Shown here one piece after another: positions 1 to 38,381 of a stretch of DNA of 38,381 nt. Source of the stretch: a bacterium (lineage in GTDB: Bacteria > Patescibacteriota > Saccharimonadia > Saccharimonadales > UBA4665); assembly GCA_021799575.1 (NCBI GenBank), contig JAJZAD010000008.1:1-38381 (forward strand). The letters run 5' to 3'. A model generated the notes under the pieces. The model was given only the letters and a program-made list of their open reading frames with translations, had not been told where the DNA came from and did no database searches. Within the stretch, counting starts at the first letter, position 1. Each line of letters opens with the position of its first letter. The position numbers and the translations under genes were made by a program.

Positions 1-108
1 TACTTCGCTGAAAGTGTTGGACGAGTAACCGAGACTGCTATCAAACTGTACATTGAGCATCAGCATGACCGACCCAACATGGCGAAACAAGGAAGCCTCG
101 GACTTTAG
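1..108 (+). CDS. tnpB: C-terminal tail of a TnpB-like RNA-guided nuclease / OrfB transposase (partial)
   Basis: Frame 1 is open from base 1 and gives 35 residues ending ...NMAKQGSLGL before TAG at 106-108. The catalytic RuvC and zinc-finger parts of TnpB would lie upstream and cannot be seen, so no domain can be verified. The call depends on the stop codon being embedded in the terminal hairpin, which is typical of tnpB genes in IS200/IS605 elements. If it is tnpB, the transcript running off this gene through the hairpin would form the 3' end of the omega RNA, with the guide taken from the flanking pncA sequence. Confidence 0.5.
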   Translation, partial: YFAESVGRVTETAIKLYIEHQHDRPNMAKQGSLGL

Positions 109-115
109 TCCGAGG
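96..115 (+). repeat. IS right-end hairpin (possible omega-RNA 3' stem)
   Basis: CCTCGGAC (96-103) and GTCCGAGG (108-115) are perfect inverted repeats around a TTTA loop. The structure overlaps the last codons and the stop of the upstream reading frame and lies 1 nt before TAGTTCAC. It has no T-run, so a simple intrinsic terminator is unlikely. In tnpB elements the equivalent hairpin is recognised as the right end and forms part of the guide-RNA scaffold. Confidence 0.6.
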
Positions 116-123
116 TAGTTCAC

Positions 124-456
124 TTAAGAGACGCAATTACCTTCAGCAAAGGCACATTACCAAATCAAGATGCATATAGTGGCTTCCAGGCACATGACAG
201 ATTTAATGAAGGGCTTGAGCAGCTGATCGGTGACCCCAATATATTTAGGATTGCTGTCTTTGTGGGCGGACTCGCGACTGACTATTGCGTAAAAGCCACT
301 GTATTAGATGCCCGAAAAAGAGGATATGACACATTTGTTCTTAGCGACGCAATTAAGGGAGTGTCGCCAGAAACTTCGGTTCAAGCCGTTGATGACATGC
401 TGAGCGCTGGCGCAAGATTCATGAGCGTGAATGAATTAGTGGGAGCCTTGAGGTAA
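124..456 (+). pseudogene. pncA: Nicotinamidase (PncA), 3' part, interrupted by the IS
   Basis: The frame is continuous from the IS boundary to TAA at 454-456 and begins in mid-protein without a start codon. The first in-frame GTG, at 262, lies within the conserved core. Seen: TFSKGT with the Lys of the catalytic triad (codon 148-150), the DAYSGF segment, and GLATDYCVKAT with the nucleophilic Cys (codon 286-288). These are hallmark blocks of nicotinamidases in the isochorismatase superfamily, which convert nicotinamide to nicotinate for NAD salvage. The N-terminal catalytic Asp and the metal-binding Asp/His motif are absent and presumably lie on the other side of the IS. The stop is only 6 nt from pncB, so the two once formed a coupled salvage operon. 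The fragment is very unlikely to be active. Confidence 0.75.
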
Positions 457-462
457 ATAATT

Positions 463-1713
463 ATGGAAACTTTTAGCCCAACTCTAGCGGAGACAGATAC
501 CTTACTTACGGCTGGCTTGGATTATTACAAGCCTACCATGAGTCAACTAGCATATAAGCATGAACCGGATACGCAGGTTACTTTCACTCTACATAATCGC
601 GGAGATCAACGCTTTGCAGATTATCTCGAACCCGGTCAACTTCAAGAACGATTTGATGAGATTCAAGCTCGAGGTTGGACTCGACAAGAAACAGAATTTT
701 TAGGCTCGATAGTCGTTAATGATGGTCAACGTGCCTTTAGCCAAAACTATCAAGAATATTTAAGGACGCATGACCTGCCTCCTGTTGAAATTGGGTATGA
801 CGAGACTTCACAAGATTTATTTGTTGAAACAACTGGTGATTGGCCAATGGCTATGTTTTGGGAAACACAAGTTATGGCAGATGTAAGCGAATATTTCTTT
901 GAGAATTACTTAATAGCACACGATATCAACCCAGTCGATGTTTATAACGAGGGCGATAGACGCTTGAGTGAGAAAATAGCTGTCTTACAAGCCCATCCAG
1001 ATATTAGAATTGTAGACTTTGGGACAAGAAGGCGCTTTAGTTTGAAATGGCACGAGCATGTTTTAGAAAGACTTGTTGAAGAGTGTCCAGATAGTTTAGT
1101 GGGTACTAGCAATGTCGCACTTTCTCAAAAGTTTAATCTAAAGCCTATTGGTACTTTTGCTCATGAGATGCCTATGGTTTATGCAGCTCTTGCAGAGATC
1201 CGTGGTCAAGACGTTCGCGAATCACACAATGGATTTCTAGAAGATTGGTATAACCTTTATGGTGAGGAATACTCTATTGCCCTAACTGATACCTTTGGTA
1301 CTGATTTCTTTTTCGAGGACTTCACCGCTGAGCAAGCGAGAAAATGGCGTGGAGTGCGCCAAGACTCAGGTGACCCGTTTGTTTTTGGAGAACAGCTTGT
1401 TAAGTTTTATCAGGAACTTGGTATCAATCCGAAATCCAAGGTACTAGTCTTTAGCGATAATCTCAACTTTAGAAAAATCGTTGACCTAAAGCAACAGTTT
1501 GGTGACCGCATTAACGACCTTGACGGTATAGGCACGAATCTTACTAATGACTTAGGGCTAACCGCACTTAATATGGTTATGAAAGCTACTAGAGTTCGAG
1601 TAGCAGAAGCATCTGCGTTTACTGTCAAATTAAGTGATGACAAGGGAAAACATACTGGACCACCTGAGTCGGTGGCTTTATATGAGGATAAATATTTTAA
1701 GGTAGCAGCATGA
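463..1713 (+). CDS. pncB: Nicotinate phosphoribosyltransferase
   Basis: The 416-residue protein is a normal length for PncB. It makes nicotinate mononucleotide from nicotinate and PRPP (Preiss-Handler NAD salvage, cytosolic). Visible family features: the N-terminal DYYKPTMSQLAY segment, FTLHNRG, GTRRRFS (phosphate binding), the GTFAHEMPM block with the His that is phosphorylated in this family (about residue 234), and RQDSGDP near residue 306. The start ATG lies 6 nt after the pncA stop, consistent with an operon or translational coupling. With pncA broken by the IS, the enzyme could use imported nicotinate but no longer the product of this nicotinamidase. Any promoter must be in or beyond the IS, because none is visible in the short gap. 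Confidence 0.93.
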   Translation: METFSPTLAETDTLLTAGLDYYKPTMSQLAYKHEPDTQVTFTLHNRGDQRFADYLEPGQLQERFDEIQARGWTRQETEFLGSIVVNDGQRAFSQNYQEYLRTHDLPPVEIGYDETSQDLFVETTGDWPMAMFWETQVMADVSEYFFENYLIAHDINPVDVYNEGDRRLSEKIAVLQAHPDIRIVDFGTRRRFSLKWHEHVLERLVEECPDSLVGTSNVALSQKFNLKPIGTFAHEMPMVYAALAEIRGQDVRESHNGFLEDWYNLYGEEYSIALTDTFGTDFFFEDFTAEQARKWRGVRQDSGDPFVFGEQLVKFYQELGINPKSKVLVFSDNLNFRKIVDLKQQFGDRINDLDGIGTNLTNDLGLTALNMVMKATRVRVAEASAFTVKLSDDKGKHTGPPESVALYEDKYFKVAA

Positions 1714-1770
1714 AGTTCATATCTGTTAATTCCTTGAAATTATAACGGAAAGGTGGTATGGTAAAAATTC

Positions 1771-3042
1771 ATGAAAGTAGGTTTGGAAGTATTTCCCCAG
1801 TTTGAGGATACACACGAAGGCGAAGTATCTGTACATGGCCAGAGGCTTGAGCCATCGGTACTCTATCTAGCCCCTGAAATGCCAGGAGTAGAAGTTGAGT
1901 TTATTCCCGATAATGAACCACGCGAGGATATTGATCTGTACTTATGCTCTATATACACTCGGGGCTGGAGACGCTTTAAAGAGTTTTCTGAAAGAGTTGG
2001 GCGGGAAAAGATAATTGCTGGAGGTTACCATCCAACAGCCTTACCAGAAGACTGCTTGCCTTATGCGCACAAAGTAGTGCCAGGACTTTGTGGAGATATT
2101 GAATCTATTATTGAAGAGCCTAACGAGGGTATCCACACGCGTCCTTTTGCTCCTAGAGTGATGCACCGTGACCTAGTGGATATGACCAAAATGTATCAAG
2201 TTTTTCCTGATGTTAAACCAGATATGATGACTGGTTCGTCAAATTCTAGCGTAGGTTGTCCTTTTGATTGTGATTTTTGTAGTACTCCAAAGCTATCAGG
2301 CCGACGTATGCACGCTTCACCGTTGGAAGTCGTAGAAGCAGATATCGAATCCCTCAAGGAACACGAGGTAAAAGTAGTATTTATTCGTGACGAAAGCTTT
2401 GCAACCCATCCAAAGTTTCGTGATGTGGTGCCTTTATATGGCAAAGCCGATTTCCCCATCCTTTATTCATTCGGCACTGGACACGCCATGACTGAGGAAA
2501 AGACGAAGTTATTAGCTGAGAATAATTGGCATAGTCTGTGCTTTGGTCTTGAAGATGTTGGAGTAAAGTATCGCAAGAATATAGGCTTAGCAGAAGCCTG
2601 CCGTATGTGTCATGAATATGGAATTAATATAACTCTTAGCTTTATAGTTAACGATGACGGTAAAACTAAAGAAGAAGCTGCTCAAAACTATCAAGCACTT
2701 TATGATGCCTTCACTACACTTCGTCCATCCCAAGTTTGCGCTAACTTTCTAATGCCTTTCCCCGGTACGGGTATTTGGGATAAATACAAGGATCGTATTA
2801 CAGAAGATGACTTTGAAAAGTACGATTCTAAAACACCAATTCTTTCGCCTCCTGAACTTCACGATTGGCACCGCCATATGGCAGTAGCTGTACAGCTTGC
2901 TTATTACCACTCTAAAGCTTATCCAAGAGACTTTGAATGCGGCGACACCCAACATCTACGTTTTCAAGAACTGGAACAGCGTTATGATATGGCGGACGGT
3001 AAGTGGGAAAAATGGTTTAAGCCGGAGAAAGCAACTGCTTAA
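1771..3042 (+). CDS. B12-binding-domain-type radical SAM protein
   Basis: The protein is 423 residues. The N-terminal third looks like a cobalamin-binding Rossmann-type domain, with IIAGGYHPTALPED around residues 80-95, as in B12-binding radical SAM proteins. The radical SAM cluster motif follows as VGCPFDCDFCS (CX3CX2C, about residues 164-171), then a (beta/alpha) core and a C-terminal region rich in Trp/His. It probably binds [4Fe-4S] and SAM and may bind a corrinoid, but the substrate cannot be read from the sequence. The start ATG is preceded by GGAAAGGTGG (1748-1757); another ATG at 1758 is out of frame. It is followed after 18 nt by the 182-residue companion, so the two are probably co-transcribed. 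An ATP:corrinoid adenosyltransferase is encoded about 5.5 kb away. Confidence 0.82.
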   Translation: MKVGLEVFPQFEDTHEGEVSVHGQRLEPSVLYLAPEMPGVEVEFIPDNEPREDIDLYLCSIYTRGWRRFKEFSERVGREKIIAGGYHPTALPEDCLPYAHKVVPGLCGDIESIIEEPNEGIHTRPFAPRVMHRDLVDMTKMYQVFPDVKPDMMTGSSNSSVGCPFDCDFCSTPKLSGRRMHASPLEVVEADIESLKEHEVKVVFIRDESFATHPKFRDVVPLYGKADFPILYSFGTGHAMTEEKTKLLAENNWHSLCFGLEDVGVKYRKNIGLAEACRMCHEYGINITLSFIVNDDGKTKEEAAQNYQALYDAFTTLRPSQVCANFLMPFPGTGIWDKYKDRITEDDFEKYDSKTPILSPPELHDWHRHMAVAVQLAYYHSKAYPRDFECGDTQHLRFQELEQRYDMADGKWEKWFKPEKATA

Positions 3043-3060
3043 CTAAAAAGGAGACTACTT

Positions 3061-3609
3061 ATGACAAGCGCTGAAAAATTACACGAACCTTATCAACTAC
3101 CAGAGCGTTTTGCTTCAATGACCATACATCATTTGTATGGTATAAGTGAGGCAGTCAGTGGTGAAACGGTTGATGGTTACATGGCAAAACACGGCTATGC
3201 TTTAATAGCCGATCTACTAGCGGGTGGTCTTAGTAAAGAGGATATTGAGGCTGCAGTAAACTCTGGTAGAGTTTCGGTAGCTCATTGGCCTGCTAGAGAA
3301 CCACAAACAGATTTCTTTTGGGCTGAAGACGAAGAAACTAAGGCTAAGCTCACTGAATTGGCGGATAAAGCCGTTGAATTATGCTTTGGGCAAGACGAAC
3401 ACCAACCAGTAGGCGGTACTTTTGCGTCAGTAGGTGGCGAATTAGGCAGTCAGCAATTGGCTATTGTGGGATTAATTTACGGTCGTGAACAAGGTAGATT
3501 ACGAGAGTTTCCAGAATTTGATAGTGGCGCTGGCCCGGTATATGTAGTAAGAGATAGCTTTTCTGGAAGAATGTTCGAACAGTTAATGCCGAAAGAAGCT
3601 CAGCCTTAA
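3061..3609 (+). CDS. Hypothetical protein paired with the radical SAM enzyme
   Basis: I do not recognise this 182-residue protein. It has no signal peptide or membrane segment, is acidic in its middle (DFFWAEDEETKAKL), and carries a Gly-rich stretch (PVGGTFASVGGELGSQQLA, about residues 118-136). An AAGGAG site at 3049-3054 lies 6 nt before the ATG, and the gene begins 18 nt after the radical SAM stop, so co-expression is very likely. It could be a substrate-binding partner or a modified protein, but nothing in the sequence proves either. Confidence 0.7.
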   Translation: MTSAEKLHEPYQLPERFASMTIHHLYGISEAVSGETVDGYMAKHGYALIADLLAGGLSKEDIEAAVNSGRVSVAHWPAREPQTDFFWAEDEETKAKLTELADKAVELCFGQDEHQPVGGTFASVGGELGSQQLAIVGLIYGREQGRLREFPEFDSGAGPVYVVRDSFSGRMFEQLMPKEAQP

Positions 3610-3798
3610 GTACTCAGGCGTAGTTTGATTGGTGTTCTTTGTTAGTGAGAGCTACAACAAAACCTGCGTTTCTCGCGCACATATTGCGATTTTAATGCTG
3701 ATTACTCTGTTGAGGCGCATAATTCTATGTCTTTCAGAGTTCTAGTGCATACAATGCTTCTCTATAGGCCATTATTTAACCTCTGTTAATGCTTGGTC
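3610..3798. other. Non-coding gap, nothing recognised
   Basis: This AT-rich stretch lies between the hypothetical gene (plus) and the 3' end of the tRNA-Asn gene (minus). I see no convincing ORF, no GC-rich stem followed by a T-run, and no repeat. The opposing transcription units on both sides converge on it. Confidence 0.5.
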
Positions 3799-3873
3799 TG
3801 GCTCCGGGGACTGGATTCGAACCAGCAACCTAGGCGTTAACAGCGCCCCGCTCTACCGTTGAGCTACCCCGGA
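3799..3873 (-). tRNA. tRNA-Asn (anticodon GTT), CCA encoded
   Basis: Read on the minus strand, the 5' acceptor arm TCCGGGG (3873-3867) pairs with CCCCGGA (3809-3803). The D stem is GCTC/GAGC. The anticodon stem GGGCG/CGCCT encloses the loop CTGTTAA with anticodon GTT (Asn). The T arm GCTGG-TTCGAAT-CCAGT has the canonical TTCGAAT loop. The discriminator G is followed by an encoded CCA (TGG at 3799-3801 on the plus strand). All four arms fold, so it should be functional. Confidence 0.97.
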
Positions 3874-3903
3874 ATACCTGATCCACGTTTGGAGATCACG
3901 TCG

Positions 3904-3932
3904 ATTATAACCGAAGCTAGATAGTGTAGCAA
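3904..3932 (-). promoter_or_regulatory. Sigma70-type promoter of tRNA-Asn
   Basis: On the minus strand TTGCTA (3932-3927) is separated by exactly 17 nt from a perfect TATAAT (3909-3904). Transcription would begin about 7 nt downstream, roughly 24 nt before the mature 5' end of the tRNA at 3873. Confidence 0.8.
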
Positions 3933-3942
3933 TCGTTTGTTC

Positions 3943-5103
3943 CTAGAGCCACCGCTTAACCTTGTTTTTTGTAAATCTTCTGTATTTGGTTATAAGTATA
4001 CTGCTCGGGAAATTCTTTCTACGGGTTATTTTTAGGATATTTTTGTAGGTGTTTACATAGCCATCAACCATAGTATCGATAGAAAAATACTCTTCTACAT
4101 GATTCCTGCACTTAATAGTATCGATCTTGTCTACCAGACCGATTGCTTTCACCATCTCCGTTTCAGTGTTTACTACGAAACCGGTTTTACCGTGGGCTAT
4201 CACCTCAGGAACACTGCCCCTCCTAAAAGCAATTACTGGAGTACCGCACGCCATGGCTTCTATCATTGTCAGTCCGAACGGTTCTTCCCACCTAACCGGC
4301 ATGAGAAAAGCCTTGGCTTTACAGAAATAAGGGATTACTTTTTTATGTTCCAAAAAACCAAGGTATTGGATCCGATCATTTAGGTGTGGCTTAATTTTCT
4401 GCTCAAAGTAAGCCAGTTGATCAGAATAAGTCGGTCCGATAATTATCAGTTTATGATTGGTACGTTTGGCAACCTCGACAGCGATGTCAGCTCCTTTCTC
4501 GGGTACGATTCTCCCTACAAAGAGCAAATAATCATCGTGGTCGTTTGAGTACGGGAACATATTTAAATCTATACCGTTATATACGGTGCCGACGAAAGGA
4601 AGATCGGGTGCCGGTTTTCGTTGACTGTCAGATATCGAGATATAGAACTGGTTAGGGGTATGATACATCTGGAACAGTTCGTACCACCAGCCTTCAATCG
4701 GGTCGTGTAGGGTGTATACAACTGGTACTTTAGGGAATAGGCCGGCATAGGCCATAGCAGTTTCGGGATGATGGAAGTGCAAAAGATCGTATTCGCCTTT
4801 TTTAGCACGTTTAAACATTTCGCTGCTTAGGTACTGATCCCAGAGGCCTGGGATGTAATGGGTTAGTAAACTGACACTAGAGAGGAGGGATTGGAACTCC
4901 TTTATATTATGTACCAGTGCTCTTGTACCCCGTGTGTGGACGTTAGCGTCTAGTCTGGTTCCGGCTGGTCCGTAAAAATCCACCTCATGGCCTAAACGCT
5001 TTAGTCCTTCGCTTATTTGGATGGCTAAATCGATGGGTGCGTACACTATGTCTTTCGGTCCGGGCGCAGAGATATAGCCGCGTACCATCATGGCGATTTT
5101 CAT
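3943..5103 (-). CDS. GT4-family (GT-B fold) glycosyltransferase
   Basis: The 386-residue protein has the two-Rossmann GT-B layout. The N-terminal acceptor half begins MKIAMMVRGYIS and contains GLKRLGHEVDFYGPAG. The C-terminal nucleotide-sugar half has LLFVGRIVPEKG, the EPFGLTMIEAMACGTPVIA block with the EX7E motif, and SVPEVIAHGKTGF. The GT4 family uses NDP-sugars to elongate glycans such as capsule, glycolipid or exopolysaccharide; donor and acceptor cannot be assigned. No transmembrane segment is present. AAGGAG lies 7 nt before the ATG. It follows smpB after 41 nt on the same strand, so read-through from smpB is likely, though the two need not be functionally related. Confidence 0.88.
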   Translation of the reverse strand: MKIAMMVRGYISAPGPKDIVYAPIDLAIQISEGLKRLGHEVDFYGPAGTRLDANVHTRGTRALVHNIKEFQSLLSSVSLLTHYIPGLWDQYLSSEMFKRAKKGEYDLLHFHHPETAMAYAGLFPKVPVVYTLHDPIEGWWYELFQMYHTPNQFYISISDSQRKPAPDLPFVGTVYNGIDLNMFPYSNDHDDYLLFVGRIVPEKGADIAVEVAKRTNHKLIIIGPTYSDQLAYFEQKIKPHLNDRIQYLGFLEHKKVIPYFCKAKAFLMPVRWEEPFGLTMIEAMACGTPVIAFRRGSVPEVIAHGKTGFVVNTETEMVKAIGLVDKIDTIKCRNHVEEYFSIDTMVDGYVNTYKNILKITRRKNFPSSILITKYRRFTKNKVKRWL

Positions 5104-5144
5104 AAATCTCCTTACTCCAATGAATGTATACTATTTTACCACGT

Positions 5145-5609
5145 TTAACGGTATTGCTGTTTTATAGCGCTGTTAATTTGTTTTTGTTCGCTTCTGGCTT
5201 TAAGTGTCTGACGTTTGTCGTAGCTTTTCTTCCCTTTAGCGATTGCAATCTTAAGTTTTATATACCGACCTTTGGTGAGTAATTCTAAAGGGATAATAGT
5301 CTTACCTTGGACTTTTGCCTGCATCATTTGCTCTATCTCCCTCCTTTTGGCTAGTAATTTACGGCTTCTGGTTTGTTCGCTGTCGACGATTCTGATACCG
5401 TTAGTCCCATTTACAGTGGCATTAATTAATAAGAGCTCATTGTCTTTAATAGTTACATATGCCCCGGAAAGTTGTCCATGCCCCAGCCGTAGGGACTTGG
5501 TTTCGGCTCCGGTTAGGGACATACCGACAATGAAGGTCTGCTCTATGGAATAGTCATATCTTGCCCGTCGATTAACAATCGATTTAGGTTTCTGCTTAGT
5601 TTTAGCCAT
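5145..5609 (-). CDS. smpB: SsrA-binding protein SmpB
   Basis: The 154-residue protein is the normal SmpB length. Seen: the N-terminal KSIVNRRARYDY and EQTFIVGMSLTGAETKSLRLGHGQLSGAYV (the OB-fold tmRNA-binding core), then a basic C-terminal tail KGKKSYDKRQTLKARSEQ that follows the tmRNA-mRNA path in the ribosome. SmpB delivers alanyl-tmRNA to stalled ribosomes in trans-translation. I see no tmRNA gene next to it, so ssrA must be elsewhere. It lies between the glycoside hydrolase and the glycosyltransferase on the same strand. Confidence 0.96.
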   Translation of the reverse strand: MAKTKQKPKSIVNRRARYDYSIEQTFIVGMSLTGAETKSLRLGHGQLSGAYVTIKDNELLLINATVNGTNGIRIVDSEQTRSRKLLAKRREIEQMMQAKVQGKTIIPLELLTKGRYIKLKIAIAKGKKSYDKRQTLKARSEQKQINSAIKQQYR

Positions 5610-5637
5610 AACCTCTTCATTGTATAGTATTTAGTTG

Positions 5638-6786
5638 TCAGAGGTTGGGGTGAGACAGTAAATACTCACCATCATGGTAAGCGTTGGCTTTGAATTCAGC
5701 CTTGGCTACATTCCACAGCGAAGGATCATGCAATACTTCCTTTCGGTAGTACCAATATTCAGCTCCCCACATAATAATATCTTTCATACCGGTAGATTTG
5801 CCGAATGCGAAACGGTTTTTCAGCCTGCTTGCAGACAGCGATTTGTTTTGTTCAGACAGTGAGACTTCGGGGATGCTTTTGTCATTAGGAGGCCAAGGTT
5901 CAGCCTGCATCTCAGTTATGATCATGTTTTTGTGTTGATAGATTTGCTGCACTCCGGCCAGGAAGGCGTAAAACCAGCCCGGAAACGGATATTCAAAGTA
6001 GCGATGGGTAACATTGGCGTCCCAGACACGCCGGTATATGGAGATGCCATAGATGTCTGGAGTCGGAGCATTGATCGGAATACCGATGGCGTTATTGCTT
6101 CGGCCGATAATAATGGTTTTATGGGGATCTAAGCGTCTTAGTAAATTAAATTCCGTAACCAGTCTGGTACGGCTGAAGTTATTACAGTCACCGAATCCCT
6201 TTAAGAAGTATTCATTCTCAAGCTGCCAAGCTTCAAGCGCCGGGTTATGCTTATAGCGGTTTATAACTTTACTCATGAAGTTTAGAAGAGCCGGCTCCCA
6301 GGCGCTCAGCGGTTTAGCGGTATTAATCCAGGACGGAGGATGACATTCTGGCCAGCGCGGTTGTCTTAAACCTACGGTCAGAATAATTTTGGCATGGTAG
6401 CGGTCAGCCATTGCGAACTCCGAATCAAGTTCGGAAAAGTCATACTTACCCGGCTCCGGTTCGATATCATTCCAAAAGCTGGTCAGACGAAATTGTCTAA
6501 CGCCAATTCCTAGAAGTGCCAACATTGTCTGATTCGGATTAAGGCCTAAGCTTTCGGCGTAATCCGGAACAAACGTTACGCCGTAGGTTAGCGGTATGTT
6601 TGACTGGGTGGAAATGTACCATTCGCCTATTCCGGCCATCGTCAGAACGATTACGATAACAATAACCATTATTACGGATATGATCTTGTGGAGTCGGCTG
6701 GCGCGCCAATATTTTAGGGGTAGCCCGAGCAGATATTTAAATAGCGAATAACATTTTAACAAACTCGACTTTAATTGTGCCGGCAT
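5638..6786 (-). CDS. Membrane-anchored glycoside hydrolase-like protein (clan GH-A fold)
   Basis: The 382-residue protein has a basic N-terminus, one strong membrane helix at about residues 34-57, and then an extracytoplasmic (beta/alpha)8-type domain. The clan GH-A signature is visible. Residues 188-192 read QLENE, whose N191-E192 pair fits the general acid/base, and ITEMQAEPW holds a candidate nucleophile at E292, about 100 residues later as expected. The early motif EPEPGKYDFSELD (about 109-121) resembles the segment in GH5/GH39/GH42-like enzymes that precedes the barrel core. It is therefore probably a surface-tethered glycosidase. Family and substrate cannot be fixed by eye. The adjacent GT4 gene suggests a role in surface glycans or in attacking a host or partner cell wall, which is inference. 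Confidence 0.7.
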   Translation of the reverse strand: MPAQLKSSLLKCYSLFKYLLGLPLKYWRASRLHKIISVIMVIVIVIVLTMAGIGEWYISTQSNIPLTYGVTFVPDYAESLGLNPNQTMLALLGIGVRQFRLTSFWNDIEPEPGKYDFSELDSEFAMADRYHAKIILTVGLRQPRWPECHPPSWINTAKPLSAWEPALLNFMSKVINRYKHNPALEAWQLENEYFLKGFGDCNNFSRTRLVTEFNLLRRLDPHKTIIIGRSNNAIGIPINAPTPDIYGISIYRRVWDANVTHRYFEYPFPGWFYAFLAGVQQIYQHKNMIITEMQAEPWPPNDKSIPEVSLSEQNKSLSASRLKNRFAFGKSTGMKDIIMWGAEYWYYRKEVLHDPSLWNVAKAEFKANAYHDGEYLLSHPNL

Positions 6787-6860
6787 AAAATAATCAACTC
6801 AAGACTTCATGTAATTAATAGATATCCCTACTTTAAAAGTATACAGCGTAAGTTGGAGCT

Positions 6861-7379
6861 CTAAATACCGAGTTTAGTTTTCAGTTCTTCTACTCTGATA
6901 TCGCTGCCGTCAATCTTTATTGGCTGTTCGTAGTCTTCAATCGGTTCTAGCTTACTACTTAAACTGTTAAACTGGGCCTCGCTCATTGTCCACCGATACC
7001 CATTGCGATCACGATGGCTCTTATGTATGGCTCGGTTCTTGGCAATTGTTTTAGGGGTAGTAATCCAGATTAGCTTGGCTTCGGCACGGTTTTCTTGGGC
7101 GAGTTTACGCATTAAATCCCTGTCGGTTTTATGGTTAAAGTTAGTGTCGAAGATTACGCTTTTACCTTGCCGCAGCAAACGAACTACACGTCTATTTAAT
7201 AGCGAGTAAAGCCGGTCGCTCTCTGACTTGGAATGCGTCGGTTCGGGGAACAGTTTTTGCCGTTCTCGGTCGGCCCATAGGTGAACTGCGCCGGTAAGAT
7301 CGTGAATTATATTAGCCGCCGTAGTTTTTCCAGCTCCTGGATAGCCAACGAAGAAATACAGTCTGGGTCTAAATGCCAC
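6861..7379 (-). CDS. P-loop kinase (AAA_33 / polynucleotide-kinase-like)
   Basis: The 172-residue protein opens with RLYFFVGYPGAGKTTAA, a Walker A P-loop at residues 13-20. It then has a DTNFNHKTDRDLM segment (likely catalytic Asp and substrate site) and a lid-like basic region with NRAIHKSHRDR. It resembles the small predicted kinases annotated AAA_33 (gluconate kinase, zeta-toxin and polynucleotide-kinase relatives); the phosphate acceptor is unknown. The start is GTG at 7379. TACAAT at 7392-7387 (minus) lies 7 nt upstream and there is no Shine-Dalgarno, suggesting a leaderless message. It follows the lipid-kinase-like gene after 34 nt. Confidence 0.78.
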   Translation of the reverse strand: MAFRPRLYFFVGYPGAGKTTAANIIHDLTGAVHLWADRERQKLFPEPTHSKSESDRLYSLLNRRVVRLLRQGKSVIFDTNFNHKTDRDLMRKLAQENRAEAKLIWITTPKTIAKNRAIHKSHRDRNGYRWTMSEAQFNSLSSKLEPIEDYEQPIKIDGSDIRVEELKTKLGI

Positions 7380-7386
7380 GAACAGT

Positions 7387-7392
7387 ATTGTA
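7387..7392 (-). promoter_or_regulatory. Candidate -10 box of the P-loop kinase gene
   Basis: TACAAT on the minus strand ends 7 nt before the GTG start, so transcription would begin at or next to the start codon. No good -35 hexamer is visible at 17 nt, so support is moderate and comes mainly from the same arrangement at other genes in this window. Confidence 0.4.
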
Positions 7393-7413
7393 GCTAATGC
7401 CGCCGGTTGTTTA

Positions 7414-8433
7414 CTATAGCTCCGGGTTGGTCACCACTACTCTTAAGCTACGTTCGTCTAAGCCGATTCTGACTTGACTTTGCGAAGGGATTAACGAATA
7501 ATCTCCCAACTTGTCTTCTCCATCCAGCTGAGCTTTTAGATCATGGGTAGTTATAAAAGACACGCTGTCTTCTGGTTCTAGGTAGTCGCCTTCCAATTTC
7601 CCACGCCGGGCAGCCAAAGCTGCCGAAATCGTATTGGAGTAGCGTTTTTGCTCCATTGCCAGATGGAAGATACGGTCTTCTGTTAATTTGACCGGAAACC
7701 GCAGGTACTTAGCCATGATGCCTGAATTAATGAAAAGTTCAGTGTAGAGTTCCCTTTCGCTTCCATCCAGTTCCCGAACCCGGTTCGTCTCGGACTTAAC
7801 CATCGAACGGGCCGCTATTGGCAGCTCGCTTACCAGCCGTCCGAATTTGCGTTTACCGAAAAAGCTGTGGCGGTGTTTCGGGCTGTTCAAGGCTTCAGTT
7901 GCCAGTGCGGTTGCCCCCAGGCTGGCATAAAATGCCGCCCAGTAATGCTCTTTATAGTTCTCTTCATGACCAGGCATATGGATGTCGAAACGGATCGGGT
8001 GAGTTTCGGCTATCAGCCCGTCGTTAAGCAGTTGCTCCGGGTGTCTGCGGTGAAAGTCGGTGTGATTGGCTCTTAGTCCGTCTTCCGCGTTGCCCCCTCC
8101 TATACTTAAGATCGGTATTCGCTTTTCATGATCGGACATGCGATCATACATTTCCATTCTGGCTCTGACTACCGAATGGAACGCTCCGTCACCACCCAAA
8201 ACGATCACTAAGTCGCTGCCGAAGAAGGCTTCTTGGATAATCGCTTTAGTGTGGTGAGGATAAGCAGTGGTAGTAGATCTTATAATTGAGAACCGAGCGG
8301 CTTTTTCCAGCCGGTCAAGTTTTTTTAATGCTTGCTTATATCTGGTACTGGCGGGATTGATAATGGCGGTAGCGGCGGGCTCGCGCTTCTCCTCGCTCTC
8401 AATAGCTTCTAAATACTCTTTTAGGTAAATCAA
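7414..8433 (-). CDS. Diacylglycerol/lipid kinase-like protein (NAD-kinase-like fold)
   Basis: The protein is 339 residues with a TTG start; no ATG is available before the core. ATAIINPAST (about 21-30) and LVIVLGGDGAFHSVV with the GGDG nucleotide-binding motif at residues 80-83 define the DAGK catalytic domain, and ILSIGGGNAEDG is the second conserved loop. Family members phosphorylate diacylglycerol, sphingoid bases or related lipids with ATP. Compared with usual YegS/DgkB-type proteins (about 300 residues) the ends are somewhat extended. AAGGG lies about 10 nt before the TTG. It is in line with the P-loop kinase downstream and the corrinoid adenosyltransferase upstream. Confidence 0.75.
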   Translation of the reverse strand: MIYLKEYLEAIESEEKREPAATAIINPASTRYKQALKKLDRLEKAARFSIIRSTTTAYPHHTKAIIQEAFFGSDLVIVLGGDGAFHSVVRARMEMYDRMSDHEKRIPILSIGGGNAEDGLRANHTDFHRRHPEQLLNDGLIAETHPIRFDIHMPGHEENYKEHYWAAFYASLGATALATEALNSPKHRHSFFGKRKFGRLVSELPIAARSMVKSETNRVRELDGSERELYTELFINSGIMAKYLRFPVKLTEDRIFHLAMEQKRYSNTISAALAARRGKLEGDYLEPEDSVSFITTHDLKAQLDGEDKLGDYSLIPSQSQVRIGLDERSLRVVVTNPEL

Positions 8434-8477
8434 GGCAGCCTACCCTTAATAATAAGTAGACTATAACACCTATTGGA

Positions 8478-9047
8478 TTAAAAATCTATACCCTTGTTTG
8501 CTAAATATTTGTCATCAAAGTGGTGTTTAAGCTTTGTCATTTCTGTCGCGATATCTACCTTAGGGAGCAGAGCGGATTTAAAATTCCGTCCGGTTAAACA
8601 TAGACTGGTTTTGGGGTGCCGCTGGTCTATTAACTGTTTTACCTCTTTGACACTAATTAAGCCGTCATTGACCGCATTATTGATTTCATCGCAGATCACC
8701 AGATCATAATCGCCGCTTTCGGCGCACTTTAGGGCGGTTTTAAAAGTCAGTTCGGCGGCAATTTTATGTTCTTCGGGCGTCACATCCTTTGCACTTAAAT
8801 CGCCGGCGTTATAAAAACCTTTACCGCCTTTGTAGAAAAAAAGTTTGGATCCGAAGAGAGGCTGAATTTCGTTGATAAATACGTGTTCGCTTACTTCCCA
8901 ATGCTTTATAAACTGAATGAAGGCTACTCTCCAACCGTTGCCTAAGGCCCTGGCCATTAGCCCGAGCGAGGCACTGGTTTTACCCTTTCCTTCACCGGTG
9001 TAAACAACTACAACCGATTCCTTGGTTTTATATTCCTCAAAAGCCAT
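8478..9047 (-). CDS. cobO: ATP:cob(I)alamin adenosyltransferase, CobO/BtuR type
   Basis: The core shows YTGEGKGKTSASLGLMARA (P-loop), GWRVAFIQFIK, DLVICDEINNAVNDGLI and CLTGRNFKSALLPKVDIATEM, all diagnostic of the BtuR/CobO/CobP family that transfers adenosyl from ATP to the corrin cobalt. A longer frame begins at an ATG at 9059. However, a strong promoter (TTGACA-N18-CATAAT, 9087-9058) overlaps that codon, so I start the protein at the next in-frame ATG (9047), giving 189 residues and an almost leaderless message. No other cobalamin biosynthesis gene is visible. The enzyme probably adenosylates scavenged corrinoid, perhaps for a class II ribonucleotide reductase; the B12-type radical SAM protein is another corrinoid link in this window. 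Confidence 0.9.
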   Translation of the reverse strand: MAFEEYKTKESVVVVYTGEGKGKTSASLGLMARALGNGWRVAFIQFIKHWEVSEHVFINEIQPLFGSKLFFYKGGKGFYNAGDLSAKDVTPEEHKIAAELTFKTALKCAESGDYDLVICDEINNAVNDGLISVKEVKQLIDQRHPKTSLCLTGRNFKSALLPKVDIATEMTKLKHHFDDKYLANKGIDF

Positions 9048-9057
9048 ATTACCAGCC

Positions 9058-9087
9058 ATTATGGCTAGAACCGGCTTCGTTTGTCAA
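9058..9087 (-). promoter_or_regulatory. Sigma70-type promoter of cobO
   Basis: On the minus strand a perfect TTGACA (9087-9082) is followed after 18 nt by CATAAT (9063-9058). The -10 box covers the ATG at 9059, so that codon would not be in the mRNA. The next ATG, at 9047, lies about 4 nt after the expected start site. This decides the start of cobO. Confidence 0.75.
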
Positions 9088-9101
9088 AGATTGAGTTTAA
9101 T

Positions 9102-9578
9102 TTAAATCGCTATCTCAGGATCATCCATCAGGCTTTGATCAGCTTCGGAAATTTGTACTTGTTTTTGGCTTATCAACTTAGCGGCGTAGAAGATAGTAAG
9201 CGATCGTCGGCTCATTCCGACTTTAACTTCGGCCTGTTCGGGGTTGCGGTTATTCAGTCTGAATAATCCTTGGGTTAACCTCTGTTCAAGACCCATCTGT
9301 TCCGGGTCGCGGGATATGGCCTGGTCTACCTCGGCACCGAAATCGATTAATGCGAATGCCGGGCGGGCTTTTTCTGCTATCACCATACCTAGGTAATCAT
9401 ATCGATCAACTACCTCTTCGCCATAGGTTTCTAAGAGATAATTCCGTTTAGCTTCCCTGTCCTCTGGAAGCGGATCGCGTCTTAATTCATCTGCTGCTAT
9501 CATTGCCGCTTTAGGATTGTCGATTATTTGTTGCATTACAATAGATTTGCAAATTAGTTCATCTTGTTCCGGGCTCAT
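9102..9578 (-). CDS. Hypothetical protein (158 residues)
   Basis: Not recognised. It is a soluble, charged, probably mostly helical protein with an acidic tail ending DDPEIAI. A distinctive stretch is RRDPLPEDREAKRNYLLETY (residues 34-53). AAGGGGGA lies a few nt before the ATG, one of the clearer ribosome-binding sites in the window. It lies 54 nt upstream of the cobO start region, but cobO has its own promoter in that gap, so functional linkage is not implied. Confidence 0.65.
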   Translation of the reverse strand: MSPEQDELICKSIVMQQIIDNPKAAMIAADELRRDPLPEDREAKRNYLLETYGEEVVDRYDYLGMVIAEKARPAFALIDFGAEVDQAISRDPEQMGLEQRLTQGLFRLNNRNPEQAEVKVGMSRRSLTIFYAAKLISQKQVQISEADQSLMDDPEIAI

Positions 9579-9710
9579 ATATCCCCCTTATATGTAAGCA
9601 ACATGTTAGCATGCGCTTCTAACCTCAGCCTGTTAAAAACATTACTTAATCTTCAACCTAACCCACTATCAAGACTCGGGTTAACAAAAATGCTCTTTTT
9701 TAGGGCAAGC

Positions 9711-9971
9711 TTAGCTTATTAGGCCGTGGGCTTTTAGTGCACTGTCGATTTTAGGCCTGTCAAAACCGACTATAATGTCACCGTCTATGTCGATCACCGG
9801 AATGCCGCGCTGGCCGCTTTTTTCGACCGCCTCACGTCCGTAATTAATGTCTTGTTCGACATCAAGGTCACTGTACTTAACCCCTAGTTTATCCAGGTAT
9901 TCTTTGGCTGCGTGACAAAACGCACACCAGGTTGCGGTATAAATTTTGACTTTATTCTCTTGATCCGTCAT
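9711..9971 (-). CDS. Glutaredoxin/NrdH-like thiol-disulfide protein
   Basis: The 86-residue protein has a thioredoxin fold with the active site TWCAFCH (CXXC at residues 17-20), the cis-Pro segment GIPVIDIDG and a C-terminal helix after GFDRPKID. It would reduce disulfides in the cytoplasm, possibly serving ribonucleotide reductase; classical glutaredoxins have CPYC and NrdH has CVQC/CMQC, so CAFC is intermediate. The ATG at 9971 has no Shine-Dalgarno. An extended -10 (TGC-TAATAT, 9986-9978) ends 6 nt upstream, so the message should be leaderless. It is divergent from the ATP synthase operon. Confidence 0.88.
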   Translation of the reverse strand: MTDQENKVKIYTATWCAFCHAAKEYLDKLGVKYSDLDVEQDINYGREAVEKSGQRGIPVIDIDGDIIVGFDRPKIDSALKAHGLIS

Positions 9972-9977
9972 GGTTCT

Positions 9978-9986
9978 ATATTAGCA
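9978..9986 (-). promoter_or_regulatory. Extended -10 promoter of the glutaredoxin-like gene
   Basis: TGCTAATAT on the minus strand is an extended -10 element (TGn plus TAATAT) ending 6 nt before the ATG at 9971. No convincing -35 is present, as is usual for extended -10 promoters. The predicted start site coincides with the start codon. Confidence 0.55.
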
Positions 9987-10024
9987 TAATTGACGCTTCC
10001 AAGTCCCGGCCTTGGGTTACTATC

Positions 10025-10033
10025 TGTTATAAT
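10025..10033 (+). promoter_or_regulatory. Extended -10 promoter of the ATP synthase operon
   Basis: TGTTATAAT (TGn plus perfect TATAAT) ends 8 nt before the ATG of the first gene at 10042. The GGAG at 10035-10038 would lie upstream of the expected transcript start, so it would not act as a Shine-Dalgarno if this is the only promoter. It sits in the 70-nt divergent gap with the glutaredoxin-like gene. Confidence 0.55.
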
Positions 10034-10041
10034 CGGAGATA

Positions 10042-10359
10042 ATGGAGAATAATGATTTGCCCGGTAAGCGGAAGCTAGCCAAGGATGCAAAGCAAGATGG
10101 CGACCGGAATATTGCGCTGAGGATGTTTGTTGGAGCCGTGTTCGATATGAGCTGGCAGTTGGCAATCGTTGTTTTAGTGCCGATTATTGGCGGATTCGAG
10201 TTGGATAAGCACTTCCATACTACGCCGATTCTAGTTATTGTCGGTTTTGTAATCGCGATGTTAGGTACATTCGTAGTTATCAAGAGGATGTTTTTGGAAT
10301 ATAGTAACAGTAGCGTAAAACAGGTTAAAGAATCCAAGGAGCATAAAGAAAAACTGTGA
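10042..10359 (+). CDS. AtpZ/AtpI-like small ATP synthase accessory membrane protein
   Basis: The 105-residue protein has two membrane helices (about 31-51 and 61-80) joined by a short loop with a conserved-looking GGFELDKHF segment. N- and C-termini are charged. Position as first gene of the atp operon and the two-helix form match AtpI/AtpZ proteins, which assist c-ring assembly or cation supply. It is too divergent to choose between AtpI and AtpZ, although the short two-helix form and the GGFELD loop favour AtpZ. Its TGA stop overlaps the atpB ATG by one base. Confidence 0.7.
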   Translation: MENNDLPGKRKLAKDAKQDGDRNIALRMFVGAVFDMSWQLAIVVLVPIIGGFELDKHFHTTPILVIVGFVIAMLGTFVVIKRMFLEYSNSSVKQVKESKEHKEKL

Positions 10360-11207
10360 TGGAAGATACAAAAATCTTTGCATCGTCGACTTTAAGTGTA
10401 CATATTGCGCCGCAAACCGTGTTCCACATCGGCAGTGTCGGTATCACCAACTCGATTCTCTACGGCTGGATAGGCACGGTGTTAATGGTAGTGCTGTTTA
10501 TCTGGGTAGCCCATAAGATAACGGTAAAACCCAAGAGCGGCATCGTTCAGTACATCGAAGCGATTGCCGATTATATAGGAGGTACGGTTGAAGGGGCGTT
10601 TGAAGAAAAAGGGCGTGCCGCCAAATACGTGCTCTACTTTGTGCCGCTTTTCTTTATTATTCTGTTTAACGACTTATTAGGTTTGATTCCGGGAGTCGGT
10701 TCCCCGATCACCTATCACGGCAGTGAACTGCTTAGGCCGTTTACTGCTGATTTTAACGCTACCTTGGCAATGGCCGTAGTGACCATGGGACTGGTATATA
10801 TCAGTTCGGTACGCGAGGTCGGAATTAAGGAATATTTTAAACACTTTTTCGTCGGCAGCCTAAAGAACCCCTTCTATTTGTTCCTGGGATTTATCGAAAT
10901 GATTACCGATTTGACCAGAGTTATAAGTCTGAGCCTGCGTTTATTTTTAAACATTACCATTGTGGCTTTGATTGTGGTTGTGTTTGCCTGGTTGGGACAT
11001 ATTATTGCCCCGCTGACTGCCGCACCGTTTTACTTTCTAGATATGTTCGATGACGTACTGCAGGCCTTTATATTCGTGCTTCTAGGAGTAATGTATCTGG
11101 CGATCGCGGTTAATCACGCGGCTGAGCACAGACAGCACGACTTGACCGAAGATGCTCTTCCTGGAACAATAGAGGCGAGCCGTCAAAATGTAGAGGGGCG
11201 GGTTTAA
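10359..11207 (+). CDS. atpB: ATP synthase F0 subunit a
   Basis: The 282-residue protein is polytopic. The proton-path helix reads VISLSLRLFLNI, with the essential Arg (R194) that faces the c-ring carboxylate. The first membrane segments (LYGWIGTVLMVVLFIWVAH) and NDLLGLIPG are typical of subunit a. I start at ATG 10359, which overlaps the upstream TGA as TGATG; a GTG one codon earlier (10356) is possible but less natural. AAGGAG is present at 10336-10341. It forms the stator half-channels for H+ entry and exit in the membrane. Confidence 0.95.
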   Translation: MEDTKIFASSTLSVHIAPQTVFHIGSVGITNSILYGWIGTVLMVVLFIWVAHKITVKPKSGIVQYIEAIADYIGGTVEGAFEEKGRAAKYVLYFVPLFFIILFNDLLGLIPGVGSPITYHGSELLRPFTADFNATLAMAVVTMGLVYISSVREVGIKEYFKHFFVGSLKNPFYLFLGFIEMITDLTRVISLSLRLFLNITIVALIVVVFAWLGHIIAPLTAAPFYFLDMFDDVLQAFIFVLLGVMYLAIAVNHAAEHRQHDLTEDALPGTIEASRQNVEGRV

Positions 11208-11251
11208 ATTACAAAGTCAAAGTTAAGTAATTAATAAGGAGTAAATATCAA

Positions 11252-11479
11252 ATGCACTTATTCGCGGCAGCAATTAATACGGCGATTATCGGCAAAGGTC
11301 TGATGATAGGAGGCGGATTTATCGGACCAAGTATCGGCATGGGTGTCGTAGGGGGCAGTTACCTACAAGCCACTGGGCGTAATCCGGAATCCAAATTACT
11401 AGGTCAGGCGCTGGTGTTCGTAGCGATCATTGAACTTTACGCCCTGCTGGCCTTTGCCTCGGTGTTCTTCATTAAATAA
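11252..11479 (+). CDS. atpE: ATP synthase F0 subunit c
   Basis: The 75-residue hairpin of two helices has a Gly-rich first helix (GGGFIGPSIGMGVVGG), the polar loop GRNPE (residues 42-46) and the ion-binding carboxylate E61 in VAIIELYALLAF. Na+-coupled c subunits need a Gln near the start of GPGVGQG and a Ser after the Glu; here these positions are M30 and L62, so H+ coupling is predicted. AAGGAG at 11237-11242 precedes the ATG. It forms the rotor ring. Confidence 0.96.
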   Translation: MHLFAAAINTAIIGKGLMIGGGFIGPSIGMGVVGGSYLQATGRNPESKLLGQALVFVAIIELYALLAFASVFFIK

Positions 11480-11508
11480 GATATGGTAAGTGTTCGTCGG
11501 AATTATTA

Positions 11509-12039
11509 ATGTTTAATTTATTGACACAATTCGGCAGCAGCTCGGGGATCGGAGCCTTAGGTTTTAGCTTATCGGGGTTTTTGATTCAACTTGCTACTTT
11601 CGTTATAGCCTTGTTAGTGCTTAGACAATGGGCTTTTAAACCGATAATGAAAGTCATGAAAGAAAGACGTGACCTGATTGAAAAAGGTGTCAGTCTGGGA
11701 CTCGAAATGGAAAAAGAAAAGACTAAACTTGAGGAAAAAGTCAGCAAAACCCTTCATGAAACCCGTATTGAGGCGGATAAGATTATTGCCGACGCCCAAA
11801 ATACGTCTCGAGATATGGTTAGGGCCGCCGAAGAAGACGCTAGAAGCAAATCAGCTCTAATCTTAAAAGCCGCAGAAGAACGGGCCAAACAGGAGGTGGC
11901 GCTTGCCTGGCACAAACTGGAAAACCAACTGGCTGCGCTAGTTGCCGATGCCACCGAAGCAGTGGTTGAGGAGAAGGTGGACGAACGCAGCGATTCCATT
12001 CTGATCGATAAGGCAATTAAGGAGCGAATTAAGGAATGA
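11509..12039 (+). CDS. atpF: ATP synthase F0 subunit b
   Basis: The 176-residue protein has one N-terminal membrane helix (about 20-42, GFLIQLATFVIALLVLRQWAF) with the usual FKPIMKVMKERRDLIEKGV junction. A long charged helix rich in Lys, Glu and Ala follows, which forms the right-handed coiled-coil stator. Its stop and the atpH start share ATGA (12036-12039), indicating translational coupling. Confidence 0.93.
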   Translation: MFNLLTQFGSSSGIGALGFSLSGFLIQLATFVIALLVLRQWAFKPIMKVMKERRDLIEKGVSLGLEMEKEKTKLEEKVSKTLHETRIEADKIIADAQNTSRDMVRAAEEDARSKSALILKAAEERAKQEVALAWHKLENQLAALVADATEAVVEEKVDERSDSILIDKAIKERIKE

Positions 12040-12461
12040 AAATCCCTAGAACCCAGATCGCCGCGGCGATCAGTAAACTCAGCCTTGATTCTACCACCGC
12101 TTTTTTACGCAAGCGTTTAGCTGAAGAAGTCGCCGCTTATTTATTAATTGAACATCGAACCGATGAACTCGATTCGCTGATGCGTGATGTCATGGAAGAA
12201 CGGAGTAGATTGGGCGTGGTAGAAGTCGTTGCGGTTAGTGCTCATCACCTGGCCTCGTCGGTAATAGACGATCTTAAACAAGCCGTTAAAGAATTATTTC
12301 CGGGCGCGCGGCAAATCATCATTAGCCCTAAGTTAGACCCGTCGCTTATAGGCGGGATTAGGTTAGAGTTTGCCAACCGACAATTGGATTTGAGCGTTAG
12401 GGCCAAATTGAATCAGTTAAAACAACTAATAGCTTACAGAAAGGATCAAGTAGGTGTCTGA
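12036..12461 (+). CDS. atpH: ATP synthase F1 subunit delta (short form)
   Basis: The 141-residue protein ends with [30 protein letters not shown], the recognisable C-terminal signature of the delta/OSCP family. At 141 residues it is shorter than the usual 175-185, with the N-terminal helical bundle apparently reduced. It links the b-subunit stalk to the top of alpha3beta3. It overlaps atpF by 4 nt and atpA by 8 nt. Confidence 0.88.
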
Positions 12462-14016
12462 ACTGTCAATTCAAGAACTGTCTGAAGATATTCGTGCTGC
12501 CATAGCGCAGCTGAAAGTCAGACCGGAGATAGAAGAAACCGGTATCGTTACCAGGGTGGGAGACGGCATTGCCTGGATTTACGGCCTAAGGCGGTGTGGC
12601 TATAGTGAGATGATCGATATCGAAGGTGTTAGTGGCCAGCCGGTAACCGCTTTTGCATTTAACTTAGGCGAAGATGAAATCGGCGCCGTCTTGCTCGGTG
12701 AAGACACTGATGTTAAAGCCGGAGCCAAAGCGAGTTTAAGCGGTAAAGTTTTAGAGGTACCAGTCGGCCCGGAATTGGTTGGCCGGGTGGTCGACCCCCT
12801 AGGTAGGCCTTTAGACGGCGGAGAGCCGATTAAAACCCAACTGACAGCCCGGGTTGAGCGGCCGGCTCCCGGAGTATTGGACCGCAAAGGCGTCCACGAG
12901 CCGCTGATGACTGGCATAATGGCAATTGACGCTATGATTCCGATCGGTCGCGGACAGCGTGAGCTGATTATAGGTGACCGCCAAACCGGTAAGACTGCTG
13001 TGGTAATCGACACGATGATTAACCAAGCGCGGCAAAAAACCGGGGTGATCAACGTTTACGTGGCAATTGGACAGAAGCTGAGTAAAATAGCGCGTTTAGT
13101 CGACCGACTGAAACGCGAAGGCGTGATGAGTCAGACTATCGTGGTGGCTACTTCGCCTGCTGATCCGGCTGCCATGTTATATTTGGCTCCGTATTCAGGG
13201 TGCGCTATGGGTGAATATTACCGTGACAATAAACAGCATGCGTTGGTGATTTATGACGACCTGTCTAAACATGCCGTTGCCTACAGACAAATGAGTCTGT
13301 TACTCAGAAGACCTCCGGGAAGAGAAGCATATCCGGGAGATGTATTTTATTTGCACTCTCGCCTGCTTGAGAGAGCGGCTAAGTTAAATCCCGATTTGGG
13401 CAGCGGTTCGTTAACTGCATTGCCGATTATCGAAACTCAAGCTGGAGACATATCCGCCTATATTCCGACTAACGTCATTTCAATCACTGACGGGCAGATT
13501 TTTATGGAGACCAATCTGTTCTATCAGGGTATCAGGCCGGCGATTTCAGTCGGTCTGTCCGTATCTCGTGTCGGTGGTGACGCGCAGACTAAAGGTATTA
13601 AAAGCGTAGCCGGTGGGCTAAGATTATCTTTAGCACAGTTCCGGGAACTGGCTTCTTTCAGCCAATTCTCTACCGACCTGGATCAAGAAACCAGAAACCG
13701 AATTGAGCGTGGCCAAAGATTAACCGAATTATTAAAACAGCCCCAGTACTCTCCCTATGCACTTTGGGAAATGTTTGCGGCTCTGCTCGCCGCCACAAGC
13801 GGTGCATTTGACGATGTTCCGATAGATAAGGTTAAGCTTTGTGAAGCCGAGTTCTTAAGGGAGCTTAAGGCAAAGCATACTAAATTGGTTGAAGAACTTA
13901 ATAAAGGTGAAAAACCCGATGATAAATTGCGGGTAGCGATCCAAAAGCTTGCGTCGGACGTGGCAGCGACGTATGCGGAATCGGAAAAAAGCAAGGCCGT
14001 AGGGAGTAAGAAGTAA
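12454..14016 (+). CDS. atpA: ATP synthase F1 subunit alpha
   Basis: The protein is 520 residues with a GTG start at 12454 inside the atpH end, served by AAAGGA at 12440-12445. Seen: Walker A GDRQTGKT (174-181), VYVAIGQK, the catalytic-interface Arg in the block around [13 protein letters not shown], and a helical C-terminal domain with a charged tail. It is the non-catalytic nucleotide-binding subunit of the hexamer. It shares one base with the atpG start (TAATG). Confidence 0.98.
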
Positions 14017-14879
14017 TGGCTAGCACCATCACTCTAAAACGGCGTATAAACTCGATTCGCAATACGCGGCAAATAACCAAGGCTATGGAGTTGGTGGCCG
14101 CGTCTAAAATGCGCCGGGCTCAGGAGCAGGCGCTACGCAGCCGGGCATACCAGGATGCAACATACCGTCTACTGCATCGAATAAGCGGCATGAGTGAAGT
14201 CGAGCGTCAACCGTTATTTCGACGACGTAAAATCCAAAACCGTCTATATGTAGTAATCACCAGCAACAGCGGGTTGGCCGGAGCATATAACGCCAACATC
14301 TTAAAGTTGTTAACATCAGCTCTTAATGCCGACCGCAGTGAAGGAGTTAATGCCAAAGTTATCGCTATCGGCAACAAAGGTGCGCAGTTTTGCCGACGCT
14401 TAAGAGAAATTGAACTGCTGGCCGTTTTCTCCGCTTTCGGTGACCATCCTACAGCTAACGACCTGCGCCCGGTACTTAATACGATTGTCGATAAATACCT
14501 TAAAGAAGAGATTGACGAAGTGCGTATGCTGTATAACAAATTTCAATCCAATCTGGTTCAAGTTCCGACTCAAGTTGTCTTAATGCCCAGACCGATTGAG
14601 GACGGGCGCAGCGAACATGACTTTACTAACTTTGAACCGGATGTTGAAACCGTGTTGCATCACTCGGCCTTACGGTTGATTGAAGCTCAGCTGTGGCAGG
14701 CAGTATTGGAAGGATTGGCTTCTGAACAGTCGGCCAGGATGTTGGCTATGAAGAACGCTTCCGATAACGCCAGTGACTTGATAGACGAATATACTTTGGA
14801 ATTTAATACCGCCAGACAGGCGGCAATTACCCAGGAACTGGCGGAAATATCCGGCGGGGTAGAAGCTTTGAAAGATTAA
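14016..14879 (+). CDS. atpG: ATP synthase F1 subunit gamma
   Basis: The 287-residue rotor shaft shows the conserved N-terminal helix (LKRRINSIRNTRQITKAMEL) and C-terminal helix (AMKNASDNASDLIDEYTLEF), which together form the coiled coil inside alpha3beta3. A Rossmann-like middle domain contains VVITSNSGLAGAYNANIL. Length and order are standard. Confidence 0.97.
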   Translation: MASTITLKRRINSIRNTRQITKAMELVAASKMRRAQEQALRSRAYQDATYRLLHRISGMSEVERQPLFRRRKIQNRLYVVITSNSGLAGAYNANILKLLTSALNADRSEGVNAKVIAIGNKGAQFCRRLREIELLAVFSAFGDHPTANDLRPVLNTIVDKYLKEEIDEVRMLYNKFQSNLVQVPTQVVLMPRPIEDGRSEHDFTNFEPDVETVLHHSALRLIEAQLWQAVLEGLASEQSARMLAMKNASDNASDLIDEYTLEFNTARQAAITQELAEISGGVEALKD

Positions 14880-14894
14880 GAAAGTGTAATTTAA

Positions 14895-16301
<1,407 letters not shown>

Positions 16302-16306
16302 TTATT

Positions 16307-16732
16307 ATGTTTCACTTGCAATTAGTGACTTTGACCGGGATTAAGTACGACGATAACGTGTCGGAAGTAATTCTGCCTACACTGGACGGGCAGATAGGTG
16401 TGCTGACAGACCATATGCCGCTAATTAGTGTCGCTAGCATAGGCGTTATCAGCGTCAGACGTAATCCCCACGACCAAGACCAGCAAATGGATCATTTTGC
16501 AATTTACGGCGGAGTCATAGAATTTGAAAATAATAATCTTAGAGTGATAGTGGACGAAGCCGATGCGGCGGATAGTATTAATGAGGCCGAAGCTCAGAAA
16601 GCGTTTGCCGAGGCTCAGCGAATGAAAGTCGAAGCTAAAGACAGCGTTAGTTTGGAACACGCCCAACAGCTGGTAGACCGTAGCGCTGTCAGGCTGCAGG
16701 TAGCTTCATTAAAGCGTCACCGGCAACGTTAA
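16307..16732 (+). CDS. atpC: ATP synthase F1 subunit epsilon
   Basis: The 141-residue protein has the N-terminal beta-sandwich (VSEVILPTLDGQIGVLTDHMPLISVASIGVI) and a C-terminal helical pair rich in Ala/Glu/Gln, which in this family can inhibit rotation. It begins 5 nt after the atpD stop and is the last atp gene; mscL converges on it 15 nt later. Confidence 0.95.
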   Translation: MFHLQLVTLTGIKYDDNVSEVILPTLDGQIGVLTDHMPLISVASIGVISVRRNPHDQDQQMDHFAIYGGVIEFENNNLRVIVDEADAADSINEAEAQKAFAEAQRMKVEAKDSVSLEHAQQLVDRSAVRLQVASLKRHRQR

Positions 16733-16747
16733 AGCTCACCATTTATT

Positions 16748-17173
16748 TTAGCCGGCGGCGGTTTTTTTAGCCGGCTGTTTGATGCCACAAAATGCACAGC
16801 GGGTTGCTGCAATCGGAATCGTACTTAAGCATTCAACGCACTTCTTGTCAGTAGGATCCGGGGGTGTCTTGAGTTTACTGGCGTAAGCTATAAGTTTGTT
16901 GATTGGCTGAATTACCAAAAAGAAAATGGCGGTAGCAATTAACAGAAAGGATATCAGGCTGTTTAAGAAATCCCCGTAATCAAAACGGCTGTGATGTAAC
17001 GTAAAGTAATAGTTCGAAAAATTCGGATTGCCACCGATTGCAGCCACTAAGGGAGTAATCAAATCTTTAACTAATGACTGGATTACACCGTTAAAGGCAG
17101 CACCGATCACAAACGCCACGGCAACGTCTATTGTGTTGCCGCGTAAAATGAACTTCTTAAAATCCTTCCACAT
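16748..17173 (-). CDS. mscL: Large-conductance mechanosensitive channel with C-terminal zinc ribbon
   Basis: From ATG 17173 the protein is 141 residues: MWKDFKKFILRGNTIDVAVA (amphipathic helix and TM1 start), TM1 to about residue 45, a periplasmic loop, TM2 about 71-92, then a short linker. Instead of the usual helical bundle the tail carries CX2C-X10-CX2C (C112, C115, C126, C129), a zinc-ribbon-like module facing the cytoplasm. A longer frame from 17242 is rejected, because the promoter (17215-17187) lies inside the extra part and the classical N-terminus starts at MWKDF. It releases solutes under hypo-osmotic shock. Confidence 0.94.
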   Translation of the reverse strand: MWKDFKKFILRGNTIDVAVAFVIGAAFNGVIQSLVKDLITPLVAAIGGNPNFSNYYFTLHHSRFDYGDFLNSLISFLLIATAIFFLVIQPINKLIAYASKLKTPPDPTDKKCVECLSTIPIAATRCAFCGIKQPAKKTAAG

Positions 17174-17186
17174 AAAGCTATTGTGT

Positions 17187-17215
17187 ATTGTAAACGTATA
17201 CTCCAGACTTGCAAA
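17187..17215 (-). promoter_or_regulatory. Promoter of mscL
   Basis: On the minus strand TTTGCA (17215-17210) is followed after exactly 17 nt by TACAAT (17192-17187), which ends 13 nt before the ATG at 17173. The predicted 5' leader is about 6 nt and has no Shine-Dalgarno. Confidence 0.65.
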
Positions 17216-17248
17216 TATCTGTAATCGGACGTAAGATTGCAAATTGTG

Positions 17249-17274
17249 TGATTTATATCATGTGATTTGCATCA
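17249..17274. promoter_or_regulatory. Two tandem TGAT-N4-ATCA palindromes (CRP/FNR-type operator)
   Basis: TGATTTATATCA (17249-17260) and TGATTTGCATCA (17263-17274) are both perfect TGAT-N4-ATCA palindromes and form a 14-nt direct repeat (TGTGATTTATATCA then TGTGATTTGCATCA). The FNR/CRP superfamily consensus is TTGAT-N4-ATCAA or TGTGA-N6-TCACA. The sites lie between mscL and the carbonic-anhydrase-like gene and could serve either. A CRP/FNR-family protein is encoded at 33531-34241. Confidence 0.55.
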
Positions 17275-17316
17275 TATAAACCTAGTATTAATAAAATATA
17301 AGGGAGTATATTTAAA

Positions 17317-18282
17317 TTGTCTGAAATATTGTCTTCCATGATTGAAACTAAACCACAAATCTACAGTCAATCCTTAACTATCGGTTGCGGTAGTATCGGG
17401 CCAGAAGAGCACATCGTGCGCGGAGAATATGGCAAGGATTCAGTTGAAGCACTGTTAAATGATATAGTCTATAACCCTGAAGTCTATCAGCGCATCGGGT
17501 TGTCGATTCCGGTGCAGTGTGCCGACGGGCGCACTGAAACCCTTAAGGGTAACAGCGCTATTGGCGGGACATTTTCGCTGGTTGTCGCCGATGCTTTAGG
17601 CGGAAGAAGATTTTACGAGCCAAAATTAAGTGCTGCTCAACACGCTGAACGCGTCTACAGTTATTTTACGGATCTCGGAATGGCTATAGGCGGCCATGAT
17701 GACGATCACTCAAAAGCGCCCAATTCAGGCTGTGGCGGTGCGGACAAATTGGATTTCGGAGATCCCCTAAACCAGGGAATTATTAAGTTTATTAGTGACA
17801 ACGGTGATAGAATTCGGGACTTCCTAGCTGTGATTGTCGATAGCCGCAGCGGCCAGAACTTGAATCTCGGAGCATTAGTGCCAAATGCGGTTCATAATCA
17901 GATCGTGTCTAACGCCGCGCAACTACATCAGCGGTCAATCGAAGCCAATCCGTATGCTACTAATGGGATCGATCTCAAAGCAGTTATGCAAAAAGTCGGC
18001 GGCGCTAATGCAATCGAAACCCTGCACGGACAGCACTTGGAAGTGGCGGCGGTTTTGGATTTTCGGAGCAATATCGCGCTTAAGCGGTCTGTACTTTCAG
18101 CAAGGCACGCTAATAAGCTTCAGGCTTTTTATGTTAACGTACCAAGTTTAGAATTTGGTGCCGGTAAACTATACCCAAACGATCCAGCTAAAACCGAACT
18201 GACGTTTTTAGCCGCCGTTTATTACAACTTAGCGGCTACCGCAGTTTTGGCTCATGATAGCTTGAAGATAGCTGCGCTTTAG
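17317..18282 (+). CDS. Cadmium-type (zeta-class) carbonic-anhydrase-like protein
   Basis: The protein is 321 residues with TTG start 17317; AAGGGAG at 17300-17306 supports it. Seen: C68-A-D-G-R72 (the CxDxR pattern of beta-like carbonic anhydrases), then GGHDDDH with H127 and SGCGGADK with C139. A Cys...His...Cys metal site with about 59 and 12 residue spacings resembles the Cd/Zn site of diatom CDCA proteins (Cys, His, Cys spaced about 52 and 10). It has no signal peptide or membrane helix. Function would be CO2/bicarbonate interconversion in the cytoplasm. The call is by motif only; a non-enzymatic relative is possible. It is followed 92 nt later by an aquaporin with its own candidate promoter. 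Confidence 0.6.
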   Translation: MSEILSSMIETKPQIYSQSLTIGCGSIGPEEHIVRGEYGKDSVEALLNDIVYNPEVYQRIGLSIPVQCADGRTETLKGNSAIGGTFSLVVADALGGRRFYEPKLSAAQHAERVYSYFTDLGMAIGGHDDDHSKAPNSGCGGADKLDFGDPLNQGIIKFISDNGDRIRDFLAVIVDSRSGQNLNLGALVPNAVHNQIVSNAAQLHQRSIEANPYATNGIDLKAVMQKVGGANAIETLHGQHLEVAAVLDFRSNIALKRSVLSARHANKLQAFYVNVPSLEFGAGKLYPNDPAKTELTFLAAVYYNLAATAVLAHDSLKIAAL

Positions 18283-18314
18283 CCAAGAATCGTAACTCGC
18301 TAACGCTTAAACTC

Positions 18315-18343
18315 TTTACAATTGCCGATAGACCCTGTACTCT
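18315..18343 (+). promoter_or_regulatory. Candidate promoter of the aquaporin gene
   Basis: TTTACA (18315-18320), 17 nt, TACTCT (18338-18343). The start site would be about 25 nt before the ATG, leaving room for the strong AAGGAGG at 18359-18365. This is an SD-led gene, unlike many others here. Confidence 0.45.
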
Positions 18344-18374
18344 TGGGATATAAACTTTAAGGAGGTTCCAATAT

Positions 18375-19166
18375 ATGACGATTGGAAGAAAACAAGTGGC
18401 TACACTTGTAGCTGAGTTTTTGGGCGTAGGTGTTTTAACGCTGACGTTTTTGAGCGTTCAACGTTCAACCATCGGGATCCCCTATTTCGTCGCCATCGCG
18501 GCAGGTGCTGCAGTTGCAGTTGCAGCGTACTTTATCGGCGACATTTCGGGTGCGCACTTAAACCCGGCTGTTACCCTGGCTCTTTGGACTGCCAGGAAGG
18601 TCGGCACGGTTCTTGCCGCTACATATATAATTGTCCAGTGTCTTGGCGCGTGGGCAGCGTACGGTGTTTATCACTATTTTGTGAATAATACTGTGCAATC
18701 AATTGGCGGGCATTATAGTGCACGCGTACTATTGGCTGAAGCCATAGGTACATTTGTATTGGCCCTAGCCTGGGGTGCAGTTGCATTTCGTAAAAATGAA
18801 TCCGCAAGTCATCGTGGGATATTACTCGGCGGCGGCTATGCACTGGCAATTATCATAGCATCCGTAGCTGGGGCAGGGATTGCCAACCCAGCCGTGGCAA
18901 TAGGCGTTCGAGCCTGGGCCTTTGCCGGTAGTATGGGTTGGGGTACGTATCTTCTAGGACCCGTTTTAGGCGCCATTATAGGTATTAATCTATATGGCGT
19001 GTTATTCGGTGATTATAAGGATACGGCTCTCGGTAAATTGGTTGCCGTTGATGCAACGGAAGTCTCAGCTGTCGGTGTAAGCACTAAAAGCACCCGATCT
19101 ACCGCATCGAGCCGCGGCAAACGATCTGCTTCTTCGTCCAAAAAGAAAACCGGTTCTCGTCGTTAA
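18375..19166 (+). CDS. Aquaporin/MIP-family channel
   Basis: The 263-residue protein has six membrane helices and the two half-helices: GAHLNPAVT (NPA at 63-65) and AGIANPAVAIG (NPA at 171-173). The second NPA is normally followed by the selectivity-filter Arg (NPAR); here it is Val174, so the pore would be wider or less charged and the permeant (water, glycerol, gas) cannot be predicted. The tail from about residue 226 is a Ser/Lys/Arg-rich cytoplasmic extension. A very good AAGGAGG lies 9 nt before the ATG. A strong terminator follows. Confidence 0.9.
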   Translation: MTIGRKQVATLVAEFLGVGVLTLTFLSVQRSTIGIPYFVAIAAGAAVAVAAYFIGDISGAHLNPAVTLALWTARKVGTVLAATYIIVQCLGAWAAYGVYHYFVNNTVQSIGGHYSARVLLAEAIGTFVLALAWGAVAFRKNESASHRGILLGGGYALAIIIASVAGAGIANPAVAIGVRAWAFAGSMGWGTYLLGPVLGAIIGINLYGVLFGDYKDTALGKLVAVDATEVSAVGVSTKSTRSTASSRGKRSASSSKKKTGSRR

Positions 19167-19191
19167 CAACTAAATAACTGCAAAAAAAATA

Positions 19192-19229
19192 CTGTCCGTT
19201 TTAATGTTTTTAAGCGGGCAGTTTTTTTT
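19192..19229. terminator. Bidirectional intrinsic terminator
   Basis: Stem CTGTCCGTTT (19192-19201) with AAGCGGGCAG (19212-19221), two G-U pairs, is followed by eight T (19222-19229) and preceded by eight A (19182-19189). It ends the aquaporin transcript on the plus strand, and on the minus strand the A-run gives a U-tail for the helicase gene. Confidence 0.92.
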
Positions 19230-19259
19230 GGATCTCTTTCTTAAACCTACATTATAACT

Positions 19260-22200
19260 TTACAGCTTGGTATTATTTACCAAATCAGTTTCGAATTTCG
19301 TAATACCGGCTAAGCTTTTCGGGTATTCGGAGGTGTCGGGGAAATCCAAGTTTATTATTCTTCGCCAAACTGCAGTTATTAATGCGATAAGCTGCTTGCT
19401 CTCACTCTCTTCAAAATCCAGGTCAATATTTTTAATTAATCCGTCCTCAGGATCAGGTTCAACGAATTGAACAGTTGCTCCACTGACCGTATATTCTTTA
19501 AATTGCGGCGACGTTTCAACTAGCAGTTTATAAAAATACAGTTGCCGTTTATGATGATACGGTTTAATTTCCCTTCCCCAGCGGTTATAATTTGTGCCGG
19601 TTTTAAAGTCTATTATCCGTAGCGTATGTTGCTTTTTATTTATCACTAGCCGGTCGATATTACCGGTTAGCCTGGCACCGTTTATAACGGTTTTAAAACC
19701 GGTTTCGCTTAAATCGTCCGGTCCTGAATAAGCCGTTCCGGTTTGTGTGAAATAAGCAGTGAGTGCGTCCTGTCCTTGTTCGGCGAAACGGGCAATATCC
19801 TTTTGGGACAAACGGCGCTTACTTAGGCGTCTTAAGAATTCTTCTTTAATTTGTTCGAGAGTCGGCTGCTGATCATTTTGGCGGGTAATTTTAAAGTACC
19901 AATCGAGTATTCCGTGCACGACGCTGCCGTATTCTAGTCTGGGCGTTATCGGGCGCGGGAACTTCAGTATCTCTTCGAGATAAAATTTTTGCGGGCCGCC
20001 GTCTTTAATGTCGGTAAACTTGTTCAAATTGGTGGCACTTAGATTAAACAATTGAAGCCGGTCGGTTAAAAGAGCGTGCCGCTTGGGTTGATAGGTGTCC
20101 AAATGACGGTCAAACCACTCAAGATGTCTGGAACTCAGCTTTAGAGCGGATGATTTGGGAAGCAGAATTACTCTTTTAGTTTGCGGCAGTAACGGACTGA
20201 TTAACTTTTTCTCCTCCTCGTGTTCGCCTAAATATCCCAATCTTTCAACCGTCTGTCCGTTGATTTTTTCCCTATAACCGGTTAGGATCAAATGGTTTTT
20301 GGCTCTGGTAACTGCTACAAACAACAATCTTAACAATTCGTCATCGTTCCTGCTGCCGTGCCGGACATGTTCCAAATTATTAGGTAGGGTAATTCGATTG
20401 TTTCGGTTTTTCGCACTACGGCCCCATACGTTATCGCAGACGTCGATTAAAATTACTGTGTTAAACTCCTGACCTTTTGATGCATGGGCGGTCATGAGAT
20501 TAACTGCTGCTTCGCTCTCTCTAAACGGCGATTTATCCTCAATTTTAATGTTGGCGCGAGTGTAGTCATCAATAACTTCAATAAATTGCTTGAGGTTTAA
20601 AGTATGGTCGCTGCTAGCTTTGGCTTTAGCGACCAAAACCGACAAAGCTCCTAGTAAACGCCATGTATCGACAGGCACTTCGCGGTTAGGATCTTGCCGC
20701 TCATTAAAATAAAACCCGAAAAAGGGGCTAATAAATTTACCCATTCCCTCTTGATTTAAATCTAGTTCCGAAATCCCGATTAAATAGTTAAGTATCTGCT
20801 CGAATGGCTCATATTCAAAAATTTGGTGCAAGCGCAAAAAAAATACCGCTATCGGTTTAGTATTATCCCGTTGCAGCAGCAGTTTTAGCCATGACAGTTT
20901 TTTATTCCTGGTCTCCCAAACCAATTCCCATATTAGGGTGGTCGGCAGGCGCCAGTATTCAAAACTAAGCACCTGGGGCCACAAGGCATCCTCTTCATTT
21001 CCTTCACCGGCAGACAAGACCAATCTCGCGGCAGTTATCAGCTGCTTTATTAACGGATTTTCTAAAACGTTATCTTTCCGTTCATAGTTTAAGGCAACAT
21101 GTTTAGCGTGCAGATAGGGTACCAATTCTTCAAGTTGTTCATGTTTCGGAGCGATAATAGCGATCGAATCACCCGTTGTCTGTTTAGATATCAGGTCGGC
21201 TACGTAGTCCGCTGTCCAGGCCAATTGTTCGACGTCTAAGGGTAGTTCGACGCGGTTTATGATTTCTTTAGCTTTTACACTATGGGAAACTTGGGCTTTA
21301 TCGGTCAGTTCCAGTCTGGTCTGGATCTGGTTGCTTAGCGACTCGGCAAAATGGATTATTCCAGACGTAGAACGGTAATTAGTTTTTAAAGTAATTAGTT
21401 TGACTTGGCGGTATAGATTGAAGAATCGTTCCATGTTTGAATAATGGGCGCCCTGGAAACTGTAAATCGCCTGATCGTCGTCGCCTACAGCCAGTATATT
21501 GGGCCGGTTTTCATTGGCCGCATTGTCTGCCAGCAGTTCTATTAAACGCAACTGTGAAGCATTAGTATCCTGGAATTCGTCCAGTTGAATATATAAGTAA
21601 CGCTCTTGCAGGTCGGATTTGATCTCCGGGTGTTCACCCAAGCCTTTAATAGCCAGCATGATCATGTCATCGTAGTCGTAGAGTTTGCTGGCTGCTAGTT
21701 TGGCATTATATTCCCTATATACCTCGGTGAAATAATGTATACGCCGATTGGCAGTTTGGCATTTGAGTACAAACCCGTGGGTTGTTTTATCTTTACCCAG
21801 CCATTTGGTTTTAAATCTGGTCAAAGCCGGAGTCCGGTTCACTTCTTTTACCTGATTTAAAGCTTGCTCCAGATCTTCAAGCCATAGCGTCTTTAGAGGT
21901 ATTATTCCCGGTACGGTCATTGTTTCAGGTAAAACGAGGGATTCCTCAAACAATCGTTCATAGGCCGGAATTTGTTTTTTACTGAGGCTGTGCGCTGAGT
22001 CGATTAGCTTGTTAGATAAATCTGCAGCCGCTGAAATGAATGCGTGGTTGGTATGTGCAATTGTGTCCAGATCATCAGGAGTCAATAAGGCTTTTTTGTA
22101 TCCACTGATTAAATCCTTTATATCTTTTAGGTAATACTCATCTTTTAGCGGATTGTTATAAGGCAGCTCACTTTGGATCTCGCGCAATAACTTATCTTGA

Positions 22201-22574
22201 GCCAGTTCGTCGGCCGCCACCGAATCTAGTTGATCCATAAACATGTCGGGAAATTGTGTCAGTAAGTTACTGCCGAATGCATGATAGGTAGAGACTTCGA
22301 TATTGTACGCTTCAGGGCCAATCAGATCCGCCAACCGCTGTTTCATTGCCTTAACAGCGGATTCGCTAAAGGTTAGACACAATATGTTCTCAGGCCCGGC
22401 ATCGGTTGTTTTCAATATATGCCCGATACGGGTAGCTAGCAGCTGTGTCTTTCCGGTTCCCGGTCCGGCGATTACCAGAACCGGGCCGTCAATAGTCAGT
22501 ACTGCGGCTTTCTGTTCAGGATTAAGGGATTTAAAAGCTTTAGCAAAAATTTCATCGTTATATCGATTAGCCAT
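19260..22574 (-). CDS. UvrD/PcrA-type superfamily 1 helicase with C-terminal RecB-like nuclease
   Basis: The protein is 1104 residues. Helicase motifs in order: Q-motif LNPEQKAAV (17-25), Walker A AGPGTGKT (36-43), Ia LCLTFSESAV, DEFQDTNASQL (about 330), GDDDQAIYSFQGA (about 363-375), TNYRST, TAHASKGQEFNTVIL and VAVTRAKNHLIL. The last 200 residues have GNIDRLVI and RIIDFKTG (about 968 and 987), the D...DxK core of PD-(D/E)XK nucleases as in RecB, AddA and AddB. This helicase-nuclease layout suggests double-strand-break end processing, possibly as a single-chain AddAB-like enzyme or with an unseen partner. The short gap to ndh holds a candidate promoter inside the ndh 3' end. Confidence 0.9.
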   Translation of the reverse strand: MANRYNDEIFAKAFKSLNPEQKAAVLTIDGPVLVIAGPGTGKTQLLATRIGHILKTTDAGPENILCLTFSESAVKAMKQRLADLIGPEAYNIEVSTYHAFGSNLLTQFPDMFMDQLDSVAADELAQDKLLREIQSELPYNNPLKDEYYLKDIKDLISGYKKALLTPDDLDTIAHTNHAFISAAADLSNKLIDSAHSLSKKQIPAYERLFEESLVLPETMTVPGIIPLKTLWLEDLEQALNQVKEVNRTPALTRFKTKWLGKDKTTHGFVLKCQTANRRIHYFTEVYREYNAKLAASKLYDYDDMIMLAIKGLGEHPEIKSDLQERYLYIQLDEFQDTNASQLRLIELLADNAANENRPNILAVGDDDQAIYSFQGAHYSNMERFFNLYRQVKLITLKTNYRSTSGIIHFAESLSNQIQTRLELTDKAQVSHSVKAKEIINRVELPLDVEQLAWTADYVADLISKQTTGDSIAIIAPKHEQLEELVPYLHAKHVALNYERKDNVLENPLIKQLITAARLVLSAGEGNEEDALWPQVLSFEYWRLPTTLIWELVWETRNKKLSWLKLLLQRDNTKPIAVFFLRLHQIFEYEPFEQILNYLIGISELDLNQEGMGKFISPFFGFYFNERQDPNREVPVDTWRLLGALSVLVAKAKASSDHTLNLKQFIEVIDDYTRANIKIEDKSPFRESEAAVNLMTAHASKGQEFNTVILIDVCDNVWGRSAKNRNNRITLPNNLEHVRHGSRNDDELLRLLFVAVTRAKNHLILTGYREKINGQTVERLGYLGEHEEEKKLISPLLPQTKRVILLPKSSALKLSSRHLEWFDRHLDTYQPKRHALLTDRLQLFNLSATNLNKFTDIKDGGPQKFYLEEILKFPRPITPRLEYGSVVHGILDWYFKITRQNDQQPTLEQIKEEFLRRLSKRRLSQKDIARFAEQGQDALTAYFTQTGTAYSGPDDLSETGFKTVINGARLTGNIDRLVINKKQHTLRIIDFKTGTNYNRWGREIKPYHHKRQLYFYKLLVETSPQFKEYTVSGATVQFVEPDPEDGLIKNIDLDFEESESKQLIALITAVWRRIINLDFPDTSEYPKSLAGITKFETDLVNNTKL

Positions 22575-22582
22575 CAGCTATG

Positions 22583-22611
22583 ATTTTATAGAGCTTTAGT
22601 CGGGATGCAAA
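22583..22611 (-). promoter_or_regulatory. Candidate promoter of the helicase-nuclease gene, inside the 3' end of ndh
   Basis: On the minus strand TTTGCA (22611-22606), 17 nt, TAAAAT (22588-22583), ending 8 nt before the ATG at 22574. No Shine-Dalgarno lies before the ATG. The -35 overlaps the last ndh codons. This would give a leaderless message. Confidence 0.5.
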
Positions 22612-23780
22612 CAGATAGGACATTGTTCTTCGGTAGCTGTATAACTGAACCACTGCTTAAATGAATCTGTCCACGGTTCGTAATCATGAAACGCCCCTAT
22701 GTCCGCTGCCTGTCTTAGAACCCAGCCCAGCCATCCGTATATCCGGATATTGCCTCTTATTAAGGCAGCCCAGCCTTCACCTATCGGTATTACCGTCGTT
22801 GGGGAGTGGACACTGTAACTTCTCATTTTTTTACCATCTGCCCGGCGTTTTAAATTACGGGCAATGTATTTTCCGTCGTGGACAGCAGTTTGCGCTAATC
22901 CGCTGAACGGCGTATTAGCGTTGTCGCCAAGTACGAAAATATTCGGTTCTGCCTGGAGGTATACATCGGTTGCAACTTTATGATTTGCACTGAAAGCAAA
23001 GTTGTTTGCGCCAAAAAACGGATTAATAGATGTTCCAGCGGTCCAGATTACAGTATGGCTTTGTAACGGTCTATCGTTGATTACTAAATCGTTGGCCGTT
23101 TCGCCTTCCACGCGTTGGGAGAGGTACAGTTTGACTCCTAACCGCTTTAGGCGTCTGGCTGCCATCCGTCCGACATCTTTTGGCAAGGCCGAAAGTAGCC
23201 TAGGGGAAGCTTCAACCAGGTCGATATGGATTGCTCTCTGCTCGATAGCGTGGCGCTGCATGACGTGCTTTAGATAGATACCCAATGTTCCTGCCAATTC
23301 TACTCCCGTTGGCCCACCACCGACGATAATGTAGTTTAAGTCGGGCTGGTGTTTACTGACTATCTGTTCATGCAGATGTTTTTTGAGCCGTTCTATATCC
23401 TCGATACTTTTAACTCCATAAGACAGTTCTGCCAGTCCTGGAATGTTAAAGTAATTAGTAACCACACCCAAAGCCAGAATTAGGGTATCAAAATGATAGC
23501 TTTGACCTTCAAGCGTAGTTACAGTTTTAGTTTTGCGGTCAAGTGTTGCCGCCTGGCCCCGGATAAGCGTTACGTTCTTGTCTGCGAATATAGCTTTGAG
23601 CGGAATTAGAGCGTTAGCCCTGGAGCTTCCGGTAGCTACATGATAAAGCGTCGGATAATAAGTAAAATCGTCCTTATTCGATAAGAGTGATATATCGAAA
23701 TGTTCGCTGCTGGATAAGTCTAGCGCCGCTTTCGTACCGGCAAATCCAGCACCTACTATTAAAACCTTTTCTTTAACCAT
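22596..23780 (-). CDS. ndh: Type II NADH:quinone oxidoreductase
   Basis: The 394-residue single-chain flavoprotein has the FAD site VLIVGAGFAG (GxGxxG, residues 10-15), the NADH site YIIVGGGPTGVELAG (154-159) and VLGDNANTPFSGLAQTAVHDG for FAD closure. It passes electrons from NADH to quinone at the membrane without pumping protons. An unusual C-terminus carries CPIC (387-390) in the last eight residues. It is divergent from the FAD-linked dehydrogenase and the cyo operon, so the main electron entry and exit steps sit together. A promoter at 23791-23819 predicts a 3-4 nt leader. Confidence 0.92.
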   Translation of the reverse strand: MVKEKVLIVGAGFAGTKAALDLSSSEHFDISLLSNKDDFTYYPTLYHVATGSSRANALIPLKAIFADKNVTLIRGQAATLDRKTKTVTTLEGQSYHFDTLILALGVVTNYFNIPGLAELSYGVKSIEDIERLKKHLHEQIVSKHQPDLNYIIVGGGPTGVELAGTLGIYLKHVMQRHAIEQRAIHIDLVEASPRLLSALPKDVGRMAARRLKRLGVKLYLSQRVEGETANDLVINDRPLQSHTVIWTAGTSINPFFGANNFAFSANHKVATDVYLQAEPNIFVLGDNANTPFSGLAQTAVHDGKYIARNLKRRADGKKMRSYSVHSPTTVIPIGEGWAALIRGNIRIYGWLGWVLRQAADIGAFHDYEPWTDSFKQWFSYTATEEQCPICLHPD

Positions 23781-23790
23781 TAATTATTTT

Positions 23791-23819
23791 ATTTTACTTA
23801 TGCATAACCTTTTTGTCTA
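23791..23819 (-). promoter_or_regulatory. Promoter of ndh
   Basis: On the minus strand TAGACA (23819-23814), exactly 17 nt, TAAAAT (23796-23791), ending 10 nt before the ATG at 23780. The region between is A/T only with no Shine-Dalgarno, so the mRNA should be almost leaderless. Confidence 0.65.
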
Positions 23820-23879
23820 GCTTACGGACCATTGCTATTGTCAGTAACGGCTTTTCGGCTTAAGCTAAAAATAAGCAGT

Positions 23880-25544
23880 ATGGAAAACGTAAAGTTGCAA
23901 TTAAGACAGAATAATTTTAAAGGCGAGATAGATGATTCGCCTACTACGCTCGATACTTACAGTCACGACGCGTCTTTATTTGAAATTAAACCGAAGCTGG
24001 TAGTATTTCCTAAAGACGCCAAGGATGTCGAGATACTGGTTAAGATAGTTAAACAGGAAAAAGCCAATGACAGTTCACTGTCACTGACTGCGCGTTCGGC
24101 AGGAACCGATATGGCCGGCGGGGCGATTAACGATTCGATTATCGTGGACTTTCAACGCCATTTTACCGACATCGAAATGATTACCAGAACTTATGCCCAG
24201 GCGCGACCGGGAGTATTATATCGGGATTTTGAACCGAGAACGCTCAAACACGGTTCGCTAATGCCTGCCTATCCGGCATCACGCGATCTTGCCAGTATAG
24301 GCGGTATGGTAGCCAATAATTCCGGAGGAGAAAAATCGCTTGAGTACGGAAAAACCAAAGATTTTGTCAGTGAACTGAAGATGGTGTTTGCCGACGGGAT
24401 CGAGAGAACGGTCAAACCTCTTACCAAACCGGAGCTGGTTAAGGTCATGGCCAAAGAAGATTTCGAAGGAGAAGTTTATCGCCGGATTTTCGATCTTTGC
24501 GAGCGTAATTATGATGTTATTAAAGCTGCCAAGCCGCAAGTAAGCAAAAATTCTATGGGTTATACCTTATGGGAAGTCTGGGATCGAGACAAGGGTATTT
24601 TTGATTTAACCAAGTTGATTGTGGGCAGTGAGGGGACGCTCGGGTTCGTGACCGATATAACCTTTAAATTGGTTCCAGCTAAGTCCCACTCCGGTCTGTT
24701 GATACTGTTCCTTAAAGATATAGACGATCTCGGAGAACTGATTCCGGCTGTGCTTAAGCACCATCCCGCAACTTTTGAAAGCTTTGACGATCAGACATTA
24801 TGGCTGTCTATCCGTTTCATGCCCAGCTTCCGTAAACTGTTAGGCAATAAGGGGTTCGCTAAATTGTTGTTTAATCTGATCCCCGATGGCTTGCAGTTAC
24901 TAAGGGGTGTTCCCAAGTTAATTTTAATGGTAGAGTTTACCGGACAAACCGAATCGGAGGTCAGGGCTAAAATTCGTGCTTTGCATTCAGACTTAAAAAT
25001 TAAGCGTGCGCGATATGAAATTAATGGTTTTGAAGAAGATCCGACCGAAGGTCAAAGCGAGAAGTTCTGGGTGATGCGCCGCCAGAGTTTTAATTTGCTC
25101 AGAAGTAAGGTTAAAGATAAGCATACTGCACCCTTTATTGACGATTTAATAGTTAATCCGGAGTATCTTGTCGAGTTTTTACCGAAACTCAGAAGGATTA
25201 TTAATAAATACAAACTGTTTGCAACCATAGCCGGTCACGTTGGCGACGGTAATTTTCATATTATTCCGCTTATGAAGCTCGAGGAGCAAAAAGAACGGGA
25301 TAAACTTTTACCGGCAATGAAAGAAGTGAATGAGTTGGTATTAAAATATCACGGTTCCCTGTCAGGCGAACACAATGACGGCTTAGTTAGAGGCCCCTGG
25401 CTGGAACAACAATTCGGTAAAGAGGTGCTTAAACTCTTTAGGGAGGTTAAGAAGATTTGCGATCCCTCAGGCATTTTTAATCCGCACAAAAAAGCCGATG
25501 CCGACTGGGGTTACAGTTATTCTCATATTAGACAGCATTTTTAA
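23880..25544 (+). CDS. FAD-linked 2-hydroxyacid dehydrogenase (D-lactate/glycolate-oxidase-like)
   Basis: The protein is 554 residues from ATG 23880; an upstream in-frame TTG (23832) is less likely. It has an FAD-binding type 4 (PCMH) domain with LTARSAGTDMAGGA, PAYPASRDLASIGGMVANNSGG and VGSEGTLGFVTDI, then an FAD-oxidase C-terminal domain with AGHVGDGNFHI (about 449-459) and SGEHNDGLVRG. These are shared by GlcD, D-lactate dehydrogenase and the N-terminal half of YdiJ-like proteins. The usual GEHGDG is GEHNDG here. It lacks the C-terminal Fe-S half of YdiJ. It would oxidise a D-2-hydroxyacid, probably D-lactate, and reduce quinone. No clear Shine-Dalgarno; a weak TTGTCA-N17-TAAGCT lies just upstream. 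Confidence 0.85.
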   Translation: MENVKLQLRQNNFKGEIDDSPTTLDTYSHDASLFEIKPKLVVFPKDAKDVEILVKIVKQEKANDSSLSLTARSAGTDMAGGAINDSIIVDFQRHFTDIEMITRTYAQARPGVLYRDFEPRTLKHGSLMPAYPASRDLASIGGMVANNSGGEKSLEYGKTKDFVSELKMVFADGIERTVKPLTKPELVKVMAKEDFEGEVYRRIFDLCERNYDVIKAAKPQVSKNSMGYTLWEVWDRDKGIFDLTKLIVGSEGTLGFVTDITFKLVPAKSHSGLLILFLKDIDDLGELIPAVLKHHPATFESFDDQTLWLSIRFMPSFRKLLGNKGFAKLLFNLIPDGLQLLRGVPKLILMVEFTGQTESEVRAKIRALHSDLKIKRARYEINGFEEDPTEGQSEKFWVMRRQSFNLLRSKVKDKHTAPFIDDLIVNPEYLVEFLPKLRRIINKYKLFATIAGHVGDGNFHIIPLMKLEEQKERDKLLPAMKEVNELVLKYHGSLSGEHNDGLVRGPWLEQQFGKEVLKLFREVKKICDPSGIFNPHKKADADWGYSYSHIRQHF

Positions 25545-25564
25545 AGCGTGAGCGTTATGATAAG

Positions 25565-25590
25565 CTATCTTTAAGGGCTTTTAAAGATAG
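25565..25590. promoter_or_regulatory. 26-bp palindrome immediately before cyoA
   Basis: CTATCTTTAA (25565-25574) and TTAAAGATAG (25581-25590) are perfect 10-bp inverted repeats around GGGCTT. The right arm ends 4 nt before the cyoA ATG. There is no T-run beyond it, the stem is AT-rich and no Shine-Dalgarno separates it from the ATG. It is therefore more like an operator, or a leader hairpin that controls start access, than a terminator of the upstream gene. TATGAT at 25556-25561 could be a -10. Confidence 0.6.
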
Positions 25591-25594
25591 ACAA

Positions 25595-26494
25595 ATGAGG
25601 ATCAATAAGAAGTGGTTGGTAATTTTCTTAGTTCTAATCAGTTTTATTACCGTTGCGGGTATATATTTGTCCCGGGTCAATATTCCCGTACTTGAGCCTA
25701 AGGGACCGGTAGCGGATAAAGAGTTTAGACTGCTGGTTGGTATAACTGCGATTATGTTGATTGTAGCAGTGCCGGTTTTTCTGCTGCTGGCGTATGTGGT
25801 TTGGCGCTACCGGGAAGATAATCCTAAACGCGGTCAATACGTTCCGGACTGGGAACATAGTCGTTGGCTTGAAGGACTGTGGTGGGTTATACCTACGATC
25901 CTAATTTTGATAGTTTCAGTGATTAGCTGGAACGCGTCTTATGCGCTTAATCCGTACCGCCCGATTTTGACTTCCAAAAAGGCTTTAGTCATCCAGGCTG
26001 TTTCACTGGATTGGAAGTGGTTGTTTATTTATCCCGACCAGCATATAGCCAGTGTCAATTTAGTCGAATTTCCACTTAAGACACCCGTCCATTTTTATCT
26101 AACCAGTGATGCACCGATGAATTCGTTTTGGCTGCCGCAATTATCGGGTCAGATTTATACCATGGCAGGCATGCAAACGCAACTTTATCTGGCTTCGGAT
26201 GTGATCGGAAACTTCACCGGACGCTCAGCCAACCTAAGCGGAGCAGGCTTTGCGGGTATGCAGTTTATCGCTAAAAGTGTTAAGAAGGGTACTTTCGACT
26301 CTTGGGTCGAACGGGTTAAAACCCACTCTCTAGAGTTGTCCTTAAGTGCGTACCGTAAGTTGGAACGACCGAGCTCCTATATGCCGGTTACCTATTATGC
26401 CAATCCCGCAAAAGGATTGTTTGGGGATATTATTGCTAAGTACATGGTTCCCTATGGTCAGGCTCACGAAAATATGGGGGGTGTCAGTTCATGA
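25595..26494 (+). CDS. cyoA: Cytochrome bo3-type quinol oxidase subunit II
   Basis: The 299-residue protein has an N-terminal membrane helix (8-26), two further helices (47-69, 94-112) and an extracytoplasmic cupredoxin domain (MNSFWLPQLSGQIYTMAGMQ). The CuA ligands of cytochrome c oxidases (CxxxC) are missing; the aligned segment reads SANLSGAGFAGMQ, so the substrate is quinol. Unlike E. coli CyoA there is no lipobox Cys after the first helix. It overlaps cyoB by ATGA. Confidence 0.94.
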   Translation: MRINKKWLVIFLVLISFITVAGIYLSRVNIPVLEPKGPVADKEFRLLVGITAIMLIVAVPVFLLLAYVVWRYREDNPKRGQYVPDWEHSRWLEGLWWVIPTILILIVSVISWNASYALNPYRPILTSKKALVIQAVSLDWKWLFIYPDQHIASVNLVEFPLKTPVHFYLTSDAPMNSFWLPQLSGQIYTMAGMQTQLYLASDVIGNFTGRSANLSGAGFAGMQFIAKSVKKGTFDSWVERVKTHSLELSLSAYRKLERPSSYMPVTYYANPAKGLFGDIIAKYMVPYGQAHENMGGVSS

Positions 26495-28491
26495 TGATTC
26501 ATCACTTGAGCACGACATTCGGCAGTCTTTTGGGCAGGTTGTCCCTTAAATGGTTACCGCATGACCCGATTACCGCTTTTGGGGCGATATTACTGGCTGC
26601 AGTTCCGATTGGTGCGGCTTTGTTGATAACCTACACTAAGCGGTGGAGGTGGCTATATCGGGAGTGGCTTACGACTCAAGATCCAAAGCGGATCGGTATT
26701 ATGTACATTATAGTGGCCATACTAATGGGATTAAGAGGACTAGCGGACGTGATCTTAATCCGCACCCAACAAGCACTGTCATCAGGTAGCAATCACGGTA
26801 TCCTAACCGCATCGCACTTTCAGCAAATAATTAGCGCGCACGGTACGATTATGATCTTTTTCGTCGCCATGGGGTTAATGTTCGGCATTATTAATTTGAT
26901 TGTACCGTTGCAAATCGGCGCTCGTGACGTTGCCTTTCCCTTCTTAAACGCGACCGGTTTTTGGCTGTTCTTTGCCGGTATGGCGCTGATTAACGTTTCG
27001 CTTATTATTGGTGATTTTTCGGCTACCGGTTGGTTGGCTTATCCGCCGCTAAGCGAACTTAAATACAGTCCTACTGTAGGAGTAGATTATTGGATTTGGA
27101 GTTTGGAGATTGCCGGTATCGGCAGTTTACTGGCCGGAATTAACTTTGTAGTTACTATAATTAAAAAACGTGTTAAGGGAATGAGCTTAATGAAAATGCC
27201 GTTGTTTTGCTGGAGCGTGCTGGGGTCGATGTCGCTGGTCATTTTCGCTTTCCCCATTTTAACGGTTACCTTGACTTTACTGGCTCTCGATCGAACGATT
27301 GGCACTCACTTTTTCACCGCCGGTTACGGCGGCAATATGATGATGTATGTTAATTTAATCTGGGCGTGGGGGCATCCGGAGGTATATATCCTTGTCCTGC
27401 CTGCTTTCGGTATTTATTCGGAAGTGGCGGCCGTGTTTTCGCGAAAGAAACTGTTCGGTTATGCTTCGATGGTCTGGGCGATTTGGGCAATCGTAATTTT
27501 GTCGTTTATCGTATGGCTGCATCATTTCTTTACAATGGGAGCGGGTTCTGACGTAAACGCTTTCTTTGGGATTATGACCATGATTATTGCGGTTCCTACG
27601 GGCGTCAAATTGTTTAATTGGCTGTTTACGATGTATAAAGGCAAACTAAACATGAAAACTCCGCTATATTGGCTGATAGCGTTTGTGGTGGTGTTTACTA
27701 TCGGCGGGATGGCTGGCGTATTAATGGCGGTACCGCCGGTAGATTTTCAGTTGCACAACAGCCTGTTCTTAGTGGCGCACTTTCATATGATGATAGTTTC
27801 CGGAGTACTCTTTGGATATTTTGCGGGAATAACCTATTGGTATCCAAAATTCTTAGGCTTTAAGCTTAACGAGCGGCTTGGACGATATGCCTTTTGGTCT
27901 TGGCTGGTCGGTTTCCTACTGGCGTTTGTTCCGTTATATATCCTAGGCTTTATGGGTGCTACCAGAAGACTTGATCATTACAGTTCATCTTTGGGTTGGC
28001 AGCCGCTGTTCGTAGTTGCAGCTATAGGAGTGGTATTCATTATCGCCGGAGTCATATTCCAGATCCTGCAGCTAATAGTTAGTATTTGGCAGCGCAACGG
28101 TGAGTTAAAAGCTGGACACGATCCTTGGGATGGACGGACTCTGGAATGGTCGTTACCGACACCTATACCGGTATATAATTTTGCGCGATTGCCCGAAGTC
28201 TCAACCCGTGATGCTTATTGGGAAGCTAAGAAGACAAACTATATTGATGATCGTCCGTATGAGCCGATTCTCATTCCCAAGAACTCCCCGCTCGGGTTGG
28301 TGATAGCTGCCGGGGCGTTTATATTCGGTTTCGCTGTTGTTTGGCATATTTGGTGGTTAGCAGTGCTTGGTTTAGCAGTCTCGATTTTCGGTTTGATTTA
28401 TCGTTCGATGGACGAGCATACCGAATACAAGTTGAGTGCAGCTGAAGTTAAGCAAATGGATCAAATGCGCTTTCAGGAGATTAAATCATGA
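26491..28491 (+). CDS. cyoB: Cytochrome bo3-type quinol oxidase subunit I
   Basis: The protein is 666 residues, close to E. coli CyoB (663) and visibly similar along its length. Heme and CuB ligands: H117 (AHGTIMIFF), H295 with Y299 (WGHPEVY), H344/H345 (WLHHFF), H430 and H432 (AHFHMM). Proton paths: D146 and N153 (D channel), E297, and T370/K373 (K channel). The quinol-site residues known from E. coli (R71, D75, H98, Q101) are also present as R82, D86, H109 and Q112. It reduces O2 to water and pumps protons. Confidence 0.98.
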   Translation: MMIHHLSTTFGSLLGRLSLKWLPHDPITAFGAILLAAVPIGAALLITYTKRWRWLYREWLTTQDPKRIGIMYIIVAILMGLRGLADVILIRTQQALSSGSNHGILTASHFQQIISAHGTIMIFFVAMGLMFGIINLIVPLQIGARDVAFPFLNATGFWLFFAGMALINVSLIIGDFSATGWLAYPPLSELKYSPTVGVDYWIWSLEIAGIGSLLAGINFVVTIIKKRVKGMSLMKMPLFCWSVLGSMSLVIFAFPILTVTLTLLALDRTIGTHFFTAGYGGNMMMYVNLIWAWGHPEVYILVLPAFGIYSEVAAVFSRKKLFGYASMVWAIWAIVILSFIVWLHHFFTMGAGSDVNAFFGIMTMIIAVPTGVKLFNWLFTMYKGKLNMKTPLYWLIAFVVVFTIGGMAGVLMAVPPVDFQLHNSLFLVAHFHMMIVSGVLFGYFAGITYWYPKFLGFKLNERLGRYAFWSWLVGFLLAFVPLYILGFMGATRRLDHYSSSLGWQPLFVVAAIGVVFIIAGVIFQILQLIVSIWQRNGELKAGHDPWDGRTLEWSLPTPIPVYNFARLPEVSTRDAYWEAKKTNYIDDRPYEPILIPKNSPLGLVIAAGAFIFGFAVVWHIWWLAVLGLAVSIFGLIYRSMDEHTEYKLSAAEVKQMDQMRFQEIKS

Positions 28492-29111
28492 GCAGTATAA
28501 GTCAGAATGCCGAAGTGGCTAGAGCTGATCGCTTAATCGAGCGCCACGAGAAAGACAATACAACTATTTTCGGTTTCTGGGTTTACCTAATGACCGATTG
28601 TGTGCTGTTCGCGTCACTGTTCGCCACTTTTGCGGTTTTAAGAAACAACACCTTCGGTGGACCAAGCGGCGCCACTTTGTTCAGTCTGCCATACGTACTG
28701 GTCGAAACCCTGTCATTATTAACCAGTAGTTTTACCTGCGGGCTGGCTTTGGTGTCAGCCCAAGCCAGGCGTAAAACCCAAACAATTATCTGGTTTATAA
28801 TTACCTTTGCTTTGGGGTTAACGTTTTTAAGCCTTGAGCTCAGTGAATTTCATAAATTTGTCGTTATGGGCGACAGTTGGCGCCGCAGCGGTTTTCTGTC
28901 GGCCTACTTTACGCTGGTTGGTACGCACGGTTTACATATCAGTATCGGTCTGTTATGGATGGCGGTGATGATAGTATTTATCTATAAGAGGGGGATCAAT
29001 AAATTGACCATGAAGCGGATCAGAATGCTGTCCATGTTTTGGCACTTTCTAGATGTTGTCTGGATTTTCATATTTACGATTGTTTACCTGTTTGGAGCCC
29101 TACACGCATGA
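28488..29111 (+). CDS. cyoC: Cytochrome bo3-type quinol oxidase subunit III
   Basis: The 207-residue protein has five membrane helices. FWVYLMTDCVLFASLFATFAVL near the N-terminus and YFTLVGTHGLHISIGLLWM are characteristic of subunit III. It begins in an ATGA overlap with cyoB and ends in one with cyoD, so translation of the block is coupled. Confidence 0.95.
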   Translation: MSSISQNAEVARADRLIERHEKDNTTIFGFWVYLMTDCVLFASLFATFAVLRNNTFGGPSGATLFSLPYVLVETLSLLTSSFTCGLALVSAQARRKTQTIIWFIITFALGLTFLSLELSEFHKFVVMGDSWRRSGFLSAYFTLVGTHGLHISIGLLWMAVMIVFIYKRGINKLTMKRIRMLSMFWHFLDVVWIFIFTIVYLFGALHA

Positions 29112-29503
29112 GTGAACAAACCAAATCGGTAAAGGTCTTGGTTTCTCTGCATCAGCCTGAGCAGACTAACTTAAAAAATTACATTATCGGGTTTATAGCG
29201 TCTCTTGCCTTAACCCTGATCGCATACTTTATTACGCAGTACCATACCTCCGGAGGACGTACACTGTTGTTCTGGGCGTTGTCCGTGCTTGCCTTGTCAC
29301 AGTTTTTAATCCAGTTATTCTTTTTCTTGCATGTTGGCAGAGAATTTCCTCCGCGTTATAAACTTATGATCACTTCCTTTATGATATTAGTAGTGCTCAT
29401 TTTAGTAGGCGGTTCACTCTGGATAATGCACAGTTTAGACGGACGGGTAATGCCGACTACTCAGCAGATGATTAAATATATGAATAGCCAGGATAATTTA
29501 TGA
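29108..29503 (+). CDS. cyoD: Cytochrome bo3-type quinol oxidase subunit IV
   Basis: From ATG 29108 (ATGA overlap with cyoC) the protein is 131 residues with three membrane helices and FLIQLFFFLHVGREF, the conserved middle block of subunit IV. A longer frame from 29039 would lie inside the cyoC end and is rejected. It helps assemble the CuB site. The next gene starts in another ATGA overlap. Confidence 0.92.
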   Translation: MSEQTKSVKVLVSLHQPEQTNLKNYIIGFIASLALTLIAYFITQYHTSGGRTLLFWALSVLALSQFLIQLFFFLHVGREFPPRYKLMITSFMILVVLILVGGSLWIMHSLDGRVMPTTQQMIKYMNSQDNL

Positions 29504-30354
29504 GCGTAGACTTAATCAAGCCGTATTTTAAACTTGCCAAACCGGGTATGGTGCTGGGAAATTTGCTACCTGCAGTCGCCGGTTACTTATTAGCTTCCGA
29601 TCTTAAAATTAAACTGTTATCATTTATTGCATTACTAATCGGCACGGCTTTAATTATGGGGGCGGCCTGCAGCGTCAATAACTTGATCGACCGGGACATA
29701 GATTCCAAAATGGATCGAACCAAAAACCGGCCCTCGGTTAAAGGTCAGGTGGACCTTACAAACAGCATAATCTATGTCGGAATATTAATGGTGATTGGAT
29801 TCGGATCACTTCTTTTGTGGGTTAATATACTTTGTGCGGTAATAGGTGCGATAGGTTTTATTGATTACGCCTTTATATATACCCTGCTTAAACGAAGAAC
29901 GCATCATGCGACTTTGGTCGGCAGTATTGCAGGTGCCATGCCGGTAGTTGGTGCCTATGCTGCATATTCGGACAGGATTAACCTGGTCGCGATTACAGTC
30001 GGGTTAATGATGTTACTTTGGCAGATGCCGCATTTTTATGCCATTGCTCTTTACCGAGGCAATGATTATCGGAGTTCAAATGTACCGGTCCTACCTTTAG
30101 TTAAGGGTCACGAATATACCGTAAGAGCCATGGTTTTATACTCGTTGTTGTTTTTCATCTCGGTTATTATGCTGTACTTCGTAGCTAAGCTAAACCTGGC
30201 CTATTTGGTAGTCATGGGATTAGCGGTGGCCGGATGGAGCTTATTTAACCTCCACGGCTTAAAGCTTAATCAGTTAGAAGTCTGGGCCAAGCGCAGTTTT
30301 ATTTATTCGTTGATCGTTATGATTACCATGTCGTTGATGGTGGCGGTACGTTAA
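29500..30354 (+). CDS. cyoE: Protoheme IX farnesyltransferase (heme O synthase)
   Basis: The 284-residue polytopic prenyltransferase shows NNLIDRDIDSKMDRTKNRP (60-78), which holds the Asp-rich Mg/prenyl-diphosphate site, and DYAFIYTLLKRRTHHATLVGSIAGAMP. It adds a farnesyl group to heme B to make heme O for CyoB. Substrate supply (protoheme, FPP) is not encoded here. Its TAA stop overlaps the convergent histidine kinase stop in a shared TTAA at 30351-30354. Confidence 0.95.
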   Translation: MSVDLIKPYFKLAKPGMVLGNLLPAVAGYLLASDLKIKLLSFIALLIGTALIMGAACSVNNLIDRDIDSKMDRTKNRPSVKGQVDLTNSIIYVGILMVIGFGSLLLWVNILCAVIGAIGFIDYAFIYTLLKRRTHHATLVGSIAGAMPVVGAYAAYSDRINLVAITVGLMMLLWQMPHFYAIALYRGNDYRSSNVPVLPLVKGHEYTVRAMVLYSLLFFISVIMLYFVAKLNLAYLVVMGLAVAGWSLFNLHGLKLNQLEVWAKRSFIYSLIVMITMSLMVAVR

Positions 30355-31346
30355 GCCGGAAAGTCGACTCTTGCAGTCGTACCCTTGGTTGGCGCACTGG
30401 TGATGGTAATGTTTGCGTTATGGATATCTGCAATCAGTTTGGCGATTGAAAGGCCAAGACCGAAACCGCCGTTACCACTTCGCGACGGGTCGGCTCTATA
30501 AAAACGATCAAAGATATGCACCAGGTTTTCAGCCTTAATACCTTGCCCCTGGTCGATTACTTCAAGCGTGGCCTGATTGTTAGTACCGGCCTTGGTCCTA
30601 ACTGTAATGGTAGTATTTTTAGGACTGTACTTAACTGCGTTATCTAAGAAAATAATCACCATCTGGGTAAGGCTATCCTTGTCGCCTTTGACTGTTACCG
30701 GTTTGACTTTTAGCTGAATAGTGATGTTTTTCGCTGCAGCTTGGGGCTTTATCTGGCTTAAGGCATCTTCTGCCAGTTGTTTAAGGTCTACACTAACAAA
30801 CTGCTGCTGGAGTTCACCGGCTTCTAAGCGTGTCAATCGCATCAAGTTATTAATCAGTGCTTCTAGCTTGTCTGCCTCTTCGATATTACTGGAAATTACT
30901 TTTTTTAAGTCATCTGCAGTAATACTATCATCTATTAAGGCGACTTCGGATTCCATCCTTAGGGCGGTCAAAGGTGTACGCAGTTCGTGCGAAACGTCGG
31001 CTACAAAGCGCTTTTGCTGTTCGTGGGCCCGCTCGATAGGCTTCAGGGTTTCGCGTGCTAGAACATATGACAGCAACCCTCCTCCAACGAGCACTATCAG
31101 GTTAGTTAAGATCAGTTCGTCCAATAAGTGCGACTTACCTGAAGTTAGAGCTGCCTGATTAGGTTGCACCAGATTAGTACCATTAAAGATCGGAAAAGCT
31201 ATTGATAAATCCTGGGACTCGCGGATTAGCCCGGCAGCCAGATTATCCGAACCGATGCGGTAAACTACCCCAGAAAAAATCAGGCTGATAACCATCATTA
31301 CTCCTAAGTAGGATATTGTCAGCTTAAAGGTCGCGTTTTTAAACAT
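30351..31346 (-). CDS. Two-component sensor histidine kinase
   Basis: The 331-residue protein has two membrane helices (9-30 and 77-98) enclosing a short, about 45-residue, extracytoplasmic segment. An H-box FVADVSHELRTPLTAL with H120 follows, then the ATPase domain with FLDNAVKYSP, GQGIKAENLVHIFDRFYR and GGFGLGLSIAK. The sensed signal is unknown; the small loop argues for membrane or lipid-state sensing rather than a large ligand. It follows the OmpR-type regulator after 31 nt and converges on cyoE. Confidence 0.93.
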   Translation of the reverse strand: MFKNATFKLTISYLGVMMVISLIFSGVVYRIGSDNLAAGLIRESQDLSIAFPIFNGTNLVQPNQAALTSGKSHLLDELILTNLIVLVGGGLLSYVLARETLKPIERAHEQQKRFVADVSHELRTPLTALRMESEVALIDDSITADDLKKVISSNIEEADKLEALINNLMRLTRLEAGELQQQFVSVDLKQLAEDALSQIKPQAAAKNITIQLKVKPVTVKGDKDSLTQMVIIFLDNAVKYSPKNTTITVRTKAGTNNQATLEVIDQGQGIKAENLVHIFDRFYRADPSRSGNGGFGLGLSIAKLIADIHNANITITSAPTKGTTARVDFPA

Positions 31347-31377
31347 ATAAAACTAAAAAGTTAAAGTTAAAAAAAGT

Positions 31378-32061
31378 TTAACGGCTGCTCAGCTTATAGC
31401 CGAAGCCTCTTACGGTTTTAATAAGCGCCGGTTTGCTGCCACTGAAAGGCCGATCTATCTTAGATCTTAAATACCCTATATATACCTCTACGGTATTAGG
31501 CATAACAATGGCGTCTTCGTTCCAGATGTGATTAATAATAGTTTCTTTAGTTAGGATTTGATCGGCATGGCGCATAAAATACTCCAGCAGTGAAAATTCC
31601 TTACTTGAAAGCTTGATCGGCTTGCCGGACCTGGTAACCTCGTAGTGGGTAGGATCGAGAGTTAAATCGGCATATTTTAGAACCGTATCGTTCGGTACCG
31701 GTGGTCTTCTAAGTAGAGCTTGGATTCTAGCTACCAGTTCGGAGAATGAAAACGGTTTAACCAGATAATCGTCAGCACCGGCATTTAGCCCCTCAACTTT
31801 ATCGTCTACACTAGCTCTTGCGGTAAGGATTAAAATCGGTGCCTTTTGGCCCTCGGCTCTAGCCTTTCGGGCTATATCTAATCCGTCCAGATTGCCGGGC
31901 AGCATTCGGTCCAGAATTATCACGTCGTAATCGGGGTCAAGCGCATAGCTTAAGCCGGTATCTCCATCGGCAACAGTATCCACCGCATAGCCCTTTAGCT
32001 CCAAGCCTCGCTTAACTGCTCCGGCTATCTTGTCCTCGTCTTCTACTAATAACACTTTCAT
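31378..32061 (-). CDS. OmpR/PhoB-family response regulator
   Basis: The 227-residue protein has a receiver domain with VEDED, phospho-acceptor D51 (IILDRMLPG), T80 and K102 (VKPFSFSEL), then a winged helix with SSKEFSLLEYFMRH, VEVYIGYLRSKID and TVRGFGYKL. It is partner of the downstream kinase. Adjacency to cyoE invites a link to respiration, but convergent genes need not be related, and the target is unknown. Confidence 0.95.
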   Translation of the reverse strand: MKVLLVEDEDKIAGAVKRGLELKGYAVDTVADGDTGLSYALDPDYDVIILDRMLPGNLDGLDIARKARAEGQKAPILILTARASVDDKVEGLNAGADDYLVKPFSFSELVARIQALLRRPPVPNDTVLKYADLTLDPTHYEVTRSGKPIKLSSKEFSLLEYFMRHADQILTKETIINHIWNEDAIVMPNTVEVYIGYLRSKIDRPFSGSKPALIKTVRGFGYKLSSR

Positions 32062-32278
32062 GGTTTAAGTTCCCTGATATTGTTTTTCCAGATTTAGTAT
32101 AGGACAATGTTTGAGAATTAGCTTATAACCAGAACATAAAGCATATTCTTTTAGGTGTTAATGAGCTATTAGCAATCAGCTTATAAACGAGATTCCTGTG
32201 TAGATGATTGCTACGCCAAGCTTGAGAATACCTTTTTAAATTTAAGCCGTGAAAATGTGCCTTTTAAGAATAGCGATG

Positions 32279-33226
32279 TTAATTTGTTGATTCGGACTTA
32301 GTCTCCAGCTCGGATATTGTTTGAGTTTTCGATTTGGCTTTATTGGCTCCAATAATCCGGTTTCTGGCATGTGAGGCCACCATGATAATAAATAAGCCGC
32401 CAAGAAAGATTAAAAAAGCCCCGCGATCTATGATATTTGCAGCCACGATTTGAGAATCGCTAAAACCATGCAGTTTGGTGGTTAAGGCTAAAAACGCTTC
32501 TCGAAAACCGATTGCTCCCGGTGTTAACGCCACGAATAATGAGAAGTCTGCCGCACCGGTATAGCTTAAAATGCGCAACGGACTAACCCCGCCGGTAACT
32601 TCTTTTAACTCAATGCCGTAAATGATTGCTTGGATAATAAATTGCACAAACGTAGCCAAAAATATCGTCAGTAGTGTTTTACGATTTAGCTTGAGCTGTA
32701 CGAACGACCGGCTTTTTTCAAACCGTCCTTTAGCTAACAAAATTACACCGTAGCTGATTAATCCTACAACCATCACTGCGGGTAAGGTCAGGTACCAGTA
32801 ATGACTGGCGCCAAACAGGAAACCTGCACTTATTACCGAATAGATGGCATAGTAAACTAAGGTTGCCAATAAATATGAAGAAATAGGTACCTTATATTTA
32901 CGCTTCAAATAGCCGGTTCTAATACCGATGCCACTTTGACCCGGCAAGAAAAAATTAGCCAACGTCGAGTAGATAGACAGTAGCATATTCTCGAAAGCTT
33001 TAAGCGGTTTGGCGCACAGTTCCAAAGTAGCGTTATAAACGGTCATAAAAACCATCAACATTACACCGTAGCAAAGTACTAACAGCGCTATCACCCAAGG
33101 GCTGGTACGTTTAAGCGAGTTTAGAACTTCAGGATGGCCGTGGATGAAATACCCGAACAGGCCCAGGATTATAAGCAGTAAAAGCAGCGAGATCAAACTT
33201 CTGAGCTTATTATCAAGCCTCAACAT
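32279..33226 (-). CDS. Flippase-like membrane protein (lysylphosphatidylglycerol synthase TM / UPF0104 family)
   Basis: The 315-residue protein has about eight membrane helices. LANFFLPGQSGIGIRTGYLKRKYKVP and VALTPGAIGFREAFLAL are the two hallmark PG-x-G segments of the LPG_synthase_TM domain. There is no soluble aminoacyltransferase domain, so it is not a full MprF; relatives include AglD-like and flippase-like proteins thought to move glycolipids. A promoter at 33238-33266 leads to a nearly leaderless start. Confidence 0.82.
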   Translation of the reverse strand: MLRLDNKLRSLISLLLLLIILGLFGYFIHGHPEVLNSLKRTSPWVIALLVLCYGVMLMVFMTVYNATLELCAKPLKAFENMLLSIYSTLANFFLPGQSGIGIRTGYLKRKYKVPISSYLLATLVYYAIYSVISAGFLFGASHYWYLTLPAVMVVGLISYGVILLAKGRFEKSRSFVQLKLNRKTLLTIFLATFVQFIIQAIIYGIELKEVTGGVSPLRILSYTGAADFSLFVALTPGAIGFREAFLALTTKLHGFSDSQIVAANIIDRGAFLIFLGGLFIIMVASHARNRIIGANKAKSKTQTISELETKSESTN

Positions 33227-33237
33227 ATGCGATCTTT

Positions 33238-33266
33238 ACTATATAGGGTAATGTTTTAGCTGTCAC
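33238..33266 (-). promoter_or_regulatory. Promoter of the flippase-like gene
   Basis: On the minus strand GTGACA (33266-33261), exactly 17 nt, TATAGT (33243-33238), ending 11 nt before the ATG at 33226. The predicted leader is about 4 nt and there is no Shine-Dalgarno. Confidence 0.62.
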
Positions 33267-33302
33267 ATTAATTACAGCTTACAATATGCAGCTTAGGGCA
33301 TT

Positions 33303-33470
33303 ATGAAGGCAGTTAACAAAAAAACTAATTTCTTAAAGAAAGGAGCAATTGAGCAATTGAAAGTCTCAATCAATGAAAAGATGTCTGATTTAGCGGATTT
33401 AGTGATGCGGTATGAGCAAATACGCCAGAAACGCCTCAGAAACTATTTTAAAAAGTTAAACCTTCACTAA
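33303..33470 (+). CDS. Small basic ORF (55 residues) upstream of the CRP/FNR regulator
   Basis: ATG 33303 to TAA 33468-33470 gives a Lys/Arg-rich, helix-prone peptide ending RNYFKKLNLH. A good AAAGGAG (33339-33345) lies inside it and is 11 nt before an in-frame TTG (33357), which would make a 37-residue form. I do not recognise it. It fills an otherwise empty 304-nt gap, is preceded by an AT-rich region, and ends 60 nt before the regulator start. It could be a small protein or a leader peptide, or chance. Confidence 0.4.
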   Translation: MKAVNKKTNFLKKGAIEQLKVSINEKMSDLADLVMRYEQIRQKRLRNYFKKLNLH

Positions 33471-33517
33471 GGAAAAAAGGCTTAGTGCTTATGGTGGCTA
33501 TAGGTATCTCTAGCGTG

Positions 33518-33523
33518 TACACT
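33518..33523 (+). promoter_or_regulatory. Candidate -10 box of the CRP/FNR-family gene
   Basis: TACACT ends 7 nt before the ATG at 33531 and no Shine-Dalgarno is present (CACTGTTTCTT precedes the ATG). A -35 at 17 nt (TGGCTA) is weak, so the call rests on the arrangement shared with other genes here. Confidence 0.4.
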
Positions 33524-33530
33524 GTTTCTT

Positions 33531-34241
33531 ATGATTGACGTGTATGACAAAATGCTTAAGCGTTTTGCGTCTAAGTACCCGACTCAGGTTTATCGCAAAG
33601 GGGAAATTATTATTTTTCAGGGCGAATCCCCCAGACGGATGTTTATTATCGATAAAGGAGTCGTGAAGGCATATAACTTATCGATCCACGGGGACGAAAA
33701 GCCGGTAGGATTCATTGAGGCCGGGCAGAGCTTTCCCGGTACCTGGATTTACGATAAAGTCCCGAGCGCTATTTATTATTACGAAGCTTTTACTAACGAA
33801 TGCAAGTTGTATTTGGTGCCGCGGAACGATTACGTAGCATTCATTCGATCGCATCCGGCGATGGCGTTAGCCGAACTGGACCGTTACGTTAATGACCAAC
33901 TTAGTTTGTCAATGCAGCTTAACGCTTTGCAACATTCCAGGGCCAGCGAAAAGCTGATGTATACCTTGCATTACTTATCGATTACTCACGGAAGACCCAT
34001 AGGAGAAAAGACCCGTGAGATCACCTTGCATTTAACCCATCAAGATTTTGCTAATTTGACAGGCTTGACTCGAGAAACAGCGGCCACAGAGCTCAACAAG
34101 CTCAAACATCTATCGGTGATTAATTATGGTAAAAATCAGCCTTATACCGTTGACCTAGGCAAATTGCAGTCTATCTTAAACGATCAATATCTATCAGAAC
34201 TGGAACTTGGAGAGGCAAACGTCAGCACTAGTGCCGCATAG
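33531..34241 (+). CDS. CRP/FNR-family transcription regulator
   Basis: The 236-residue protein has a cyclic-nucleotide-binding beta-roll (KGEIIIFQGESPRRMFIIDKG, about 23-43), a long dimer helix and a winged helix with LTHQDFANLTGLTRETAATELNKL (about 168-191). R181-E182-T183 match the CRP recognition-helix RET and keep the Glu that reads TGA half-sites. There is only one Cys (C91), so an FNR-type [4Fe-4S] oxygen sensor is excluded; the cAMP-binding RxS-like residues are also not evident. The ligand is unknown. The TGAT-N4-ATCA sites at 17249-17274 are candidate targets. Confidence 0.9.
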   Translation: MIDVYDKMLKRFASKYPTQVYRKGEIIIFQGESPRRMFIIDKGVVKAYNLSIHGDEKPVGFIEAGQSFPGTWIYDKVPSAIYYYEAFTNECKLYLVPRNDYVAFIRSHPAMALAELDRYVNDQLSLSMQLNALQHSRASEKLMYTLHYLSITHGRPIGEKTREITLHLTHQDFANLTGLTRETAATELNKLKHLSVINYGKNQPYTVDLGKLQSILNDQYLSELELGEANVSTSAA

Positions 34242-34254
34242 AGTGATACTTTTC

Positions 34255-34638
34255 TCAGGTTCTGGACAGCACCTTATTATTCAAAGTATCTTTAACTACT
34301 TTGGCCAGATTTTGTGGGGCGGTCCAGGACTTGATAATGCAACGAGTAGCCCCTAGGTTATATGCCTTGGTTACTTCAGGGGAATTCTCCATATTGGTAA
34401 AGATTAATACTTTAACTTTAGGGTGAGACTTTAAATTGTACTTTTCTAATAACTCTAATCCACCCATAATAGGCATTAGCAAATCCAATAGTATTAAGTC
34501 CGGCTGATAAGTTTTTAGCAGCTTAAGCGCCTCCTCTCCGTTATACACCGTTTTAACCCGGTGTTTTTCGTTTTCCAATATTACCTTATATGCCGCGTTT
34601 AAATCCTTATCGTCTTCCACTATCAAAATGTCTGCCAT
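34255..34638 (-). CDS. Receiver-only response regulator
   Basis: The 127-residue single receiver domain has VEDD, phospho-acceptor D52 (ILLDLLMPIMGG), T81 (IFTN) and K103. The usual Lys-Pro after the last strand is Lys-Ser (IIKSWTAP), a less common variant. With no output domain it would act by protein contact or as a phosphorelay element. It lies 58 nt downstream of a PAS histidine kinase on the same strand and is its likely partner. Confidence 0.92.
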   Translation of the reverse strand: MADILIVEDDKDLNAAYKVILENEKHRVKTVYNGEEALKLLKTYQPDLILLDLLMPIMGGLELLEKYNLKSHPKVKVLIFTNMENSPEVTKAYNLGATRCIIKSWTAPQNLAKVVKDTLNNKVLSRT

Positions 34639-34696
34639 GTTTCGTTTACCTACCTAGTTCACTCTTAATTATGCCACACATACCACGATACTCTGT

Positions 34697-35827
34697 CTAT
34701 TTCCTTACTAACTTGTTCTTAGACGCATTTTTATTATCGAGAGGCAAAGATACATAAAAGTCGGATCCTTGACCTTCTTTGCTCTCAAACCAAACGTCCC
34801 CACCCAATTCTTTAACCAGTCCCTTGACCATATAGAGTCCTAGTCCGATGCCTGATGTTTCCTGTTTGACTACGTTCTCAGCCCGGAAGAACTTCGAAAA
34901 TACGTCGTTATGGGAGTTTTTAGGTATACCCATTCCCGTGTCGCTGATTTTAATTGTTACTGTCCTAGTGTTTTTAAGACTGACGGATACCCTTATAGTT
35001 CCCGACGGGGGAGTATATTTAATCGCGTTAGATATTAGATTACCCAGAACTTCCTTGAGTATGACGCTGTCAGAAATAACTTTTACTGATCGATCTGGAC
35101 ACTTAGCTTTACATACAATGCTCTTGTCGGCTGCGGCTAGCTGATGTTCACTAATAACTTCTTCTATAATTTGTGAAATAGATATCGGTTTTTTAGCTAC
35201 CACAATGCTTCCGCTCTCTATTCTAGTTATATTTAGTAGCGTAGATATGGTCTCATTCATCCTGTTAGAAGCCGAAATTATGGTTTTTAAGGCCTTTATT
35301 TGGGGCTTGGTCAACGGCCCCATAAAACCGTCCAGCAGCATGTGAGAATAAGTCTTGACCGAAGACAGCGGTGTTCTCAATTGGTGTGAAGCCAAAGAAA
35401 TGAAATTACTTTTCATTTCATCTATTTCATATTCTTGAGTAATGTCGCGGATAATTTCGATGCTGCCTATCGGCTGTCCGTTAACAATAATCGGAGAAGC
35501 AGTAGTGGATATCGGTACCATAGTACCGTCCTTTGCCTTATAGTGGCTTCGAGCCGTAACTACCTGTTTGGAGACGAATGCCTTAGTGATCGGACGCTCT
35601 ATTAACGGTACAGGTCTACCCAGGTCATCATAGGCTCTGATTAATTTCGGGAACCAGGCCCCGATAGCTTCTTTATCCGTAACCCCTATCAGTTTTCTAG
35701 CCGATTGGTTAATGGCGGTAATCCTTCCGTATTCATCAGTCACCACTGCACCGTCGCCGATACTATTGAACATAATATTATTGAGTGCCGACTGGCCTTC
35801 ATATTCCTTCCGGGTTTTTCTTGCCAT
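34697..35827 (-). CDS. PAS-domain sensor histidine kinase (soluble)
   Basis: The 376-residue protein has a PAS domain (about 15-130; DGAVVTDEYGRITAINQSA, ending with the PAC-like PIGSIEIIRDITQEYE), an H-box FISLASHQLRTPLSSV with H148, and an ATPase domain with NLISNAIKYTPPSG, DTGMGIP and GIGLGLYMVKGL. No membrane helix is present, so it senses a cytoplasmic cue (redox, light or ligand, depending on PAS cofactor). TATAAT (35841-35836) lies 8 nt before the ATG with no Shine-Dalgarno. Confidence 0.93.
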   Translation of the reverse strand: MARKTRKEYEGQSALNNIMFNSIGDGAVVTDEYGRITAINQSARKLIGVTDKEAIGAWFPKLIRAYDDLGRPVPLIERPITKAFVSKQVVTARSHYKAKDGTMVPISTTASPIIVNGQPIGSIEIIRDITQEYEIDEMKSNFISLASHQLRTPLSSVKTYSHMLLDGFMGPLTKPQIKALKTIISASNRMNETISTLLNITRIESGSIVVAKKPISISQIIEEVISEHQLAAADKSIVCKAKCPDRSVKVISDSVILKEVLGNLISNAIKYTPPSGTIRVSVSLKNTRTVTIKISDTGMGIPKNSHNDVFSKFFRAENVVKQETSGIGLGLYMVKGLVKELGGDVWFESKEGQGSDFYVSLPLDNKNASKNKLVRK

Positions 35828-35835
35828 ACGCGGAG

Positions 35836-35841
35836 ATTATA
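35836..35841 (-). promoter_or_regulatory. -10 box of the PAS histidine kinase gene
   Basis: A perfect TATAAT on the minus strand ends 8 nt before the ATG at 35827. A -35 is poor (CAATCA at 17 nt). The start site would fall on or next to the start codon. Confidence 0.45.
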
Positions 35842-35992
35842 CTAAATGTTTTTGCTTTTGATTGCAGAAAATCTTACTGCATATACCGTGTAGTACCGGT
35901 AGAGTACATGAAAAAGAAAAGAGCCGTTAGATTGCAGCAGTAAATTAGTTTAACCAAGAGGGGTCGGTTACTAAGTTAAAGGTTATTTGGCA

Positions 35993-38197
35993 ATGCTTAA
36001 CCGGACATATAGCTCAAACAAGCAAGTTAACCCTTCTTTGCGGCAAACTGTGACCTACAGGCTAATTCCTCCTGCTTTTAGAGCCGGTAATAACGACCCT
36101 AATAGGTTGTATAGTTTAATCTATGAATTGTTGACAGGCTCGGAGGCTTGGAGGTCTGGAGGTAATAATAATCAAATTGCTCTGGAAGCTGTAGTAAGCG
36201 GCGAGGAAGGCCTATTACTGTTAGTTACCGCACCGTTAGATTTAGGCCTGGCGATTAAAGAGGTGCTGATTGCTTTCGAGCCAAAACTGAAAATTACAAG
36301 ACTACCGATCGGTGACGGTTATAGATTAACTCGGGGTAACTACGTGTCGGTTAGCCAATGGAGTACCCGTGCGGATTTCCCTAACCCGTTATTATCTAAC
36401 GCTCCGGATACGATCATAAACGGTTTAAGACGACTCCGAAAAAATGAATTAGTAGGCTGGCAGGTTTTAATAACCCCGGATAAATTACCCTTATTCAAAA
36501 CCGGGACTGATTTGTTGATGGGTATTACGAGTTCGACTTACAAAGCCGGTTTAAATACACTTTACGGCGTAGCGGGTTATTCCAGGAGTACCATTCCGAA
36601 GTTTTTAACAGCAGCCTCGACCGCAGACGGTAGCAATATTGCAACAAAACGCCGCTACTCCTTTCGCGTTTGTTTACGTTCGATTACGTCGACACCCGAA
36701 GTTAAGCGTGTAAATGAATTGAAATTGTCATTAGATGCGGCGATTACCGCTCATGGGTTCAAGCAACTCCATACTCGGGCTGATGTGAATGATTTTAACG
36801 GACGAACTTTCGCTAAATGGATCAAACTGCATACAGACGGTTTATCCGTGGCTTTTGATTTACCGACCCCGGGCGGAAAGTGGGAAGATGCCTCCGAGCT
36901 GAATTTTACCACTGGATTAGGACTCTCGATTGCTAACCGCACTAACTCGGATATTGTTTTGGGTAAGAATACAGACGGAGAAGTTTCAGGTCGAGTTTAT
37001 GTTGGGCTAAGCGCTAAAGAAAGACAAAAACACACCTTGGTTATCGGCGGTACCGGAATGGGCAAATCTACACTTTTAGCCCAGGCTTTTATTCAGGATA
37101 TGAAAAAAGGCCGCGGTGCAGCATTAATTGATCCGCACGGAGACTTGGCTGCAGATTTACTTAATTACGTACCAAAAAACAGGGTTAATGATGTAATTTA
37201 CCTAGATCCAGCGCAAGTTCATCACCCGGTGTCGGTTAACCTTATGGAGTTACCGACCGATTTGCCGGACTCACAACTTAGTATAGCCAGAGATTTCATC
37301 TGTGAAGCGATTATATCGATTTTTCGTAAGGTTTTTTCTGATGACGACAGTGGCGGTCACAGAATAGAATATATTTTAAGGAATGCGGTTTATACCGCAT
37401 TTAACGTTCCCGACGCTACTTTATTTACATTACTTAGGTTGTTAACCAACGATCGATACCGTGCTTATGTAGTGTCAAGATTAAATGATGAAGGTTTAAA
37501 AGATTTTTGGTACGGTGAGTTTAATAAGGCCGGGAGTTATCAAAGAGTTAAGATGAGCAGTGGCGTGACCGCCAAGCTTGGTCGATTCGAGAGGTCGATC
37601 ATAGTCAGACGAATGCTTGAAAAGCCACGGTCAACGATTAACTTTAAGACTATTTTAGAATCGAATAAAATTCTGATCTGTAATTTGTCCAAAGGTGGGC
37701 TAGGAGAAGATACGGCTTCGTTACTTGGTATGGTGCTGCTGGCTAAGCTGCAATTAGCTGCCTGGTCTAGATCTAGGGTGAATCCAAGTCTTAGAAATTC
37801 ATTTTACTTATATGTTGATGAATTCGAATCGTATAACGCCTCAATCTTCTCACAGTTAGTTAGTGAATCGCGCAAATTCGGTTTATGCCTGACTTTAGCC
37901 GAACAGACTACTGCTTACCAATCGGATAAAGATGCTAATATCATCCTAGCAAATGTCGGTAATGTTATTTGTTTTAGAACTGCTGCTAATTTGGACAATC
38001 AGCGCTTAGGGCCGGTTTTCGGTCCCTATTTATCTAAATATGATCTGGCCAACCTTGCTCCTTTTGAGTTTTACTTAAAAGCTGCAGCGGAAAAGGCTTC
38101 AAAACCCGTCTCAGCCAAAACCATAAAACCCATCCTGCATGCAGATTCAGATCGGGCTCAACAAGTTATTAGCGCCTCTATTCGACAATATTCTTAA
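35993..38197 (+). CDS. VirD4/HerA-like type IV secretion (conjugation) ATPase
   Basis: From ATG 35993 the protein is 734 residues (TTG 35987 is an alternative; AAAGG at 35978-35982 fits the ATG better). The N-terminal 300 residues are not recognised. The ATPase core has VIGGTGMGKSTLLAQAF (Walker A about 352-359), ALIDPHGDLAADLL and Walker B LYVDEFESYN (about 604-613), then EQTTAYQSDKDANIILANVGNVICF, typical of the VirD4/TraG/HerA group. No membrane helices are evident, unlike classical coupling proteins. It may couple DNA or protein to a T4SS-like or type IV pilus-linked machine; no other T4SS gene is in view. Confidence 0.8.
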   Translation: MLNRTYSSNKQVNPSLRQTVTYRLIPPAFRAGNNDPNRLYSLIYELLTGSEAWRSGGNNNQIALEAVVSGEEGLLLLVTAPLDLGLAIKEVLIAFEPKLKITRLPIGDGYRLTRGNYVSVSQWSTRADFPNPLLSNAPDTIINGLRRLRKNELVGWQVLITPDKLPLFKTGTDLLMGITSSTYKAGLNTLYGVAGYSRSTIPKFLTAASTADGSNIATKRRYSFRVCLRSITSTPEVKRVNELKLSLDAAITAHGFKQLHTRADVNDFNGRTFAKWIKLHTDGLSVAFDLPTPGGKWEDASELNFTTGLGLSIANRTNSDIVLGKNTDGEVSGRVYVGLSAKERQKHTLVIGGTGMGKSTLLAQAFIQDMKKGRGAALIDPHGDLAADLLNYVPKNRVNDVIYLDPAQVHHPVSVNLMELPTDLPDSQLSIARDFICEAIISIFRKVFSDDDSGGHRIEYILRNAVYTAFNVPDATLFTLLRLLTNDRYRAYVVSRLNDEGLKDFWYGEFNKAGSYQRVKMSSGVTAKLGRFERSIIVRRMLEKPRSTINFKTILESNKILICNLSKGGLGEDTASLLGMVLLAKLQLAAWSRSRVNPSLRNSFYLYVDEFESYNASIFSQLVSESRKFGLCLTLAEQTTAYQSDKDANIILANVGNVICFRTAANLDNQRLGPVFGPYLSKYDLANLAPFEFYLKAAAEKASKPVSAKTIKPILHADSDRAQQVISASIRQYS

Positions 38198-38280
38198 GAC
38201 TTAATCTGAGAATGAGTAATCAAGGTCGGTCGGAAGCCATAAGCTAAAACCGTTCTGCATAAGTTCAGAAACATATTGGA

Positions 38281-38305
38281 CTCCTAGCTACTAAATAGTT
38301 AGGAG
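38281..38305 (+). promoter_or_regulatory. Hairpin that could mask the ribosome-binding site of the next gene
   Basis: CTCCTAGCT (38281-38289) pairs with AGTTAGGAG (38297-38305) around a 7-nt loop, with one G-U pair. The right arm includes most of the AGGAGG (38301-38306) that precedes the ATG at 38312 by 5 nt. In RNA this would occlude the Shine-Dalgarno and could act as a thermo- or translational switch. No T-run follows. Confidence 0.5.
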
Positions 38306-38311
38306 GTATTA

Positions 38312-38381
38312 ATGTCTCATGAGGGTGTAGATAGAACAGTCTTTATGTATGGCTTTGTGACGGGTTATGCTCGTAAAGCAA
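38312..38381 (+). CDS. Unidentified CDS, N-terminus only (runs off the window)
   Basis: ATG 38312, with AGGAGG 5 nt upstream, opens 23 residues (MSHEGVDRTVFMYGFVTGY...) with no stop before the window ends. It is too short to assign. The start and ribosome-binding site are convincing. Confidence 0.6.
   Translation, partial: MSHEGVDRTVFMYGFVTGYARKA

What the first reader, a model, noticed from the sequence alone, without database searches (positions are those of the whole stretch)
1..456. IS200/IS605-like right end inserted in nicotinamidase pncA
The frame ends in a hairpin followed by TAGTTCAC, and the very next bases are mid-gene pncA coding sequence with the catalytic Lys and Cys but no N-terminus. 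The NAD salvage pair pncA-pncB is therefore broken at its first gene. In an organism likely dependent on salvage, loss of nicotinamidase would force reliance on nicotinate or another route.
Basis: partly seen in the sequence, partly recalled or inferred. Interest (0 to 1): 0.62.

Follow-up and report, generated by a model that had tools for sequence, protein, structure and literature searches.

The report
IS200-type insertion truncating nicotinamidase gene pncA
At the very start of this Saccharibacteria contig, the end of a small jumping gene (IS200/IS605 type) sits inside the gene for nicotinamidase, cutting that NAD-recycling enzyme in half; this is a real but ordinary gene disruption, and the other half lies beyond the end of the assembled contig.

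Summary
Window position 1 is the start of the contig (G000:C1). Bases 1-123 are the right end of an IS200/IS605-type element: the last 35 codons of tnpA, a perfect 8-bp-stem hairpin, then TAGTTCAC. The same 123 bases end contig C15, where sequence diverges exactly after TTCAC; older copies in relatives end at the same place. Bases 124-456 are the in-frame last 110 codons of pncA (nicotinamidase), with catalytic Lys and Cys but without the first ~86 residues (catalytic Asp and metal ligands). No other PncA, and no 5' half, was found in the binned genome. Synteny with a same-genus genome explains the gap: there the order is nadD-nadE-nrtR-pncA-pncB-rSAM. Own contig C11 covers the left flank, then ends in an IS3-type element; C1 resumes inside pncA. 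The missing ~3.7 kb is below the bin's smallest contig (5.2 kb), so it was probably lost at binning; deletion is the rival. Dependence on salvage is weakly supported: most genus mates lack pncA, pncB and apparently nadE, and NadE was not found here. The element is probably tnpA-only, so no tnpB is expected. A clean IS disruption of an accessory NAD island; low novelty.

The parts
1..123 (+). Right end of an IS200/IS605-type insertion sequence (cut off on the left by the contig end)
   Evidence: 100% identical 123 b at end of C15 and divergence right after TTCAC; 79-87% copies in relatives G007 and G065
1..108 (+). Last 35 codons and stop (TAG 106-108) of the Y1 (IS200-type) transposase tnpA
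   Evidence: Y1_Tnp 101-121 weak; fuller homologous copies Y1_Tnp E 5e-21 and 3e-15
96..115 (+). Right-end palindrome CCTCGGAC-TTTA-GTCCGAGG, overlapping the end of tnpA
   Evidence: 8-bp stem, 4-base loop; fold z -2.97; hairpin position kept in relatives' copies
116..123 (+). TAGTTCAC terminus; presumed right cleavage site TTCAC
   Evidence: last bases shared with the C15 copy and aligned in relatives; cleavage itself is inferred
124..456 (+). 3' part of pncA (nicotinamidase), 110 codons plus stop, with catalytic Lys and Cys, without catalytic Asp and metal ligands
463..1713 (+). pncB, nicotinate phosphoribosyltransferase, intact (416 aa)
   Evidence: NAPRTase domains; TIGR01514 306 bits, above its cut-off
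1771..3042 (+). B12-binding/radical SAM protein; conserved right flank of the NAD island
   Evidence: 95.5% aa identity to the gene in the same place in G006

Best explanation
An IS200/IS605-type (probably tnpA-only, ~0.56 kb) insertion sequence transposed into codon ~86 of pncA in an accessory NAD-salvage island (nadD-nadE-nrtR-pncA-pncB) of a Saccharibacteria genome, leaving a 3' fragment that cannot make nicotinamidase. By the known mechanism of the family, the single-stranded element was joined 3' of a short target in pncA without target duplication (inferred). Because identical copies exist, the short-read assembly broke at the element: the contig keeps the last 123 bases of the IS plus 3' pncA, pncB and the right flank. 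The left half (IS left end, 5' pncA, nrtR, nadE, nadD) most likely lies on an unbinned contig under 5 kb between this element and an IS3-type element at the end of C11. The cell would then lack nicotinamide deamidation; intact PncB could still use nicotinate if nadD and nadE are present. Shown: the IS end, the junction, the truncation, the missing catalytic residues, no second PncA in the bin. Inferred: location of the other half, loss of function in all cells, recency (two identical copies; uninterrupted 110-codon remnant).
For: Identical 123-b right end in two contigs diverging exactly after TTCAC; homologous copies with the same terminus and Y1 transposase in G007 and G065. PncA remnant starts at residue 87 of the 1ilw-type enzyme and stays open to the natural stop. 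Contig ends of this bin overlap each other by 123-127 b at repeats, as expected of de Bruijn breaks at repeats longer than the k-mer. C11 13480-20373 is syntenic with G006 C25 132-9934, just before nadD, and then ends in an IS3-type transposase; C1 continues with pncA-pncB-rSAM. The G006 stretch between is ~3.74 kb; the smallest contig in the bin is 5,221 b.
Against: No IS left end, pncA 5' half or nadE was found in the bin, so a deletion joined to the IS cannot be excluded. No reads: an intact allele in part of the population cannot be excluded. The window PncA is only ~34% identical to the G006 PncA, so the exact missing sequence is not predicted.
Confidence: 0.8

Rival explanations
1. The IS right end is the border of a deletion or rearrangement (for example between IS copies): nadD, nadE, nrtR and the 5' half of pncA are gone, and pncB with the pncA stub is a decaying remnant.
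For: NadE, otherwise found beside pncA in the pncA-pncB islands examined, was not found anywhere in a 92%-complete bin, nor any pncA 5' half. C11 and C1, the two flanks of the island, both end in mobile elements.
Against: The missing stretch is shorter than any contig kept in the bin, so absence is expected anyway. The stub is a clean open frame and pncB is intact.
Confidence: 0.15
2. Mixed population or misassembly: most cells have intact pncA and the IS junction is a minority or chimeric join.
For: The genome is a fragmented metagenome-like assembly; no reads could be inspected. IS200/IS605 elements can excise precisely (family knowledge), so intact alleles may coexist.
Against: The junction falls exactly at the IS terminus, shared with an independent copy on C15 and with relatives, which a random chimera would not give; only one pncA version is in the bin.
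Confidence: 0.05

Closest known systems
IS200/IS605 family insertion sequences (IS200-like group, Y1 HUH transposase TnpA)
   Same: Y1 transposase C-terminus, hairpin close to the right end, short non-palindromic terminus, several copies with a fixed right boundary; nearly full copies in relatives hold tnpA only
   Different: Left end and target site not visible in this genome; terminus TTCAC here
IS6110 insertions in pncA of Mycobacterium tuberculosis (PMC8552512)
   Same: A mobile element interrupts pncA and removes nicotinamidase activity (predicted here)
   Different: IS3-family element with another mechanism; selected by the drug pyrazinamide there, no known selection here
Nicotinamidase PncA (Pyrococcus horikoshii 1ilw/1im5; M. 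tuberculosis 3pl1)
   Same: Residues 87-177 of 1ilw align, with the catalytic Lys and Cys
   Different: N-terminal half with catalytic Asp and metal ligands is cut away
nadD-nadE-nrtR-pncA-pncB island of Saccharibacteria (G006 C25, same match as JAJZKM010000009.1)
   Same: Same place beside the same radical SAM gene (95.5% aa)
   Different: pncA interrupted; pncB only 61.5% and pncA ~34% identical; orf264 (Nudix) between pncB and the radical SAM gene missing in the window

Membership tests
IS200/IS605 insertion sequences | Y1 (HUH) transposase TnpA | tested here: met
   Only the last 35 aa here (E 0.064); homologous copies in relatives Y1_Tnp E 5.2e-21 and 2.9e-15
IS200/IS605 insertion sequences | Subterminal hairpins at both ends, no terminal inverted repeats | tested here: inconclusive
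   Right hairpin 96-115 present; left end not available in this genome
IS200/IS605 insertion sequences | Repeated element with a fixed right boundary | tested here: met
   Two copies identical up to TTCAC then diverging; same boundary in relatives
IS200/IS605 insertion sequences | Insertion 3' of a fixed short target, no target duplication | not testable with these tools
   Left flank of the insertion is not assembled
Nicotinamidase (PncA) | Asp-Lys-Cys catalytic triad and metal ligands | tested here: not met
   Lys and Cys present in the remnant; N-terminal half with Asp and metal ligands absent, so it is a pncA fragment, not a working enzyme

The most novel reading that the evidence does not exclude
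The IS works as a reversible switch: precise peel-and-paste excision leaves pncA intact in part of the population, turning nicotinamide salvage on and off in a host-dependent Saccharibacterium.
Probability: 0.03. Interest if true: 0.5.

Novelty: new member of a known kind. Interest (0 to 1): 0.15.

Why it matters
It documents an IS disrupting an accessory NAD-salvage island in Saccharibacteria, and shows how mobile elements at both borders can remove a whole metabolic module from a binned genome and mimic gene loss. Metabolic inferences about auxotrophy from such bins need the assembly graph.

Tried and rejected
Second intact PncA: the only other Isochorismatase-family gene (C12:46758-47270) lies beside a MarR-type regulator gene (by reading) and has TSGVV in place of the catalytic Cys motif, so it is not PncA. 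NadE: the only own-genome hit (C15:36445) is by its sequence a tRNA 2-thiouridylase (MnmA). Own nadD on C2 is not next to nadE and differs from the island copy of G006, so it is taken as the core copy. pncA 5' half: searched with the G006 PncA and with a nine-sequence N-terminal profile, nothing credible. IS left end: blastn of copies from two relatives against all contig ends, none. A genome-contig scan with the PncA fragment gave no relatives. My first phmmer run for PncA upstream of related pncB genes printed nothing; rerun with full sensitivity it found PncA-like genes in all 14 loci, two of them only weakly. No sigma-70-like outward promoter at the IS end.

Full report
What is there. The window is the whole of contig C1 of an 805-kb, 16-contig genome, 91.9% complete; its relatives with similar pncB are mostly Saccharibacteria. 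Position 1 is therefore the end of the assembly, not of a gene neighbourhood. Bases 1-123 carry the end of a reading frame (stop 106-108), a hairpin at 96-115 and TAGTTCAC; bases 124-456 are in-frame pncA, followed by pncB at 463-1713.

The left part is an insertion-sequence end. The same 123 bases, without a mismatch, end contig C15 in reverse orientation, and the two contigs differ right after TTCAC, apart from one chance T. In 93 genomes of the family, G007 (same genus) and G065 hold diverged copies (79-87%) with the same hairpin position and terminus. The most complete ones carry a Y1 transposase frame (E 5e-21 and 3e-15) and span about 0.56 kb between the left palindrome and the right end (read from the printed sequence). 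This is an IS200-like member of IS200/IS605; there is no room for tnpB. The weak hit of the 35-aa tail alone (E 0.064) would not have sufficed.

The right part is half of nicotinamidase. It aligns with residues 87-177 of the Pyrococcus enzyme 1ilw (E 3.9e-18) and with NCBIfam PRK11609 positions 108-208 of 213. Lys9 and Cys55 of the fragment match the catalytic Lys and Cys; the N-terminal half, with the catalytic Asp and the metal-binding Asp/His residues conserved in relatives, is missing. The fragment cannot be an active nicotinamidase (inference from the family's known chemistry). No other PncA was found.

Why the contig stops. Contig ends of this bin overlap one another by 123-127 bases at repeats, the mark of a k of about 127. 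The C1/C15 overlap of ~124 bases therefore means that the repeat is at least that long, as expected of a full IS, not that it is 123 bases long.

Where the other half should be. In G006 (same genus) the order is Fur-like, glutaredoxin-like, nadD(-), nadE, nrtR, pncA, pncB, a Nudix gene, radical SAM (NrtR and NadE domains). Own contig C11 has the same left flank in the same order, up to the glutaredoxin-like gene ending at 20373, then an IS3-type transposase cut by the contig end; C1 has the pncA 3' part, pncB and the radical SAM gene at 95.5% identity. So C11 and C1 are probably the two sides of one island, each ending in a mobile element. In G006 the stretch between nadD's end and the matching pncA point is ~3.74 kb; the smallest contig in this bin is 5,221 b. 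A size cut-off would remove that piece. Deletion of it is the rival and cannot be excluded without reads.

Meaning. In the genus sample only G006 and this genome carry pncA and pncB, and a nadE above the family cut-off was not seen in five genus mates of 94-97% completeness. The island is an accessory module, so its damage does not show dependence on it. If nadE and nadD survive on the missing piece, PncB could still use nicotinate; if not, pncB is a stranded gene.

Novelty. IS insertions in pncA are known from Mycobacterium tuberculosis (IS6110; PMC8552512). Nothing here goes beyond known kinds. The only open, unlikely reading of wider interest is reversible excision as a switch.

Noticed in passing
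window 1-1734 versus 1735-3042: Sharp break in similarity to G006: the radical SAM gene is 84% identical in DNA (95.5% aa), pncB just to its left only 66% DNA (61.5% aa) and pncA ~34% aa, and the Nudix gene between them in G006 is absent. Suggests xenologous replacement of the NAD island at one locus.
   Followed up: partly
window 38255-38381: The last ~127 bases of the window are shared with ends of contigs C2, C5 and C12: the contig also ends in a repeated, probably mobile, element at its right side.
   Followed up: no
G000:C15 ~68,200-68,950 (L002 ~790-1490): The second copy of the IS right end lies next to a RelE-like toxin and antitoxin-like gene pair (names from reading the translations, not from a family search).
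   Followed up: no
L110-L114: pncA of two types (LDYCV and TDYCV active-site motif) occupies the same place upstream of pncB in otherwise similar nadE-nrtR islands of Saccharibacteria; ADP-ribosylglycohydrolase-like and Nudix genes often lie within or beside the island.
   Followed up: partly
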